A DNA stretch of 64,000 bases from the NCBI GenBank assembly GCA_025963725.1, contig JAOQAE010000004.1, positions 62,001-126,000 on the forward strand, written 5' to 3'. The DNA is from Bacteroidota bacterium (GTDB lineage Bacteria > Bacteroidota > Bacteroidia > 2-12-FULL-35-15). Positions 1-64,000 of this stretch are shown piece after piece (within the stretch, counting starts at the first letter, position 1; each line of letters begins with the position of its first letter). The notes beneath the pieces are model-generated. The model did not search any database. It saw only the letters and a list, made by a program, of their open reading frames with translations, and was not told the DNA's origin. The position numbers were made by a program, and so were the translations under genes.

Positions 1-87
1 GAAAGCGTGAAGTCGGTGAATGTGACGCTGCGGTATGCAAAGGATAAATTGAAAAAATCGACCTTGAATAAGCTGAAAGTAGCATAA
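1..87 (+). CDS. C-terminal end of an unidentified protein (partial)
   Basis: An open frame enters from the left edge and ends with TAA at 85-87, giving 28 residues rich in Lys, Leu and Val. The codons look like those of the neighbouring genes, and a strong terminator follows 17 bp later, so this is most likely the real 3' end of a plus-strand gene. The fragment is too short to assign to a family. It converges on the T9SS protein gene at 153-1367. Confidence 0.55.
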   Translation, partial: ESVKSVNVTLRYAKDKLKKSTLNKLKVA

Positions 88-103
88 TTGAAAATAGCAT
101 AAA

Positions 104-138
104 AAAAAGGGCGGCCTTGTAATGAAGCCGCCCTTTTT
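104..138. terminator. Bidirectional intrinsic terminator between convergent genes
   Basis: AAAAAGGGCGGC (104-115) pairs with GCCGCCCTTTTT (127-138) around an 11-nt loop. A-rich and T-rich flanks give a U-tract on both strands. It would end both the partial plus-strand gene and the minus-strand gene that stops at 153. Confidence 0.8.
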
Positions 139-152
139 GTTTACAGGATAAT

Positions 153-1367
153 TTATTTCGCGATAAGCTTGCTTTGCCCTACAGCCTGCGCGCCGTCATT
201 CAGCTGCAGCAGGTATGTGCCCGCTTTAAGATCTTCACGGTAAATGATGCAGCTGTTGCTTCCGGAAGCAAGCTCCACTTTTCTAACAAGCTTACCTTCC
301 ATATCAAAGATCGAAAGGCTGCCTGTGTTTTTAAACTGGTAGCTGCCAAGGTCGATAGTGGCTGAGGAAAGGAAAGGATTTGGGAAGGCGGTGAAAGTGA
401 CCTGTCCGCTTGTTTTTTCAGCGATCCCTACATTGGATGTGTATTTCAGGATGGTTCCATCAAGCCCGGTAGCGTACCCCGTGTTGGAGTTTACGAACTG
501 CACTCTTGTCAGCCTTGAGGTTCCCGGCAAAGAGCTCGTCCATGTGCTGCCGCCGTCGTTTGTTTCAAGGATGTTCCCGATGTTGGCGCTTATATTTCCT
601 CCTACGATAAAGCCTTTGCTTGAGTTAATAAAATCAAAGCCTGTGAGCACATCAGGTGTGCCGCTTACCACCAGCGACCAGGTTGCTCCTGCATCGGTGG
701 TTCTCCTGATCATTCCGTTATCGCCGATCACAACACCGTTGGAAGCGCTTGTAAACTGAAGTGTTCCGAGGGGCGTGGTGGTACCGCTGGTTAAGGCCGA
801 CCAGGTAGTTCCCCCGTCGGTTGACTTTAAAATAATTCCGCCAAAGCCTGAAACATAGCCTGTGGTGGCGGAGGTAAAGAAAATTGAATTGATCTGCTGG
901 GTGGTGCCTGTTGTGACTGCAGCCCATGTAGAGCCGCCGTCGGTTGTCCTTAACAATGTTCCATTGGCGCCGGATATAAAGCCCAGCATTGTATTGTAAA
1001 AATAAACGGACCGTAAATGCTGTGTGGTAAGCGATACGCTTGTCCATGCGCTGCCCGCGTTTGTGGTTTTCAGAATAGTGCCGGCATCGCCAACCGCAAA
1101 TCCTTTATTGTTATCCACGAAAGCTACATAGGAAAGGTTATTGCCCGTGCCGCTGGTTTGGGCTGTCCAGGTCATTCCGTTGATCGTTCTCAGGATCACG
1201 CCGCCGTTCCCGACAATATAGCAAGTGTCCTTGCTGGGTGCCGATACGCCTAACAGATGAGCGGTTGTCCCGCTTGTAAGGGTGGTCCAGGTGGCAGTCT
1301 GGCTTTTAACCTGGAAAGCCAGGATCGCAAGAGAAATGGTGAAAAAAAAGGTGCTGATCTTTTTCAT
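153..1367 (-). CDS. Secreted YCF48/BNR-like repeat protein with T9SS sorting domain
   Basis: A 404-residue protein with an N-terminal signal peptide (MKKISTFFFT, cleavage near residue 22). About seven units of roughly 42 residues follow, with the pattern GxxGxILkTtdGGxtW, which is typical of YCF48/photosystem II stability-factor-like beta-propellers. The last ~75 residues start at FPNPF (about 328) and end in a beta-rich domain containing LKAGTYLLQL, the type A C-terminal sorting domain that directs export by T9SS and surface anchoring or release. The substrate and role are unknown; such propellers often act as adhesins or scaffolds. The gene is monocistronic, ending at the bidirectional terminator at 104-138. 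A related YCF48-like segment sits in the giant protein at 40274-44905. Confidence 0.85.
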   Translation of the reverse strand: MKKISTFFFTISLAILAFQVKSQTATWTTLTSGTTAHLLGVSAPSKDTCYIVGNGGVILRTINGMTWTAQTSGTGNNLSYVAFVDNNKGFAVGDAGTILKTTNAGSAWTSVSLTTQHLRSVYFYNTMLGFISGANGTLLRTTDGGSTWAAVTTGTTQQINSIFFTSATTGYVSGFGGIILKSTDGGTTWSALTSGTTTPLGTLQFTSASNGVVIGDNGMIRRTTDAGATWSLVVSGTPDVLTGFDFINSSKGFIVGGNISANIGNILETNDGGSTWTSSLPGTSRLTRVQFVNSNTGYATGLDGTILKYTSNVGIAEKTSGQVTFTAFPNPFLSSATIDLGSYQFKNTGSLSIFDMEGKLVRKVELASGSNSCIIYREDLKAGTYLLQLNDGAQAVGQSKLIAK

Positions 1368-1468
1368 GTTTTTTGTTTTTGGTTAGAGTAAATTTAGAAA
1401 AAATAATCGATCAGATCGTTGAAAATTAAAAAGGCGCAGATCGTTGAGCGGATAAAGTGAGCTGCCGG

Positions 1469-3595
1469 TTAATGTGAAATATCACAATGGCTTTTACATT
1501 TTTTCAGGAGTGCTTTTTCTGTATCCGACATGCCCGGAAATTCGTTAAGCCCTTCAAGATATATTTTTGTAGAATCGCAGTCTTTCTTATCCATGCAGTA
1601 TGCGAGGCCGAGCATAAGCCTGAACCTGCTGTTTTGAGGCTGCAGCTGCAAGGCCCGGTTGAGCGCGATGAACCACTTCTTCATGTAAATGGTTTCGCCC
1701 GGATGTTGCATGTGAATAGCTCCTGCACATTCTGAAAGCATAAAGTAAGTGTCCACATCCGCTTCGTGCTTTAAGCCTTCTTCAAGAGTAAGTACCGCTT
1801 CTTTCAATTGGTTCTGTGCAATCTGCCGGTTAGCCGCTTCCTTATAGTTTACCGCCGGAGCCGATGTTATGCCGGCCATTTTTTGATAAAAATCCCCGAG
1901 TTGCTTCTCCGTCATCCCCTGCCTGGTATTGATCTTGTAAGGCGGCCAGAAAAGTGCGGAGACCGCCCTGGCTGCCGAAGAAGGCTCATACGGAATGGAT
2001 CCATGGATGCGTTTAGCACCTGGTATAGTTGAAAGAGCGGCCAGGAGAGCTGCATTGCGTTTGTTTTTTTTAAGATAAATTGCACAGGCCGGTTCGAGAT
2101 AGACCAGCTCCCAGCTTTTATTGTGAAAGAGATAGCGGTGCAGCAGGCTGAAATCGCCCGGATAAACAGCTGCATAATCAAAGTGATAATTCCTTTCTTC
2201 CAGGGCAAAGGCGGAGGTGTCGGTAAGCATCCTGTTATATCGCGTGAAAAATTCAGGGTTGAACACCTCGAGATCACGCAGGTCGATAAAGGATTTGAAG
2301 CCGGGGCGGTTAAGCCACAATAGAGGCGAAGAGCTTAAATAGTCGGAAAAGCAGTTGCCTGTGATCCCCATTTCCTTTATAAATTTTACGGCGCCTGCGG
2401 GCTGCTCATCGCGGTTGAGAGAAAGGCCGTAGCTGAAGGGAAGATGAAGCGCCCGGTAGTAGTTATTGTTACAGATATTGATGTACAGGACGATCCCGCC
2501 AACGCTGAACAGAAGATACGGCAGCGGCTTTCCGGACAGCGCCGTCCGGCCGGAGAAGCGGTGAAGCGTAACTCCGATAAAGGGAGCGGACAGGATCATA
2601 AAGAACACCAGGTTACGTTCGGCGGAAAGCGCCAGGTAAAAGAAAAGCAGCAGCACTATAAAATAGCCGCTGCCGAATGTGCGGGTAGCCTCCCGTATGT
2701 TTTCACGGAAGGGGCCTTTCCCCCAAAAGAGAATTCCTGCAAGGCAGATGAAAAGGGCAATAAGCAGGAGATAAGGCTCTTTTCCCATCCAGTAGCGGGG
2801 ATCGAGACAGGAGAAAAACTCCTGGGTGTAATTGTTCTCATTAAGCGATGTGTAGATCCTGAAAGGATACGCATAGAGCAGGATTCCCCGGGGATTGATG
2901 GCTACCGAGAGTATAGAAAGGACGGATGCTGCGAGGAGGTGCCTGGGAAGTGCCGGGGCCGATCCCGTTTTCAGTAAGCGGCGGTATTCAATGAGCTCTG
3001 CCGCAATGAACACAGCGCTTATGATCATTCCATTGACGAATGCATCATGACTGTTGGCCCATATTACCTGTAAGGGAATAATAAGGTAGATCATGCGGGA
3101 GGCCTTGTTTTTTCTCGCTGCCAGGTAGAAGAGAATAAATGCGAGGCTCATCAGGTGGCTGATCATCTCCGGCCTTCCGGTCATCCGGTATTCGGATGTG
3201 AAGAGGTACAGATACGTAGCGAGGATGATCCCTGCAGAAGGCGCGGGTTTTTCACGCGTACCGCTTAACTGCAGCAGGGTAGTATAGGTTTTGTAAATAG
3301 CAATAACGATCAGGACGTTTATCAGCATCTGGAGCACCATGATAAACTCGGGGTGGCCTGCCCGGCAGAAGAGGCTGATCACCACCTGGTAAAGCCATTT
3401 CACATCCAGCCAGGCGGCTCCTTCAAAAGTGTAAGAAAGAATATCGGTATGTGGAACCGCTTTATTATTCCAGATCCATTCGCCGGTGCGGAGCATCCAG
3501 AAAACATCAAGCTGGGTGAGGTTCTTAATAGCCAGAACGATCGCAATCAACATGCAACCGGCCCAGGCGATCCATTTATAAGTTCTTAGTTGCAT
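1469..3595 (-). CDS. Multi-spanning membrane protein (GT-C-like) with C-terminal TPR region
   Basis: A 708-residue protein starting at ATG 3595 (MQLRTYKW); the frame is open further upstream, but that part lies inside the preceding gene. The N-terminal ~430 residues hold about ten hydrophobic segments. The first loop contains LDVFWMLRTGEWI, resembling the acidic first-loop motif of GT-C-fold, lipid-linked glycosyltransferases. The C-terminal ~200 residues are soluble and TPR-like (for example EAVLTLEEGLKHEADVDTYF). A role in transferring sugars to surface glycans or proteins is plausible but is an inference; no donor can be named. It lies 20 bp downstream of the scramblase-like gene and is probably cotranscribed with it. 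Confidence 0.7.
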   Translation of the reverse strand: MQLRTYKWIAWAGCMLIAIVLAIKNLTQLDVFWMLRTGEWIWNNKAVPHTDILSYTFEGAAWLDVKWLYQVVISLFCRAGHPEFIMVLQMLINVLIVIAIYKTYTTLLQLSGTREKPAPSAGIILATYLYLFTSEYRMTGRPEMISHLMSLAFILFYLAARKNKASRMIYLIIPLQVIWANSHDAFVNGMIISAVFIAAELIEYRRLLKTGSAPALPRHLLAASVLSILSVAINPRGILLYAYPFRIYTSLNENNYTQEFFSCLDPRYWMGKEPYLLLIALFICLAGILFWGKGPFRENIREATRTFGSGYFIVLLLFFYLALSAERNLVFFMILSAPFIGVTLHRFSGRTALSGKPLPYLLFSVGGIVLYINICNNNYYRALHLPFSYGLSLNRDEQPAGAVKFIKEMGITGNCFSDYLSSSPLLWLNRPGFKSFIDLRDLEVFNPEFFTRYNRMLTDTSAFALEERNYHFDYAAVYPGDFSLLHRYLFHNKSWELVYLEPACAIYLKKNKRNAALLAALSTIPGAKRIHGSIPYEPSSAARAVSALFWPPYKINTRQGMTEKQLGDFYQKMAGITSAPAVNYKEAANRQIAQNQLKEAVLTLEEGLKHEADVDTYFMLSECAGAIHMQHPGETIYMKKWFIALNRALQLQPQNSRFRLMLGLAYCMDKKDCDSTKIYLEGLNEFPGMSDTEKALLKKCKSHCDISH

Positions 3596-3615
3596 AATGC
3601 TGTGAATACCGGGCT

Positions 3616-4203
3616 TTATTCCTTCAGCACCATGTCGATGCACATTACTGCTGCAAGGATCAGGATGCGCGTAGGGTCCGATGCAGGAACGCTTTCGTTC
3701 ACGGTAAGCATGTAATTGTCGGCGGAGGTGAACAGCTCCTTGCCGATGCCTGCCCATTTTTTATTCACTCTTGCCAGCTCGCGGTCGTTCTGCACAAAGG
3801 CGAAATCCCAGCTGGTCCAGCTGCCTTTCAGCCTGCATACTTCATTGTCGTTAGCGTCGAGCACAGCGAACTTGCCGCCGATGCTGAAAAATTTCTGTCT
3901 GAATTTTCCAACCAGCACGTCGTTCTCATCCAGCACTTCCACCACCGATCTGAAAAAGGTAACGCCGCGCTGTACGGTGAGCACTTTTTTTCCGTCGGGC
4001 GTTTTGATCTCGATGTGAAAAGGTGTCATCCTTTTATAGTCGGTGAAGCGGAACATCTTGGTGAAGAAGCCCAGTGAATCCTCGCGGCAGTTCATGATCA
4101 GCTCCTGGGTCTCCGGGCTGTAAATATCAAAATTATTGGCTGCCTTAAAGAAGCCAACGTGCTCCTTTACAAAGTACGTGTTACGCTGAAGAATGGGGTT
4201 CAT
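3616..4203 (-). CDS. LURP-one/phospholipid scramblase-like protein
   Basis: A 195-residue protein with the twelve-strand scramblase/LURP-one (tubby-like) pattern. Alternating strands such as FHIEIKTPDGKKVLTVQR, VVEVLDENDVLVGKFRQK and FAVLDANDNEVCRLKGSW are followed by a hydrophobic C-terminal helix (RILILAAVMCIDMVL), as in eukaryotic scramblases. In bacteria this family is uncharacterised; lipid binding at the membrane is the likeliest role, and scramblase activity is not established. It sits between the ZIP transporter gene (15 bp gap) and the GT-C-like gene (20 bp gap), so 1469-5687 is probably one four-gene transcript. Confidence 0.75.
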   Translation of the reverse strand: MNPILQRNTYFVKEHVGFFKAANNFDIYSPETQELIMNCREDSLGFFTKMFRFTDYKRMTPFHIEIKTPDGKKVLTVQRGVTFFRSVVEVLDENDVLVGKFRQKFFSIGGKFAVLDANDNEVCRLKGSWTSWDFAFVQNDRELARVNKKWAGIGKELFTSADNYMLTVNESVPASDPTRILILAAVMCIDMVLKE

Positions 4204-4218
4204 GTGTTTGTGTTTTAG

Positions 4219-4935
4219 TTAACTGCCTATGAATGCAAGTGAAGCGCCGAGGAGGATCACTATGAATTTAATGAGGTTGAAGCGGTGGTTCTCGCTCGAT
4301 TCAAAAAGTATGGTGGTGGAAATGTGCAGGAAGATTCCCACGACAACTGCCATGATGCGGTCGAAATACATGGAGAGCCCGCCGATCATATTCTGCCCGA
4401 TGGCATAGCTGGTAAAGCTGCCCAGCGGGGTGATGAGCGCAAATACAACCAGCCACATGATAGCCTGCTGCTTGCTGATATGCGATTGCAGCAGCATGGT
4501 CATTAAGGCGATGGCGATGGGAATGTTATGGAGGATGATGCCGGTGAGCAATGATTCGTGCGTGCCTGTATTGCCGTTCGCAAGCGGCATACCTTCCAGG
4601 AACGAGTGGATGGACAGCCCGATCATCATGGCAAAAGGAAACGCATTGTGCTTGTGGTCATGCTTATGGATGTGAATATGTCCGTGCTCGATGCCTTCTG
4701 AAAAGAACTCGAGCAGGATCTGCGCGAAAAAGCCGATCAGGATGTAAATGCCCGCATTGGCCGCGCCGGATGCATAGATCTCGGGGATGAGATGCAGCAC
4801 GCTGATGGCGAACAGGAATGCACCGCTGAAGGAAAGCAGCAGCTTTAGGTTCTTGCTGCTGATGTTAATGAAAAGTACGCTCAGCCCGCTTGCGATCACC
4901 GACAAAAAAAGAAAGAGGTACATAGAATAATTCAT
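4219..4935 (-). CDS. ZIP family divalent metal transporter
   Basis: A 238-residue inner-membrane protein with about eight transmembrane helices. It carries the ZIP metal-site signatures HSFLEG (110-115) in helix IV and HNIPIA (136-141) in helix V. A histidine-rich cytoplasmic loop (84-96, HGHIHIHKHDHKH) lies before helix IV, typical of Zn2+ or Fe2+ importers. ZIP proteins move divalent cations into the cytoplasm; zinc is the most likely substrate, but specificity cannot be read from the sequence. The start codon overlaps the end of the methyltransferase gene by 4 bp, indicating translational coupling. Confidence 0.9.
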   Translation of the reverse strand: MNYSMYLFLFLSVIASGLSVLFINISSKNLKLLLSFSGAFLFAISVLHLIPEIYASGAANAGIYILIGFFAQILLEFFSEGIEHGHIHIHKHDHKHNAFPFAMMIGLSIHSFLEGMPLANGNTGTHESLLTGIILHNIPIAIALMTMLLQSHISKQQAIMWLVVFALITPLGSFTSYAIGQNMIGGLSMYFDRIMAVVVGIFLHISTTILFESSENHRFNLIKFIVILLGASLAFIGS

Positions 4936-5687
4936 GCTGCTGTATTGATTTTTTTTGCCAGTATGATGAGCCTGTCGGATGTTCCCGGATCAAATTCACC
5001 AAGGTCATAGCTGCCCCACAAATGTAGTATTTTAAGCCCGCTGCCTGCAAAGTATTTTTCGAAATCGGGCAGCGACAATGCCTTTACTTTTTCTTCGAAA
5101 TGAAAATCCCTGCCTTGGTCTGAAAAGTCGATCTGCTTAATGATAAAGCCATTCTCCACCCTTTTCCTGATCCGGAACGTAATGCCTTCAACGGTGACCG
5201 CGTCCTCCGCCTTCAGGTTCTTCAATACTTTGGCGGAGTTAAAAAAGTCGAGCACAAAAATGCCATCCGGCTTTAAGCCTTTGGCAACCGACTGGATCGT
5301 TGCCAGCTCATCCCTTTCCTTTTCGAAGTAGCCGAAGCTGGTGAACAGGTTTACGATGTAATCAAAATAGTTGGTGCGGAACAGCTTCCGCATATCATGC
5401 ACATAAAAATGGAGGTGCTCGTTCTCGCAGGCGGATGCATGTTTGATGCTTTCCGGTGAAAGGTCTACGCCCGTAACATCAAATCCTTTTTTATTGAGGA
5501 ACACCGAATGCCTGCCTTTGCCGCATGCCAGGTCGAGAAAACGAGCAGCGGGAGCCGGTTTCAGAAAAGCGACAAGCTTATTGATGAACAATTCGGCCTC
5601 ATCGCAGTTCCTGTGCTTGTACAGCGTATGATAGTAAGGGGAATCAAACCACGTCGCAAACCAATCCTCATGTCCTTTCTCGCTCAT
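4932..5687 (-). CDS. Class I SAM-dependent methyltransferase
   Basis: A 251-residue cytoplasmic protein with the Rossmann methyltransferase core: motif I FLDLACGKGRH (50-60), the acidic ribose-binding position in VTGVDLSPES (71-80), and the post-I and motif IV region HDMRKLFRTNYFDYIVNLF. This is the Methyltransf_25/11 type, which methylates small molecules or other substrates; the substrate is unknown. It is the first gene of the minus-strand run and is coupled by a 4-bp overlap to the ZIP transporter gene. It diverges from the PP2C gene starting at 5767. Confidence 0.85.
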   Translation of the reverse strand: MSEKGHEDWFATWFDSPYYHTLYKHRNCDEAELFINKLVAFLKPAPAARFLDLACGKGRHSVFLNKKGFDVTGVDLSPESIKHASACENEHLHFYVHDMRKLFRTNYFDYIVNLFTSFGYFEKERDELATIQSVAKGLKPDGIFVLDFFNSAKVLKNLKAEDAVTVEGITFRIRKRVENGFIIKQIDFSDQGRDFHFEEKVKALSLPDFEKYFAGSGLKILHLWGSYDLGEFDPGTSDRLIILAKKINTAA

Positions 5688-5732
5688 TCTTTAATTTTTT
5701 TGTAAAAATACAAACTTGTAGCTGAATTTAAC

Positions 5733-5740
5733 TAAATTTG
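5733..5740 (+). promoter_or_regulatory. Candidate Bacteroidota -7 element for the PP2C gene
   Basis: TAAATTTG matches TAnnTTTG and lies 26 bp before the ATG at 5767. A TTG at 5716-5718 leaves a spacer of only 14 bp, so the -33 side is weak. Confidence 0.4.
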
Positions 5741-5766
5741 AACTTTAGGAGTTTCAAATAATCCAC

Positions 5767-7173
5767 ATGAAACAAACTGCTCCATCCGAACCATTCATTT
5801 CCTGGCAAACAGAGCTGAACATTACGGCGTATAAGTACCATTCGCTTATTGCGTGGGTAGCAGTGGCTTTGAACCCCATCTGGGCGATCGGGGATTATTA
5901 TACCATTCCCGAGCATTTTACCGATTTTCTTATTTTCCGCCTGGCCGTTTCGGGGCTTACGCTGGCAGTGCTGCTTTTCAGGAAGAGGCTGGTTAATTTT
6001 CCCGAGCTGATCGCGCTGATCCCTTTCATCGGCATTTCCGTTCAGAACGCTTACATGTACAGCGTAATGAACATCCCGGAGCTGCAGAAGCATACCTTCG
6101 CATACATCGCCCTGTTCATCGGTGCGGGAATGTTTGTGCTCTGGCGCCCGATCTATTCAGTGTCCATCGTAGTCATTTCCTTCATCGCCAACATTATTTT
6201 CATTTCGATGAACAGCCACCTGCATACGAGCGACATTCTCATCAACGGCGGCATGCTTACCACGTCGGTGGCATTGTTCACCATCCTGCTCATCAATACG
6301 CGCACAAACCTTACGAAGAAAGAGATCATCGCCAGGCTGGCGCTTGCCGAATCCTTTAAGCAGCTCGAAGAGAAGAACGAGATCATCGAGGAAAAGAACA
6401 AGGACATCAGCGACAGCATCAACTATGCGCAGCGGATCCAGCAGGCGGTGCTTCCGCCGATGGAAAAGCTGGACAAAATGCTGAAGGAGTATTTTATCCT
6501 GTACAAGCCGAAGGATGTGGTAAGCGGCGATTTTTACTGGCATGCAAAAGTGCAGACCACACCTCCGGGAGGCGATCCCACTCACAATATTGTTGTGCTC
6601 GCTGCGGTGGATTGCACAGGCCACGGCGTTCCGGGAGCGCTCATGAGCATTATCGGGACCACGATCCTGAACCAGACCGTTGCCAATGCGGCTGTGAATA
6701 CGCCTGCCGATGCACTCAGCTTCCTGAACAAAGAGGTGACAAAGAGCCTCAACTCTATAAAGGATGGCATGGACATGGCGCTTGTTGCGCTTAACCTCGA
6801 CAAGATGGAGCTGCAATATGCCGGCGCCAATAACCCGATCTATATTGTACGCGACAAGAAGTTCATCGAGATCAAGCCCGATAAGCAGGCGATAGGCGCC
6901 GATACCGATAATGCCGATGTGAAGGTGTTCACCAACCATGTGATCCAGCTTCAGAAAGGCGACTGCATTTACCTGTTCACCGATGGCTATGCCGACCAGT
7001 TCGGGGGGCCGCTCGGAAAAAAATTCAAGTACAAAAAATTCCAGGAGCTGCTTGTGGAGATCCAGGACAATACCACCGAAGAGCAAAAACATATTCTGAA
7101 CTACCACCACGAGCAATGGAAAGGCGATCTCGAGCAGGTTGATGATATTCTTGTGATTGGTGTAAGGGTATAA
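5767..7173 (+). CDS. Membrane-anchored SpoIIE-type PP2C phosphatase
   Basis: A 468-residue protein. Residues ~20-185 hold about six transmembrane helices, followed by a charged coiled-coil linker (EEKNEIIEEKNKDISDSINYA). A SpoIIE-type PP2C serine/threonine phosphatase domain begins near residue 215. Metal-binding motifs are visible: GDFYWH (from 254), DCTGHGVPGALMS, KDGMDMALVAL and FTDGYADQFGG. The family dephosphorylates anti-sigma-antagonist-type phosphoproteins in partner-switch systems. In Pseudomonas the comparable membrane phosphatase SiaA acts on SiaC, and SiaB- and SiaC-like genes lie about 5 kb downstream (11876-12812). That makes this protein one of three candidate phosphatases in the window; the pairing is an inference. 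Confidence 0.85.
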   Translation: MKQTAPSEPFISWQTELNITAYKYHSLIAWVAVALNPIWAIGDYYTIPEHFTDFLIFRLAVSGLTLAVLLFRKRLVNFPELIALIPFIGISVQNAYMYSVMNIPELQKHTFAYIALFIGAGMFVLWRPIYSVSIVVISFIANIIFISMNSHLHTSDILINGGMLTTSVALFTILLINTRTNLTKKEIIARLALAESFKQLEEKNEIIEEKNKDISDSINYAQRIQQAVLPPMEKLDKMLKEYFILYKPKDVVSGDFYWHAKVQTTPPGGDPTHNIVVLAAVDCTGHGVPGALMSIIGTTILNQTVANAAVNTPADALSFLNKEVTKSLNSIKDGMDMALVALNLDKMELQYAGANNPIYIVRDKKFIEIKPDKQAIGADTDNADVKVFTNHVIQLQKGDCIYLFTDGYADQFGGPLGKKFKYKKFQELLVEIQDNTTEEQKHILNYHHEQWKGDLEQVDDILVIGVRV

Positions 7174-7198
7174 TGTACCTGTATTGCTTTATTAGGAT

Positions 7199-7268
7199 GT
7201 CATCCTGTTTCACCTGCGGCAAGCCTTCGGCGACCGAAGGAGCGGAATGAAATGCAGCCGAAGGATCT
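7199..7268. repeat. Dispersed intergenic element (GTCATYCTG ... GGAATGAAATG family)
   Basis: After GTCATCCTG at 7199-7207 comes a perfect hairpin CCTTCGG/CCGAAGG (7224-7230/7234-7240), then GGAATGAAATG and CCGAAGGATCT (7244-7268). A second copy of the GTCATYCTG, GGAATGAAATG and CGAAGRATCT blocks occurs at 26662-26698. It fills most of the gap between the two PP2C genes. Confidence 0.6.
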
Positions 7269-7393
7269 TTTTTCTCTCAGCAGAAATCCCGGTAATATAA
7301 TGAAGATGCTTCCTGCGTCAGCATGACAAATGCTTATAATGCTATTCTTCCCAATTCCCGTAATTTTATATCTTTACTTCCGATATAACCGAT

Positions 7394-10300
7394 ATGCGCA
7401 TCAGGCTACCCAAACATATCTTCCTTCTTACCATTCTCCTCTTTGTACTCGCTGCAGGAAGGCTTGCTTCGCAGGAGCTTAAGTTCGGGCACATCACCGC
7501 CGATCAGGGATTGTCGATGGGAGTGGTGAACTGCATCCTGCAGGACAGCCGGGGCTTCATGTGGTTCGGGACACAGGACGGGCTCAATAAATACGACGGT
7601 TACAACATTACTGTTTACAAGCACAATCCGCTCGATTCGAATTCACTCTCCAATAATTTTATCAATACATTGTACGAAGACAGGGAAGGTATTCTCTGGA
7701 TCGGTACGGATGGCGGCGGAATAGAGGCATACAGCCTGATCACCGGAAAATTTACGCATCACCAGTATGAACGCGAAAAGAAAAATTCGATCAGCAATAA
7801 TAAGATCCGCTCGATCATCGAGGACAAGGAAGGCATGCTTTGGGTGGGGACCGATGAAGGGCTGAACATGCTGAACAGGAGCACCGGCGCGTTCACCCGG
7901 TACCTGAACGACAGCAATGATCCGAACAGCCTGAGCAACAATGCCGCATGGTGCCTGCATGAAGGCGGCGACGGGGTGCTCTGGATAGGTACTTCCGGCG
8001 GAGGATTGAACTCCTTCGATAAAAAAACAAATACATTTAAAAATTACCAGCAGCTCGATGAAACAACCGGCGCCGTGGTGGAAAATTCCAACCAGGTGCG
8101 CTCCATCCACGAGGACAAGGATGGCATTTTCTGGATCGGCACTTTTGGCGATGGCGTACAGATCTTCGACCCGCGCAGCAAAACGTTTTTAAGGAACCTG
8201 CTCAACAATGAAAAGGATGCGAACACGCTTGCGCATAACGGCATCACTTCCATCACGGAAGATGTCAACGGTGTGCTCTGGATCGGGACTTACGGCGGCG
8301 GGCTCGACCAGTACTTCAAAAAAACCGGGCGCTACCGCCATTACAGGTACGATGAGAAGAACCAGAACGGCATTAACAGCAACCAGGTAAAATGCATTTA
8401 CCACGATAAGGTAGGCTCTGTGTGGATAGGTACGGAAGGCGGAGGCGTGAACGTGCACTTCAGGGCAAGCAGCAAATTCCAGTATTACAAGAAAAAAGAT
8501 GATTCGCAAAACAGCCTGCAAAGCAATGTGGTGCTTGCGCTGATGCAGGACCGCAGCGGGCTTGTATGGATCGGCACCAGCCAGGGCGGCTTAACTTCGC
8601 TCGACCGCGAAACCGACACCTACACGCAATACCCGCAGCTGTCTACCGCCAGCAACAATTCCATTCTTTCGCTCTGCGAGGATAAGGATGGCTGGATCTG
8701 GGTGGGCACCTGGGGAAGAGGGCTGAATTCCTATGATAAGAAAACGAAGAAGGTAACATCGTATTCACTGTTCAAGAGCCAGAACAACGGCACCATCATC
8801 AGCATTATGCAGGGCCGCAACGGTCTGATCTGGGTGGGAACCTACAAAGGCGGCGTGTTCTCCTACGATAAGAGCAGGAACATTTTCACACATTACACTA
8901 TTGAGTCGGGATTAAGCAGCAATAACATTTACACGATCTTCGAGGACAGCAAAGGGCTGATCTGGATCGGCACCGAAGGCGGAGGCGTGAACGCGCTGAA
9001 CGTGGAAACAGGCGCCGTAAAAGTATATGCGCGGGATGAGAAAGGAAACAGCATCAGCTCCAATTCCATCAATCACATTTATGAAGATGCGAAAAATAAT
9101 TTGTGGTTTGCAACAGCGAACGGGCTGAATAAATTCGACCCGCGCACGGAGCACTTCGATCATTATTTTGAGAAGGACGGATTGCCGAACGATTACATTT
9201 ACTGCGTAATGCCGGATAAGCAGGGCAACCTCTGGATGACCACGAACAAGGGCATCTCGAAGTTCAACCCGGCTTTAAAGAATGTGAGCGGCTCCGCTTT
9301 TCACAACTACGATGTGAACGACGGGTTGCAGGGAATGGAGCATAACCAGGGGGCATTCTTCTGCAGCAAAAGCGGGGAGATGTTTGTTGGCGGCGTGAAC
9401 GGCTTCAACGTTTTTAACCCGGAAAAGATCACCGACAACCCGCATGTGCCTCCCGTGCGGATCATCTCCTACAAGCGCTTCGGTAAGGAAGTGGAGCTCG
9501 ATACGCTCATCTACAACAAAAAGTACCTCGACCTTTCCTGGAAGCAGAATTTCTTCTCCTTCGATTTTGTGGCGCTCGATTACCAGATGCCCGGAAAGAA
9601 TAAATATTCATACAAGCTCGAAGGAGTGGATGAGGATTGGTCGCCTGTCGGCTCACAGCGCTATGCAAGCTATACCGAGCTGAGCGGAGGCACGTACGTG
9701 TTCAGGGTGCGGGCCGCCAACAGCGACGGCGTGTGGAACGATGAAGGCGTTACGCTGACCATCCGCATTAACCCGCCGTTCTGGAAAACCAAGCTGTTCT
9801 ATGCGCTCTGCATCATCCTCATCATTGCCGGATTTACAGTATTTGTAAGATACCGCACTTCGTCGATCAAGCGCGAGAACAGGAAGCTGGAGGAAAAAGT
9901 GGAAGAGCGCACGCAGGAGCTGGCGCAGAAGAACAAGGACATTACCAGCAGCATCCAGTATGCCAAGCGCATTCAGCTGGCCATCCTGCCTCCGCTGGAG
10001 CAGATCTTTAAATATTTTCCCGAATCGTTCCTGCTGTACAAGCCAAAGGATATTGTAAGCGGCGACTTTTACTGGTTTGGGATCAAGAACGGCAGAAAGA
10101 TCATTGCCGTGGTGGATTGTACGGGGCACGGCGTTCCGGGCGCGTTCATGAGCATGATCGGGCATAACCTGCTCAACCAGATCATCATCGAGAACGGGAT
10201 CACCGCTCCCGACCAGATACTGAACGCGCTGCACAAAGGCGTGCAATCGGCATTGAAGCAGGGCACAAACGTGGTGGATACCAGCGATGGAATGGATGTG

Positions 10301-10696
10301 GCCATCTGCTCCATCAATTCCGACAATACCGAAATGCTGTTTGCAGGCGCTTTCAGGCCATTGTTCATTCTTAACGGAAGCAAATTCGAAAAGGTGGAAG
10401 CCGATAAATTCCCTATCGGCGGATCACAGTTGGATGCGCAGCGCCGTTATACCAGCCACGCGATAAAGATCGGCAAAGGAGATACGTTTTACATGAGCTC
10501 CGATGGATATGCCGATCAGTTTGGCGGCGAAAAAGGAAAGAAGTTCATGGTGAAGCGCTTTAACGAGCTGCTGCTTTCCATCCAGGATAAAGGCATGGAG
10601 GAGCAGGGAAGGATCCTCGAGGAAACGTTCAACAGCTGGCGCGGCGAGTATCAGCAGGTCGACGACATTCTTGTCATGGGGATTCGATTCAGTTAA
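7394..10696 (+). CDS. Two-component-propeller/Y_Y_Y sensor fused to SpoIIE-type PP2C phosphatase
   Basis: A 1100-residue protein. A signal peptide or anchor (1-26) is followed by about 14 Reg_prop repeats with the signature GxxWIGTxGGGxxxxD, which should form two periplasmic seven-bladed propellers (about 30-690). A Y_Y_Y domain (about 705-795, YSYKLEGVDEDW), one transmembrane helix (800-820), a coiled coil and a cytoplasmic SpoIIE PP2C domain follow. PP2C motifs are GDFYWFG (from 890), DCTGHGVPGAFMS, SDGMDVAI and SSDGYADQFGG. In the familiar hybrid two-component layout the output is a histidine kinase; here a phosphatase takes that place. A ligand-dependent dephosphorylation of an STAS- or SiaC-like partner is the likely mechanism. 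A protein with the same layout and length is at 36892-40194. Confidence 0.9.
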   Translation: MRIRLPKHIFLLTILLFVLAAGRLASQELKFGHITADQGLSMGVVNCILQDSRGFMWFGTQDGLNKYDGYNITVYKHNPLDSNSLSNNFINTLYEDREGILWIGTDGGGIEAYSLITGKFTHHQYEREKKNSISNNKIRSIIEDKEGMLWVGTDEGLNMLNRSTGAFTRYLNDSNDPNSLSNNAAWCLHEGGDGVLWIGTSGGGLNSFDKKTNTFKNYQQLDETTGAVVENSNQVRSIHEDKDGIFWIGTFGDGVQIFDPRSKTFLRNLLNNEKDANTLAHNGITSITEDVNGVLWIGTYGGGLDQYFKKTGRYRHYRYDEKNQNGINSNQVKCIYHDKVGSVWIGTEGGGVNVHFRASSKFQYYKKKDDSQNSLQSNVVLALMQDRSGLVWIGTSQGGLTSLDRETDTYTQYPQLSTASNNSILSLCEDKDGWIWVGTWGRGLNSYDKKTKKVTSYSLFKSQNNGTIISIMQGRNGLIWVGTYKGGVFSYDKSRNIFTHYTIESGLSSNNIYTIFEDSKGLIWIGTEGGGVNALNVETGAVKVYARDEKGNSISSNSINHIYEDAKNNLWFATANGLNKFDPRTEHFDHYFEKDGLPNDYIYCVMPDKQGNLWMTTNKGISKFNPALKNVSGSAFHNYDVNDGLQGMEHNQGAFFCSKSGEMFVGGVNGFNVFNPEKITDNPHVPPVRIISYKRFGKEVELDTLIYNKKYLDLSWKQNFFSFDFVALDYQMPGKNKYSYKLEGVDEDWSPVGSQRYASYTELSGGTYVFRVRAANSDGVWNDEGVTLTIRINPPFWKTKLFYALCIILIIAGFTVFVRYRTSSIKRENRKLEEKVEERTQELAQKNKDITSSIQYAKRIQLAILPPLEQIFKYFPESFLLYKPKDIVSGDFYWFGIKNGRKIIAVVDCTGHGVPGAFMSMIGHNLLNQIIIENGITAPDQILNALHKGVQSALKQGTNVVDTSDGMDVAICSINSDNTEMLFAGAFRPLFILNGSKFEKVEADKFPIGGSQLDAQRRYTSHAIKIGKGDTFYMSSDGYADQFGGEKGKKFMVKRFNELLLSIQDKGMEEQGRILEETFNSWRGEYQQVDDILVMGIRFS

Positions 10697-10703
10697 TGGA
10701 GGA

Positions 10704-10725
10704 GATCCCGATTCATCGGGATGAC
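10704..10725. repeat. Short hairpin of the GATCCCG...CGGGATGAC family
   Basis: GATCCCG, a short loop and CGGGATGAC form a small palindrome just after the PP2C stop codon. It matches the ends of the larger copies at 29330-29356 and 51803-51885. It may also serve as a weak 3'-end hairpin, but it lacks a T-run. Confidence 0.5.
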
Positions 10726-10766
10726 ATCCTGGTCATAAGGATCCGGTTCAGCTGATCCCGCCTCAT

Positions 10767-10796
10767 TTTGTTATTCTGTAAAATTGTTTAACTTTG
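10767..10796 (+). promoter_or_regulatory. Bacteroidota-type promoter for the lipoprotein gene
   Basis: TTTG (10767-10770), an 18-bp spacer and TAACTTTG (10789-10796) match the -33 TTTG and -7 TAnnTTTG consensus. The ATG is about 94 bp downstream, leaving a leader of roughly 85 nt. Confidence 0.7.
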
Positions 10797-10889
10797 TTCG
10801 TAGGATAAAACCAGCATAGAACTAACAATTATTCATGAATGTATCTGCAAAGAGCTCTCATGAAACCATAACCTCTTAAACCCGGAAAT

Positions 10890-11726
10890 ATGAAACGTAT
10901 TTTAATGGCTTCGGCTGTACTTGTTACCGTAATGGGAGCAACATTTACTTCCTGCAAAAAGGAAAAGCCCGACACAGAAACACAATCGGCAGTGGATAAC
11001 AGCATCTGCGAAGCCGAGTTCGGAAAATCGATGACCGCCGTAAATGGCTTTGCCATCAAGGAAAACGGGATCAAAGGCATGCTCGATGCCAGCAGCGCTA
11101 TGTCGGGCAGCCCTACCATCATTGTAGACCCGGCAGATACGCTCGACGGTTTTCCGATAACGATGACGATCGATTACGGCACCCCGGCATCGCCTACCAC
11201 CGATGCAGTTGACGGTAAAACCCGCAGCGGTCAGGTGATCTGCGTATTCTCCAACTACTGGCACATTGTAGGCTCGTACGTAAAGGTAACCATGGTGAAC
11301 TACCGTGTGGGCACGAGCACATACGGCTGCGACAGCATGCGGATCACGCACAGCGCCACAAGCTCGTTCTCCCACCAGATCTTCAGGGGAAGGTGCAGCG
11401 ACCCGTCATGGGCAAATACACTGCAGTGGGAAGGCATCCGTACATTCTCGCAAACGGCTGGCGTTTCAACGCCGCTTAATATGATGGATGACGTGTACAG
11501 CCTCACCGGCAGCGCAAGCGGCGTGAACCGCGAAGGAAAAGCCTATACGGTGAGCATTTCGTCGCCAATAGTAAAGCGCACTTCCTGCAGCTGGGTAGAG
11601 TCGGGAAGGGTAGACATCACCCCCGAAGGACTTGCGGTGCGCACAGTGGATTATGGCAGCGGAACATGTGATGCGCAGGCCACTTTAACCATCAACGGAA
11701 ATACGTTCACATTCAATATGAATTAA
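10890..11726 (+). CDS. Lipoprotein of the DYGxGxCD family
   Basis: A 278-residue protein with a lipoprotein signal peptide (Cys22 in TFTSCKKEK), so probably lipid-anchored in the outer or inner membrane. The mature part is beta-rich, with six or more cysteines. Its C-terminal half reads DDVYSLTGSASG, then CSWVESGRVDIT, then DYGSGTCDAQATLTINGN. The same series of motifs occurs in the lipoprotein at 57902-58741, so the two are paralogues. I recognise no enzymatic motif; the function is unknown. It has its own promoter and terminator and lies between the propeller-PP2C gene and the siaB-like gene. Confidence 0.8.
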   Translation: MKRILMASAVLVTVMGATFTSCKKEKPDTETQSAVDNSICEAEFGKSMTAVNGFAIKENGIKGMLDASSAMSGSPTIIVDPADTLDGFPITMTIDYGTPASPTTDAVDGKTRSGQVICVFSNYWHIVGSYVKVTMVNYRVGTSTYGCDSMRITHSATSSFSHQIFRGRCSDPSWANTLQWEGIRTFSQTAGVSTPLNMMDDVYSLTGSASGVNREGKAYTVSISSPIVKRTSCSWVESGRVDITPEGLAVRTVDYGSGTCDAQATLTINGNTFTFNMN

Positions 11727-11730
11727 GAGC

Positions 11731-11757
11731 AAAAGCCCTGTATTTACAGGGCTTTTT
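11731..11757 (+). terminator. Intrinsic terminator after the lipoprotein gene
   Basis: AAAAGCCCTGTA (11731-11742) pairs with TACAGGGCTTTT (11745-11756), with a T-run on the plus strand. It starts 4 bp after the stop codon. Confidence 0.9.
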
Positions 11758-11796
11758 ACATTAAAAAGAATATTTTAAGAAAAATGTAAAAACTGC

Positions 11797-11825
11797 TTGT
11801 TTAATAAAACTTATTTATATATTTG
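11797..11825 (+). promoter_or_regulatory. Bacteroidota-type promoter for the siaB-siaC-like operon
   Basis: TTG (11797-11799), an 18-bp spacer and TATATTTG (11818-11825) fit the -33/-7 consensus. The first gene starts about 50 bp downstream. With the upstream terminator at 11731-11757 it marks siaB-siaC as a separate transcript. Confidence 0.65.
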
Positions 11826-11875
11826 CTTAATTAATAATCAGAATAATAGGCTTAATCGAATAAATTAGCGTTTTT

Positions 11876-12421
11876 ATGATGTTAGATATTTACGATTTTT
11901 ACGATAAAATGGAGCGTAATAATATTATGCTCTCTTTTAAAGGTGATATTACTTCTGAATTATTGACATCAATCCTGCAGATCATGGAATCCAAACTTGA
12001 TAACCTGCAGGAAGAACCAAAGATCAAAAAGAAAGTTTACAATGTACTGGTGGAATGCCTTCAAAACCTGTATCACCACATGGATGAAGTAGCGCCGGAA
12101 CAGAATGACAAGATCCGCTCGGCAATTTTCATGATCGGTAAACTGGATAATCAATACAACATCATTACAGGGAATTATATCAAGAACGAGAACGTGGCAG
12201 GCCTTAAAAAGCGGTTAGAGGATATTAATTTACTGTCGAAGGAGGAGCTGAAAGAGTATTACAAGGCGGTTCTGAACAACGGTGAAATGTCGCTCAAAGG
12301 CGGCGGCGGCCTGGGAATGATCGACATTGCCCGTAAAACAGGCGAGAAGCTGAATTTTAATTTTTCCCCCGTAGATAACACATTTTCATTTTTTACATTA
12401 AATATTAAAATCTCACAATAA
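11876..12421 (+). CDS. SiaB-like protein kinase (DUF6272)
   Basis: A 181-residue cytoplasmic protein matching the SiaB family, a GHKL-type (anti-sigma-factor-like) kinase fold. An N-terminal MxFKGDIT-type segment is followed by KVYNVLVECLQNLYHHMDE, which resembles the N-box helix of GHKL ATPases (E-x-x-x-N). The segment GGGGLGMIDIARKTG resembles a glycine-rich ATP lid. In Pseudomonas SiaB phosphorylates SiaC and is countered by the PP2C phosphatase SiaA. A second in-frame ATG at 11879 and one at 11909 are possible starts. The gene is followed 10 bp later by the siaC-like gene, so the pair is an operon. Confidence 0.85.
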   Translation: MMLDIYDFYDKMERNNIMLSFKGDITSELLTSILQIMESKLDNLQEEPKIKKKVYNVLVECLQNLYHHMDEVAPEQNDKIRSAIFMIGKLDNQYNIITGNYIKNENVAGLKKRLEDINLLSKEELKEYYKAVLNNGEMSLKGGGGLGMIDIARKTGEKLNFNFSPVDNTFSFFTLNIKISQ

Positions 12422-12431
12422 AATTAAGCGT

Positions 12432-12812
12432 ATGGAAACAATTTCAATTGAAGGAACACCAAAAACCCCAACCATTACTTTTGATACCGGGAAAGGTTTT
12501 TTAGAAATCAAAGGACGTTCAATCCCTGAGAACTCTATCGAGTTCTATAAGCCCCTGGTGGATTGGCTGGAAAAATATGCTGCAAAGCCTCAGTCTGCAA
12601 CTAACGTGAACATTCAGTTAGAATACTTCAACACAAGTTCTTCTAAATGTATCCTTGATGTATTCAAGAAACTGGAAGCGATCAACAAAGGTGGCAGCCA
12701 GGTTACGATCAACTGGTACTATGAAGAGGATGATGAGGATATGCTGGAAGCCGGCGAGGATTACCAGGCGATCATCAATGTGCCCTTCAAAATGGTGCAG
12801 GTAGAAGAATAA
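12432..12812 (+). CDS. SiaC-like regulatory phosphoprotein (DUF1987)
   Basis: A 126-residue protein matching the SiaC/DUF1987 family, which folds like an STAS-type anti-anti-sigma factor. The expected features are the opening EGTPKTPTITFD, the central segment GKGFLEIKGRSIPEN, and the phosphosite region FNTSSSKCILDVFK, where one of the Thr/Ser residues (TSSS) is the phosphorylation site in the family. The phosphorylation state of SiaC decides whether it binds a downstream partner, a diguanylate cyclase in Pseudomonas; no GGDEF protein is present in this window. It is cotranscribed with the SiaB-like kinase gene and ends at a strong terminator. Confidence 0.88.
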   Translation: METISIEGTPKTPTITFDTGKGFLEIKGRSIPENSIEFYKPLVDWLEKYAAKPQSATNVNIQLEYFNTSSSKCILDVFKKLEAINKGGSQVTINWYYEEDDEDMLEAGEDYQAIINVPFKMVQVEE

Positions 12813-12830
12813 TTCTCTCACAGAAAAATT

Positions 12831-12870
12831 AAAGGGAATATGTTGCTGTATGCAATGTATTCCCTTTTTT
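12831..12870 (+). terminator. Intrinsic terminator of the siaB-siaC-like operon
   Basis: AAAGGGAATA (12831-12840) pairs with TATTCCCTTT (12858-12867), followed by more T residues. The upstream ATG of the next frame (12850) lies inside this hairpin, which argues for the ATG at 12886 as the true start of that gene. Confidence 0.9.
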
Positions 12871-12885
12871 GTTTGTTACATCATT

Positions 12886-15408
12886 ATGATTAAACACAAC
12901 AGCTTTAACAATCCTTTGAAGTTAGCGCTTTTGCTGCTCTGTTTCTGCATTGCGGAAATCAGCACGGCCCAGGAGCTCATTCCCTATAAGACGGGCCGCT
13001 TTTGGGGCTTTTGCCGGGGCGAAAAAAGCAATATCCTGATAGCTCCCTGCTTTTCAGGCTTTCGCTATTTCAGTTACATGTCGGGAGAAACGCGAAACGA
13101 TATGTACATTGTCGGAGGAGCAAAAGAGCTTTTTGGGGTGGTCGATACGGAAGGTAAGCTCATTGTGGATACTATTTATACGATGCTTGAGGTGATTTCA
13201 TGGCCCGATGCTCCCGAGGCATTATTCTATGCGCTCAAGCCTGACGGGCGGGTTGCTGTGACCGACATCCGGGGCCGCGTGCTTATTCCTTCCGCGCACA
13301 GGTCGGTTGAGCCTGTGCAGCTTTCATGGAATGATACGGTCCGGAATGTTTTTATTGAGCATTTGAATGACAGCTCTTTTGTTTATGATCCCGGTTACAG
13401 GCTGCTTGTAAGAGCGAAAGGCTATATCGAAGGCTATTACAGCGGATACTGGCTCAATAGCATCCGTAAGCGGGAGAAAACTTTAACGCGCGCAGTGTAT
13501 GGTCTGCTCGACAGTTCAGGAAGAACAGTACAGCCGGTAAAGTACAGTTTTATTGATCCGCTTGGAATGTATAACCGGGACGGACAGCCAACCCGGGAAT
13601 ATAAGGGTGTGCTGAGGCTTGAAACCGCAAAGGGCTGTTACCTGTTCTCCACGGTTACACATAAACGAAGCCCGGCATTCGGCCGGCAGGTGTATCCGGT
13701 AAGTGACAGCCTGTACCTGGCGGAGGCTCCTCAAAAAAAGCACCAGCAGCGCCTGTTCAATATCAATACCAATGAGTATGTAAGAATGGAAGGAAGCGGG
13801 AACTATACGCTTGAACAGATCAGGGGTGAGCGGCAAAGTGTGTTCGTCCTCCAAAAAGACAAGCGCACAGGGGTGATAAACGACGATGGTAAAATCATCA
13901 TTCCTCCGTTGAAAGATGCATACTATGACATCGAATGGGCTTTTGATAACCGGCTTAACGTTAAGCAATGGACCCGCACCGGCGATACGATCTATTGTTA
14001 TGATCATGAGGGAACGCTTTATGAAAGGCAGTACATGAAAGATACGCTCTCCGAAGCGCAACTGTACATGAAAGCTTCCGGCTTAAAGTACTCCTATAAC
14101 CGCATACTGAACAAGCAGGGTAAGTTATTGCTTTCTGCTACAGCGGATGCGCAATTGTATTATTTGTCTCTTCCGTTTTCGGGAGATACACTGATCGCTT
14201 ACACAGAAAGAGGGGACGGAAGCGTAAAGCTTTACAAGGTTTTTGAGGAGGCCTTACTGATCGATTCTTCGGCCGGGCTGAGTGTTTTGCCGGGTAATTA
14301 CATTCAGTTGTACACCAACTATGGGCAAAATGTGAAAATACTTGACAGCATGCTCCGGAAGGTCATGGAGGTTCAATACCTACAGGCGATGAGCTTTGGA
14401 TACTATGCATATAACAAGGGGAGATCGTATACCTACGATCATTCGTTTCACCTGATCCATGAGGACGAGAAAGGATTCATCTTTGGCGAGCAGTGGCTTG
14501 GCGGCATTCCGGGGATCGGTGGCTTTTGTGTAATGGACCCGCTTACCGGGAAGCCTGCGGGCAATGAGGTGTATGAGAGGAACTATCAGGTAAGCAATGC
14601 TCTATGGATCGTGAAAAAGAACGGTTGTTATTTCCTGACCGATCATAAGCTGAAAGTGCTTTTTTGTTTCCATGATTCATTGTCGGCGATGAACCGTAAG
14701 TACGTGGACAGGATCTGCGCCCGCTATTTTTTTGATCCCTATATTCCCGATGCTAAGGCGTATGAGCTGCTGATGAACAATGATACGGTCAGCTACGCTC
14801 CCGCCGGCAGCTGGTGGCATTTGCCTTCTTATATCAGCACCGTAAAGAACGGCCGCTTAAACATATATGATTCGCTCGGGACAGTTCTTTTCAGCTGCCA
14901 GCTTGCCAAAGCAAAGGATCAGCTGCCGAAGGCTTCTGTGCCTTTTGGAAATGGAAATATTGTATATGGCGATTCTGCTGCTTTCCTTGTTCCCGGCGCT
15001 GTAAAATGCGTAAAGGCAGATACAGCAAATTATGTGAAAGGATATACGTTCAGCGATCATAGCAGGTTCTTTTTTCTCAATCAGAGGCCGGAGGATGCGA
15101 AAAGCCGGAATACTGAATGCGATATGTTTGATATGGAAACCGGCAGGCTTGTCTTCAGCGGTATCAGTGATTGCCAGAATTGCGATGCCCATGAATCACA
15201 TCCTTACAAGGTGTTCCGGCAGGCTGGTGTATACAAGCTCTTGAATAAGGAAGGCGCTGTAATGATGGAGCAGAAGGAAAAATTTATGATCATCCCGCAT
15301 TCTAATGGAAGAACGGTGGTAGCCCGCACTTATTCATACCCTCCAACCTCTGAGGGGATCATCGGATTTATCGACGATAACGGGAACCTAGCAGCAGACG
15401 AAAAGTGA
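12886..15408 (+). CDS. Exported WG-repeat-like protein
   Basis: An 840-residue protein starting at ATG 12886, with a signal peptide ending near STAQ (residue ~29). The mature part has many WG-type units, such as GRFWGFCRGEKSNILI, ELFGVVDTEGKLIVD, RVAVTDIRGRVLIP and RTGVINDDGKIIIPP, which normally form beta-propeller or solenoid scaffolds in the periplasm or at the surface. No catalytic motif is evident. It follows the siaB-siaC operon but is separated from it by a terminator. It is convergent with the LytTR regulator gene, with only 4 bp between the stop codons. Confidence 0.7.
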   Translation: MIKHNSFNNPLKLALLLLCFCIAEISTAQELIPYKTGRFWGFCRGEKSNILIAPCFSGFRYFSYMSGETRNDMYIVGGAKELFGVVDTEGKLIVDTIYTMLEVISWPDAPEALFYALKPDGRVAVTDIRGRVLIPSAHRSVEPVQLSWNDTVRNVFIEHLNDSSFVYDPGYRLLVRAKGYIEGYYSGYWLNSIRKREKTLTRAVYGLLDSSGRTVQPVKYSFIDPLGMYNRDGQPTREYKGVLRLETAKGCYLFSTVTHKRSPAFGRQVYPVSDSLYLAEAPQKKHQQRLFNINTNEYVRMEGSGNYTLEQIRGERQSVFVLQKDKRTGVINDDGKIIIPPLKDAYYDIEWAFDNRLNVKQWTRTGDTIYCYDHEGTLYERQYMKDTLSEAQLYMKASGLKYSYNRILNKQGKLLLSATADAQLYYLSLPFSGDTLIAYTERGDGSVKLYKVFEEALLIDSSAGLSVLPGNYIQLYTNYGQNVKILDSMLRKVMEVQYLQAMSFGYYAYNKGRSYTYDHSFHLIHEDEKGFIFGEQWLGGIPGIGGFCVMDPLTGKPAGNEVYERNYQVSNALWIVKKNGCYFLTDHKLKVLFCFHDSLSAMNRKYVDRICARYFFDPYIPDAKAYELLMNNDTVSYAPAGSWWHLPSYISTVKNGRLNIYDSLGTVLFSCQLAKAKDQLPKASVPFGNGNIVYGDSAAFLVPGAVKCVKADTANYVKGYTFSDHSRFFFLNQRPEDAKSRNTECDMFDMETGRLVFSGISDCQNCDAHESHPYKVFRQAGVYKLLNKEGAVMMEQKEKFMIIPHSNGRTVVARTYSYPPTSEGIIGFIDDNGNLAADEK

Positions 15409-15412
15409 GGCA

Positions 15413-16165
15413 TCAGATCTTATTCAGCCTCTTTAAAAAGTCCTCTTTCTTGCGTTTCGAAACCGTGATCTCATCGCCATTGCTCATTGTCACTTGTCCG
15501 CCTTCGCCCTTTGCATAGCTCTTAATGTGCTGAAGGCTGATGAGGTGTGCATGGTGCACCCTGCAAAAGCCCGACTGTTCCAGCTGTTCCTCAAATTCCT
15601 TCAGGCTCCGTGTTGAATGCAGCTTAGTGCCATCTGCCAGGCAGCACCAGGTATATTTTCCATCGGCCTCGCAGTGGATGATGTCGGCAAGGTCGATAAA
15701 TACAAGCCCGCCATGCGTTGGCAGCGCCACCTTGTTGCTGCTCTTTGAAACGCCGGAATTGTGATAGCTTTCCACCAGGTGCTGCACCGATTCCATATTC
15801 TTTTTCGGATCCTGGACAGTCGCCTTTTTCACGGCGCTGATCAGCTCCTCTATATTGATCGGCTTCAGGAGATAATCGACAGCGCTGTATTTAAAGGCTT
15901 TTACGGCGTACTGATCATAAGCCGTGGTAAAGATCACTGAGAAGGAGATGTTGTTTATCTTTTCAAGCAGCTCGAAGCCCCATCCGCCCGGCATCTCGAT
16001 GTCGAGGAACACGAGGGATGGATTAATCTCTTCGATCACCTTCTTTGCTTCCCTCAGTGAGCCTGCGCTGCCCACGACCGTGATTTCGGGGCAGTACTTT
16101 CTCAGCAGGTTCGAGAGCACGCTCCGTCCTAATTCCTCATCATCAACAATTACCGCTTTTATCAT
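15413..16165 (-). CDS. LytTR-family response regulator
   Basis: A 250-residue protein with an N-terminal receiver domain: acidic pair D8/D9, phospho-acceptor D55 in VFLDIEMPGG, and K101 in DYLLKPI. The C-terminal LytTR DNA-binding domain (about 145-248) includes the typical FCRVHHAHLISLQHIKSY and DEITVSKRKKEDF. It binds DNA as a dimer through beta-strand contacts. It starts 2 bp after the stop codon of the histidine kinase gene, so the two form a cotranscribed LytS-LytR-type pair. Targets cannot be read from the sequence. Confidence 0.93.
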   Translation of the reverse strand: MIKAVIVDDEELGRSVLSNLLRKYCPEITVVGSAGSLREAKKVIEEINPSLVFLDIEMPGGWGFELLEKINNISFSVIFTTAYDQYAVKAFKYSAVDYLLKPINIEELISAVKKATVQDPKKNMESVQHLVESYHNSGVSKSSNKVALPTHGGLVFIDLADIIHCEADGKYTWCCLADGTKLHSTRSLKEFEEQLEQSGFCRVHHAHLISLQHIKSYAKGEGGQVTMSNGDEITVSKRKKEDFLKRLNKI

Positions 16166-16167
16166 AT

Positions 16168-19134
16168 TTAAATTGGGATTTTAATGACCACCCTGGTTCC
16201 TTCTGGTACATTCTCCGGGCTCATTTTGTCGATCACCTGCATTTCGATGCGGATGTTCTCGATATAGTTCAGCACCGCGATCCGTTCCTTTATAATTTCC
16301 ATACCGCGTGATGCATGGTCCTTGTATGTGTTTGAATTGATCTCTACCGCTTTTTTCCTGCCTACGCCATCATCTTCAATGATCCCGACCACATGGTTGT
16401 CATCAATGCCGAACGAAAGCAGTAGCGTTCCCTTGCTTTCCTTGTTCAGCAGGCCATGCGTGATCGCATTCTCCACGAAGGGCTGGAAGAGCATGCCCGG
16501 GATCTCGATGTTGAAAATATCAAGGCCCGGATCAATCTTCAGCTGGAAGTTAAACCTGTTCCTGCTTCTCAAGGCCTCCAGCTCCACATACAGGCGCAGT
16601 AGCTCTATTTCCTCCTGCAGCGTAACCATGTTCGATTTCGAATGCTCCAGGAATTTCCTCATCAGCATGGAAAATTTTGTGAGGTAATTGCTTGCGGACA
16701 CTTCATCATTCACAAGGATGAAATGCTGGATAGAGTTGAGGCAGTTGAAGATGAAATGCGGGTTCAGCTGTGCCTGCAACGCCTTCAGCTCTATGTTCGC
16801 ATATTGCTTGTTGATCTGTGTTTTGATCCGTTCGCGCTTCCGCACAAAGCCGATAACGGCAATTGTAATAAGCAGGATGAACAGCACAACTACGAGGCTT
16901 GCGATCGTAACGAAGCGTGGGTCTTTCCAGGCAGGCAGCGCCTTGCTTACAAAGATGGTGGCTTCGGAAGAGGTACTGCTGCCGGCAATGCGGATGCGGA
17001 TGTAATTCGCTCCGGCCGGAACTTCCTTCAGCCTGAGCTCTCGGGAAGTGCCAATGGAGACCCACTTATCATCAAGGCCTTCGATCTTGTATTCAAAACA
17101 AATTTTTGCAGGGTAGCTGAAAGAAGGCGACGTGAAAAGAATAGCAAGCGGAACATTGGCGGATGTTAAACTGATGCTGTCTTTCAGCTCAAGCACTTTA
17201 TCGTCGGCCAGCAGCTGCTCGATCACGATCTGCCCCGCCGCGCGTTCCGGCAGCAGCTGCGGATCCACAACGGCAACACCTTTTACGGTAGGGAACCAGA
17301 ATTCATTTTTGCTGCTTTTGAGCACCGAAGGTTGGAAGCCGCCGTTGAACTCGATGCTTTTCAGCCCGTCTTCCCTGCCCAGGAATACCGGGTTGAAAGA
17401 TCTGCTGTTATTGTCGGCCATGTCGTTCAGCTCTCTTTTGTCTGCCACATACATGCCCGAATTGGAAGGCATCCAAAGGTTCCCGTTCCGGTCTTCCGCA
17501 ATGCTCCATACGTTTTTATCGAGCTGCGTGGTGTGGTCCGAAAAATAATACACCTTGCCGTTCTTCAGCCGGGCGAGCCCGCTGCCATGCGTCCCGATCC
17601 AGAGCGTTCCTTCCGCATCCTCATAGATATAGCGCGTGGCTGTTTCCCTGAAGCCTTTTGTTTTATCAAGGATCGTGAGCTTGTTGTTCTTTATCACGGC
17701 AAGTCCTGCATCCGTGCAAAACCATATCCCGCCGTTCTTGTCTTCGTGGATATAAGTGATTGCATGATGAAAAGAAGTGTCGACCTGCCTGAACGAATTT
17801 CCTGTAAAAACATTCAAGCCGTTCGAAGTGCCCATCCAGGTGATCTGCTGGGAATCTTCATAAATGGAAAGAACAATATTGCTGCTCAGCCCTTCATGCT
17901 CCGAAAAATTCAGGATCTCCCCGTTCTTTTTGCAGCGGTAAGCTCCTCCTCCGTAAGTGCCGATCCACAGGCTTTGTGCGGCATCTTCCATCAGCGACCA
18001 TACGCAGTTATCCTTCGGCTGCTTCAGTTTTTGCTGAAAGCGGTTGTTGTAAAATTCACTTATGCCGCCACAGTTGTTACCAATGTACACCGCGCCGTTC
18101 TTCGATTCAAGGATCGCGGTTGCGCCATCGCTGAGCATTCCGTCTTCCTTCGAATAGGCCCTGAATAATTTGTGCTTGAGCTTATTGAGGCCGCCGTTGT
18201 TGGTCCCGATCCAGAGGTTCTTTTCCCTGTCAACAAAAATGGAGCGGATGCTGTTGGAGCTAAGCCCCGACTGCATCGACAGGACTGTAGCGGCATTCCC
18301 CCGGTCGGCGATAATGCCGTTCTCGGTAAGGATGCTCAGCTGCTGTTCATCATCATAGCCGATGGAATAGTCGCCAAGCCGCGAAAGGTCTGTGAACATC
18401 CCGATCTTCTTGCAGCTGTTGGCACGCACTGCAAACAGTTCATTCCCGCTTTCCGCGATCACTTCCGAAGATGGCGACCTGTAAAGGCGGCTTACCGGCT
18501 TGCCTTTCAGGGCTTCAACTTCTTTCAGCTCATCATTGATATAGCTGAAAAGCCCGGCGGATGTTGCAATGTACAGCTGGCTGGCGCTTAATGTTTGTAT
18601 GGAAGCGATGTGGCCGAATGCTCCGAAGATCACTTCCTCAAAGCTGTTCTTCCGGTATTGATAAAATTTATTGTCGCTGCCAAGGATCAGCACCGATTCA
18701 TTTTCAAAATCCGCGATCACGTTTGTTGTGATGCTGAGCTTCGAAGGAAGCGGGATGGCAGTGAATTTATTTTTATAGAATAGTGCCAGGTTGCCATCCG
18801 CGCTGATGATCCAGAGCCGGCCTTCATTATCGGTAAACAGCTTTTTGATCCCGTTCGTTTTTAGCGCAGGTGTATTGCCGGTGCTGAAAGTAGTGAACCT
18901 GATGCCGTCGAAGCGGACCAGCCCGTCGAATGTGGCAAGCCAGAGATAGCCGTCGCGTGTTTGGGCGATGTCGTTAATGGAATTTTGCGGCAGGCCGTTT
19001 TCGGTGGTCCACGACTGCACGGAATATTTTTCGGAAGGTGAAAGGCTTTTTTCGGATATGAAAGGCACTACCTGTGCATCTGCATAGATGCATAGCAGTA
19101 ATATGAATACAGTGATCCTGTAAATCAGCTTCAT
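16168..19134 (-). CDS. Propeller/Y_Y_Y sensor histidine kinase (LytS-type)
   Basis: A 988-residue protein with a signal peptide (cleavage near YADAQ, residue 21). A periplasmic two-component propeller with many GxLWIGTxxxGL blades (about 30-640) and a Y_Y_Y-like domain (about 655-725) follow. One transmembrane helix (about 737-760) leads to a His_kinase domain of the LytS class, with the phospho-acceptor in QLNPHFIFNCLNSIQHF (near residue 788) and a HATPase domain (AITHGLL, IIEDDGVGRKK). It senses an extracellular or periplasmic signal, perhaps a glycan, and phosphorylates the LytTR regulator encoded 2 bp downstream. Confidence 0.93.
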   Translation of the reverse strand: MKLIYRITVFILLLCIYADAQVVPFISEKSLSPSEKYSVQSWTTENGLPQNSINDIAQTRDGYLWLATFDGLVRFDGIRFTTFSTGNTPALKTNGIKKLFTDNEGRLWIISADGNLALFYKNKFTAIPLPSKLSITTNVIADFENESVLILGSDNKFYQYRKNSFEEVIFGAFGHIASIQTLSASQLYIATSAGLFSYINDELKEVEALKGKPVSRLYRSPSSEVIAESGNELFAVRANSCKKIGMFTDLSRLGDYSIGYDDEQQLSILTENGIIADRGNAATVLSMQSGLSSNSIRSIFVDREKNLWIGTNNGGLNKLKHKLFRAYSKEDGMLSDGATAILESKNGAVYIGNNCGGISEFYNNRFQQKLKQPKDNCVWSLMEDAAQSLWIGTYGGGAYRCKKNGEILNFSEHEGLSSNIVLSIYEDSQQITWMGTSNGLNVFTGNSFRQVDTSFHHAITYIHEDKNGGIWFCTDAGLAVIKNNKLTILDKTKGFRETATRYIYEDAEGTLWIGTHGSGLARLKNGKVYYFSDHTTQLDKNVWSIAEDRNGNLWMPSNSGMYVADKRELNDMADNNSRSFNPVFLGREDGLKSIEFNGGFQPSVLKSSKNEFWFPTVKGVAVVDPQLLPERAAGQIVIEQLLADDKVLELKDSISLTSANVPLAILFTSPSFSYPAKICFEYKIEGLDDKWVSIGTSRELRLKEVPAGANYIRIRIAGSSTSSEATIFVSKALPAWKDPRFVTIASLVVVLFILLITIAVIGFVRKRERIKTQINKQYANIELKALQAQLNPHFIFNCLNSIQHFILVNDEVSASNYLTKFSMLMRKFLEHSKSNMVTLQEEIELLRLYVELEALRSRNRFNFQLKIDPGLDIFNIEIPGMLFQPFVENAITHGLLNKESKGTLLLSFGIDDNHVVGIIEDDGVGRKKAVEINSNTYKDHASRGMEIIKERIAVLNYIENIRIEMQVIDKMSPENVPEGTRVVIKIPI

Positions 19135-19223
19135 TCCTTTAGTGTAGTTCCCGGGTTGTTCTTCCGGCTAAAATAGTAAGTCTTTGGGTATAATGCCTTA
19201 AAGAGTTGTTAAATTAGTGGGTT

Positions 19224-19294
19224 AAACAGGCCGCTCCTACGGAGCTTGTTTTTGTGGTGAGAATTAATTACAAACAGGGCGCTCCTACGGAGCT
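19224..19294. repeat. Two direct copies of a GCTCCTACGGAGC palindrome
   Basis: Copies of AAACAGG, two variable bases and GCTCCTACGGAGCT (23 nt each, one mismatch) lie at 19224-19246 and 19272-19294, 48 bp apart. A further small hairpin GCCCC/GGGGC follows at 19337-19349. The 281-bp gap 19135-19415 holds nothing else but the terminator at 19363-19396. Confidence 0.6.
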
Positions 19295-19362
19295 ACTGGA
19301 CGTACTTGCGGTGGTAATAACTATGGTTGTGTCACAGCCCCAGCGGGGCGACCTGTAAAACT

Positions 19363-19396
19363 AAGAAAGGCTGCCTCTTTCGAAACAGCCTTTCTT
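19363..19396 (-). terminator. Likely terminator of the TerB-ABC transporter gene
   Basis: AAGAAAGGCTG (19363-19373) pairs with CAGCCTTTCTT (19386-19396) around a 12-nt loop. It lies 20 bp past the stop codon. The U-tract on the minus strand is short and interrupted. Confidence 0.6.
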
Positions 19397-19415
19397 CTAA
19401 TATAGAATTTTCTTC

Positions 19416-22400
19416 TTATCTCCTCTTTCTTCCCAGCCCGCTGAAAATATTCTCGAGCAGCGTAATGAATTTCTTCAGTACATCGAAGTAAAGTGTAATG
19501 CCCAGCAGGAGCGACATTGCCCAGATCACACAAAGGTTGAAGCTGAAGGTGTCGTAATAATTCCCGAAGAACTTTTTACGCGGCGCAAAGAAATGCGCGC
19601 GGCCGTAATTGGAAGACGGATCCAGGTATACCGGCTCGATCTTCTGGATGTATTCGCCATTCAGGTCGAGGATGCGGTACGGCGTAGTACGGTTCTTCAC
19701 AAGGTCGTTCAGGCTTTCGTTCTCGTACTCATCTTTTTCCTTGAGGTACTGGTAGCGCGAAACGCTGTCCTTCATAAACGCGCTCACTTCCTTGTCTTTC
19801 AGCTCTGTCGCATTTTTGAAGTTCTTCTGGTAGTTCAGCTTCAGGTCGTCCAGGCATTTTCTTACCTGTGCGGCAACAGTCGGCCCGAATGCGCCGATGT
19901 TGAGGTTGTTCAGTCCGCCGTATTTGATCCTTGCATTTGTTTTAGCGCTCAGCTCTTTGGTGATCTCGTTTTTGATCATCTGTAAAGCTGCGATCACTTC
20001 CTGCTTTTTATCCGGCTTGTTGTAGTTCCCTTCGCAGAACTCGAGCTTCTTGGTCATTTCCGGCAGCCAGAAATCTTTCTTATAAGTGGCAATGCTGATC
20101 GCTTTGTCGTACTTGTAAAGGTTCCTGTCAAAATCATTATCCTTGAACTGCTTAATGGCCAGCGCCTCAAATGCCCAGCGCGAGGTCATGATCTCCCCCG
20201 AGAACGGCACATAGCTCTGCGAGGTGATGGCAGGGTTCAGCTTGTCGAACTTCACGATCACGCCGCTCAGCAACAGCTGCGGGATGATCAGGAAAGGAAT
20301 TAAAATGTAAATGGTCACCGCCGAGTTGAAGCTCGCGGAAATGTTCAGTCCGAGCATGTTTGCGAAGCAGGAGGTGGTGAACAATACCAGCCAGTAGGAG
20401 AGGTTCATTCCGTGGATCTCCAGCACGTAATTTCCTACCATGACGAACATGCAGGTCTGGATCGCGGAGAGCACGAACATGATGATGATCTTGCTCCAGA
20501 GGTAGCTTCCTTTGCTCAGGTTGAGGAACGATTCGCGCTTCTGGATCTTGCGGTCGCGGATGATCTCTTCCGCGCTTACCGTAAGGCCGATGAACAGGGC
20601 TACTACAACCGCCATGAACAGGTAGGCCGGAAGGTTTTCATTCTCGCGGAAAATGTATCCTACTTTATTGGAAAGGTCGGTGTTGTAAAATTTAATTAAA
20701 TAGGAAAGGATGAATGCAAGCACCGGCGCTTCAAGAAGATTGATGGAGAGGTACTGCTTGTTCGTAAGCTTCGAAAGCACATCGCGGGTGATGAACACTT
20801 TGAACTGGTTGAATTTGTTCGGGCGCTTGAAGGTGCTTTCCGGGATCTCCGTATAGCTTCCGCTCTCCTCAACCCTTTTCTCGATCTTCTCCTTGTAAAA
20901 GCTGTTCCATTCTGCAGGCGATGTTTTCCTGTTCAGCGTAAGGTTACCATACTCATCCAGTACTTTGGACTCAATGATGTTGAACACCTGCTCGGGGTTA
21001 ACGTTACCGCATTCGATACATTCGCTTTCATTGCTGTTCGCGTGGTTTACCACGGTTTTGAAATAGATCACCGAATCCACGGGATTTCCATAATAGATAG
21101 GGTAGCCGCCCACATCGAGGATCATCAGCTTATCGAACATTTTGAAAATGTCGGAGGAAGGCTGGTGGATCACCACGAATACAAGCTTGCCTTTCAGCGC
21201 AAGCTCCTTGAGCAAGTCCATGATGTTCTCCGAATCCCTCGACGACAAGCCGGAGGTAGGCTCATCCACAAACAGCACGGATGGCTCACGGATGAGCTCC
21301 AGCGCAATGTTCAAGCGCTTGCGCTGTCCGCCCGAAATGGTTTTTTCCAATGGGCTTCCTACTTTCAGGTCGCGGGTTTCAATAAGGCCGATGTCGGTAA
21401 GCACTTTTACTACCATCTCCGAAATTTCCTTATCGCCCCTGTCGCCGAAGCATAATTTCGCGTTGTAGAATAAGTTCTGGAAAACAGTTAATTCCTCGAT
21501 CAGCAGGTCATCCTGGGAAACGTGCCCGATCACGCCTTCGATCTTGTGCTTTTCAGTATGGATGTTGATCCCGTTGATCTTAACGGAGCCGCCGCTTGGC
21601 ACTTCATTGCTGTTCAGTACATTGAGGAGCGTGGATTTTCCGGCGCCGGAGCCGCCCATGATCCCGATCAGCTTTCCTGATTCCTCGCTGAAGTTGATGT
21701 CGCGCAGGCCAAGCTTTCCGCCTTTGAATTTGTATTCGAGGTTCTGCACCACGAAGGATACTTTCGCTTTGGAAGTATCGCTCATAAAGGTGCTGAGGAT
21801 GTCGCTGTAATAAACCGGCTTTACCTTCGAGCTTCTTAATGATGATCCCGGTGTGAGGATGTAAACTTTGCGCGGAATGAGGATCTGCCCGTTGAGCAGC
21901 AGCTCGCTTGTGCCGAAATACTGCAGCGCGTACATGTTCACGCTTGGGATCCAGAGCACGCGTGCCTGGCCGGTTACGCCTTCCGCATAGAAATGTTTTG
22001 TTTCCCTGAAGTCGTGGGTTGTTTTGTTATCGATGACAAGCACATACGGCGAATCGGGGATGTTATCGCCCTGCGCGCGGATGAAGCTCATGCAGCGCTT
22101 GTACTCTTCATCTTCAATGTTGAATGTTTCGGCCACCGTGGTCACAAACTCCATTTCCTGCTCGGAGATCTCGGTATTGGAGTTAATGAATTCGATGAGG
22201 CGGATGAGTACAACCACCTTCTGCATCTGTGTGAGCTCGCTGTTGATCTGGGTACAGATCTTAAGAACTTTAACCGAATTGAGGGAAGTGCGTTTTGCGG
22301 AGCCGTCCTTTTTCTTGGTCACCTGGTGGTGCGCCTCGAGGAAATCATCGAATATGGCGAGATACTGGTCAACCAGCTCCTGGTTCAGCTGCTGCTTTAA

Positions 22401-22499
22401 GAATGATTGTACGATCAGGCGCCCGTTGTCATTGATCCCGTCAACCCTTGCAATGATGGCAAACATCTGCATAAGGGCCTTTAATATACGCTCACTCAT
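19416..22499 (-). CDS. ABCG-type ABC transporter with N-terminal TerB-like domain
   Basis: A 1027-residue single-chain transporter. Residues ~2-140 are helical and TerB/tellurite-resistance-like (LKALMQMFAIIARVDG, TEISEQEMEFVTTVAETF). A linker domain (150-235) leads to an ABCG/White-type ATPase: Walker A GGSGAGKST (282-290), signature ISGGQRKR (388-395) and Walker B VLFVDEP (408-414). The ABC2 membrane domain has about six helices (585-603, 627-643, 671-690, 702-718, 728-746, ~982-1005). A ~230-residue soluble loop precedes the last helix. The substrate is unknown; this architecture recurs in Bacteroidota and may export lipids or peptides. The gene is alone on its transcript. Confidence 0.88.
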   Translation of the reverse strand: MSERILKALMQMFAIIARVDGINDNGRLIVQSFLKQQLNQELVDQYLAIFDDFLEAHHQVTKKKDGSAKRTSLNSVKVLKICTQINSELTQMQKVVVLIRLIEFINSNTEISEQEMEFVTTVAETFNIEDEEYKRCMSFIRAQGDNIPDSPYVLVIDNKTTHDFRETKHFYAEGVTGQARVLWIPSVNMYALQYFGTSELLLNGQILIPRKVYILTPGSSLRSSKVKPVYYSDILSTFMSDTSKAKVSFVVQNLEYKFKGGKLGLRDINFSEESGKLIGIMGGSGAGKSTLLNVLNSNEVPSGGSVKINGINIHTEKHKIEGVIGHVSQDDLLIEELTVFQNLFYNAKLCFGDRGDKEISEMVVKVLTDIGLIETRDLKVGSPLEKTISGGQRKRLNIALELIREPSVLFVDEPTSGLSSRDSENIMDLLKELALKGKLVFVVIHQPSSDIFKMFDKLMILDVGGYPIYYGNPVDSVIYFKTVVNHANSNESECIECGNVNPEQVFNIIESKVLDEYGNLTLNRKTSPAEWNSFYKEKIEKRVEESGSYTEIPESTFKRPNKFNQFKVFITRDVLSKLTNKQYLSINLLEAPVLAFILSYLIKFYNTDLSNKVGYIFRENENLPAYLFMAVVVALFIGLTVSAEEIIRDRKIQKRESFLNLSKGSYLWSKIIIMFVLSAIQTCMFVMVGNYVLEIHGMNLSYWLVLFTTSCFANMLGLNISASFNSAVTIYILIPFLIIPQLLLSGVIVKFDKLNPAITSQSYVPFSGEIMTSRWAFEALAIKQFKDNDFDRNLYKYDKAISIATYKKDFWLPEMTKKLEFCEGNYNKPDKKQEVIAALQMIKNEITKELSAKTNARIKYGGLNNLNIGAFGPTVAAQVRKCLDDLKLNYQKNFKNATELKDKEVSAFMKDSVSRYQYLKEKDEYENESLNDLVKNRTTPYRILDLNGEYIQKIEPVYLDPSSNYGRAHFFAPRKKFFGNYYDTFSFNLCVIWAMSLLLGITLYFDVLKKFITLLENIFSGLGRKRR

Positions 22500-22526
22500 A
22501 GAAGAATAGTTTAGGTAGTTCTATAG

Positions 22527-22566
22527 AAAAAAAAAGACATTAATACCGCAGTAATTAATGCCTTTT
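22527..22566 (-). terminator. Terminator of the small exported protein gene
   Basis: Read on the minus strand, GGCATTAAT and ATTAATGTC form a stem around a short loop, followed by a run of nine T. It lies about 20 bp past the stop codon at 22586. Confidence 0.7.
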
Positions 22567-22585
22567 CGCTGTTTGTGCTGATGCT

Positions 22586-23032
22586 TTATTTTTGTTGTTT
22601 GAAGCCGATTAATACTACGGCCCTTCCGGAGCCCTGTGCGCCTCCGTCGAGCTTTGCTTCAATGATGCAATCAAGTGTGCTTACAATTTTAAAATCCCAG
22701 TAAGGGGCATTTTTAAATTCGCTGTTGGTGAACAGCAGGTTATGCTCCGTATCGTATACCGAAAAGATCAGGTTGCCGTCGGATAAGCCGCTGCAGGCTG
22801 CAATGCGGTATAATGTTCCGCCGTACAGCGTGGTGTGGAACTCTGCTGTTTCGTCGGCGTTCATCAGTAATGCGCGGTATTGCTGCCCGTCGGAGATGAA
22901 TTGGTTCTCCAGGTGGCGTGCGCAGGAATTAGCAACTGTATCAGCGATCTGTGCAGATGAAGCATTGGCGATCAATAACCCGCAAGCTACAAGAGCTAAC
23001 TTAAAAAATCCTTTTTTCATATTATATTCCAT
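22586..23032 (-). CDS. Small exported protein of unknown function
   Basis: A 148-residue protein with a signal peptide (MKKGFFKLALVACGLL, cleavage after NASSAQ). A second ATG at 23020, directly before KKGFFK, is an equally good start. The mature domain is about 120 residues and beta-rich (GTLYRIAACSGLSDGNLIFSVYD), with three cysteines. I recognise the style of Bacteroidota periplasmic pre-peptidase-like beta domains but cannot assign a family. It lies 44 bp downstream of the lipoprotein gene 23077-23976 and is probably cotranscribed with it. Confidence 0.65.
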   Translation of the reverse strand: MEYNMKKGFFKLALVACGLLIANASSAQIADTVANSCARHLENQFISDGQQYRALLMNADETAEFHTTLYGGTLYRIAACSGLSDGNLIFSVYDTEHNLLFTNSEFKNAPYWDFKIVSTLDCIIEAKLDGGAQGSGRAVVLIGFKQQK

Positions 23033-23076
23033 GTTTTGTATTCGTTCTGTTGTGTGTTTTTATGCCGTTTCGCTGC

Positions 23077-23976
23077 TTATCCTACAACCTGGCTCCTGAT
23101 GTTTTTGATCTTCTGTGAAATGGATTCGATCTGCTCCGGTGTGATCTTCACTTCGGTTTTGCTGTTGATCGTTGTCATTTTCTTATCGGCATCAGTTGTC
23201 GGTTTTTCATACTTGTACTGGAACTCAACGCCGTCGAATACGGTGGAAAGGTCGTTCAGGTTATCAATGAACTCAGTGTACTCAGGCTGTGAGTAAAAAG
23301 GCGTAAGCAGCTTGATAAGGCTCTGCAGCGATGATTTCTGCTGTGCGATGCGCTGCTTTACATCCTCGTTCGGTTTTGTTTTGTAAACGTTTGTAGCGAA
23401 GTAAAGGCTTTCGATCCATCCGCCTGCAAGCACCAGTCCGCTTACATCCCTGCGGTCGTTGTTCTTCAGGTAGGCATCGCTTGAGCGGTAGGCAACTCCC
23501 ACCAGCACCAGCATCGAATCCTTGTTGCCAAGGTTCTTCTGGAAGCGTTCCAGCGTTTGTGTATCGAATGCGCCGGAAACTCCCAGCTCGTCTGCCAGCT
23601 TTTTCGCTGAGTTCAGGTAGCCGATCGCATCCTGCGTTTGGTCATAAATGGTTACATAGCCAAGGTCTGCGCCGTAGATCCCGAGGTTCAGGGCTTTTGC
23701 AAAATTGGTGGAGTATTGTGCTGATTTGCTTGGGGCATTCAGGATGTCCTTGCTGTATGTAGCGCCGCTTCCTTTGATCAGGAATGCAGTCTGGATCGGA
23801 GAAGGGATGCTGAAGATCTCGCCGCCAATGTCAACGATGATGCCCGACTGCGTGCTGTCAACCGGCGGCAGGTCGTCCCCTTCTTTCGGATCATCAGGGC
23901 CGCAGCCTGAAACTAAAATGGCAGAAACTGAAAATAATAATAAAGCTCCTTTTAAAGTAATAGGTTTCAATGTCAT
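23077..23976 (-). CDS. Lipoprotein of unknown function
   Basis: A 299-residue protein with a lipoprotein signal peptide (Cys25 in ILVSGCGPDD) and an acidic spacer, followed by a mostly helical domain (ALNLGIYGADLGYVTIYDQ, ERFQKNLGNKDSMLVLVGVAYR). This type of lipoprotein is common in Bacteroidota genomes but uncharacterised. It is preceded by a well-formed promoter at 24042-24071 and followed by the small exported protein gene, forming a two-gene operon that ends at 22527. Confidence 0.75.
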   Translation of the reverse strand: MTLKPITLKGALLLFSVSAILVSGCGPDDPKEGDDLPPVDSTQSGIIVDIGGEIFSIPSPIQTAFLIKGSGATYSKDILNAPSKSAQYSTNFAKALNLGIYGADLGYVTIYDQTQDAIGYLNSAKKLADELGVSGAFDTQTLERFQKNLGNKDSMLVLVGVAYRSSDAYLKNNDRRDVSGLVLAGGWIESLYFATNVYKTKPNEDVKQRIAQQKSSLQSLIKLLTPFYSQPEYTEFIDNLNDLSTVFDGVEFQYKYEKPTTDADKKMTTINSKTEVKITPEQIESISQKIKNIRSQVVG

Positions 23977-24041
23977 TTCAACGTATGTTTTATAGATGAT
24001 TTGGTTATTTTGTCCTTCACCCGGTATTTTGAATGAAAGTC

Positions 24042-24071
24042 CAAAAATAACACTTTATCTAATAAAACAAA
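24042..24071 (-). promoter_or_regulatory. Bacteroidota-type promoter for the lipoprotein operon
   Basis: On the minus strand TTTG (24071-24068), an 18-bp spacer and TATTTTTG (24049-24042) match the -33/-7 consensus exactly. The ATG at 23976 is 65 bp downstream. Confidence 0.75.
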
Positions 24072-24156
24072 CAATTCGTCCGAACATTTTTACAGAAAAG
24101 CGGTTTTTGAAAGCCGCCTGAGGGAAGTGGTTGGAAATGAGGTTTTTGGGTAAATA

Positions 24157-24190
24157 AAAAGCAGGTACGAAAATTATCCGTACCTGCCCT
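24157..24190 (-). terminator. Terminator downstream of the T9SS protein gene
   Basis: On the minus strand GCAGGTACG and CGTACCTGC (24187-24179 and 24169-24161) form a perfect 9-bp stem followed by a T-rich run. It lies about 180 bp past the stop at 24365, beyond the hairpin element. Confidence 0.75.
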
Positions 24191-24240
24191 TAACAAACCT
24201 TTAAATTTCAGATATTATATCAATGAATGTTGGATGCTAT

Positions 24241-24328
24241 GTCAGTTCGAGTTTTCGCCTTTTTGGCGAAAGTATCGAGAACTGGTCTACTTCTCGATAC
24301 GCTTCGCAACGAAGTGACTTCATCATTG
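24241..24328. repeat. Dispersed hairpin element (GTCATTTCGAG...TATCGAGAA family)
   Basis: CAGTTCGAGTTTTCGCC and GGCGAAAGTATCGAGAACTG form a long imperfect hairpin (24243-24284), followed by another partial arm TTCTCGATACGCTTCGC. Related elements are at 26888-26926 and 57788-57812. Confidence 0.6.
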
Positions 24329-24364
24329 GAGTATGGATACCATTTCTTCTAAATTATGACATTT

Positions 24365-25255
24365 TTATTGAACGATGATCTTTCCTGCCGAAAACTGCTT
24401 GTCTTTGCTGCCGAGCGTATACATGTAATTTCCTTTGGCGATCTCCGAAAGGATCACGGTGTTTTGATCCACATTCCCGCTCCATACTTTTCTGCCGGAA
24501 GCATCGAACACATCCAGCCGCAGTCCGCTTACCTTTGAAAGATCGCCTTCAACCGATACCGTTGCGCTTCCGCTGAAAGGGTTCGGGTAAACGGTAGCCT
24601 GGAAAAGCCCCGCCGGATCCTCTGTGATCCCCGCAACGCTTGCCGATTGCGAAAGCGCGATCCTGTCGATGTACAGGTTTGGCAGTGTCCAGGTGCTTGT
24701 ATTCACCAGGTTGTACTTGCTCGAGTTGAACATGATGATGATGGAATCGGGCGTTTCCGCCGGCAGCAGGTAATTGATGCTCACCGTAAAGGAGGTATAG
24801 CCGCCTGCCGCTGCGAGCGCTGCTGTGCCAAGCCCTACGGTATCACGCCTCTGCGTTGCGGTATTGTATTTCTTCAGGATCACGGTCACTTCTGCCGAAT
24901 CGCCCGGCTCCGCATCCGTATATTTGTAAAAGCCGCTGATGCTTACCGGTTTCGCAGTAAACGGCGTTCCCGATTCAATAATGTTATAATAGTTGGCAGG
25001 CTTCTGCCCGTTCACCATAATGCCCTGCGCAATGCCGCAGCTGAAATACCCCTGGATCCGCGTGGCGTAATCTCCCTGGTAAGCGTCGCTGCTCTGGTGC
25101 GTGGTGTTGCAGTACATCGACCACCACTGGCTGGGCAGCGTGTCGGATGAATAGCTGCCTGCAACGCTCCAGCTTTCAAAGCCGGCATTCGGGAATGTTT
25201 GTGCGCTTAGGCTGATGCCTGTCATCATCAGTAAGCCGATCAGTATTTTTTTCAT
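24365..25255 (-). CDS. Secreted protein with T9SS type A sorting domain
   Basis: A 296-residue protein starting at ATG 25255 (MKKILIGLLMMTG), with a signal peptide cleaved near SLSAQ. The middle part (about 20-215) is a beta-sandwich, carbohydrate-binding-like domain that opens FPNAGFESWSVAGSY and contains KPVSISGFYKY. The C-terminal ~75 residues (VYPNPFSGSATVSV to KIIVQ) are a type A T9SS sorting domain. It is probably surface-exposed or released. The PCMD-like opening hints at glycan binding, but that is an inference. A TAACTTTG element lies 25 bp upstream. Confidence 0.8.
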   Translation of the reverse strand: MKKILIGLLMMTGISLSAQTFPNAGFESWSVAGSYSSDTLPSQWWSMYCNTTHQSSDAYQGDYATRIQGYFSCGIAQGIMVNGQKPANYYNIIESGTPFTAKPVSISGFYKYTDAEPGDSAEVTVILKKYNTATQRRDTVGLGTAALAAAGGYTSFTVSINYLLPAETPDSIIIMFNSSKYNLVNTSTWTLPNLYIDRIALSQSASVAGITEDPAGLFQATVYPNPFSGSATVSVEGDLSKVSGLRLDVFDASGRKVWSGNVDQNTVILSEIAKGNYMYTLGSKDKQFSAGKIIVQ

Positions 25256-25279
25256 GTGCCTTCGTTTTTTAGTATGATA

Positions 25280-25287
25280 CAAAGTTA
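25280..25287 (-). promoter_or_regulatory. Candidate -7 element for the T9SS protein gene
   Basis: TAACTTTG on the minus strand, 25 bp before the ATG at 25255. No good TTTG is found at the usual -33 distance. Confidence 0.45.
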
Positions 25288-25367
25288 GGGCAGGCAGCAG
25301 GGAAAGGCGAGAGACAAAAAAAGGCAATGCTGGTACTTTTTAAGGATATTTTACGGAAGGGAATGAA

Positions 25368-25375
25368 TATCTTTG
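25368..25375 (+). promoter_or_regulatory. Candidate -7 element for the THUMP methyltransferase gene
   Basis: TATCTTTG lies 16 bp before the GTG at 25392 and 40 bp before the ATG at 25416. The upstream TTTT near 25349 is only a loose -33 match. Confidence 0.45.
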
Positions 25376-25391
25376 TGTAAAATAACCTATT

Positions 25392-26606
25392 GTGGAGAAA
25401 GAAAAAGATTTTAAAATGATCGCCAAGACCATCTTCGGGCTTGAGGAAACACTGGCTACGGAGCTGCTCCGGTTGGGCGCAAAGAACATCGAGGAGCATA
25501 ACCGCGCAGTGAGCTTTGAAGGCGATATGGGATTTATGTACAAGGCGAACCTCTGCCTGCGCACCGCATTGCGCATCCTCGTTCCCTTTGAAACCTTCGT
25601 AGTAACGGATGAGCAGTCGCTCTACGATTCTATCCAGAAGATCAACTGGTCCGATTACATGGATGTGACCGATACGCTGGCCATCGACACTGTGCTGAAC
25701 TCGGAGCTGTTCACGCATTCGCAGTACATTTCGCAAAAAGCGAAGGATGCGATCGTTGACCAGTTCAGGCTGAAGTTCAATGAGCGCCCTTCCGTTGACC
25801 TTGATAAGCCGACCATCCGCATCAACATCCACATTTATAATGATACCTGCACCGTTGCGCTCGACAGCTCCGGCGAATCGCTGCACAAGCGCGGCTACCG
25901 AGATAAAACAAACCTTGCGCCGATCAACGAGGTGCTTGCTGCCGGACTGGTGTTGCTGAGCGGCTGGGACAAGCGCACTAATTTCATCGATCCGATGTGC
26001 GGCTCCGGAACTATTGTGATTGAAGCGGCGCTGATCGCGAACAACATCCCGGCAGGCTATTTCCGCGAAGACTTCGGATTTCAGCGCTGGCACAAGTTCA
26101 TGCCTTTCAATGAAGAGTTATGGGACCTGATCTTTGATTCGGCCGTTAATAAGATCACTGATCATCAGCAGACGATCATAGGAGGAGAGCTTTCGCCGAA
26201 CGTTGCGAAAAAAGCAAAAGAAAATATAAAGCTCGCGAAGGTGGATGATGTGGTGCAGATCCGCAACTGCGACATGAAAGATTTTGAAGTGCCGCCGGGA
26301 AGAGGCGTGGTGGTGATCAATCCGCCTTACGGTGAGCGGATGGTGAAAGACAACATCGATGAGCTCTACGCAATGATGGGTGATACGTTCAAGCAAAAAT
26401 TTTCCGGCTATGATTGCTGGATCCTGAGCTCTAACATTGATGCATTGAAGAATGTGGGATTACGTCCTTCGAGGAAGATCACACTCTACAACGGACAGCT
26501 TGAATGTAAGTTCATGAAATATGAAATGTACCAGGGCACGAAGAAGATCCATAAGCTGGAAGGAAGGGAGCCGGGAGGTAAGAGGCAGGAGAATGGAGGT
26601 TTGTAG
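25392..26606 (+). CDS. THUMP-domain class I SAM-dependent RNA methyltransferase
   Basis: A 404-residue protein beginning at GTG 25392 (MEKEKDFKMIAKT); an internal ATG at 25416 is an alternative start. An N-terminal ferredoxin-like/THUMP region (about 8-150) binds RNA, and a Rossmann methyltransferase domain follows. Motif I is FIDPMCGSGTIVIEAAL (near 197-213), and the catalytic motif NPPYGERM marks an N2-guanine or N6-adenine base methyltransferase of the RlmL/YpsC group, which acts on 23S rRNA. The exact target base is not certain. It is transcribed alone, divergent from the T9SS protein gene. Confidence 0.88.
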   Translation: MEKEKDFKMIAKTIFGLEETLATELLRLGAKNIEEHNRAVSFEGDMGFMYKANLCLRTALRILVPFETFVVTDEQSLYDSIQKINWSDYMDVTDTLAIDTVLNSELFTHSQYISQKAKDAIVDQFRLKFNERPSVDLDKPTIRINIHIYNDTCTVALDSSGESLHKRGYRDKTNLAPINEVLAAGLVLLSGWDKRTNFIDPMCGSGTIVIEAALIANNIPAGYFREDFGFQRWHKFMPFNEELWDLIFDSAVNKITDHQQTIIGGELSPNVAKKAKENIKLAKVDDVVQIRNCDMKDFEVPPGRGVVVINPPYGERMVKDNIDELYAMMGDTFKQKFSGYDCWILSSNIDALKNVGLRPSRKITLYNGQLECKFMKYEMYQGTKKIHKLEGREPGGKRQENGGL

Positions 26607-26984
26607 TTGAAGGAGTTGGTAGTTTGTAGTTCGGAGACGGTTCGCCCGGATGATTATCGTTTGTCATTCTGAGTGGAATGAAATGGAACGAAGAATCTGT
26701 GCCACGCCTGCCCCGGAATGTGATCCGGGGACACGGAATCTCTCCGCAACCATAAATAGTGCACTAACCAGCAAACACAGATTCGTAAAATTCGTAAAAT
26801 TCGTTATCCGTACATAAAGAGATTGCTTCGTCGTATCTCCTCGCCATGACACACAGATTCGTAAGCATATCAGAACAAGCCCGCACACTTTCTCGATACT
26901 TTCCCTTCGGGAAAACTCGAAATGACAACGCACACACACAGATTGGTAAATTCGTACATTCGTTTTTAATTCGTAATTCGTAAC
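26607..26984. repeat. 378-bp intergenic region packed with dispersed repeats
   Basis: It contains one copy of the GGAATGAAATG/CGAAGAATCT element (26662-26698), a perfect CCCCGGA/TCCGGGG hairpin (26711-26730) and three copies of ACACAGATTSGTAA (26777, 26851 and 26937). It also holds a TTTCTCGATACTTTCCC hairpin (26888-26926) and TTCGTAA repeats that run to the pfkA start. No gene is visible. Confidence 0.65.
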
Positions 26985-27953
26985 ATGAGAAAGATTGCAG
27001 TACTTACTTCCGGCGGTGATTCACCGGGCATGAATGCATGTTTGCGTGCAGTGGTCCGCACGGCCATTTACCACAAAATGGAAGTGATGGGCATCATGCA
27101 TGGCTACGACGGAATGATCCGCGATGAGTTCATTAAGATGGATGAGAAATCGGTAGCGAATATCATTCACCGCGGAGGAACTATTCTGAAAACCGCGCGC
27201 AGCAAAGAATTTATGACCGACGAAGGAAGGCAGAAAGCATTGCGCAATTTGCAGAAGTACGGCATCGAAGGCGTGGTGGTGATCGGCGGCGATGGCTCAT
27301 TCAAAGGGGCGATGGAGTTCAGCCTGACTGCGAAAATCCCTTTTGTGGGCTGTCCAGGTACGATTGATAACGACCTTGCCGGAACCGATTATACGATCGG
27401 TTATGATACCGCGATCAACACCGTGGTGCAGGCCGTGGATAAGGTCCGCGATACGGCGGAAAGCCATGACCGGCTGTTCTTCGTGGAGGTGATGGGCCGC
27501 GATTCGGGGATGATCGCGATGCTGGCAGGAATTGGTGCCGGAGCGGAAAGCATCCTGATCCCGGAAACAAAAACGGATATTCAGCAGCTCGTGGAGCGTT
27601 TGAAGAACAAGCGCAAAACAAAAAATTCGAAGATCATTATTGTAGCCGAAGGTGATGAGGCCGGCGGCGCATTTGAGATTGCCGAGCAGGTGAAAAAGCA
27701 GCTTCCCGATTATGATACCCGCGTTACGGTGCTCGGGCATTTGCAGCGCGGGGGCAGCCCTTCCGCGATGGACCGCGTGAACAGCAGCAGGATGGGTTAT
27801 GCGGCAGTGGAAGCATTATTGAAAGGTGAAAAAAATGTGATGATCGGAATCATTGATAAGAACATTGTGTACACGCCCTTTGAAAAAGCCACGAAGCAAA
27901 AGCAGAAAATGGATCCCGACCTCATCCGCATGCTCGATATTCTTTCCATTTAG
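26985..27953 (+). CDS. pfkA: ATP-dependent 6-phosphofructokinase
   Basis: A 322-residue cytoplasmic enzyme that phosphorylates fructose 6-phosphate to fructose 1,6-bisphosphate in glycolysis. It has the N-terminal LTSGGDSPGMNA nucleotide loop, GGDGS (101-105, Gly rather than the Asp of PPi-dependent enzymes) and the catalytic PGTIDND (124-130). Substrate motifs FFVEVMGRDSG and LGHLQRGGSPSA are also present. The length is typical of bacterial PfkA. It leads a short plus-strand run, with the membrane protein gene 27957-28559 only 3 bp downstream. Confidence 0.97.
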   Translation: MRKIAVLTSGGDSPGMNACLRAVVRTAIYHKMEVMGIMHGYDGMIRDEFIKMDEKSVANIIHRGGTILKTARSKEFMTDEGRQKALRNLQKYGIEGVVVIGGDGSFKGAMEFSLTAKIPFVGCPGTIDNDLAGTDYTIGYDTAINTVVQAVDKVRDTAESHDRLFFVEVMGRDSGMIAMLAGIGAGAESILIPETKTDIQQLVERLKNKRKTKNSKIIIVAEGDEAGGAFEIAEQVKKQLPDYDTRVTVLGHLQRGGSPSAMDRVNSSRMGYAAVEALLKGEKNVMIGIIDKNIVYTPFEKATKQKQKMDPDLIRMLDILSI

Positions 27954-27956
27954 ATC

Positions 27957-28559
27957 ATGATCCGCCTCAACAGGTATTTATATATTATCATCCTGCTTTG
28001 TTTCTTTCTGCCATTTGCGGAAGGATGCAAATGGAATTTCAGCTCCCCGGAAGAAATGGCTGCGATAGAAAAAGCGAGGGCCGACAGCGCTGCGCTGTTT
28101 GCTTCCCTGCCTCCCGATAGACTGGTGCACGAAGCGCCTGTGGACGCGGGTGATGAAGTAAATTCCCAATTGCCCGAAAGCTCTTCCTTTAATAAAGCCG
28201 CATCGGCATTGCTGCTGCCCGGTGGCGACTACAGCGGCATGCTGCTGGTGATGGTCGGCTGGAGAAGCATCAGCGGGCTGACAAGCCTTGTTCCCGCGTT
28301 TATACTGCTGCTGACGCTGATCGTGATCACTTTCAGAAAGGTTCCCGCACCGCCTAAACGGATCTTTATAATGTCGGCACTATTGTCTTTTTTCCTCGCT
28401 ATGATGATGGCATACTCCTTTACTGAGCTGATGTATGGCTATTGGGTTACGCTGGTTATCGCGCTGGTAAATACCATCATTGCCTATGTTAATTATAAGA
28501 ACGAACAAAAAATAAGAAGGGACAGGATGGAACAATTTCCTGTTCCGGATGTTAACTGA
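27957..28559 (+). CDS. Small membrane protein of unknown function
   Basis: A 200-residue protein with an N-terminal hydrophobic segment ending in LPFAEGCKW, a possible lipobox. An acidic periplasmic stretch (about 25-90) is followed by three hydrophobic helices (about 105-125, 138-158, 163-180) and a short basic cytoplasmic tail. I do not recognise the family. It starts 3 bp after pfkA and lies 5 bp before the DUF218 gene, so it is surely cotranscribed. No link to glycolysis is implied. Confidence 0.7.
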   Translation: MIRLNRYLYIIILLCFFLPFAEGCKWNFSSPEEMAAIEKARADSAALFASLPPDRLVHEAPVDAGDEVNSQLPESSSFNKAASALLLPGGDYSGMLLVMVGWRSISGLTSLVPAFILLLTLIVITFRKVPAPPKRIFIMSALLSFFLAMMMAYSFTELMYGYWVTLVIALVNTIIAYVNYKNEQKIRRDRMEQFPVPDVN

Positions 28560-28564
28560 TCATC

Positions 28565-29221
28565 ATGAAGCTGAAAAAAATACTCTTTCTTTTATTCATT
28601 CCCCTTTTGATCGGCGGCTGCACATTCTTTCGCCCGGGGCCAACAAAACTATACAAGCGCGCCTTAAAGAACGGGCCATACGATGTGATCATTGTGCCGG
28701 GTGTTCCCTTCGATGGCAACCGCTGGAGCACCGCCATGAAAGGCCGCGTGATCTGGGCCGATTACCTCATCAAGCAGGGCATTGCCAAAAATGTTATTTT
28801 TTCGGGTGGTGCAGTTTATTCTCCCTACGTGGAAGCAAAGATCATGGCGCTGTATGCGGAAGCGCTGGGAACTCCGAAGGATCATATCTTCATAGAGGAC
28901 AAAGCAGAGCACAGCACGGAAAATATTTATAATTCCTACCAGCTTGCGAAGAAGCTCGGCTTTAAAAAGATTGCCGTGGCTTCCGATCCTTTTCAGTCGA
29001 ACCTGCTAATGCGTTATACAAGGCGCAGGTTCAAGCTCCCGATCACGCACATTCCTTACGTGATCCCGATCCTTTCTACCATCGATGATGTGGACCCGAA
29101 GATCGTTCCTGATTCCGCCAGGGTGGAAAATTTTAAATCCATCCTCGAAACGCAAAGCAAATGGCACCGATTCAGGGGCACGCGCGGAAAGAACATCAAA
29201 TACATTAAGGAGAAGGATTAG
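28565..29221 (+). CDS. DUF218 / YdcF-like lipoprotein
   Basis: A 218-residue protein with a lipoprotein signal (Cys19 in LIGGCTFFR) and a DUF218 domain (about 38-190). Family signatures include DVIIVPGVPFDG, AKNVIFSGGAVYSPYVEAKIM, EDKAEHSTENIYNS and KKIAVASDPFQSNLLMRY. Related proteins (SanA, YdcF, ElyC) take part in envelope or vancomycin tolerance and peptidoglycan homeostasis, but the biochemical activity is not settled. It is the third gene of the pfkA run. Confidence 0.87.
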   Translation: MKLKKILFLLFIPLLIGGCTFFRPGPTKLYKRALKNGPYDVIIVPGVPFDGNRWSTAMKGRVIWADYLIKQGIAKNVIFSGGAVYSPYVEAKIMALYAEALGTPKDHIFIEDKAEHSTENIYNSYQLAKKLGFKKIAVASDPFQSNLLMRYTRRRFKLPITHIPYVIPILSTIDDVDPKIVPDSARVENFKSILETQSKWHRFRGTRGKNIKYIKEKD

Positions 29222-29275
29222 GCTTAATGCTTGCACAGTCTATTCCCCGGTTTATCCTGAGCGAAGCCGAAGGAA

Positions 29276-29294
29276 GAGGGGTTAGGGGTGTGTT
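29276..29294. repeat. Copy of the GAGGGGTTAGGGGTGTGTT motif
   Basis: GAGGGGTTAGGGGTGTGTT here is identical to 60296-60314. It directly precedes the palindrome at 29330-29356. Confidence 0.6.
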
Positions 29295-29329
29295 CACAAG
29301 TCTAATTGGCATTGTTGCGATTATGGAAA

Positions 29330-29356
29330 GATCCCGTGTCGTAGCACGGGATGACG
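29330..29356. repeat. Palindromic repeat, single arm of the 51803-51885 element
   Basis: GATCCCGTGTC, two variable bases, GCACGGGATGACG: 25 of 27 bases match the right arm of the element at 51859-51885. Within itself it folds as CCCGTG/CACGGG. Confidence 0.65.
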
Positions 29357-29438
29357 ATCCCTTATAAAGCCGTGTTCTCCGCTCCTTCGTGGTAAAGGAT
29401 TCGTTTTCAACAATCACCCAAACAGCACTTTTTTTATT

Positions 29439-29446
29439 TAGGTTTG
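29439..29446 (+). promoter_or_regulatory. -7 element immediately before priA
   Basis: TAGGTTTG ends 4 bp before the ATG at 29451. If used, transcription would start at or next to the start codon, giving a leaderless or nearly leaderless mRNA. Confidence 0.5.
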
Positions 29447-29450
29447 TAAG

Positions 29451-32000
29451 ATGAGCCGCACAACCTTATTTGTGGATGTAATCCTGCCGCTGGGCGTTCC
29501 CAACCTGTACACTTACCGTGTGCCTTTTGAGCGGAATGATGCAGTGGCGATCGGCAAGCGTGTGGTAGTACAGTTCGGAAAAGGGAAATTATATTCTGCG
29601 CTCATCCGCAACATTCACGAAATTCCTCCAAAGCAATATGTTGCCAAATACATAGATGCGGTGCTCGATGAGCAGCCGGTGGTTAATGCGAAGCAAATGG
29701 AACTCTGGGACTGGATGAGCCAGTATTACATGTGCAACATCGGCGATGTGATGGTGGCGGCATTGCCCGGAGGCTTGAGGCTGGCAAGCGAAACGCGCAT
29801 CATCCTCAATGCGGAGTATAAAGATCAGCTGGAAACAAAAGGGCTGAGTGAAAAGGAATATGCGATCATTGAAGCGCTGGAAGTGCGCAATGTGCTTAGC
29901 CTGAATGACGTTTCACAGATCATCGACCAGAAAACGGTGTATCCCGTGATCAAGGTGCTGATCGAAAAAGGCATTGTGCTGATCCAGGAAGAGCTGAAAG
30001 AAAAGTTCAAGCCGAAGATCGAAAGCTTTGTGCGCATCACGGAAGAGGCGGATCAGGAAGAGAACCTGAAAGGCATTTTCGATTCGCTGGAGAAGAAAGC
30101 GCCGAAACAGCTCGATGTACTGATGTCGTATATCAGCTTGTCGAAGCGGTATTCCGGCGACCGGAAAGAAGTGAAGAAATCGGAGATCATAAAGGCGGTG
30201 GAAGGTGCGGAAGCAGCGATCCGCTCGATGGTGAAAAAAAATATCCTGCAAGTGTATGAACGTGAGGTGGGGCGCTTATCCGCCTTTGAGAATGAGAATA
30301 AAGTTTCGCAGCTGAATGAGAACCAGCAGGAAGTGCTCGGTTCGATCCGCACGCAGTTCGGATGGGATGGGGAAGATGGAAACGGGAAGATGGAAGATAG
30401 TAAAGGCGAAACGGAAAAGAGTATAAAAGAAGTGGTGTTGCTGCACGGTGTTACTTCTTCCGGCAAAACAGAGGTCTACGTAAAGCTTATTGAAGAAGCC
30501 ATTTCCAAAGGCAAGCAAGTGTTGTACCTGCTGCCCGAAATTGCGCTCACCACGCAGATCATCAACCGCCTGCGAAAATATTTCGGAGATGCTGTCGGCG
30601 TATACCACAGCAAGTTCAATGAGAATGAGCGTGTGGAGGTGTGGAACAAAGTGCTGAAGCACAATTCAAAGGACCATGATTCGGAGTTCAAGCTGGTCAT
30701 CGGCGCACGCTCCGCGCTGTTCCTGCCTTTCAGCGACCTGGGCCTGGTGATCGTGGATGAGGAGCATGACACATCCTTTAAGCAGTATGATCCTGCCCCG
30801 CGCTACAATGCACGCGATGCAGCCATTTACCTGTCGCACATTCACAAGGCAAGAACACTGTTAGGATCAGCCACACCAAGCATCGAAAGCTATTTTAACG
30901 CGCAGGACGGCAAATACGGCTTTGCGGAAATGACGAAGCGCTTTGGCGGCGTGCAGATGCCGGAGATCCTTGTGGCTGACGTGAAGGAAGCGATGAAGCG
31001 CAAGGAAATGAAATCGCATTTTTCGCCTTTGCTGTTGGATACCGTAACGCTTGCGCTTGAAAAAAAAGAGCAGGTGATCCTTTTCCAGAACCGGAGAGGA
31101 TTCGCACCGCAGCTCGAATGCAACATGTGCGCATGGGTGCCGCAATGCGTAAACTGCGATGTGAGCCTTACCTATCACAAGGTAAGCAACCAGCTGCGCT
31201 GCCATTATTGCGGATACGCCGCGAAGCCGCCATCACAGTGCAATGCCTGCGGTGATACAAACATGAAGATGAAAGGATTCGGTACGGAGAAAATAGAGGA
31301 GGAGCTTTCCATCTTTTACCCGAAGGCACGCATTGCGCGGATGGATCTCGATACAACGCGAAGTAAATTCGCGCACCAGCATATCATCCAGGATTTTGAG
31401 GACGGCAAGATCGACATTCTTGTCGGCACCCAGATGGTTACAAAGGGCCTCGACTTCGACAATGTGAGCATGGTGGGAATTCTCAATTCCGACAGCATGC
31501 TCAACTTCCCTGATTTCAGGTCGTTTGAAAGGAGCTTCCAGCTGATGTCGCAGGTGTCGGGCAGGGCAGGGCGTAAAAATAAAAGGGGAAAAGTGATCAT
31601 CCAGTCGCAGAACCCCGATCACAGCATTATCCGCGAAGTGATCGCGAACGATTATTTATCAATGTACACCAACCAGCTGCTCGACAGGAAGAATTTTAAT
31701 TATCCGCCGTATTACCGGTTGGTGGAGCTTACGCTGATCCACAAAGACCAGAACATGGTGAATGCTGCGGCAAAATATTTGGCAGACGAACTGAAAACAC
31801 ATTTCGGGAAAAGGATCCTGGGCCCTGAATTCCCGCTTGTGGCAAGGGTAAGGAACCTGTATCACAAAAACATCATCCTGAAGGTGGAGCGCGATGCATC
31901 CATTGTGCAGGCAAAAAAAATAGTTTCGGAGCTGCTGATCAACTTTAAGAATTCGGATTACAAATCGGTGCGTGTGCAGATCGATGTGGACCCGATGTAG
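29451..32000 (+). CDS. priA: Primosomal protein N' (replication restart helicase PriA)
   Basis: An 849-residue superfamily 2 helicase that reloads the replisome at stalled forks. An N-terminal 3'-DNA-binding domain (FVDVILPLGVPNLYTY) is followed by Walker A GVTSSGKTE (about 333-341) and DEEHD (about 436-440). A zinc module with eight cysteines (about 556-610, CNMCAWVPQCVNC and CHYCG...CNACG) and helicase motifs LVGTQMVTKGLDFDNV and QVSGRAGR follow. A hydrophilic Gly/Asp/Glu/Lys-rich insertion lies at about 304-328, just before the helicase domain, and looks lineage-specific. It converges on the ClC gene, with 1 bp between them. Confidence 0.96.
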   Translation: MSRTTLFVDVILPLGVPNLYTYRVPFERNDAVAIGKRVVVQFGKGKLYSALIRNIHEIPPKQYVAKYIDAVLDEQPVVNAKQMELWDWMSQYYMCNIGDVMVAALPGGLRLASETRIILNAEYKDQLETKGLSEKEYAIIEALEVRNVLSLNDVSQIIDQKTVYPVIKVLIEKGIVLIQEELKEKFKPKIESFVRITEEADQEENLKGIFDSLEKKAPKQLDVLMSYISLSKRYSGDRKEVKKSEIIKAVEGAEAAIRSMVKKNILQVYEREVGRLSAFENENKVSQLNENQQEVLGSIRTQFGWDGEDGNGKMEDSKGETEKSIKEVVLLHGVTSSGKTEVYVKLIEEAISKGKQVLYLLPEIALTTQIINRLRKYFGDAVGVYHSKFNENERVEVWNKVLKHNSKDHDSEFKLVIGARSALFLPFSDLGLVIVDEEHDTSFKQYDPAPRYNARDAAIYLSHIHKARTLLGSATPSIESYFNAQDGKYGFAEMTKRFGGVQMPEILVADVKEAMKRKEMKSHFSPLLLDTVTLALEKKEQVILFQNRRGFAPQLECNMCAWVPQCVNCDVSLTYHKVSNQLRCHYCGYAAKPPSQCNACGDTNMKMKGFGTEKIEEELSIFYPKARIARMDLDTTRSKFAHQHIIQDFEDGKIDILVGTQMVTKGLDFDNVSMVGILNSDSMLNFPDFRSFERSFQLMSQVSGRAGRKNKRGKVIIQSQNPDHSIIREVIANDYLSMYTNQLLDRKNFNYPPYYRLVELTLIHKDQNMVNAAAKYLADELKTHFGKRILGPEFPLVARVRNLYHKNIILKVERDASIVQAKKIVSELLINFKNSDYKSVRVQIDVDPM

Positions 32001-32001
32001 C

Positions 32002-33891
32002 TCAGCTCTTCTTGATCCTGACGAATTCCATCAGCTGTTGTCCTCTCACCATAATTTTCAGGCGCTTTCTTTTAATGGAGATATGCGGCGCATTTTTTTC
32101 ATGCTCCTCGCTGTTCTTCCTGTAGGCCGAGATAATGTCCTTGTAGGAAAGCACGCCGGCAAGCTGGTTCTTATCCTCATCTGCCGTTACAGGCAATACA
32201 TCAACACCTTCCCTCGCCATTACGCCCACTGCAAAGCGCAGGCTGTTCAGGGTGGAGATCGTTACGGGCTTTAATACGTTGAGGCTGCCTATTTTATTTT
32301 CGGGGCTGTGGTTATTGCTGAACAGCGAAGCCGTGCTGATAAAACCTTTGAGCAGGCCTTCGTTATTTACCACCAAAAAATAATTCGCCGTGTAAGCGTT
32401 TGTGTTCAGCCATTCCACCACTTCGCGGATGGTGTTCTCCTCGCTCAGGAATGTTTCATTTTCATTCATCATCTGTTCCACGGTAATGGCTTCGAGAATA
32501 TCCGGTTCGTATGAATCCGGTGTTTTTACGCCTCTCCGCGCTATTTTCTCTGTCATGATCGTATTCTGCATCAGGAAAAAGGATACAAAATACGAAGCGA
32601 TGCAAGCGCTCAGCAGCGGAAGAAGGGCGTTTGATTGTGCCGTGGTTTCCACTGCAAAAATAATGGAGGTGAGCAGCGCACGCGATGCGCCTGCAAACAT
32701 TGCCGACATGCCCACCAGCGCTGCCAGCGGAATGGTGAGCCCGCAGCCCGGAAAAAAATGAAGGATGCCAAGCCCCAGCAATGCGCCTGTAGCGCCGCCG
32801 ATAGTAAGCAGTGGGGCAAGCGTTCCGCCCGATGTGCCGCTCCCGAGCGCAATGGCCCAGGAAACGAATTTTAAAATGCAGAGGAACAGGATCACTTTCA
32901 GCGGAACTGTTCCGGAAAGTATATCGGTAATATTATCATAGCCAACACCCAATGTGCGCGGTGCAAAATAGCCGACGATCCCCACTGCGATGCCTCCAAT
33001 GGCGGGCCACCACATCCAGTGTATAGGCAATTTTTCAAAAGCGTCCTCAATAAAATAAACAGCCTTTGTTACCAGCGCCGACAATAAGCCGATGATCACG
33101 CCGATAACGCTGTAGGATGCAAGCCCGTAATTATTAGATACCTCGATGAATGGCATGGCAAAAACGGGATCCTGTCCGAACAGCAGGTGATGCCCCGCTG
33201 CGCCCGTGATGCATGCAATGGAAACAGGGATGATCGAGCGCGGCGAAAATTCAAAGAGCAGCAGCTCGATCGCTAAAAAGATGGCGGCGATTGGGCTTCC
33301 GAAAATGGCCGACATACCTGCCGTGGCGCCTGCAGCGAGTAAAATTTTTCGCTCATGATGTGAGATCCTCAGTAATTGCCCGATGGTGGAGCCGAGCGCG
33401 CCGCCTGTGGCAATGATAGGTCCCTCCGCACCGAAAGGGCCGCCTGTGCCGATCGAGATGGCAGCGGATACAGGCTTTAAGTAAGTGATCGACGGCCTGA
33501 TCCTGCTTTTGTTGGTGAGGATCTGTTCCATCGCTTCCGGGATGCCGTGGCCGCGGATGGCCTTGGAGCCGTAGAGGGCCATGAGCCCGACGATGATGCC
33601 GCCGGCCGCGGGAATAAGGATCACAAAAATGCCCAGGGTATTATTTGCCGGACTCGAATGTTCGATAGAGAATTTTCCGTAAAATGAGATGTTCGTAAAG
33701 AGATCGATGAGGGCGACAAGCACCTTGGCAATAAAGCTGATCGCGATGGCTACAAGGAACGTAAGCGCGGAAATGGTGAGCAGCCGCTTTTTATTATTTG
33801 CTTTTTGCGGTTCAAAGTTCTCCGCCTCGAGCGCTGAATTTAAAGAAACGGAAATAGGAATGCCATTATTCAGGATGTTGTTGTTCTTCAT
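32002..33891 (-). CDS. ClC-family chloride channel/antiporter with CBS domains
   Basis: A 629-residue membrane protein with the ClC fold. The first ion-binding motif reads GHGIP (114-118) instead of GSGIP, and the gating glutamate is present in GAEGP (154-158). The third motif is GSGTSGGTLAPLL. The C-terminal ~150 residues hold two CBS domains (about 475-600), which usually bind adenine nucleotides. It moves Cl- across the inner membrane, either passively or in exchange for H+. It starts 6 bp after the Crp-family gene, so the regulator and the channel are cotranscribed. Confidence 0.93.
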   Translation of the reverse strand: MKNNNILNNGIPISVSLNSALEAENFEPQKANNKKRLLTISALTFLVAIAISFIAKVLVALIDLFTNISFYGKFSIEHSSPANNTLGIFVILIPAAGGIIVGLMALYGSKAIRGHGIPEAMEQILTNKSRIRPSITYLKPVSAAISIGTGGPFGAEGPIIATGGALGSTIGQLLRISHHERKILLAAGATAGMSAIFGSPIAAIFLAIELLLFEFSPRSIIPVSIACITGAAGHHLLFGQDPVFAMPFIEVSNNYGLASYSVIGVIIGLLSALVTKAVYFIEDAFEKLPIHWMWWPAIGGIAVGIVGYFAPRTLGVGYDNITDILSGTVPLKVILFLCILKFVSWAIALGSGTSGGTLAPLLTIGGATGALLGLGILHFFPGCGLTIPLAALVGMSAMFAGASRALLTSIIFAVETTAQSNALLPLLSACIASYFVSFFLMQNTIMTEKIARRGVKTPDSYEPDILEAITVEQMMNENETFLSEENTIREVVEWLNTNAYTANYFLVVNNEGLLKGFISTASLFSNNHSPENKIGSLNVLKPVTISTLNSLRFAVGVMAREGVDVLPVTADEDKNQLAGVLSYKDIISAYRKNSEEHEKNAPHISIKRKRLKIMVRGQQLMEFVRIKKS

Positions 33892-33897
33892 GTTTGC

Positions 33898-34590
33898 TTA
33901 GTAAAACTCGGTCAGGCTCATGAGCGCTTTCGGGTCGATTATTTTTATTTTTCTTCCTTTCACTTCCAGGATCTTCTTTTCCTTGAATTCCCTGATGATC
34001 CTGATCAGCGATTCGGATGCCGTGCCAACATAACAGGAAAGGTCTTCCCTCGAAAGGTTAAGCTCCACCGGTTTTTTGCTTCCTGCCTTTTTATATTTTT
34101 CATTCAGGATCAGCAGGGTGAGCGCAAATCTTTCTTTCACGGTTTGCTGCGCAAAGGCGGTGGTGGTGTTCACCCACACTGTGAATTCGTGGCTGAGATT
34201 GAACAGCAGGCGGTTGGAAAGCTGCGGCGAAACTTTCAACACCTCGAAAAAAGGCGCTTTCGGGATAAAAGAGATAATGGAATCCTCGAGCGTTGCTGCT
34301 GTTACAGGATGGGTTTCCTTGCATAAAAGCGGTTTGTAGCCGAACGATTCCCCGCTTTTGTAGATGTACAGGATCTGCGGCCTGGAATCCTGGTTCATCT
34401 GGAAGATCTTCACTTTGCCTTTTTTCAGGATGTATACTCCTTTTGAAGATTCTCCTTTTTTAAAAATGATCTCGCCTTTTTTCTTTTCGATCTGCTGCAT
34501 GCTTGCGGCTAACTTTTCAAAATGTTCGGGATCCAAGTCATCTAAAAGGCTTTCGGTATTAAAATGGTACCTGGAAATATTAAAATTCAT
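33898..34590 (-). CDS. Crp/Fnr-family transcription regulator
   Basis: A 230-residue protein with an N-terminal cyclic-nucleotide-binding beta-roll (about 20-125, KKGEIIFKKGESSKGVYIL) and a C-terminal winged helix (about 165-220, LSREDLSCYVGTASESLIRI). There are no clustered cysteines for an Fe-S centre, so it is not an Fnr-type oxygen sensor. The effector is unknown. Its position as first gene of an operon with the ClC channel suggests that it may control that gene, but the targets are an inference. Confidence 0.9.
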   Translation of the reverse strand: MNFNISRYHFNTESLLDDLDPEHFEKLAASMQQIEKKKGEIIFKKGESSKGVYILKKGKVKIFQMNQDSRPQILYIYKSGESFGYKPLLCKETHPVTAATLEDSIISFIPKAPFFEVLKVSPQLSNRLLFNLSHEFTVWVNTTTAFAQQTVKERFALTLLILNEKYKKAGSKKPVELNLSREDLSCYVGTASESLIRIIREFKEKKILEVKGRKIKIIDPKALMSLTEFY

Positions 34591-34635
34591 TTTTTATTGT
34601 AAAATTACATAATACCCGGCACGCAGAAATAACAA

Positions 34636-34848
34636 TCATTCGGATAAAATTTTGAATGCATTTTTCAGGTCCTTCGAAAAGATCTTCAGCTCGATGCTTC
34701 CGAATGAATTGATACTGAAGCTCCCGCTTTCCTCAAGGAAGGATTCTATCCCGTGATCCTGAAGCTTATGCCTCGCAAGGTTGGCCGCGAGATAATCATA
34801 AAAGGTATCAAGAATAATTATGCTTTTATTTTTGGCCGGGGCTGACAT
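34636..34848 (-). CDS. DUF2007 domain protein (putative signal-transducing)
   Basis: A 70-residue protein with the DUF2007 pattern: IIILDTFYDYLAANLARHKL, then GIESFLEESG and a final IELKIFSKDLKNAFKIL. The fold is ferredoxin-like (PII-like), and the role is unknown. It sits alone between the Crp gene (45 bp gap) and the gldM terminator. Confidence 0.82.
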   Translation of the reverse strand: MSAPAKNKSIIILDTFYDYLAANLARHKLQDHGIESFLEESGSFSINSFGSIELKIFSKDLKNAFKILSE

Positions 34849-34943
34849 GGGTCTTCATTTGATGATATGCTTTTTTACATTACGAATGTAAGGGCTTTGG
34901 GAAGGGTAAAAAATGACAAATGTTAGTTTTTGGCAGGATCCAT

Positions 34944-34980
34944 AAAAAAAGCGGGCAGCTCCATTACGAAGCTGCCCGCA
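34944..34980 (-). terminator. Intrinsic terminator of gldM
   Basis: On the minus strand GCGGGCAGCT (34979-34970) pairs with AGCTGCCCGC (34960-34951), followed by seven T. It lies about 15 bp after the gldM stop. Confidence 0.92.
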
Positions 34981-34995
34981 TCACGCTACCCCCAC

Positions 34996-36552
34996 CTAAT
35001 TTATTTTTACGGTTACCGGGCTTAGCTGCACCTGCACTCCGTCAGGCCCTACCGCCTGAATATCTTCAAACATGATCCTTGAATTTTTTCTTAACAGATG
35101 AATTTGTTCCTTCATTTTTGCTGTAAGCATGTTGTTTGGCGATTCCAGCTCAATAATTCCGCTTGGGGTAAAAACGATCATTTTAAACGATTTTACTTTG
35201 GAAATAATATTAAACTCAAAGTTGTCATATTGTGCAATGATGCCTGCCTGTGTTTCTGCTTTGCTTTTAGACATTACGCCTGTGTCGGTAATATCTCCGA
35301 ATTTTGCTTTTGGCTTTGGAATGTTCTTTACCCGGAAGCTCATCGTGCCCATACTTTTCTTTTCGCCGTTATCCATCATGGCATACACATTTACGTCTAC
35401 CGTATTTCCGCCGGATGCATTGATAATATATTTTCCACCGCCGGTTGCCTTCAATGTTGCGTTTGTTGCCGATACGCTCAGTTTTTCATTCGGTATCCCG
35501 GGAACAGAAACTGATATTGGGTTATCGAGCTTGCGGTAAAGTACGTTCATCGCATCTGCGGAAACCGTCAATGAAGGTCTCGCTACAATGTATTGCGATT
35601 TGAAAGGGAACACCGATTCCTTGCCTTTGGCAGAAGTGATCCTGATCATGCCTTCATAATCAACAATTCCTTCCTTATCAGCTTTTACAGTGTATTTCCC
35701 TAAGCCGTTCTTCACATCCAGCTTTATATTTTCCCCGATCGTGATCTCGGGCTTTTTTGTTTTGCTGAATGCTGCGATAAAAACGTCGGCCTTGTATTCG
35801 TCGCCCAGCAATACATAATTGCTCTGCGGAACAACCTTGGCTGCAACGGTATCAAATTTCATCACTTCACCGTCCGTCTGCTTCAGCAAATAATCCACCA
35901 CCAGCGATTCCGAATTCTTCACATCGTTCTTCAGCTTCGAAAGAATGGTAAGGCATGCAACCAGCGGCCTGTCATAGAAATTGTACAATTCCCAGTTCTC
36001 TTCACTCGTTGTCGGGTCATCTGTGTTGATGTCGACTTTTACGGTTTTTCTGTCGGCAGGCTGGATGTAGCCGGTGAGTTGCTCCCTGTACCGGATCAGC
36101 TTGTTCTTCAGCTCTCGCGATGCGCCTTTGGAGCCATCTTCCGAATCGCCGATCATAATGTTGGTTGGAATATCATATTTATCCTTGTTCTCGATGTTCT
36201 GCATCTGCAGCGTATCGGCAACGGATTTCTCCACCTTTTCCGTTTCCGTGATCATTTGCTTTTGCAGCTCATCGATGTAGGCAACCAGCTGTTCCGACTC
36301 CTTTTTCGCATCCTGCGCTTTTTTCCAGTTGGGTGTTACCAGCACCGGATCCACGGTTTTGGCGAGGTCGAATTCCGCATATAGCTTTTCATTCCGTTCC
36401 GAAAAATTGAGGTTGGAGTTTTCCAGTCCTTTGTTAACGATCACAAATGCATCTAAAATGTCTTTTGAAACATTGAGTGCAAGCAGTGCTGTGAGTACAA
36501 GGTACATCATGCCGATCATTTTCTGCCTTGGGGATTCCTTTGCTGAGGCCAT
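34996..36552 (-). CDS. gldM: Gliding motility / T9SS core protein GldM
   Basis: A 518-residue inner-membrane protein, the length expected for GldM/PorM. The N-terminus MASAKESPRQ and the single transmembrane helix (about 12-30, MMYLVLTALLALNVS) are diagnostic. Four periplasmic domains follow, matching the known D1-D4 layout, with the conserved end FEDIQAVGPDGVQVQLSPVTV. GldM and GldL form the proton-driven motor of the T9SS. Here gldM stands alone: no gldK, gldL or gldN flanks it. It may therefore be a second copy or a lineage-specific split of the cluster. It provides the export motor for the T9SS cargo in this window. Confidence 0.93.
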   Translation of the reverse strand: MASAKESPRQKMIGMMYLVLTALLALNVSKDILDAFVIVNKGLENSNLNFSERNEKLYAEFDLAKTVDPVLVTPNWKKAQDAKKESEQLVAYIDELQKQMITETEKVEKSVADTLQMQNIENKDKYDIPTNIMIGDSEDGSKGASRELKNKLIRYREQLTGYIQPADRKTVKVDINTDDPTTSEENWELYNFYDRPLVACLTILSKLKNDVKNSESLVVDYLLKQTDGEVMKFDTVAAKVVPQSNYVLLGDEYKADVFIAAFSKTKKPEITIGENIKLDVKNGLGKYTVKADKEGIVDYEGMIRITSAKGKESVFPFKSQYIVARPSLTVSADAMNVLYRKLDNPISVSVPGIPNEKLSVSATNATLKATGGGKYIINASGGNTVDVNVYAMMDNGEKKSMGTMSFRVKNIPKPKAKFGDITDTGVMSKSKAETQAGIIAQYDNFEFNIISKVKSFKMIVFTPSGIIELESPNNMLTAKMKEQIHLLRKNSRIMFEDIQAVGPDGVQVQLSPVTVKIN

Positions 36553-36644
36553 AGTAATTAGTGTTTAGAGGATGAATGAACAATTGCTTGTGAACCGGTT
36601 TCGTCCTCATAATGCAGCCCGAGAAAAAAAGATACAGGGGAAAT

Positions 36645-36678
36645 AAAAAAGCACCCTTCTTTTCGGAAGAGTGCTTTT
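36645..36678 (-). terminator. Hairpin upstream of gldM, likely terminator of the PP2C gene
   Basis: AAAAGCACCCTTC and GAAGAGTGCTTTT form a stem with one mismatch and a TTTTTTATTT tail on the minus strand. It lies about 215 bp past the PP2C stop and 93 bp before gldM, so it could also act as an attenuator for gldM. Confidence 0.65.
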
Positions 36679-36817
36679 AATTAAAGGAGTAGCTAACGTA
36701 TTACAGGGATGTCCCTGCAATGCTGCCGTAAGTGTTCTGTGATTTCATCTGCGTTTTGTTTTTAATGATCGTTTGTGGAATGTGTTGCACAAATGTCATG
36801 AAACAAGGCAGGCAGTA

Positions 36818-36864
36818 CAATCCCCTTCGCAGGGTATATTGACATCCGTACTGGTACGTAGATG
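36818..36864. promoter_or_regulatory. 47-bp bipartite motif, copy 1 (upstream of gldM)
   Basis: The sequence has a left block CAATCCCC...AGGGTAT and a right palindrome CGTAC-TG-GTACG. It aligns without gaps with 46581-46627, 37 of 47 bases identical, including a 15-base identical core. The minus-strand gene downstream is gldM. The function is unknown; a regulator binding site or small structured RNA are the main options. Confidence 0.55.
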
Positions 36865-36891
36865 TAAAAGGGCAGGCTTAAAGATGGCAGT

Positions 36892-39800
36892 TCAGGAACG
36901 GATGCGCACACCGATGAGGCAGATATCATCCACCTGCTCGTGTTCGCCTTTCCAGTCGTTCAGCGCTTTCCGCAGAATGTTCTCCTGCTCCTTCATCGTT
37001 AAGTGGCTGATGGAGACAAGCAGCTCTTTCAGTTGACGGTACATGAATTTTTTTCCTTTCGGCCCGCCGAACTGATCGGGCATTCCGTCGGTAAGCGTGT
37101 AAACAATATCGTTGCTCATCAGCTGAAAAACATGTTCGCTGAAGGAAACGGTATCATTGTCGTGCTTGCCCACCGGCATTTTATCCGGCGCAAACTCTAT
37201 GATCTCTTTGTTACGGACGATCCATACCGGGTTGTTAGCAGCTGCAAAGCGGATTTCCTTTTTCGCTTTGTCAAAGCATACGATGCTGCAGTCCATGCCA
37301 TCCTTGCCGCCATCGGCGCTGCCGTCGTTCGAAAGGTGGCCGATGATCTTCCTCCGCGTATAGTTCAGGATCTCATGCGGCGCAGTAAGCCCCTTTCCGT
37401 TCACGGCTTCATTGAGGCAGGAGATGTTCAGCATGCTCATGATGGCGCCGGGAACACCATGCCCGGTGCTGTCGGCGGTTACAAATGCGAAGCTGCCGTT
37501 GCTTAACGGGGAGGCCCAGTAAAAATCGCCGCTTACAATATCCTTCGGCTGGAAGAAAATAAAATAATCATCGAGGTAGCTGTCGAGCAGCTTATTGCTT
37601 GCCAGCAGCGAACGCTGAATGCGCTGCGCATAGTTGATGCTGTCGGTAATGTCCTTGTTCTTGCTTTCAACGATCTGCTTCTGGTGCTCGATCTCTTCCT
37701 TTTGCTTCACCACTTCCGCGGTGCGTTCCTTCACTGTTTTTTCCAGCTGTGTTTTCGCGGCTTTCAGCCGCCTGATGCTCAGCTGAACCATCAGGTAAAT
37801 AAAAAGTATGAAGGCGATCACGTAAGCGATGTATGCCCAGATGGTTCGGTACCAGGGCGGAAGGATCGTAAATGAATAGCTGGATTCGATGCTTTCCGTT
37901 CCGTAAATGTTTTTTGCCTTTACACGGAATGTATAATTGCCTTCCTTTAAGTTAGTGTATTCCTTCAGGCTTGTATGGTCCCATCCCGACCAGTCGGTAT
38001 CATATCCTTCAAGAAAAATAGTGAACACATTGCTTTGCTCATCACCGAAAGTGGTGGCAGTATATTCAAAGCGCAGGGAGTGGAATGAATAGCCGATCGT
38101 TGGAATGAGCTGTTCCGGCTGCGAAAGCACGGGAACATGCATGCTGTCTTTTGTAATGAAAAAGCTGCCGCCGAACAGGAGCGAATCTTTTCCGATGCTC
38201 ACAGTGCGGATATGCGTGTAAAAGGGCTGCGAGAAATCTTTCCGGATTCCCGCATCGTAGCGTAAAAGTCCGTCAGGCCCGCCCAGCCATGTGATCCCGT
38301 TATTGTCGGGAAAAATCGCGTGGATTTCGCTTTCACGGATCTTGCCGAAGGGCTTCGAATACCAGGAGTAGGAATGATCGGGCTGAAGGCTTGCAATGCC
38401 TGTTTCTTTCGGGCCATCGGTATACAGCCATACGGTTGAATCGCCTTTTGGCACAAAGCGGTATACCTGCCGCTGTTGTAATTCCTTTTTTAAGAACGAA
38501 GAGGGAATAAAGCGGTCCGCTTTCTCATCAAATTCATAGACACCGTTATACGTAGCAAAAACTATCCGCCCCAGGAAGCAATAAGGAATGTTGTATTGCA
38601 TTTCCGGCAGGCCGCTCGTTGTATCGTAATCCCGGATGGTGTAATGCCGCTGCCATGCAGTAACAAGGCTGTCGGAGGGATTGCTTGTGCTGTTAAAGCT
38701 CACCTTTACAATTCCGTCGAAGGGCGTGCCCAGCCAGAGGTCTCCGTTTGCGTCTTCTGCAATGCTTCTTATTTCTTTGTCCACTCCATGAATGCGCTCT
38801 TCATTGACCCACTTCCCGTTTTGGCAGCGTATCGAAGAAAGCCCATCGCCCGTCCCGATATAAACCCGGCGCGGATCAGCCATTGACTGGTAAAGGATAT
38901 AGCCCGACTCATCTGCAAGAAGCGTGCAGGCTGCACCATTGATCTTAAAGATGCCCGCTTCGGACGAGGCCAGCAGAAAGCTGTCCCTGTCGTCATAAAA
39001 GGGAAGCAATGACCACGTTTGCGCCCCGATACCTTTGATCGGCTGCAGCTTGTTTTTGTCCGTGGACCCGGCAGTAGAAAATACGCCGAGTGATGTTGCA
39101 ATGTAGATCGAGCCTTTGATTTTTGCAATGTCCTCGACAGAGCCTTTCAGTCCCTGCACATCATTAACAAATGCAAGGGGCGACGATGTTTCAATTCTTG
39201 AAATGCCGTTCCCCAAAGCAAGCCACAGGTCATGCTGGTTGTCTTCACTCACGAACTTCACGATGTCGTCCTGGAGGCCGGTACCTTTATTGAAAACCTG
39301 GAGCACCCGCCCGGCCTCATCCGTAATGATGGCGCCGTTCTTTAGAGTTGCAAAGGCAAAATGCTTGTTGTGCAGCGCCACACCGCCATACACCTGGTCA
39401 TTGATCAGGAAACTGTTTGCTTCAGCATCCATGCTTTTGATGGAAGGGCTGTTCCCTGAGAGGTCAATAAGCACGAGCCCTTTTTCACGTGTGGCTGCAA
39501 GGATCCTGTTTGCGGGATAAGGAAGCATGCTGTAAATCCGCAGCCCGGCAAAGAAATCCCCTCCTGCAACGAGTGTTAGCTCATCATTAATAATATGCTT
39601 CAGCCCTTTTTCCCTTTCATTGATGTACAGCTCATTGTTTATATAAAAGCTGAAATGAAAGGAGGTCTCAGGTTTCCATATTTTAAGGGAATTGCCGTTG
39701 ATGCGGATGAGCTTTGTGAATGTCTGAAAATAAATTCCCTGTGGCGTTACGTATGTTTTCCATACATCGGCAAAATCACGTTCGCCGGCAGGCAGCCTGT

Positions 39801-40194
39801 TCAGCAGGGAGTGATAGGCCATGAGCCCGCTTGCGTTTGGAGCGAGATAGCCAAATTCGCCTACTGCCCCTACGTAAATGATCCCGTTGTCGGCAATGGA
39901 CAGGGAACGCACCAGCGAATTGTTGGAAACAGGGATCAGCCGCCACTTGCTTCCATCATACTCAAGTATTCCGCTGGCATTCCCAAAATACATAATGCCG
40001 CGCCGGTCCTGCGCAACAGCCCAGCTGTCGGAGGAGGCATCATATTCATTGGGAGTGTAATTCCGGACAAAAGGAATGCCTTCCGGTTTTTGTGAAAAAG
40101 TAAAAACAGGAAAAAGGAAGAGAAAACAGAAAACAACAAGAGCTGTTTTATGAATGGGTTTCAAAGCAGCAGGATTAAAATAAAAGCCAGGCAT
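36892..40194 (-). CDS. Second propeller/Y_Y_Y sensor fused to SpoIIE-type PP2C phosphatase
   Basis: A 1100-residue protein starting at ATG 40194; frames further upstream run into the terminator of the preceding gene. A signal or anchor segment (about 10-35) leads to a periplasmic propeller (about 50-690). The blade motifs are less regular than in the protein at 7394-10696. A Y_Y_Y domain (about 700-790), a transmembrane helix (near 800-820), a coiled coil and a SpoIIE PP2C domain follow. PP2C motifs GDFYWAS (near 887), DSTGHGVPGAIMS, DGMDCSIV and LTDGMPDQFGG are present. It is a paralogue of the 7394-10696 protein, with identical length and order. It probably dephosphorylates a partner-switch protein in response to a periplasmic ligand. 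Confidence 0.9.
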   Translation of the reverse strand: MPGFYFNPAALKPIHKTALVVFCFLFLFPVFTFSQKPEGIPFVRNYTPNEYDASSDSWAVAQDRRGIMYFGNASGILEYDGSKWRLIPVSNNSLVRSLSIADNGIIYVGAVGEFGYLAPNASGLMAYHSLLNRLPAGERDFADVWKTYVTPQGIYFQTFTKLIRINGNSLKIWKPETSFHFSFYINNELYINEREKGLKHIINDELTLVAGGDFFAGLRIYSMLPYPANRILAATREKGLVLIDLSGNSPSIKSMDAEANSFLINDQVYGGVALHNKHFAFATLKNGAIITDEAGRVLQVFNKGTGLQDDIVKFVSEDNQHDLWLALGNGISRIETSSPLAFVNDVQGLKGSVEDIAKIKGSIYIATSLGVFSTAGSTDKNKLQPIKGIGAQTWSLLPFYDDRDSFLLASSEAGIFKINGAACTLLADESGYILYQSMADPRRVYIGTGDGLSSIRCQNGKWVNEERIHGVDKEIRSIAEDANGDLWLGTPFDGIVKVSFNSTSNPSDSLVTAWQRHYTIRDYDTTSGLPEMQYNIPYCFLGRIVFATYNGVYEFDEKADRFIPSSFLKKELQQRQVYRFVPKGDSTVWLYTDGPKETGIASLQPDHSYSWYSKPFGKIRESEIHAIFPDNNGITWLGGPDGLLRYDAGIRKDFSQPFYTHIRTVSIGKDSLLFGGSFFITKDSMHVPVLSQPEQLIPTIGYSFHSLRFEYTATTFGDEQSNVFTIFLEGYDTDWSGWDHTSLKEYTNLKEGNYTFRVKAKNIYGTESIESSYSFTILPPWYRTIWAYIAYVIAFILFIYLMVQLSIRRLKAAKTQLEKTVKERTAEVVKQKEEIEHQKQIVESKNKDITDSINYAQRIQRSLLASNKLLDSYLDDYFIFFQPKDIVSGDFYWASPLSNGSFAFVTADSTGHGVPGAIMSMLNISCLNEAVNGKGLTAPHEILNYTRRKIIGHLSNDGSADGGKDGMDCSIVCFDKAKKEIRFAAANNPVWIVRNKEIIEFAPDKMPVGKHDNDTVSFSEHVFQLMSNDIVYTLTDGMPDQFGGPKGKKFMYRQLKELLVSISHLTMKEQENILRKALNDWKGEHEQVDDICLIGVRIRS

Positions 40195-40200
40195 ATCAAA

Positions 40201-40208
40201 CAAAAATA
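40201..40208 (-). promoter_or_regulatory. -7 element immediately before the propeller-PP2C gene
   Basis: TATTTTTG on the minus strand lies 6 bp before the ATG at 40194. As with priA and arfB, the spacing would give an almost leaderless transcript. Confidence 0.4.
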
Positions 40209-40213
40209 ACATA

Positions 40214-40252
40214 ATAAAAACAAAACCCATGAGATTTGTCCCATGGGTTTTG
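40214..40252 (-). terminator. Intrinsic terminator of the giant repeat protein gene
   Basis: On the minus strand CAAAACCCATG (40252-40242) pairs with CATGGGTTTTG (40231-40221), followed by a T-rich run. It lies about 20 bp past the stop at 40274 and covers the upstream ATG candidates of the next gene. Confidence 0.88.
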
Positions 40253-40273
40253 CATTCATGCCTTGTGGCGGCA

Positions 40274-43200
40274 CTATTTGATAATGACCACTCTCTTCAC
40301 CCAGGATCTGTTCCCTTCATAAAAATGAATGAAATAAACTCCCTGGCGGTAGTGCTCAGTGCTTACCGTTTTTTCAAATGCTCCGGCAGCGCTTGTATTC
40401 ACGATCCGTTCGATCAGCTTCCCGTTGGCATCCCTGATCTCAATTTTCAGGTTCTCCATATCAGTGATCGATCCGGAAATATTAAATTCATCTTTGGCAG
40501 GATTCGGATATACATTGAACGTATTGATATTGTCTGTATCCGGAGTTCCCGTAACAACAAAGCCGCTGCCTTCGCCAAAGTTCCGGCCATTTCCGCCGTG
40601 GCCTACCGTATGGCCTTTTCCATTGGTCACGCGGATCTCTTCCTGGTCGCTTGGATAGCCTACAGAATAACGGATCCACGTTGCGCCATCATCGATGGTC
40701 GTATACACGATCCCGTTTGTTCCCGCAGCCCATGCCGAATCAGCTCCCGCCACCTCGATGCTGTTGAAGTCAATATCAACGCCGGTTAAAGAAGGCGTCC
40801 ATGTTGCTCCGCCATCGGTGGTCTTAATAATGATCCCGTTTGTTCCGGCAGCATAGCCATTCAGCGGGGAAGAGAACCGTACATCCTTCACATCAAAGCT
40901 GAGCGGGGAGGTTTGTGGCGTCCACGCAGAGCCGTTGTATGAAAGGATCGTCTGGTTATCGCCAACCGCTACAGCGCTTCCGCTGCCTGTGGCAAACACA
41001 TTGTTCAGGTGCTGCGCTGTTCCGGAGGTTTCGGGCGTCCATGCAGAGCCGTTGTAGCGCTGGATCGTTCCATTTGTCCCCACGGCATATCCGTCGGAAG
41101 CAGAGTAGAACGAAGCCCCGTTAAAGGTCTCTGTAGTTCCTGTTGTGAAAGGCGTCCAGGATGCTCCGCTGTTTGTTGACAGCAGGATCGTTCCGTTCTC
41201 ACCCGTTACAAACCAGTTGCCCGGAATTACGCAGGCGCTTGTAAGAGGCTCCAGGTTCCCTGTTGGGAGCGGGCTCCAGTTGTTCCCGCTGTCGAGGCTT
41301 ATGAGGCAGTTGCCATCCGTTAAGCTGATGATCCCTGTTTGCGCATCCACAAACGACACGCCTGTAAGATCAAGCGCAGTGCCTGTATTCATTGCCCAGC
41401 TTGGGAACAATTGCTCCACTTCCACGTAGTTTGGCTTCGTGATCGTTTTCGAGCATCCTGTGCTGTCGGTCAGCGTTAATGAAACTGTTTCATAGGCAAC
41501 GCTTCCGTATGTATGGCTCGGAGCTGCAAGTGTTGACGTTGTAGCATCGCCGAAATCCCAGAGGTACGTGTATGGAGGCACTCCCGCCGGCGTGGCCGTG
41601 AAGCTTACATTGGCTGTCGGGATGAATACCAGCAGCGGTGTTCCTGTAAAGTCAACCAGCGGATCATTTACATTTACCGCGACTGCCGGCGACGAAGCCG
41701 CGCAGCCAAAGCTGTTATAATTGGTAACGCTGTAGTTTCCTGCTGTAGTTACATCGATGGAAGCGCTTGTTGCGCCCGTGCTCCAGAGGTAGCTGCTTGC
41801 CGTATCCGATACGAGTGTTACCGTATCGCCGAGACACAGGCTTGTGCTTCCTGCTGCGGTGATCACTGGTGTTGCCGGGTTCGGGTTCACTGTAACAGTT
41901 ACCGAAGCTGAAGATGCAAAGCAGCCGTTCACATCGGCAACATTTACCGAATACGTTCCAGGTAATGTGGCCACAATTGATTGTGTGGTGTCGGAGGTCG
42001 ACCATGCATACGAGCTGCCTGTGCTTGCAGACAGCGTTACACTGCCGCCCTGGCAGAAGGTAAGAGGGCCTCCTGCTGAAATGCTTGCCGACCCGATGCT
42101 ATGAACAGTAACGTTCACAGCTCCCGATGCCGCAGAGCATCCGCTTGCAGAAGTTACCATCACCGAGTAGCTTCCCGAAGCAAGCACCGTTATGGAAGCG
42201 TTTGTATTTCCATCCGACCAGAGGTAGGAACTGCCGCTGCCTGCGGTCAGTATCACGCTGTCGCCCTGGCAAAAGGTAGTCGGGCCGTTTGCTGTGATGG
42301 TGACTGTTGGCAATGGATTCACAGTAACCTGCACTGTGTCGGTGGAAGAGCATCCTCCGCTGAAAGCAGTAACTGTGTATGTGGTTGTTGCAGATGGGCT
42401 TGCTACCGGGTTTGCAATAACGGTAGAGCTCAGGCCTGCTGCAGGTGACCAGCTGTAGGATGTTCCGCCGCTTGCGCTCAGTGTTGTGGATGAGCCGTTG
42501 CAGATAGATGTATCGGCTCCTGCATCAGCCGTGAGCCCTGTGCTTACTGTAACTGTTACTACATCGGTTGCAGAGCATCCGCTGTTGGTCACGGTCACGG
42601 TATAAGTTGTGGTCACGGAAGGATTGGCAACGGGGTTTGCAATAGTGGTGGAGCTCAATCCGGCAGCCGGTGTCCAGCTGTAGGATGTTCCGCCGCTTGC
42701 ATTCAAGGTTGCCGACGATCCCGCGCAGATGGTCACGTTGCTTCCTGCATCAGCTGCAGGCAATGGGATCACAGTAACTGTAACCACATCGTTTGCAGAG
42801 CACCCACCGCCTGTTACACTTACTGTGTAGGTTGTGGTCGCTGCAGGTGTTGCCACAGGATTTGCGATGGTGGTGGAGCTTAAGCCTGTTGCCGGTGTCC
42901 AGCTGTAAGCTGTTCCGCCGCTTGCATTTAATGTGGTGGACGCACCGCTGCAAACAGAAGCATTGGTGCCTGCATCTGCCGGAGGCAATGGATTAACAGT
43001 AACAGTAACCACATCCGTTGCAGAGCATCCTCCGCTTGTAACAGTAACGGTATAGGTTGTGGTACCTGAAGGGCTTGCTGAAGGATTTGAGACTGTTGCA
43101 GAGCTCAATCCCGCTGCCGGCAGCCAGGTATACGAGGTTCCGCCTGTAGCAGCAAGTGTTGCAGAGCTTCCCAGGCAAATAGCCACATTGCTTCCTGCAT

Positions 43201-44905
43201 CTGCTGCTGGCGGTGAATTTACAGTTACTGTAACCACATCCGTTGCAGAGCATCCGCTGCCGGTTACATTCACTGTATAGGTTGTAGTTGCTGAAGGGTT
43301 AGCTACCGGGTTGGCAATACTGGCGGAGCTTAATCCCGTTGCCGGCAGCCAGCTGTAGGCTGTTCCGCCGCTTGCATTCAGCGTTGTGGACGATCCGCTG
43401 CAGATAGCAACATTGCTTCCTGCATCGGCAGCCGGCAGAGGCGTAACGTTTACACGTACAACATCTGTTGAGGAGCATCCGCCGCTTGTAACGGTCACGG
43501 TATAGTTGGTGGATGCTGTTGGGGCAGCCACCGGGTTTGCAATGGTGGCGGAGCTTAATCCTGTTGCAGGCAGCCAGCTGTAAGATGTGCCGCCGCTGGC
43601 GTTCAGGGTGGTGCTGGCTCCGTTACAGATAGTAACATCGCTTCCTGCATTCGCTGCAGGTGTTGGATTTACAGTAACCAGCACAGCATCCGTTGAAGAG
43701 CAGCCCGCCGCTGTTACAGTAACAGTGTATGTTGTTGTTACAGTCGGACTCGCAACAGGCGATGCAGAAGTTGTAGAGCTTAAGCCTGCCGCCGGCCCCC
43801 AGCTGTAAGACGATCCGCCGCTTGCCGTTAATGGCGCAGAAGATCCGCTGCAGATGGAAGCATCGCTGCCTGCATTTGCAACAGGCACTGGGTTTACAGT
43901 GATCGTTACCACATCGGTTGCAGAGCATCCGGCGTTGGTAACTGTTACGGTATAATTGGTGGTTGCCGTTGGATTGGCAACCGGATTTGCAATTGTTGCC
44001 GAGCTTAATCCTGTAACAGGCAGCCAGCTGTACGACGTTCCGCCGCTTCCGTTCAATGTGGTGGAAGAGCCGTTGCAGATCGAGGCATTAGGGCCTGCGT
44101 TTGCCGAAGGGATCGCATTAACGGTAATATAGCCGGTAACGGTTTTCGTATTGCTTCCATGCGCATTTGTTGCAACCAGCGTTACGTTATAAACCCCGGG
44201 AGTGTTGTAAACAACAGTCGGGTTCTGAACGGTGGATGTTGCGGGAGTACCTCCGGGGAACGACCAGCTCCATGTGCTTGGTATGTTCGTGGAAAGGTCG
44301 GTGTATGAAACGGAGGCGCCTGCACACACAGTTGTAAAGTTGGAAGAGAAGTTCGCCACCGGCGGAACCGCAGGGCAAACTATTTCCGAGTCTATCGCGA
44401 AGCCGTTGGCAGCTCCGCCGAAATAAGCATAGAATTGCGTAGGTGTGGCGCAGGCTGTGAGCGTTAAGTTGTCCGCTGCGGCACCGTCATCTGTTCCGCC
44501 GAAATAGGCGTAGAATGGCGCAGGTGTTCCGCAGGCGGTCTGGCTGAGCAGGTCAACGCCGGCACCATCATCCGTTCCTCCCATGTAGGCAAAGAATTGC
44601 GGTGGAGTGGTGCAGGTTGTATTCATAAGCAGGTCTGTATGCCCGCCGTCGCCGGTTCCCCCGAAATAAGGATAGAAGAGAGGGGGCGTTGCACAGGCTG
44701 TCTGGTTGAGAAGGTCTGCAGCTGCCGCATCATCCGCACCGCCGAAGTATGCGTAGAACGGAGGCGGAATGCTGCAGGTGGTAAGGCTCAATCCGTCGGT
44801 ATGGGCGCCATCGCCGCTACCTCCGCTGTATTGAGCGAAGCCCCTTGCCTGTATCAGTACAAACGCTATGAATACAACTATATAATAGTTAGTTGTTTTT
44901 GTCAT
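40274..44905 (-). CDS. Giant surface protein: GGxxDG repeats, Ig-like array, PKD, YCF48-like domains, T9SS signal
   Basis: A 1543-residue protein starting at ATG 44905 (MTKTTNYY), with a signal peptide ending near GFAQ. Five full and one partial 27-residue unit, [YF]xGGxxDGxxxDxLxxTxC, come first. Then follow a PKD domain (VSYTDLSTNIPSTWSWSFPGG), eight 75-residue Ig-like units (AGSNVAICSGSSTTLNASGG type) and three more distant units (FCQGDSVILTAGSGSSY type). A second PKD domain, a YCF48-like propeller segment (WTPFTTGTTETFNGASFYS) and a C-terminal type A T9SS sorting domain (VYPNPAKDEFNISG to WVKRVVIIK) end the protein. It is probably a surface adhesin or matrix protein. It lies downstream of the SUMF1-like gene. 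Confidence 0.9.
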   Translation of the reverse strand: MTKTTNYYIVVFIAFVLIQARGFAQYSGGSGDGAHTDGLSLTTCSIPPPFYAYFGGADDAAAADLLNQTACATPPLFYPYFGGTGDGGHTDLLMNTTCTTPPQFFAYMGGTDDGAGVDLLSQTACGTPAPFYAYFGGTDDGAAADNLTLTACATPTQFYAYFGGAANGFAIDSEIVCPAVPPVANFSSNFTTVCAGASVSYTDLSTNIPSTWSWSFPGGTPATSTVQNPTVVYNTPGVYNVTLVATNAHGSNTKTVTGYITVNAIPSANAGPNASICNGSSTTLNGSGGTSYSWLPVTGLSSATIANPVANPTATTNYTVTVTNAGCSATDVVTITVNPVPVANAGSDASICSGSSAPLTASGGSSYSWGPAAGLSSTTSASPVASPTVTTTYTVTVTAAGCSSTDAVLVTVNPTPAANAGSDVTICNGASTTLNASGGTSYSWLPATGLSSATIANPVAAPTASTNYTVTVTSGGCSSTDVVRVNVTPLPAADAGSNVAICSGSSTTLNASGGTAYSWLPATGLSSASIANPVANPSATTTYTVNVTGSGCSATDVVTVTVNSPPAADAGSNVAICLGSSATLAATGGTSYTWLPAAGLSSATVSNPSASPSGTTTYTVTVTSGGCSATDVVTVTVNPLPPADAGTNASVCSGASTTLNASGGTAYSWTPATGLSSTTIANPVATPAATTTYTVSVTGGGCSANDVVTVTVIPLPAADAGSNVTICAGSSATLNASGGTSYSWTPAAGLSSTTIANPVANPSVTTTYTVTVTNSGCSATDVVTVTVSTGLTADAGADTSICNGSSTTLSASGGTSYSWSPAAGLSSTVIANPVASPSATTTYTVTAFSGGCSSTDTVQVTVNPLPTVTITANGPTTFCQGDSVILTAGSGSSYLWSDGNTNASITVLASGSYSVMVTSASGCSAASGAVNVTVHSIGSASISAGGPLTFCQGGSVTLSASTGSSYAWSTSDTTQSIVATLPGTYSVNVADVNGCFASSASVTVTVNPNPATPVITAAGSTSLCLGDTVTLVSDTASSYLWSTGATSASIDVTTAGNYSVTNYNSFGCAASSPAVAVNVNDPLVDFTGTPLLVFIPTANVSFTATPAGVPPYTYLWDFGDATTSTLAAPSHTYGSVAYETVSLTLTDSTGCSKTITKPNYVEVEQLFPSWAMNTGTALDLTGVSFVDAQTGIISLTDGNCLISLDSGNNWSPLPTGNLEPLTSACVIPGNWFVTGENGTILLSTNSGASWTPFTTGTTETFNGASFYSASDGYAVGTNGTIQRYNGSAWTPETSGTAQHLNNVFATGSGSAVAVGDNQTILSYNGSAWTPQTSPLSFDVKDVRFSSPLNGYAAGTNGIIIKTTDGGATWTPSLTGVDIDFNSIEVAGADSAWAAGTNGIVYTTIDDGATWIRYSVGYPSDQEEIRVTNGKGHTVGHGGNGRNFGEGSGFVVTGTPDTDNINTFNVYPNPAKDEFNISGSITDMENLKIEIRDANGKLIERIVNTSAAGAFEKTVSTEHYRQGVYFIHFYEGNRSWVKRVVIIK
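42296..44105 (-). repeat. Eight tandem 225-bp units within the giant gene
   Basis: The anchor TGCAT/TGCGT of the linker recurs at 42521, 42746, 42971, 43196, 43421, 43646, 43871 and 44096, exactly 225 bp apart each time. Each unit encodes one 75-residue Ig-like domain. The strict period without indels suggests recent expansion or ongoing homogenisation. Confidence 0.85.
44376..44830 (-). repeat. Tandem 81-bp units encoding GGxxDG repeats
   Basis: Five complete 27-codon units and a partial sixth encode [YF]xGGxxDGxxxDxLxxTxCxxPxxFYA. Each unit has one cysteine. The Gly-Gly-x-x-Asp-Gly loop looks like a possible calcium- or ligand-binding turn, but this is a guess. Confidence 0.75.
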
Positions 44906-44947
44906 CTGATCGGTTTTTATAGTGTTAATAATCCATGCGTGTGTATG

Positions 44948-44971
44948 AATGCTATGCCTGGGGCATAACAT
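44948..44971. promoter_or_regulatory. 11-bp dyad between the SUMF1-like and giant protein genes
   Basis: AATGCTATGCC and GGCATAACATT form an inverted repeat with one mismatch around a 2-bp centre. It lies 43 bp before the ATG at 44905 and about 31 bp after the SUMF1-like stop. A protein-binding operator fits better than a terminator, because there is no T-run. Confidence 0.4.
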
Positions 44972-45001
44972 TCGGTGTACACTGTATCGAATCAGATGAT
45001 C

Positions 45002-46456
45002 TTATCTTACTCCGCGGCCGCCCTGGTTGTAGCTGCGTGTTGTTACTGCGGAAGTAGCGCTTGCCCTGTCGGAGGTGCGTACATAAACTGCAGTGTTCAC
45101 ATAATCGCCGCCCCTGAAGCCGCTGCCTGTAGCTGTAACTGGTGAAGGCCATGTAGCCTGGTTCGCTTCGCCATTGACATCCAGTGTTCCGTCGCCGGCA
45201 ACGCCTGTATAGGCAACGCCTGCAGCATTACCTGTGGTAACGGTTCTTTCCCAGAGGTTTCCGCCCATTTCCATAACGCCATAATATGTTGCGCCTGCAG
45301 ATGCCCTTCCGGAGCTACCTGTTGCAAAAATACCTGCTCTCAGCGGGCCGTAAACAGCGCTTGCCGTTCCTACCCCATAGCTGCACATACCATTGGATGC
45401 TGGTGTATACGCTTCTGTTGCCGTAAGTAATCCGGACATGCCTCCAAGTGTATTGTATACCTGGGTGATGGCTGTGCTTCCCCAAGGGTACTCCCCTGCA
45501 ACGCGTGCCACGGGGCCTCTGCAAACTTTTTCAAATTCCATTTCCGACATCGGGCGAAGCGCCGACCAGTCGAGGTAAGCGATCACATCGGCCCAGTTTA
45601 AATAATTCACAGGGATGTTCTGTCCGTCATTCGCATTGTTCTCAACACCCGGGGTTGCATCGCATGCATATACTGCAGGCAAAGCGCTGTTGTTACCCGG
45701 TACCGAAATACGGATCCCGTTCCTTTGTCCGTTTGCAAATGCATACGTTCCTGCCGCGCTGATCGGATCGTTGATCGTTCTCGATTTCTGCTGGTCATAG
45801 GTAAGTGCATTCAGAAATTCCACGTATTGTTCCTGCGTGATCTCGTACTTCATGCAGTAGAGTGAATTGTATCCCATCGGGAAAGTTGCCGGAACCGCAA
45901 CAGATGAGCCGCCAAGCGCGGCAGCTGTAAGTCCGCCCGATTGTGATGTTGCAGTGATGCTGATGCTGTTATAAGTGGAAGCGCTTGTTCCGTCGCCGAT
46001 ATCGAAGTTGCCCTGCGGCACGTTCACCATTTCTATCCCGAACACCTTGTAGTTGTACGTTCCTGCAGGAATGGTCATTTTTAAGGTAACCGAGGTGCTT
46101 CCGATGTTTCCTCCGCCCAATGCGCTTCTTCTTACGAATACGCCTTTGCCGTCGGTAACGGGGTCAACCTGTAAAGGCGCTGCCGCTGTATGGTCCGATG
46201 CGATATTGCTCAGGCCTGCATGCGCCCATAAGCGCGTAGCACAATCCTGGTACTTCACAAACACCCATACGGCATCCCAGTTGTTGGGAGCAAGGTTGGT
46301 GTTCCAGCTGTTGTCCCAGCTGATGTTAAATGTGATGTTCGAGCCCGAAACAGATGTTCCGGTGATGGCCACATTGTTCGCATTAGATACTGAAGCGAGG
46401 CCAAACATCAGGGATGCTGCCACAGCAATTTTTTTCAGGAGTCCGTTTGTTTTCAT
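45002..46456 (-). CDS. Exported SUMF1/FGE-sulfatase-fold protein, probably non-catalytic
   Basis: A 484-residue protein with a signal peptide (cleaved near SVSNA). A beta-rich N-terminal domain (about 25-180, ISWDNSWNT, WDAVWVFVKYQD) precedes a formylglycine-generating-enzyme-like domain (about 180-484: YCMKYEITQEQYVEFLNAL, PVNYLNWADVIAYLDWSALRP, MELGG-like MEMGGNLWERTV). In true FGEs the segment after RGG carries the active cysteines; here it reads RGGDYVNTAVYVRTSDR with none. It is therefore more likely a binding or structural member of the fold. It lies just upstream of the giant T9SS protein gene on the same strand and may be coexpressed with it. Confidence 0.82.
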   Translation of the reverse strand: MKTNGLLKKIAVAASLMFGLASVSNANNVAITGTSVSGSNITFNISWDNSWNTNLAPNNWDAVWVFVKYQDCATRLWAHAGLSNIASDHTAAAPLQVDPVTDGKGVFVRRSALGGGNIGSTSVTLKMTIPAGTYNYKVFGIEMVNVPQGNFDIGDGTSASTYNSISITATSQSGGLTAAALGGSSVAVPATFPMGYNSLYCMKYEITQEQYVEFLNALTYDQQKSRTINDPISAAGTYAFANGQRNGIRISVPGNNSALPAVYACDATPGVENNANDGQNIPVNYLNWADVIAYLDWSALRPMSEMEFEKVCRGPVARVAGEYPWGSTAITQVYNTLGGMSGLLTATEAYTPASNGMCSYGVGTASAVYGPLRAGIFATGSSGRASAGATYYGVMEMGGNLWERTVTTGNAAGVAYTGVAGDGTLDVNGEANQATWPSPVTATGSGFRGGDYVNTAVYVRTSDRASATSAVTTRSYNQGGRGVR

Positions 46457-46580
46457 GGATGCGTTATTAATGATTAATGGTTTATTTTTTGGGTTAATAG
46501 TTTGCTCATCCGCTTAGGCGAATTGTGGAATTCACCTTTACTGAATGAGCATCAAAAATCATTTAAAAAAATGGGGGAGG

Positions 46581-46627
46581 CAATCCCTGCCGGAGGGTAT
46601 TTTCATATCCGTACTGGTACGGAGGCG
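46581..46627. promoter_or_regulatory. 47-bp bipartite motif, copy 2 (upstream of the SUMF1-like gene)
   Basis: The left block CCCT-GCCGG-AGGG and the right palindrome CCGTAC-TG-GTACGG make two adjacent dyads. It aligns with 36818-36864 over 47 bases without gaps. It lies 21-67 bp past the stop of the LuxR-type regulator gene and 125 bp before the SUMF1-like gene. Confidence 0.55.
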
Positions 46628-46648
46628 TGTTTGGGAGGAGTGAAGGAT

Positions 46649-47290
46649 CTAATCGCCGATCAGCTTGTTCTCAATGGCAAATTTCATAAGTCCTACCACG
46701 GTTTTTGTATTGGCTTTGCGGAAAATATTCTTACGGTGGGTTTCAACGGTGCGCTCGCTGATGAACAGGGCTTCACCGATCTGGGCATTGCTGTATTCTT
46801 TGGCAATTAAATTAATGATCTCCTTTTCCCTTTCGGTGAGATGCACCTTTTCTTCCTTCTGGCCTCGTTCGCTCAGGGCTTTCATCATTTCGGCAGAGAT
46901 CTCATCGCTGAAGAACATGCCGCCGGCAGAGATCTTCAGGAGCGCATTGATCAGCTCTTCCTTCCCGGTGTTTTTCAGGATGTAACCCGAAGCGCCTGCA
47001 TCGAGGATCTCGGAGATCGTGCTTTTTTCCCCGAACATGGAGAGCGCAAGCACCTTCACTTCGGGATGGGCCTTTTTCACTTCCCTTGTAAAAGCGATCC
47101 CGTCCATTTCCGGCATGTTGATGTCACTCAGCACCACATCGGGCGTATTCTTCCCGATCTGCTCCAGCGCCGCCTTTGCAGTGTTGGCAGTTCCGCAGAT
47201 CTCGAATTCCTTCTCGTTGATAAGCAGCGCCTTCAATCCATCGATCAGCATCTGGTGGTCATCCAGGATAAATACTTTTATTTTTGCCAT
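46649..47290 (-). CDS. LuxR/NarL-family response regulator
   Basis: A 213-residue protein with a receiver domain (acidic D10/D11, phospho-acceptor D56 in VLSDINMPEMDG, K106 in SGYILKNTGK). The C-terminal LuxR-type helix-turn-helix (about 149-213) reads LTEREKEIINLIAKEYSNAQ, then ISERTVETHRKNIF. It is the partner of the histidine kinase encoded 36 bp upstream. One copy of the 47-bp motif lies right after its stop codon, which makes this regulator a candidate for binding it; that is an inference. Confidence 0.94.
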   Translation of the reverse strand: MAKIKVFILDDHQMLIDGLKALLINEKEFEICGTANTAKAALEQIGKNTPDVVLSDINMPEMDGIAFTREVKKAHPEVKVLALSMFGEKSTISEILDAGASGYILKNTGKEELINALLKISAGGMFFSDEISAEMMKALSERGQKEEKVHLTEREKEIINLIAKEYSNAQIGEALFISERTVETHRKNIFRKANTKTVVGLMKFAIENKLIGD

Positions 47291-47326
47291 AGGGCTAAGA
47301 TAGGCAATACGGGCCTAACAATCAAA

Positions 47327-49282
47327 TCAGGCTGTATCGTTTGTTTTCAGGGGCACCTCGATGCTGATGGTGGTGCCTTTTCCGGGCGATGAATCAACGT
47401 TCACAGTGCCGTTGAGGAACTCGATCCTCGAGCGGATGTTCTTCAGGCCGATACCGGAAGAGGCCAGCGCGGGATCGAATCCGCGGCCATTGTCTTCTAT
47501 GATCATGCTGAGCTCTTTTTCGTAGCGCACGATCTGGATGTTCACCACCGAGGCGCCCGAATGCTTTATAATGTTGTTCACCGTTTCCTGCACCACGCGG
47601 AACAGGATGTTTTCCATCATGCTCTCGAGCCGCTCGTTGAGTCCGCTGATCTCCAGCTCGATCTTTAATTTGCCGGTGGTGCTGATCTTGTTCAGGAACT
47701 CCCGCACTGCCGTTGCCAGCCCCGATTTTAAAAGGGCATTCGGCATCATGCTGTGGGAAACCGACCTTACTTCCTTCACCGAATCGTCGATGATCTCGAT
47801 GGCATTCTTCATCAGCACCGATTGCTCTGCAGTGCCGCTGCCGAGGGTCGACTGCAGGCTGCTCAGGTTTAGTTTTACCGCCGAAAGCTGCTGCCCGATG
47901 CCGTCATGGAGCTCCCGGGCAATGCGCGTGCGCTCGTTCTCTTCCGCTTCCACGATAGCTTTTGTGCGCAGGATCTGCTGTTCGCTGCGTTCTGCCTGTA
48001 AAATATTTTTCTGCTTTAATTTATGGCGGTTGTACAGCAGGAAGATAAAAATGGCAAGGATGAGCAACGAGATGAACAGGATGTTGCGCAGCGTTTTCTG
48101 CTGAAAAAGCTCGAGCCTGTTCCGCTCAAGCTCTATGCTTTGTTTCCCGAGGGCAAGGTCTTTTTTTTCGGTTTCGTACTTCGCCTGCATTTCTGCGATC
48201 TGCTTGTTTGTTTCGGTGTTCAGGATCGAATCCTTAAGGCTGCCCAGCAAGCCCTGGTAATAAAAGGCCTGCTCAAAATCCTTCCTGCTTTTATTCAGCT
48301 CCACCAGCGATTCGTAAATGTCTTTTACAAGCCCCCTGCTGCCGGTCTTCCTCGCAAGTGGCAGCGCTTTCATCTGGTAGTCCATCGCTGTTTTGTAAAT
48401 GCCAAACAGATTGTAAATGTTTCCCAGGTTGTTGTAGCTCATGGCAATGCCGCGCTTATCCTGCAAATATTCCCGCATCTCCAGCGCCTTGAGCTGATAT
48501 TCAAGGGCTGTTGCCAGGTCGCCCACACCCGAATACACATTTGAGATGTTATTATAGCTCAATGCTATGCCGATCGTATCTTTCACTTCTATCTTCAGCT
48601 CGAGCGCTTTGGTTGCATTTTTTAGCGCCTCGCTGTAATTCTTTTGCTCGTAATAAATAATGCCCATGTTATCGTAGCTGTCGGCCATCTCCTGCTTGTT
48701 TTGCAGCTTTTCGCGGATGGCAAGGCTCTTTCTGTTATAGTCGAGCGCTTTCTCATAATTTTTCTGGTACCTGTAAATGATCGCGATGTTGTTCATGCTG
48801 GTGGCAACCAGCCTTGGCTTGTTCAGCTTTTCCAGCATGGCCAGCGATTCCAGGTAATATGATAATGCTAAAGGATATTCCCCGAGCAGCCTGTGGATCT
48901 CCCCGATATTGTTGTTCACTTTCGCGATGCTTAATGAATCCCTGCGTGCTGCCGCCACGCTGAGCGCTTTTTTATAATTAGCCAGCGCATCGGCGTAATT
49001 CCCTTTCGAGCGGGAAGCCGCACCCAGCAGGTTATAGGCCCATGCAATGCCTTTCGGATAGGAAAGGCTTTCAGAGAGACTCAGCAGCTCGTTCGCATAC
49101 TTTTCTTTTGTTACAGGCTCATCCTGCCGCACTGCCAGGTCGTACAGGAGGTTCACTTTCTGGGTATCTGCCGCTGCTGTTTTCAGGGCGGCCTGCAGGC
49201 TGTCGGTAGTGGATTGCGCCTTGCCTTTCATGCAGCAGACGAGGCAGAGCAGCAGCAATGCTGTTTTGATGGTTGAGGTCAT
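47327..49282 (-). CDS. TPR-containing sensor histidine kinase (HisKA_3 type)
   Basis: A 651-residue protein with a signal peptide (to about residue 22) and six or seven periplasmic TPRs (about 45-330, for example GNYADALANYKKALSVAAA). One transmembrane helix (about 398-416) and a coiled coil lead to a NarL-partner kinase core. The phospho-acceptor lies in ARELHDGIGQQLSAVKLNL (His near 459), and a HATPase domain follows (NIIKHSGA, DNGRGFDPA, GIGLKNIRSRIEFLNG). It phosphorylates the LuxR-type regulator encoded downstream. Its ATG overlaps the end of the amidase gene by 4 bp, so amidase, kinase and regulator form one operon. Confidence 0.94.
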   Translation of the reverse strand: MTSTIKTALLLLCLVCCMKGKAQSTTDSLQAALKTAAADTQKVNLLYDLAVRQDEPVTKEKYANELLSLSESLSYPKGIAWAYNLLGAASRSKGNYADALANYKKALSVAAARRDSLSIAKVNNNIGEIHRLLGEYPLALSYYLESLAMLEKLNKPRLVATSMNNIAIIYRYQKNYEKALDYNRKSLAIREKLQNKQEMADSYDNMGIIYYEQKNYSEALKNATKALELKIEVKDTIGIALSYNNISNVYSGVGDLATALEYQLKALEMREYLQDKRGIAMSYNNLGNIYNLFGIYKTAMDYQMKALPLARKTGSRGLVKDIYESLVELNKSRKDFEQAFYYQGLLGSLKDSILNTETNKQIAEMQAKYETEKKDLALGKQSIELERNRLELFQQKTLRNILFISLLILAIFIFLLYNRHKLKQKNILQAERSEQQILRTKAIVEAEENERTRIARELHDGIGQQLSAVKLNLSSLQSTLGSGTAEQSVLMKNAIEIIDDSVKEVRSVSHSMMPNALLKSGLATAVREFLNKISTTGKLKIELEISGLNERLESMMENILFRVVQETVNNIIKHSGASVVNIQIVRYEKELSMIIEDNGRGFDPALASSGIGLKNIRSRIEFLNGTVNVDSSPGKGTTISIEVPLKTNDTA

Positions 49283-50598
49283 TGTTGAATTGTAAAATAG
49301 TTCAGTACGCCCAGGAAATAAGCTTCCGCAACCTGTTGTACGCGTATGTTCTTTGTCTTGTCGCTTTCCTTATTGAGCAATTGCGATTCTTTGATATTGT
49401 CCTGGTAAAGCGTTTCGCCATATACAAGCGGGGTGTGAACATACCGTGTGAGCTGTAAGTTCCTGCAATACACGCCTTTCTTTCCCGTGCCTAAGCAGCC
49501 TTCGGAAAGGTACTTGGCATCGAGGTCGCCGGCGGTTGGCACTTCCAGTATTTTTTCGAAGCTGCCGATCATGCAGGAGCTGAGCGCGATCGATCTTTCG
49601 AGGTCGTCTGTAATCATCAGCCGCAAAAATTCAAAGCGCTTTTCGGGGCTTGATAAATCGTTCTTCATAAAAGCACCTCCCACAAAGGTCATGTTGAAAT
49701 CCCGCTTCGTAGGATGCTCCCAGTTCGTGTTTGTTTCGTCAACGTTGAAGTGGATGATGATCGTAAGGTCGGGCTGGTAAGCATTGACCAGCTCTGCACG
49801 CTTCGCCAGGTCGAGGTCGCGGAAGATCACCCGGAAAATATCACGGTCGTCGGCCTTTGCGCTGAGGAAATAATTTTTTTGTGAAGGTTTTAACTCCCCC
49901 ATTTTAAACAGGCTATCTACAGCTTTTTTAAGATCATCTTTTTTCCACTCTTTGTATGTTTTGCCGAATGCGGAAGTACCGCTGGGGCGTGTGAGCATCA
50001 CCTGCGCGCCTTCTGCTTCCAGCTTCTGCTTTAATAATACCGCGGTGGCATAGGTAAGCATTCCTTCCGCGATCTCGATGGAGTCGGGGATGCCGCGGAC
50101 TACATCCTGCTTGAATTTCAGGTGCTTTTTTTCGAGGTCGCCGGTTTCGAAGTCGCTGGCAATATGTCCGGGGTCGATCGCGATCTTCAGGCCGCGCAGG
50201 TCTTTGCGCTGAGGAACGGTGATGTAATCTACAATTTCATTCTGCTGGCTTAATTTAAGCTTGGGCATGGGCAGGTGATCTTCTTCCGGCAGCTGGTATT
50301 TCCCCAGCTTGTACATTTTGAATGCTGCCTCCGGCTCGTAGCGCAGCTTATTTTTGTAATCGCCCAGCTGTGCCCAGCCGATAAAAAATTCCGGCTTGTT
50401 TTTGAGCTTGCTTTCGAGCGAAGAGAAGATCTTTATGCCGGAAGTATCAATGGAGTAGTATGCTGAAAGTGCTTTTTCCTTGTCGAGGTATTTCTGCGCC
50501 TTTTCAGCATAGCGGCGCATCATATCCTGCGTGATCCTTTCCTGGGAAAAGACAAATGTGCTGATGAATAAAAAAACAATGCAGGCCTTTAATTTCAT
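49279..50598 (-). CDS. N-acetylmuramoyl-L-alanine amidase (Amidase_3)
   Basis: A 439-residue exported zinc amidase that cleaves the bond between muramic acid and the stem peptide of peptidoglycan. A signal peptide (about 1-19) and an N-terminal helical extension (20-130) precede the catalytic domain. It has IAIDPGH (139-145, zinc His), EGMLTYATA (probable Glu ligand) and TIIIHFNVDETN (second zinc His), with the typical LEAEGAQVMLTRPS strand. The domain is larger than usual, with an insertion between the Glu and second His motifs. It heads the operon with the kinase and regulator genes, suggesting envelope-linked regulation. Confidence 0.87.
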   Translation of the reverse strand: MKLKACIVFLFISTFVFSQERITQDMMRRYAEKAQKYLDKEKALSAYYSIDTSGIKIFSSLESKLKNKPEFFIGWAQLGDYKNKLRYEPEAAFKMYKLGKYQLPEEDHLPMPKLKLSQQNEIVDYITVPQRKDLRGLKIAIDPGHIASDFETGDLEKKHLKFKQDVVRGIPDSIEIAEGMLTYATAVLLKQKLEAEGAQVMLTRPSGTSAFGKTYKEWKKDDLKKAVDSLFKMGELKPSQKNYFLSAKADDRDIFRVIFRDLDLAKRAELVNAYQPDLTIIIHFNVDETNTNWEHPTKRDFNMTFVGGAFMKNDLSSPEKRFEFLRLMITDDLERSIALSSCMIGSFEKILEVPTAGDLDAKYLSEGCLGTGKKGVYCRNLQLTRYVHTPLVYGETLYQDNIKESQLLNKESDKTKNIRVQQVAEAYFLGVLNYFTIQQ

Positions 50599-50664
50599 TC
50601 TTTACTGTGGCTAAGTGTTAGTGCCGAGTAAATTTAATCAAATATCAATCCCGTTTTATTTCAC

Positions 50665-50672
50665 TAATTTTG
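50665..50672 (+). promoter_or_regulatory. -7 element immediately before arfB
   Basis: TAATTTTG ends 4 bp before the ATG at 50677, the same spacing as at priA. No clear TTTG is found at the -33 distance. Confidence 0.45.
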
Positions 50673-50676
50673 TTTT

Positions 50677-51081
50677 ATGAACATCAGGGGAATACAATTC
50701 GAGCCGGAATTCAGCTTTAAAACAAGCAGGAGCGGAGGGGCAGGCGGACAGAATGTGAATAAGGTTTCCACAAAGGTGGAGCTTGATTTTGATGTGGTGA
50801 ATTCCGCCTTGCTTACGGAAGAACAGAAAGCGGTGATCCTTGAAAAGCTGAGCAATAAGATCTCGAAGGAAGGCATCCTGCAGGTGATCTCGCAAACGGA
50901 GCGCAACCAGCTTGGCAACAAGGAAATTGTGATAAAGAAATTTTACGAGATGATGAATGCCTGCTTTGTGGTGAAGAAAAAGCGCAGGGCTACCAAGCCT
51001 TCGCGCGGCGCAAAAGAAAGGCGCTTAACGAGCAAGAAGCGCGATGGCGATATTAAAAAATTAAGGAAGAAGGATTGGTAA
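50677..51081 (+). CDS. arfB: Alternative ribosome-rescue factor ArfB
   Basis: A 134-residue peptidyl-tRNA hydrolase that rescues ribosomes stalled on non-stop mRNAs. It has the class I release-factor GGQ loop (residues 23-25 within SGGAGGQNVNKV) and lacks the codon-recognition domain. A Lys/Arg-rich C-terminal tail (about 105-134, KKKRRATKPSRGAKERR) inserts into the empty mRNA channel. The length is typical of YaeJ/ArfB. It stands alone between divergent and convergent neighbours. Confidence 0.93.
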   Translation: MNIRGIQFEPEFSFKTSRSGGAGGQNVNKVSTKVELDFDVVNSALLTEEQKAVILEKLSNKISKEGILQVISQTERNQLGNKEIVIKKFYEMMNACFVVKKKRRATKPSRGAKERRLTSKKRDGDIKKLRKKDW

Positions 51082-51085
51082 CACA

Positions 51086-51772
51086 TCACCCCACCCTCTT
51101 CACAAACTCATTCCACAGCACTTCATCCGGTGGCGGCGCCACGATCACAACAGGCTCTTTTTTTACGGGGTGAATGAACTCGATCTTTCGTGCATGCAGG
51201 TGAATGGATGCATCCTTGTTGCTCCTGTTAAAGCCGTATTTCAAGTCGCCCTTGATCGGGCAGCCCATGCTTGCCAGCTGTACGCGGATCTGGTGATGCC
51301 TTCCCGTAAGCGGGGTGATCTCCAGCAAATAATAATTATCGGAGCTGCAGATCAGCTTATAATCCAGCTCGCTGCGCAATGCTCCGGCCTGTTCATTGTC
51401 AAAGGCCTTCGACATATTCTTCGCTTCATTCTTTTTCAGGTAATGCACAAGCTTCCCGCTTTCCTTCGCAGGCTTGTTCTTTACAACCGCCCAGTATGTT
51501 TTCTGAATTTCTTTTGTCTGGAACATCTGGTTAAGCCGTGCCAGTGCCTTGCTCGTGCGTGCAAATAAAACGATGCCGCTCACAGGCCTGTCGATGCGGT
51601 GTACGGTCCCGATAAAAACTTCCCCGGGTTTGTCGTATTTATCCTTTACGTATTGTTTAACAAAGTCGCTCAAAGGTGCATCACCGGTTTTGTCGCCCTG
51701 CACAATGTCGGATGGGCGCTTGTTCACGGCAATGATGTGGTTGTCTTCGTAGAGGACTTGTAGCTGTTTCAT
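51086..51772 (-). CDS. RluA-family pseudouridine synthase
   Basis: A 228-residue protein starting at ATG 51772 (MKQLQVLYED). The catalytic motif HRIDRPVSGIVLF (58-70) holds the active-site Asp61. Further conserved segments are NKPAKESGKLVHYL, PLTGRHHQIRVQLA and IKGDLKYG. There is no S4 domain, so it resembles the shorter RluA/TruC group that modifies rRNA or tRNA uridines. The target base cannot be told. It converges on arfB, with 4 bp between stop codons. Confidence 0.92.
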   Translation of the reverse strand: MKQLQVLYEDNHIIAVNKRPSDIVQGDKTGDAPLSDFVKQYVKDKYDKPGEVFIGTVHRIDRPVSGIVLFARTSKALARLNQMFQTKEIQKTYWAVVKNKPAKESGKLVHYLKKNEAKNMSKAFDNEQAGALRSELDYKLICSSDNYYLLEITPLTGRHHQIRVQLASMGCPIKGDLKYGFNRSNKDASIHLHARKIEFIHPVKKEPVVIVAPPPDEVLWNEFVKRVG

Positions 51773-51802
51773 TTTTCTTTTGACTCGAATCTCCTGCCGG
51801 AG

Positions 51803-51885
51803 CGTCATCCCGTGCTCCGACACGGGATCTTTTCAATGCATGCAGTATCTGACAGGCAGATCCCGTGTCGGGGCACGGGATGACG
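51803..51885. repeat. 27-bp inverted repeat, palindromic dispersed element
   Basis: Arms at 51803-51829 and 51859-51885 are reverse complements except for one position, which would be a G-U pair in RNA. Each arm is itself palindromic around CCCGTG/CACGGG. The element fills most of the gap between the pseudouridine synthase and panB genes. Single-arm relatives are at 29330-29356 and 10704-10725. Confidence 0.75.
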
Positions 51886-51905
51886 TTTAAAAAGGATCTT
51901 ACACT

Positions 51906-52721
51906 TTAATACTGCTCATTCGCATTCGGAAAATCCTTCGACTTCACATCCGTAATATAGCTTTTCACAGCGCCCTGGATCTCCTCATACAAATTGAGGT
52001 AGCGCCTCAGGAAGCGCGGATTGAATTCGTTGTTCAGCCCCACCATGTCATGAAATACGAGCACCTGCCCGTCGACCCCGCCGCCGGCGCCAATGCCGAT
52101 CACAGGGATCGTCAGCTCTTTTGCCACCTGTTCTGCCAGCTTCGCCGGGATTTTTTCAAGAACGATCGCGAAGCAGCCTGCTTTTTCAAGCGCATGTGCA
52201 TCCTCGATCAGCTTTTTTGCTTCCAGTTCTTCTTTTGCGCGGACCGTATAGGTGCCGAATTTATAAATGCTCTGCGGTGTCAGCCCGAGGTGTCCCATCA
52301 CGGGAATGCCGGCTGTAAGGATCCGCTGGATCGATTCCGTCACTTCCATTCCGCCTTCGAGCTTTACGGCATGGGCACCGCTTTCCTTCATGATCTTGAT
52401 GGAAGAGTTAAGCGCTTCCTTGGAGTTTCCCTGGTAGGTGCCGAATGGCAGGTCGACGATGATGAGCGCCCTGTTAACAGCCCTCACAACGGAAGAAGCG
52501 TGATAGATCATCTGGTCGAGCGTGATGGGGAGCGTGGTTTCATGTCCTGCCATTACGTTGGAGGCCGAATCGCCTACGAGCAGCACATCGATGCCCGCAC
52601 TGTCAACGATCCTTGCCATGGTATAGTCATAAGCAGTAAGCATCGAGATCTTTTCCCCGCTGCGCTTCATTTCCTGCAAAACGTTGGTGGTAACCTTTTT
52701 TATTTCCTTGTGTACTGACAT
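51906..52721 (-). CDS. panB: 3-methyl-2-oxobutanoate hydroxymethyltransferase
   Basis: A 271-residue enzyme starting at ATG 52721 ([10 protein letters not shown]). It transfers a hydroxymethyl group from methylene-THF to ketoisovalerate to make ketopantoate, the first step of pantothenate synthesis. It shows the TIM-barrel Mg2+ site ([14 protein letters not shown], 48-61), [17 protein letters not shown] and [12 protein letters not shown]. The frame is open further upstream, but no homology supports the extension. Two copies of AATTGCCAACTGYAA, 15 bp apart (52738-52767), lie just before the start. Confidence 0.95.
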
Positions 52722-52778
52722 GTTCCTGAGTTTTTGAAATTGCCAACTGTAAAATTGCCAACTGCAAGATTTGTCCTG

Positions 52779-52786
52779 CAAATCTA
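52779..52786 (-). promoter_or_regulatory. Candidate -7 element for panB
   Basis: TAGATTTG on the minus strand, 58 bp before the ATG at 52721. The doubled AATTGCCAACTG sequence lies in the leader. No strong -33 box is seen. Confidence 0.4.
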
Positions 52787-52875
52787 CAAATACTTTTCGG
52801 ATGCGAAATTTCAGCCGCTTATCAGCAAAAGCCCGCCACCCACACATTTATTTAGTAAAAAATCAAATTATTTGA

Positions 52876-52883
52876 TACATTTG
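52876..52883 (+). promoter_or_regulatory. -7 element that decides the start of the DUF4249-like gene
   Basis: TACATTTG overlaps the first possible GTG (52883). If it is the -7 box, translation must begin downstream, at GTG 52907. A TTTA at 52851-52854 is a partial -33 match with a 21-bp spacer. Confidence 0.5.
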
Positions 52884-52906
52884 TGCGTATTCAAAAAATC
52901 AATAAA

Positions 52907-53962
52907 GTGAAAAAGAAATTAGGCATTTTAACAGTCGTATCTGCCATCCTGCTTAGCGCCTGCAGCACGGATTTTGAGCTGAACGGCGACTGGAAGGAAA
53001 CCATGGTGGTGTATGGCCTGCTGGATCAATCCCAGCCGAAGCAGTACATCAAGATCAACAAGGCATTCCTCGGCGAAGGAAATGCATTTGAATATGCACA
53101 GGTGAAAGATTCCGTACAGTTTGCAAATGCTCTCACGGTAACTTTAAAACGCATCAGGAACGGCAGTGAAATAGCATCTTATAATCTCACACAGGATAAT
53201 TCGGTTCCGAAAGATCCGGGCATTTTTTACTCCGGCAACCAGGGAAATGCCATTTACTCATTTATGTCTATCGGCCCGGCAGCCCTTCATGACGACAGCC
53301 AGTACAAGCTGGTCATCCGCAACTCGGAAACGGGTACGGAGGTTACTTCCCAGACTTCCCTTGTGAAGGATTTCGGAAATCTTGTATCGCCTTCAGCAGG
53401 GGCTACAGTAGCTTCCGTGATCGGCTCTTCCGATAATTACCGCTATGCCCTGAAACTGAACAGCGCTCCGAATGCCCGTATTTACCAGGTTGTATTGCGC
53501 CTGAATTACGTTGATTCCACTACCACAGGCAATGTGAACGACAGCATCGACTGGGCCTTCGCTCCGAAAGAGACAGACGACCTTGACGGCGGGCAGGAGC
53601 TGGACTTCGGCTTTAAAGGACAGGATTATATGCGTTTCCTGGGCGGTTCTCTCAGCGATTACTCCGGCCTTATATGCCGCATCCCGGGCAACCTGAAGAT
53701 CGTGGTGATCTCCGCTGCCGATGAGCTCAATACTTTTATCAATGTGAACAAGCCTTCCACCAGCATTGTGCAGGAGAAGCCCGAATACACGAATATTGCC
53801 AACGGCCTGGGGATCTTCTCCGCAAGGTATTACAAGATCCCTTTTAACCGTCCGCTCGCATCCCAAACGAAAGATTCCCTCTCCAAAGGCCGTTATACCC
53901 ACTGCCTGAAGTTTTTAGGCTCCTCCGGCACCTGGCTTGGAGCATCCATTCCATGTAATTAA
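52907..53962 (+). CDS. DUF4249-like lipoprotein
   Basis: A 351-residue protein read from GTG 52907 (MKKKLGILTVV), with lipobox ILLSACST; an upstream GTG at 52883 overlaps the promoter element. The mature part opens with the Ig/beta-sandwich pattern of DUF4249 lipoproteins (WKETMVVYGLLDQSQPKQYI, YKLVIRNSETGTEVTSQT). Proteins of this family usually accompany TonB-dependent receptors; none is present here. Their role at the outer membrane is unknown. The gene has its own terminator. Confidence 0.75.
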   Translation: MKKKLGILTVVSAILLSACSTDFELNGDWKETMVVYGLLDQSQPKQYIKINKAFLGEGNAFEYAQVKDSVQFANALTVTLKRIRNGSEIASYNLTQDNSVPKDPGIFYSGNQGNAIYSFMSIGPAALHDDSQYKLVIRNSETGTEVTSQTSLVKDFGNLVSPSAGATVASVIGSSDNYRYALKLNSAPNARIYQVVLRLNYVDSTTTGNVNDSIDWAFAPKETDDLDGGQELDFGFKGQDYMRFLGGSLSDYSGLICRIPGNLKIVVISAADELNTFINVNKPSTSIVQEKPEYTNIANGLGIFSARYYKIPFNRPLASQTKDSLSKGRYTHCLKFLGSSGTWLGASIPCN

Positions 53963-53984
53963 TCTGCCTCTTTGTCAGAATATG

Positions 53985-54015
53985 AGCGCTGCAAGTTCCT
54001 TGCAGCGCTTTTTTT
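53985..54015 (+). terminator. Intrinsic terminator of the DUF4249-like gene
   Basis: AGCGCTGCAAG (53985-53995) and CTTGCAGCGCT (53999-54009) form a perfect 11-bp stem with a 3-nt loop, followed by seven T. Confidence 0.95.
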
Positions 54016-54109
54016 ATGTCATATTTTCGGCATATCCCTAATGGCATAATGATTGAAAAAAGCCTGTGGACTAAAAAACGAATCAATAACACTTAAACCC
54101 AATATAATT

Positions 54110-56023
54110 ATGAGTAAGATAATAGGAATTGACCTTGGTACTACAAACTCCTGCGTTTCTGTAATGGAAGGTAACGAGCCGGTGGTGATACCAAACAGCG
54201 AAGGAAAAAGAACAACTCCTTCCATTGTTGCATTTGTGGAGAACGGAGAGCGTAAAGTGGGAGATCCTGCCAAGCGCCAGGCCATCACAAACCCGACAAA
54301 AACAGTGTATTCTATCAAACGTTTCATGGGGCATACCTTTGATGAAGTAACACAAGAGCTTACCCGGGTTCCTTATAAGGTTGTAAAAGGCGATAATAAC
54401 ACCCCGCGTGTGCTTATCGACGACAGAAAATATACAGCACAGGAGATCTCTGCGATCATCCTGCAGAAAATGAAGAAAACAGCTGAGGATTACCTCGGCC
54501 ACGAAGTAACCGAAGCGGTGATCACCGTTCCGGCATACTTTAACGATGCACAGCGCCAGGCAACGAAAGAAGCCGGCGAAATTGCAGGCTTAAAGGTGAA
54601 AAGGATCATTAATGAGCCTACCGCTGCGGCATTGGCTTACGGCCTCGATAAAAAGCATGACATGAAAATTGTGGTGTTCGACTGCGGTGGCGGTACGCAT
54701 GACGTATCCGTCCTGGAGCTTGGTGATGGCGTGTTTGAAGTGAAATCTACCGATGGTGATACTCACTTAGGTGGTGATGACTTTGACCAGAAGATCATCG
54801 ACTGGCTCGTTACGGAATTCAAATCGGAGAACGGCGGACTGGACCTTTCCAAGGACCCGATGGCGCTTCAGCGCTTGAAGGAAGCTGCTGAAAAAGCAAA
54901 GATCGAGTTATCAAGCACGGCTTCTTCCGAGATCAACCTGCCATACATTATGCCGGTTGACGGAATCCCAAAACACTTGGTTCGTACCTTAACAAAGGCA
55001 AAATTCGAGCAATTGGTGGATGACCTGATCAAACGCACGATCGAGCCATGTAAATCGGCATTGAAAAATGCAGGTTTGAGCACAACAGATATTGATGAGA
55101 TCATTCTCGTTGGTGGATCAACCCGTATTCCTGCCGTACAGGAAGCGGTGCAGAAATTCTTCGGAAAAGCTCCTTCAAAGGGCGTTAACCCGGATGAAGT
55201 GGTGGCAGTTGGTGCTGCCATCCAGGGCGGTGTGCTTACAGGCGAAGTGAAAGATGTATTGCTGTTGGATGTTACCCCGCTTTCATTGGGTATCGAAACA
55301 ATGGGCGGCGTGTTTACCAAGCTCATCGAGGCGAACACAACTATCCCTACAAAGAAATCGGAAACATTCTCTACGGCCAGCGATAACCAGCCTTCCGTAC
55401 AGATCCACGTATTGCAGGGCGAGCGCCCTCTTGCAAAAGATAACCGCACGATCGGGCAGTTCAACCTCGACGGAATTCCACCGGCACCACGCGGCGTACC
55501 GCAGATCGAAGTAACATTCGATATCGATGCCAACGGGATCATTCACGTATCTTCTAAAGACAAGGCAACAGGAAAATCGCAGCAGATCAGGATCGAAGCG
55601 GGCTCCGGCCTGTCGAAGGAAGAGATCGAAAAAATGAAGCGCGAAGCAGAAATAAATGCTGATGCCGATAAGAAAGCGAAAGAAGAGATCGAAAAAGTGA
55701 ACTCCGCTGATTCAATGATCTTCCAGACAGAAAAACAGCTGAAAGAATACGGCGACAAGATCCCTGCTGAGAAAAAATCGGTGATCGAAAGCGCCCTCAC
55801 AGACCTGAAAACAGCACATGGTGCTAAGGATGTGGCAGGGATTGATTCGGCTCTCGAGAAGCTGAACACTGCATGGCAGGCTGCTTCCCAGGATATGTAC
55901 AACGCTCAGGGCGGTGATGCAAATGCCCAGGGTGGTGCAAATGCCGGCCCTAACGCAAATGCTTCCAATGATTCTGAAGTGACCGATGTGGACTTCGAAG
56001 AAGTGAAAGACGATAAAAAGTAA
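54110..56023 (+). CDS. dnaK: Molecular chaperone DnaK (Hsp70)
   Basis: A 637-residue cytoplasmic chaperone starting at ATG 54110 ([15 protein letters not shown]); in-frame codons before it lack family similarity. The ATPase domain shows [26 protein letters not shown] and [13 protein letters not shown]. The interdomain linker is [15 protein letters not shown]. The substrate-binding domain and lid follow, then a Gly/Asn/Ala-rich tail ([14 protein letters not shown]) and the acidic end EEVKDDKK. It works with DnaJ and GrpE, which are not in the window. It is monocistronic, with a terminator directly after it. Confidence 0.98.
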
Positions 56024-56040
56024 TTTTTTGTTTGTTTAAT

Positions 56041-56077
56041 GAAAGAGCCTCATGCTGAAAAGTGTGAGGCTCTTTTT
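56041..56077 (+). terminator. Intrinsic terminator of dnaK
   Basis: AAAGAGCCTCA (56042-56052) pairs with TGAGGCTCTTT (56065-56075), with a T-run on the plus strand. Confidence 0.92.
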
Positions 56078-56079
56078 AT

Positions 56080-56087
56080 TATCTTTG
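56080..56087 (+). promoter_or_regulatory. -7 element for the T9SS endonuclease gene
   Basis: TATCTTTG lies 16 bp before the ATG at 56104, directly behind the dnaK terminator. The -33 region is covered by the terminator stem, with no clear TTTG. Confidence 0.5.
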
Positions 56088-56103
56088 TTGTAAACCGCTC
56101 CGG

Positions 56104-57183
56104 ATGAAAAAAATATACGCTTTCCTTGTCTCGCTTGCCCTTCCGCTTGTGATAATTGCCCAGATCCCGCCGGGATATTATAATTCCGCAGCAGGGCTCA
56201 GCGGTCCTGCTTTGCAGATGGCATTGCACAACATCATCAAAGCCCATAATTCGGTGAGCTATGCAAGCCTCTGGACGCATTTCCAGGTCACGGATAAAAA
56301 GCCAAGCGGCAAGGTCTGGGACATTTACAGCGATGTGCCTTCCGGAACTCCGCCTTATCAATTTACATTTGGCACCGACCAGTGCGGCAGCTACAGCGGG
56401 GAAGCCGATTGCTACAACCGCGAGCATTCCTGGCCGCAAAGCTGGTTCAGCTCCGCTACTATTCCTTCTTCTGACCTCTTTCATATTTATCCGACCGACG
56501 GCTATGTGAATAACAAGCGCAGCAATTATCCCTATGGAACGGTGGGCACGCCCGTGTGGACTTCCCTGAACGGGAGCAAGCTGGGCTATTGTGTCGATCC
56601 CGGTTACGGCTCCACTGTTTTTGAGCCGATCGATGAGTACAAAGGCGATGTGGCACGCAGCTATTTTTACATGTCGACACGCTACCTCACGGAAGACGGC
56701 TCCTGGTCAACTTCCTTCGCTACCAACAAATCGGTGATCCTGCCCTGGGAAGCATCCTTATTGCTGAGCTGGAGCCACATGGACCCGGTAAGCACAAAGG
56801 AAGTGGACCGCAACAATGATATTTACGGCATCCAGAACAATAGGAACCCTTTTATCGACCATCCCGAGTGGGCCGATAGCATCTGGGCGATGATCGTAAC
56901 CGGATTTGAAAAGGAGATCGCCTCGAACCTGTCTATCGATGTATATCCAAACCCTTCCAACGAAACATTTTATATCTCCAATGAAAGCCGCTCCAATCTT
57001 ACCGTTGAATTGAAGATCAGCAATGCTCTCGGGCAGGTGATCGCCGATCATGCTTCCGTGGAGCTGATGGCACTGAATAATAATTCCTATACGATCGATT
57101 GCAGCACTTGGGACAAAGGCATTTATTACATCACAATTGTGGAAAAGCAAAAGGTAAAGACACTGAAATTTATTAAAATGTAA
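56104..57183 (+). CDS. Secreted endonuclease I-family nuclease with T9SS sorting domain
   Basis: A 359-residue protein with a signal peptide (cleaved near residue 20). An endonuclease I/EndA-like catalytic domain (about 30-260) has the beta-beta-metal motif REHSWPQSWF (106-115, His108 as general base) and DLFHIYPTDGYVNNKRS (124-140). It degrades DNA or RNA outside the cell. The C-terminal ~80 residues (VYPNPSNETFYISN to LKFIKM) are a type A T9SS sorting domain. Nutrient scavenging or biofilm DNA turnover is likely. Its stop codon overlaps the open frame of the next gene, so coexpression is possible. Confidence 0.9.
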   Translation: MKKIYAFLVSLALPLVIIAQIPPGYYNSAAGLSGPALQMALHNIIKAHNSVSYASLWTHFQVTDKKPSGKVWDIYSDVPSGTPPYQFTFGTDQCGSYSGEADCYNREHSWPQSWFSSATIPSSDLFHIYPTDGYVNNKRSNYPYGTVGTPVWTSLNGSKLGYCVDPGYGSTVFEPIDEYKGDVARSYFYMSTRYLTEDGSWSTSFATNKSVILPWEASLLLSWSHMDPVSTKEVDRNNDIYGIQNNRNPFIDHPEWADSIWAMIVTGFEKEIASNLSIDVYPNPSNETFYISNESRSNLTVELKISNALGQVIADHASVELMALNNNSYTIDCSTWDKGIYYITIVEKQKVKTLKFIKM

Positions 57184-57224
57184 TGTCATTCGGGCTTGTC
57201 CGGGAATCTTATTCCAAACACAAA

Positions 57225-57758
57225 ATGATCAGATCACTATTAACCCTTTCAATTGCAGCGGCTCTTACAGGCTGTGGCGAAACAAATAAAAACCCAAAAG
57301 AAATGGAAGAACAAAAAAATGACACGGTAAGCAAGCCTTCAGCAAACGACACAACCCCTAAGGTAACAGGGATCGGGGGGATTTTCTTTTTCTCCGAGAA
57401 CCCAAAAGAAACAAGGGAATGGTACAGCCAGAACCTGGGGCTTGAAACCAATGATTACGGCTCCGGCTTTGAAACCCGGAACCTCAGCCGGCCTGATGAA
57501 GTTAACACCCTCCAGTGGACCCCGTTTAAAAAAGGAAGTGAATATTTCGCGCCTTCAAAGAAGGAATTCATGATCAATTACACCGTGCAGAATATCGAGG
57601 CACTTGTGAGCCAGCTGAAGGAAAAAGGTGTGACCGTTCTCGATACCATTGCCACTTACGACTACGGCAAATTTGTTCACATCCTCGATCCGGATGGAAA
57701 CAAAATAGAATTATGGGAGCCTGTTCCTGAAACCAGAAGCATCGATAAGGCAAAATAG
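57225..57758 (+). CDS. Lipoprotein with a VOC (glyoxalase-like) domain
   Basis: A 177-residue protein starting at ATG 57225 (MIRSLLTLSIAAALTGCGE), with a lipobox Cys at position 17. A Lys/Asn/Thr-rich spacer leads to a single VOC domain (about 48-170: IGGIFFFSENPKETREWYSQ, YTVQNIEALVSQLKEKG, FVHILDPDGNKIELWEP). The C-terminal Glu of HILDPDGNKIELWE is the usual metal ligand. VOC proteins are normally cytoplasmic, so a lipid-anchored copy is unusual. The substrate is unknown. It follows the nuclease gene by 41 bp. Confidence 0.8.
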   Translation: MIRSLLTLSIAAALTGCGETNKNPKEMEEQKNDTVSKPSANDTTPKVTGIGGIFFFSENPKETREWYSQNLGLETNDYGSGFETRNLSRPDEVNTLQWTPFKKGSEYFAPSKKEFMINYTVQNIEALVSQLKEKGVTVLDTIATYDYGKFVHILDPDGNKIELWEPVPETRSIDKAK

Positions 57759-57787
57759 AGGGATACGCACTGTCTCCCGGGCGCGCT

Positions 57788-57812
57788 GTCATTTCGAGCG
57801 AAGTCGAGAAAG
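57788..57812. repeat. Dispersed GTCATTTCGAG...GTCGAGAAAG element
   Basis: GTCATTTCGAG, GCGAA and GTCGAGAAAG form a short version of the elements at 24241 and 26888. It lies in the gap between the VOC gene and the bidirectional terminator. Confidence 0.5.
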
Positions 57813-57848
57813 TGCGCCGGCACCATGCGCACCTTACTGTGCCACAAA

Positions 57849-57886
57849 AAATCCCCGGATGATCATCATCCGGGGATTTCCTTTTT
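57849..57886. terminator. Bidirectional intrinsic terminator
   Basis: AAATCCCCGGATGAT (57849-57863) and ATCATCCGGGGATTT (57865-57879) make a perfect stem with A/T-rich flanks on both sides. It separates the convergent VOC and lipoprotein genes. Confidence 0.9.
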
Positions 57887-57901
57887 ATAATTTTCCTGCT
57901 C

Positions 57902-58741
57902 TTAATACATCGTAATGTTGTACGTGGTTCCGTTCAGCAATGCGGTTGCATTTGCATCGCAGGCGCCAGCACCGTAATCGAATACAATAGGGTAGGTTGG
58001 ATAATCAGCCAGTGTTAATGTGAATGAGCCGCTTACGATCCATGGACAGCCTACATTGATCCTCAATGCCGTATTTACAACAATGGTGTAGGATTCGCCG
58101 TTTGCAGCGGTGCCGTTTGCGCTTCCTGTGATGAGGTAAACGTCGTCGAAGATGTTCAGGTTGGTAGTGTAGCCCGCGTAAAATTCCCGGTTCTGGTTCG
58201 TGCTCCAGGTGGAGGTGTGGGCTCCGTCAGGAGTGGTAACCGTTGCGCTGTTCACAATTACGTTGTACACCAGGTGCCCGGCGGAATTGTGTCCGCGGTT
58301 GGTGATCGTCTGCGTTCCCTGCACATGATAATCATTGTGGTAATAATTGGTAAGCGTCACTGTGATCACGGTGTTTGAATCCAGGTAAGGGCCGGTGAAC
58401 ACCGCGGTGATCTTTCCTCTTCTCCTGTTGCCGTCGGATCCCGTACAGTTTACAGTACCGAAATCGATCACAACCGTTTTAGGCCATGTAACCATGTCGA
58501 ATGGAGTGATGGTAGCAGTAGCGCAGCCCGACGTTGGCGTCCTAAGCGTGTTCGAGCTGTCGGTTACCGTGCTGATCTCTTTCCAGATGCCGGCAAATGC
58601 GTTGGTTGCATTGGCGTTGTCGGTAGAGGCAGAGTAATCCTTCGGCTTTTCGTCTTCCTTTTTCTTGCAGCCTGTGTACACAAGCGCAGTAAAAGAAACC
58701 AGCAAAAGCGCTGTAAATAATTTGGTGATGTTGGAGGTCAT
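57902..58741 (-). CDS. Lipoprotein of the DYGxGxCD family (paralogue of 10890-11726)
   Basis: A 279-residue protein starting at ATG 58741 (MTSNITKLFT), with lipobox VYTGCKKKE. The C-terminal half shows FDDVYLITGSANG, CPWIVSGSFTLT and DYGAGACDANATALLNG, the same order of motifs as the lipoprotein at 10890-11726. It is otherwise beta-rich without catalytic signatures. It lies 32 bp downstream of folA and may be the last gene of the thyA-folA transcript, although nothing about it points to folate metabolism. The function is unknown. Confidence 0.78.
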   Translation of the reverse strand: MTSNITKLFTALLLVSFTALVYTGCKKKEDEKPKDYSASTDNANATNAFAGIWKEISTVTDSSNTLRTPTSGCATATITPFDMVTWPKTVVIDFGTVNCTGSDGNRRRGKITAVFTGPYLDSNTVITVTLTNYYHNDYHVQGTQTITNRGHNSAGHLVYNVIVNSATVTTPDGAHTSTWSTNQNREFYAGYTTNLNIFDDVYLITGSANGTAANGESYTIVVNTALRINVGCPWIVSGSFTLTLADYPTYPIVFDYGAGACDANATALLNGTTYNITMY

Positions 58742-58773
58742 GGGAGTGTTGGTGTTTAGATTATCTATCAAAT

Positions 58774-59274
58774 TTAGGTAATTTTATCTAAAGTAATATA
58801 ATCATGCGGGTATTTGTTCTTTTCATCCACGGGGCCCTGTATTCGCGCGGTTTCGCGCCATTCCTGAGGTTCGATCTCCGGGAAGAACACATCTCCCTCA
58901 AATGAATGATGGATCACGGTCAGATAGATCCTGTCGGCATACTCAAGGCTTTGCCTGAATATTTCAGCACCCCCGATAATAAAAATTTCCTCATCGCCGG
59001 TTTGCCTTGCTTTTTCAAGCGCTGCTTCCACTGAGCCTACTACGATGGCACCCGGTGCATGGTAGTCGCCTTGCCTCGTGATCACAATGTTGGTGCGGTT
59101 GGGCAGGGGACGGAATTTTTCGGGAATGGATTCGTAATTCTTCCGGCCGGTAATGATACAATGTCCCGTTGTTTTTTCCTTAAAGAATTTCATATCGGCA
59201 GGCAAATGCCAGATGAGGGCATTGTCCTTCCCGATTACATTGTTATCACCAACAGCTACTATTAACGAAACCAT
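58774..59274 (-). CDS. folA: Dihydrofolate reductase
   Basis: A 166-residue enzyme that reduces dihydrofolate to tetrahydrofolate with NADPH. Family residues are clear: DNNVIGKDNALIWHLPADM with catalytic Asp27, the NADPH-binding ITGRKNYESIP and the IIGGAEIFRQ strand. It is downstream of thyA (65 bp gap), the classical pairing because thymidylate synthase produces the dihydrofolate that FolA recycles. Confidence 0.97.
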   Translation of the reverse strand: MVSLIVAVGDNNVIGKDNALIWHLPADMKFFKEKTTGHCIITGRKNYESIPEKFRPLPNRTNIVITRQGDYHAPGAIVVGSVEAALEKARQTGDEEIFIIGGAEIFRQSLEYADRIYLTVIHHSFEGDVFFPEIEPQEWRETARIQGPVDEKNKYPHDYITLDKIT

Positions 59275-59339
59275 ATTTTAAAATGTTAGAATATGTTTTA
59301 GAATTAATTCAACAATTCTAAAATTCATCAATTCAAAAA

Positions 59340-60134
59340 TTAAACTGCAACTGCTGCTTTAATGTGTGGATGCGGATCGTAGCCTTCGAGGGTAAAGTCT
59401 TCGAATTTGAACCCGAAAATATCTTTTACTTCAGGATTGATCTTTAATGTGGGAAGCTTGCGGAACTCGCGCGACAGCTGGAGCTTCGCCTGCTCGATGT
59501 GATTGGAATAGAGGTGCGCGTCACCCAGTGTATGGATGAATTCTCCCGCCTGCAATCCGCAAACCTGCGCTACCATCATGGTAAGGATGGCATAGGATGC
59601 GATGTTGAACGGAACGCCGAGGAAGATATCCGCGCTGCGCTGGTACAGCTGGCAGCTGAGCTTTCCCTCGGCAACGTAAAATTGAAAGAATGCATGGCAG
59701 GGAGGAAGCTTCATTTTATCGATCTCGCCCACGTTCCATGCGCTTACGATCATTCTCCTGCTGTCGGGTGTATTTTTTATTTGGTTGATCACCTGCGTGA
59801 TCTGGTCGATGTGCCTTCCGTCGGCAGCAGGCCAGCTGCGCCATTGCGAGCCGTATACAGGGCCGAGGTTGCCGTTCTCATCCGCCCATTCGTCCCAGAT
59901 GCTCACGCCGTTATCCTTCAGGTATTTGATGTTGGTATCGCCTTTCAGGAACCACAGCAGCTCGTGCAGGATGGATTTCAGGTGCAGCTTCTTGGTGGTC
60001 ATCATCGGGAAGCCTTCCTGCAGGTCGAAGCGCATCTGGTAGCCGAATACGCTGATCGTGCCCGTGCCTGTACGGTCGGTTTTGGTTGCGCCCTTGTCGA
60101 GGACGTGCTGCATAAGGTCGTGGTATTGTTTCAT
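59340..60134 (-). CDS. thyA: Thymidylate synthase
   Basis: A 264-residue enzyme that methylates dUMP to dTMP using methylene-THF. It shows the phosphate-binding DRTGTGT (20-26), the catalytic cysteine in [11 protein letters not shown] (Cys146), [17 protein letters not shown] and the C-terminal AAVAV end. The length equals that of E. coli ThyA. Immediately upstream is a TTCGTAA-rich leader that resembles the one before pfkA. Confidence 0.98.
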
Positions 60135-60173
60135 GTACGATAACGAATTTTTTTACGAATTTACGAAATGTAT

Positions 60174-60314
60174 TACACACCCCCAACCCCCTCTCAAGAG
60201 GGGAGTTGATCCTGCTTATTGAAAATCTTTATCTAAGCCAATAAGCATACGGATGAATATAATTTTATTATGAGCAGGCTCTGTTCCCCTCCTGAGAGGG
60301 GTTAGGGGTGTGTT
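60174..60314. repeat. Inverted-repeat element with CACCCC/GGGGTG ends
   Basis: The left end ACACACCCCCAACCCCCTCTC and the right end GAGAGGGGTTAGGGGTGTGT are near-perfect reverse complements, enclosing about 100 bp of A/T-rich DNA. Each end also has an inner CTCAAGAG or CTCCTGAGAG dyad. The right end is identical over 19 bases to 29276-29294. It fills the 205-bp gap between thyA and the SPFH gene. Confidence 0.65.
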
Positions 60315-60339
60315 TTTCAATTGTAAACATCAAACCTGA

Positions 60340-62265
60340 TTATTTTTTGATGTCCTTATTGTTGTGACCATCATCCTCCTTCTTTGTCGCATCTATCATC
60401 TCCATCAGCTTTAATCCCAGCAATCCGTTCATCGGGTTTGCTTCCCCGCCGCTGCCATTGATCAGCACTTCCGGGATGATCTTGATCTTGCCCTTGCCGA
60501 TCTCTTCCGTGATCTTGTACTTCGTGAAGTTGTCGCCACCCATAGCGCTTACTGCCAGCTGGTAAGCTTCTGCGGTTGATTTACCGATCGCGAGGATCTT
60601 GCCTGCTTCCGCATTACCGGTCACCGCGATCTTCTCCGCATCGGCATTCGCGTTTAATTTTGTTGCTTCCGAATCGGCCTGTGCTTTGAAGCGTGTCGCT
60701 TCCGCCGATGCATGTGCGCGCATCTTGATGGTTTCCGCTTCGGCCTGCACCTGTAATTTAATGCTTGTTGCATCTCCTTCCGCTTTCTTCACGGTTGCGT
60801 TTGCAGTGCGCTCCGCGATCTCCACGCTTTGCTGCGCCTTCACGATCTCCTTCTGCATGTCGGCAATAGCGGTTTCCTTTTCAACGCCCTGGCGCTTTTC
60901 CTGCGCTTTTTTCTGCGTTTCAAATGTCAGCTCTTCTTCCTGCGCTATTTTACGGTCGGTGAGCGTTTTCATCAGCGATGCAGGCGGAACGATATCGCCG
61001 ATGAGGGTATCCACCGCGTTTACATTGTATTGCTCCAGCACTTTGGAAATGTGCTCCTTTGCCGATTGCTGGCGCTCTTTACGGGTGCCGAGGAAAGAGA
61101 TCACATCGCTGTCCTGCGCGGAGTTCCTGAAATAGTTACCGATAGTGGGCTCCAGCACCTGCGATACAAGGTTGTTCATGTTCCCGAAGCGTGCGATCAC
61201 TTTCGGAGCTTCCGTGGATGGAATGTGGATGATCTGTGCCACGTCGAGGTTGAAAGGGAAACCATCCTTTGAGCGCACGGTGATCGTGGAAAGATTTTTA
61301 TCGAGGCTGTGCGATTCGCTGCGTGCATTCGCCCAGTTGAGCACGAGGTTGGTGGTAGGCACCAGCTCCACTTTCATGATGTATTTGTTGATCGGGTATT
61401 TCCCCGGGCCGTAAGGCTCATTCCAAACGCCCTTGTGGCCTTTTTCGAAAATATTGCCATGCTTGAACTCGCTTCCGCTGGTATCTTTTCCTTCTAACCC
61501 AATGTAAGAAATTACCACGCCCACATGCCCGATCGGGATCTCCGTCATCGGGATCTCTTCGATCTGCACCGCCCATGGATTAATGTTGTATGAACCTGCC
61601 AGAACGATCTGCGGCTGCAAGCCCCTGTTACCGGAATTCCTGAGGAAGTGGTCAAAATCCTGGAAGTTGTTGTGCCCGTCGATGTATTTACCCGCGATCT
61701 GTCCGCCTTCGATCGGTGTTCCGTCGAGTGTGGTCACGATCCCCACCATGCTTTCGTGGATCTGCACCATGTCCACTTCGCTTACGGTGAACAGCAGGGT
61801 ATTGATCCTGTACGAACCTGCTGTGATGTATGCAGCCTGGCGGCCTTTCTGTCCGCCGCCGTTGAGGAATTTATCCGCATCCTGGAAATTATCGCATTCC
61901 ACCTTGCGGCCGAGGATCGCTCCTGTCGGGATCTCCGCGCCGTCCTTTGCAAGCACCAGACCGATCTTTCCCTGCGGAATGATGATGAAAGGCTGGCGGG
62001 TAATGTCGTACTGCCATACCCACATCCCGAAATAGAGGCCGGGAGCAAGTGTCCTTGCCTGGAATCCCGCCTCGCCTTTGGTTGCCACCATGCGGCTGTC
62101 GGTTAACTCTTTGTTCTCACCAAAGAGGACGAATTTTTTTGTTACAAGACCGATGCGGTCTTCCGGGATAATGACCATGCCGAATAAAAGGCGAAGGATC
62201 ACTTTGTAAAGCAGGATCAATAGGACGAGCAGCAGGAGCCACCAATAGCTTTCGAGAAATTCCAT
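60340..62265 (-). CDS. SPFH/Band 7 domain protein, flotillin-like
   Basis: A 641-residue protein starting at ATG 62265 (MEFLESYWW). One N-terminal transmembrane helix (about 8-30) precedes tandem SPFH-like regions (about 35-400) with repeated blocks IIPQGKIGLVLAKDG and AGSYRINTLLFTVSEVD. A long Ala/Glu-rich coiled coil (about 440-590, QAEAETIKMRAHASAEATR) follows. Flotillin-like proteins scaffold membrane microdomains; the exact role here is unknown. The frame is open upstream without family similarity. A TACCTTTG element lies 45 bp upstream of the ATG. Confidence 0.88.
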   Translation of the reverse strand: MEFLESYWWLLLLVLLILLYKVILRLLFGMVIIPEDRIGLVTKKFVLFGENKELTDSRMVATKGEAGFQARTLAPGLYFGMWVWQYDITRQPFIIIPQGKIGLVLAKDGAEIPTGAILGRKVECDNFQDADKFLNGGGQKGRQAAYITAGSYRINTLLFTVSEVDMVQIHESMVGIVTTLDGTPIEGGQIAGKYIDGHNNFQDFDHFLRNSGNRGLQPQIVLAGSYNINPWAVQIEEIPMTEIPIGHVGVVISYIGLEGKDTSGSEFKHGNIFEKGHKGVWNEPYGPGKYPINKYIMKVELVPTTNLVLNWANARSESHSLDKNLSTITVRSKDGFPFNLDVAQIIHIPSTEAPKVIARFGNMNNLVSQVLEPTIGNYFRNSAQDSDVISFLGTRKERQQSAKEHISKVLEQYNVNAVDTLIGDIVPPASLMKTLTDRKIAQEEELTFETQKKAQEKRQGVEKETAIADMQKEIVKAQQSVEIAERTANATVKKAEGDATSIKLQVQAEAETIKMRAHASAEATRFKAQADSEATKLNANADAEKIAVTGNAEAGKILAIGKSTAEAYQLAVSAMGGDNFTKYKITEEIGKGKIKIIPEVLINGSGGEANPMNGLLGLKLMEMIDATKKEDDGHNNKDIKK

Positions 62266-62309
62266 AAGAAGGGTTTTTTGTTTGAGTTCTGTGTAGTAAA
62301 AATACGGGG

Positions 62310-62317
62310 CAAAGGTA
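62310..62317 (-). promoter_or_regulatory. Candidate -7 element for the SPFH gene
   Basis: TACCTTTG on the minus strand, 45 bp before the ATG at 62265, supports the shorter start. No good -33 match is seen. Confidence 0.45.
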
Positions 62318-62426
62318 GAGCGATTTCCTGCAGGGGCAGAAAAGCGCGGGTTGATAATATGCACAACATATCAACCGCAGAGCAGCAGTTTTGACAGGAA
62401 ATGTCAGGTCAAGGTCTCTGAAATCC

Positions 62427-63680
62427 TTAGTGATTTACGTTCTTTACTTCTTCAGGATTGTGCTTGTGCTTGAAGAATATGGCAAATGCAACCGTGATCA
62501 CCAGTGCATAGAGAGAAAAGCAGAGCCAGATGGAATGCCAGTCCATTACGCCGCCCTTGCTGAAATACTTATCGATGAGGATCCCGCTGACCTTCGCGCC
62601 CAGTACAGCGCCGAAGCCGTTGGTGATCAGCATGAAAAGCCCCTGTGCGCTGGAGCGGATCTTGGGGTCGGTGGTTGTTTCAATGAAGAGCGAGCCGGAA
62701 ATGTTAAAGAAATCGAAAGCCATTCCATATACAATGCAGGAAAGGATGATCATCCAGAGGCCGCCTGCCGGATCGCCATAAGCGAACAGCCCGAAGCGCA
62801 GCACCCAGGCCAGCATCGCAAACAGCATCACCTGCTTGATACCGAAGCGTTTCAGGAAAAAGGGGATCGCGAGGATAAACAGTGTTTCCGAGATCTGCGA
62901 GATAGACATGATAATGGTGGAATACTTTACTACAAAGGAATCTGCATACTCCGGGATGCTCTCGAAATTGGAAAGGAAACGGTCGCCGTACATGTTGGTG
63001 AGTTGCAGGGCGGCTCCAAGGAACATGGAGAATGTAAAGAATAAGGCTATCTTATAGTTGGCGAACAGCTTAAAAGCATCCAGTCCGAGTTTCTGCGCAA
63101 AGGTGGAGTTCTCGGAAATGAGCTTTGGCGGCGGACATTTGGGCAGGGTAAAGGAATAGATCCCGAGCGCGATGGCTGCCGCCGCTGAAATGTAGAACAT
63201 GTTTGCGGATGCCTTGTTTCCTGTAAGGTTGGTGGTCCACATGGCCGCAATAAAGCCTACGGTGCCCCAAACGCGGATCGGCGGGAACACCTTTACAACA
63301 TCGTAATTATTATCCTTTAAAATGCGGTAGGCAATGGAGTTGGAAAGGGAAATGGTGGGCATATAGCACATCATTGCCATGAAAATGACCCAGAAAAATG
63401 AGCGGGTGGTTTCTACCTGAGGAATGCAGATCAGCACAATGCCTCCTAATATGTGCAGGATCCCGTAAAGCTTTTCAGCGTTGATCCATTTGTCGGCAAT
63501 GATGCCGGTAAGGGCAGGCATGAGAATGGAAGAGTAGCCAAGTGTAGCGAAGATATCACCGAAGTCGTCGCTGCTCCATTGTTTTGTTGCAAACCAATAA
63601 TTCCCAACGGTGATCAGCCAGGCCCCCCAGGTAAAGAACTGGAGGAAACTCATTAAGGTGAGGCGGCTCTTTATGTTCAT
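62427..63680 (-). CDS. MFS transporter, nucleoside:H+ symporter (NupG-like)
   Basis: A 417-residue inner-membrane protein with 12 transmembrane helices and the NHS-family opening LMSFLQFFTWGAWLITVGNY. Conserved blocks GIIADKWINAEK, PTISLSNSIAYR and PIRVWGTVGFI are shared with NupG/XapB-type nucleoside importers. It probably brings nucleosides into the cell by proton symport; the substrate is inferred from the family. It is 27 bp downstream of the nuclease-domain gene at the window edge. Confidence 0.88.
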   Translation of the reverse strand: MNIKSRLTLMSFLQFFTWGAWLITVGNYWFATKQWSSDDFGDIFATLGYSSILMPALTGIIADKWINAEKLYGILHILGGIVLICIPQVETTRSFFWVIFMAMMCYMPTISLSNSIAYRILKDNNYDVVKVFPPIRVWGTVGFIAAMWTTNLTGNKASANMFYISAAAAIALGIYSFTLPKCPPPKLISENSTFAQKLGLDAFKLFANYKIALFFTFSMFLGAALQLTNMYGDRFLSNFESIPEYADSFVVKYSTIIMSISQISETLFILAIPFFLKRFGIKQVMLFAMLAWVLRFGLFAYGDPAGGLWMIILSCIVYGMAFDFFNISGSLFIETTTDPKIRSSAQGLFMLITNGFGAVLGAKVSGILIDKYFSKGGVMDWHSIWLCFSLYALVITVAFAIFFKHKHNPEEVKNVNH

Positions 63681-63707
63681 AGCGTTCTTGTGAAAAGATG
63701 CGCTAAT

Positions 63708-64000
63708 CTACGACTTTTTCCGGTTGTTTATTTCATCGCGGATGCGGGAGGCTTTTTCATAATCCTCGTCGGCCAAGGCTGCATCAAGCAATTGCTTCAG
63801 CTCTTCCGTGGATTTTTTCAGGTAGTCGTTCACATCGGCTTCCACGAGGTCGTCCATCTCACCGCTTTCTCCGGCGGCATTAATGGCTTCATCATCGAGG
63901 ATGATGCCGGCCTGTGACAATATGAATTCGTAGGTATTGATCGGGCAGTTGAACCTGACGGCAACTGCAATGGCATCGGAAGTACGGGCATCTATCTCCA
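63708..64000 (-). CDS. Bifunctional nuclease-family protein (DUF151), 3' part, with UVR motif
   Basis: The frame is open to the window edge and ends with TAG at 63710-63708. Read from the edge it gives EIDARTSDAIAVAVRFNCPI, the conserved end of the BFN/DUF151 domain. An acidic linker and a C-terminal UVR/UvrB-UvrC-like helical motif (ADEDYEKASRIRDEINNRKKS region, final 30 residues) follow. The family has been reported to have RNase and DNase activity. The internal ATG at 63920 is not the start, since conserved sequence continues upstream. Confidence 0.88.
   Translation of the reverse strand, partial: EIDARTSDAIAVAVRFNCPINTYEFILSQAGIILDDEAINAAGESGEMDDLVEADVNDYLKKSTEELKQLLDAALADEDYEKASRIRDEINNRKKS

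Follow-up and report, generated by a model that had tools for sequence, protein, structure and literature searches.

Peptide signalling through TPR proteins of the RRNPP type is a system of the Firmicutes, and the recognition heptamer of NarL is TACYYMT, which the arms of the element described here match in part. According to the portion of PMC7419079 used here, the E. coli ogt promoter carries two NarL 7-2-7 sites in tandem, one of which abuts the -35 box, and activation is possible from NarL sites at -44.5, -67.5 and -77.5. For the Bacteroidota, the excerpted text of PMC7366714 gives a primary promoter consensus with TTTG at -33 and TAnnTTTG at -7, and the same excerpt states that Flavobacterium johnsoniae yielded no -33 motif. 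We describe here a repeated element that combines features of both kinds, located in a 64,000-nucleotide stretch of a Bacteroidota genome (the whole stretch that was analysed, hereafter the window).

A sequence-only reading of the window had pointed out that positions 36818-36864 (copy 1) and 46581-46627 (copy 2) align without gaps with 37 of 47 identities and a 15-base identical run, which our realignment reproduced. It was also correct in placing both copies in the same orientation, each immediately after a signalling gene's stop codon; each copy sits between minus-strand genes. The next-best 47-mer match of copy 1 in the window reaches 26 identities on the plus strand and 25 on the minus strand. 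For 300 random 47-mers of the window, the best non-self match averages 26.7, but ten reach at least 33 and one reaches 39, so matches of the kind that links copies 1 and 2 are rare but not unique. At the scale of the whole genome the match is nonetheless above chance, since a blastn search with copy 1 recovered copy 2 at E = 2.2e-5. With at most one mismatch, CGTACYRGTACG is found twice in the window, in copies 1 and 2, versus 0.14 expected.

Read on the minus strand, each copy presents CGTAC-NN-GTACG, ten bases, TACCCT..GGGA, TTG, 20 bases and GAnnTTTG (Table 1). The proximal box, TACC-N8-GGnA, abuts the -33 TTG, and its centre is 24 bp from that of the distal palindrome. Judging from the sequence, each copy is probably an activator-dependent, tandem NarL-type operator-promoter used by a TPR-kinase/LuxR pair. 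We propose that the TPR sensor kinase phosphorylates the adjoining LuxR-type response regulator, which would then bind both dyads as dimers and recruit RNA polymerase, thus activating rather than repressing. Assuming a start about 4 bases past the -7 element, the dyad centres would fall at about -66 (distal) and -42 (proximal). Copy 2 would drive the SUMF1-like gene, probably together with the cargo and SpoIIE genes that come next. Copy 1 would drive a transcript of about 140 nt encoding MKSQNTYGSIAGTSL and ending at the terminator, with at most read-through into gldM.

Table 1. Positions in the window of the two element copies and of the genes and signals around them.
Feature	Position	Strand	Sequence or remark
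Stand-alone second gldM/porM	34996..36552	-	
Intrinsic terminator	36647..36678	-	between micropeptide frame and gldM
Micropeptide frame	36701..36748	-	MKSQNTYGSIAGTSL*; 15 codons, 41 nt after -7 element
Copy 1, -7 element	36790..36797	-	GACATTTG; 20 bp after TTG
Copy 1, TTG of -33 element	36818..36820	-	
Copy 1, proximal box	36821..36836	-	TACCCTGCGAAGGGGA; candidate proximal operator site, 24 bp centre-to-centre from distal
Copy 1, distal palindrome	36847..36858	-	CGTACCAGTACG; candidate distal operator site
Reg_prop/Y_Y_Y/SpoIIE signalling protein	36892..40230	-	after cargo gene
T9SS cargo, 1565 aa	40274..44971	-	C-terminal sorting domain; 30 bp after SUMF1-like gene
SUMF1-like protein, probably exported	45002..46456	-	first gene after copy 2
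Copy 2, -7 element	46553..46560	-	GATTTTTG
Copy 2, TTG of -33 element	46581..46583	-	
Copy 2, proximal box	46584..46599	-	TACCCTCCGGCAGGGA
Copy 2, distal palindrome	46610..46621	-	CGTACCAGTACG
LuxR/NarL-type response regulator	46649..47290	-	GerE domain; proposed binder of element
Sensor kinase	47327..49282	-	TPR region, hydrophobic segment 395-420, HisKA_3, HATPase_c

Twelve genomes of the genus, the source genome (G000) among them, together yield 23 copies that preserve the layout from the palindrome to the -7 box. Selection of these copies required the distal site and TACC, weaker model matches being left out, and TACC is part of the alignment anchor, so that its constancy among them is no test. 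The palindrome is separated from TACC by 10 bases in 21 of the 23 copies and by 9 in the two others (G028b and G004). Counted from TACC, NAnnTTT is at offset 39 or 38 in 19 copies, and TTG at offset 16 in 13. The -33 TTG and the -7 element are thus found at a fixed spacing, as in a Bacteroidota primary promoter. This regularity has its exceptions: NAnnTTT is missing at its expected place in four copies, among them the one on contig C6 of the source genome, and the proximal box is degenerate in several (G005, G014a, G004 and G000_C7). In several copies the -7 element starts with G, and others read TAnnTTTG. The promoter part was not merely selected for, because blastn matches lying outside the -7 box identified six of the first ten copies, and four of these six still carry NAnnTTTG at the fixed place.

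The conserved unit therefore runs on to the -7 promoter element, and while the repeat itself stands, the 47 bp initially assigned to it fall short of its extent. Likewise, of the two halves of the bipartite structure first proposed, the palindrome holds across copies. The CCC/AGGG inverted repeat is a local feature, seen in 4 of the 23 copies, all from two genomes (G000 and G018), and was rejected as a recognition unit. TACC is kept across copies and ACGGATTG less strictly; the positions that follow TACC vary among the 23 anchored copies. The window copies fit 7-2-7 arms in part, the distal site having 5-bp arms and the proximal 16-bp box an imperfect right arm.

The gene directly upstream of copy 2, beside the TPR kinase gene, encodes a LuxR-type regulator whose profile matches include VraR (4e-47) and NarL (1a04, 4.2e-42). 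Orthologues of this regulator (at least 65% identity) are present in 12 of the 36 genomes of the genus, luxR paralogues of 45-50% identity in G012, G022 and G027 not being counted, and at the orthologue loci the element stands after luxR. Searches were made with a sequence-only model built from ten copies, a full copy being a match at E ≤ 1e-4 that starts at or before model position 15; partial matches without the distal site (e.g. G001 and G015) were not counted as such. Full copies were found in 11 of the 12 genomes with a LuxR orthologue versus none of the 24 without (Fisher p = 2e-8, relatedness ignored), and in 5 of 6 versus 0 of 24 once the six model-training genomes were set aside (p = 4e-5, relatedness again ignored). 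In the twelfth LuxR genome, G004, the element is present after luxR and scored E = 0.0012. In the genus, the element is thus kept in 11 members besides the source, though not in the other 24, and stands beside, or in a genome with, a NarL/FixJ-type regulator gene, as expected of a NarL-type operator. A lack of conservation in close relatives had been named as grounds for refutation, and a regulator operator was one of the options then considered: this option is now well supported, and the LuxR-type regulator named at the time is the best candidate to bind it.

Copies that adjoin luxR cannot on their own separate a promoter from a luxR 3' element, because in G026 the element follows a luxR remnant; only unlinked copies can make this distinction. 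Such copies, distant from luxR, exist, for example on C6 and C7 of the source genome, and others follow a SpoIIE gene or sit elsewhere in the genome. A luxR 3' element or terminator was rejected on this ground, and the promoter reading is preferred because the element also occurs unlinked, keeps its spacing and co-occurs with luxR. The G026 copy was not counted among the unlinked ones, since a luxR 3'-end remnant directly precedes it. At this locus (L069, 1880-3291), the luxR gene is intact and the remnant lies 1.4 kb further on, as if an insertion or a duplication had occurred there.

The proximal box can be followed well beyond the genus. In the best 80 named LuxR loci, the 150 bp that follow luxR contain TACC-N8-GGTA 16 times, spread over 15 loci, versus 0.73 expected from a background that mixes coding and non-coding DNA; spacers of 6, 7, 9 and 10 occur 0-1 times each. 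The sole enriched spacing thus gives a dyad of 16 bp, the size of the 7-2-7 architecture, and does so class-wide. The dyad is present in 12 of 41 luxR-adjacent gene-upstream regions versus 2 of 137 such regions taken from arbitrary stretches of class genomes (338 kb of contig starts from 20 genomes taken nearly in handle order, not at random), and the two arbitrary matches are the two strands of one divergent region. A fairer comparison is made within the same loci, where the dyad is found in 12 of 41 regions after luxR versus 22 of 254 other regions (p = 6e-4). The 22 other regions show that genes other than the one adjoining luxR can have the proximal box too.

The box and the promoter also travel together: TACC-N8-GGTATTG-N18-21-TAnnTTTG is matched in 123 of 395 class genomes versus 8 of 395 with a spacer of 28-31, and the reversed pattern in 3 of the same genomes. 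Among 30 loci returned by the box-promoter pattern, which are not a random draw, nine have a LuxR-type gene, and six of these nine are one gene family in one genus. In L213, L219, L220, L222, L223 and L224, a LuxR-type family with the C-terminal sequence VRENLVSP lies directly upstream of TACC-N8-GGTATTG promoters. A further set of loci (L047, L050, L052, L217 and L218) carries, behind single-dyad promoters, a conserved frame of about 50 residues that ends in a cysteine- and lysine-rich stretch, e.g. KKCCKKFKTDKRCKKCPANS. Outside the genus, the model of the whole element matches 14 of the 395 sampled class genomes at E ≤ 0.001 (20 matched genomes minus six of the genus), and 4 of these 14 matches start after model position 15 and so are without the distal site. 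A LuxR-type gene lies beside the match in four of the 14 (G250, G093, G328 and G409), with a relative of the TPR kinase in three.

Could the element belong to another regulator, or to an ECF sigma factor acting through GGATTG and GAnnTTTG, the linkage to luxR reflecting neighbourhood only? The assignment to LuxR rests on sequence, with binding predicted, the -7 element begins with G rather than T in several copies, and the dyad also precedes other genes of the luxR loci, those 22 of 254 regions. Moreover, in the parts of PMC4800418 drawn on here, T9SS genes of Porphyromonas gingivalis are under the ECF factor SigP. We nevertheless consider this explanation unlikely: within the genus, no full copy, linked or unlinked, was found in a genome that does not have a LuxR orthologue, some copies read TAnnTTTG, and the 16-bp dyad follows luxR genes class-wide. 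In addition, different palindromes (read by eye) follow two of the three diverged luxR paralogues, those of G012 and G022, although inspection of the G027 locus found no palindrome after the stop codon. After the G022 paralogue (L094), ATCAGTAC-type palindromes are repeated past the stop codon and perhaps represent a different operator type.

In the source genome, the genes that follow the element and that the LuxR-type regulator would control are the SUMF1-like gene, trailed by the cargo and SpoIIE genes, and the micropeptide frame, trailed by gldM; the two remaining copies have cargo genes. The third copy lies between two T9SS cargo genes, and the fourth, on C7, upstream of a gene for an RCC1-repeat protein with a T9SS sorting domain. 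The latter reading frame (L065, 4571-5964) is split into two overlapping frames, through either a real disruption or a sequencing error. T9SS cargo are numerous in this genome, with at least 150 sorting-domain matches, so that cargo enrichment among the targets is modest at most. In 7 of the 23 copies, the next large gene encodes a protein of about 235-248 residues with, in our own reading, the look of an outer-membrane barrel; one such protein was checked, and its Pfam matches were below the curated cut-off.

The gldM gene near copy 1 is one of two full gldM genes in the genome, the other (C6:137093-138673) being in a gldK-L-M-N cluster named partly from a reading of the neighbouring genes. 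The window gene had been taken as the gene downstream of copy 1, but it is probably not the first target, because the micropeptide frame and the intrinsic terminator come before it. Frames related to this micropeptide follow the element in G018 (MKTQNTYGSIAGTSL), G009 (METQIRNTYGSIAGTSL) and G028 (MINEINYYGSIAGTSL) and, in two other families, in G076 (MKNNFSFGSISGTSL) and G078 (MIIIDSNYGDIAGSNI); their conserved end is YGSIAGTSL. In the window and 268 loci, 14 short frames end in a loose version of the micropeptide pattern, and those with a palindrome and box upstream are exactly the six family members, a clean split that is descriptive, the pattern having been written after the family was seen. 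In the eight other LuxR genomes of the 12, no micropeptide frame was found in the stretches fetched. A single match from a viral collection lies within a longer frame, and we take it as chance.

Over the last nine codons of the four genus copies, six third positions vary and no first or second position does, which argues for selection on the peptide rather than on the RNA; when G076 is included, the variation is purely synonymous in seven codons and alters the amino acid in two. Strong terminator hairpins follow the frame in G000, G018 and G009, a hairpin and a T run in G076, and weak folds in G028 and G078. The TPR kinase and the micropeptide share one locus in G000, G018 and G009. The G078 stretch has a SpoIIE-type gene, a LuxR gene and, 8 kb away, the C-terminal part of a kinase cut by the stretch end; no kinase frame was called beside luxR in G028, and the G076 contig ends too early to show one.

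It is tempting to speculate that the micropeptide is a linear signal controlled by LuxR and sensed by the TPR domain of the kinase, which would close a positive feedback loop acting on T9SS cargo and an extra GldM, but we regard this as doubtful. A hydrophobic segment near 395-420 separates the TPR and kinase parts in all five kinases examined, and from the sequence the TPR part may face the periplasm. The kinase N-terminus looks signal-like by eye, while a hydropathy cut flags two of the five kinases, the one in the window not among them. As for the micropeptides (15-17 residues), the frames, read by eye, show no hydrophobic stretch or export signal. The micropeptide may be a ligand of the kinase, an internal feedback regulator, or something else.

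The order of promoter, 15-codon frame, terminator and gldM, found in the window and in G018, also brings to mind an attenuator, in which the short frame would be a leader peptide whose translation decides termination ahead of gldM. This is quite improbable, given that the same micropeptide precedes other genes elsewhere, namely those for a 166-aa protein (G009) and a SUMF1-like protein (G028) and unrelated genes in G076 and G078. Moreover, a candidate -7 element, TATCTTTT, stands, on inspection by eye, directly after the terminator in the window (36627-36634, minus strand) and also in G018; it may be gldM's own promoter element.

A small structured RNA, another of the options initially listed, or a riboswitch, is very improbable. 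The palindrome could form a hairpin, and the region 36553-36786 folds better than its shuffles (z = -2.97), the terminator alone accounting for -17.1 of the -48.8 kcal/mol. Against this, the element has no Rfam match at E ≤ 5, the four predicted pairs show no compensatory change in 10 sequences, and the palindrome lies upstream of the -7 element and should therefore be outside the transcript. That the element is a dispersed or mobile repeat is scarcely credible, although several copies are near-identical and both window copies lie in the same orientation just past stop codons: the whole-genome count proposed as a check gave 4 copies in 4.79 Mb, not hundreds (all at E ≤ 2e-8, the next match, at E = 0.115, being partial; such searches score the best of many first-look candidates, here 150 of 1813, and several genomes are incomplete), the similarity is concentrated in the operator and promoter columns, and the position before genes is kept across genomes.

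The NarL-type operator-promoter that we propose would make readable the cis-regulatory code used by a group of Bacteroidota regulators whose operator did not come up in the open literature searched; no such operator or micropeptide is described among the matches listed there. It would link a two-component system to proteins exported by the T9SS, and possibly to a second gldM. It also brings to light a micropeptide gene, found in three bacterial families, whose shortness puts it out of reach of ordinary annotation, and with this gene peptide signalling in Bacteroidota becomes a directly testable question. If the signal reading were true, it would reveal peptide communication through a TPR receptor in Bacteroidota, in parallel to the RRNPP systems of the Firmicutes.

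How far does this resemblance to known systems go? Like RRNPP systems, the locus combines a TPR-domain protein with a gene for a short linear peptide, and the system itself appears to control this gene. It differs in that the TPR region precedes the hydrophobic segment of a kinase, on a membrane side that is inferred, rather than being a cytoplasmic receptor, and in that the peptide is without an export signal, unlike an exported pro-peptide, its interaction with the kinase being hypothetical. The PorXY-SigP pathway of P. gingivalis is similar in that, as the cited part of PMC4800418 has it, a two-component system is tied to T9SS genes. However, PorX carries a PglZ domain, is without a helix-turn-helix and works through SigP, whereas the regulator here has a GerE DNA-binding domain, and the motif differs. 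With the Bacteroidota primary promoter the element shares TTG-N20-NAnnTTTG, and departs from it by a -7 element that often begins with G and by fixed upstream dyads. Compared with the NarL sites of ogt, it has a Bacteroidota -33/-7 core, 24 bp between centres versus 33 there, CGTAC arms in the distal site and a kinase that contains TPRs. Yet the regulator is related, its profile matching NarL (1a04) and VraR, and the organization is that of the ogt promoter as the excerpted account of it goes: two successive inverted repeats, one of them adjoining the -35/-33 element, ahead of a promoter that is activated.
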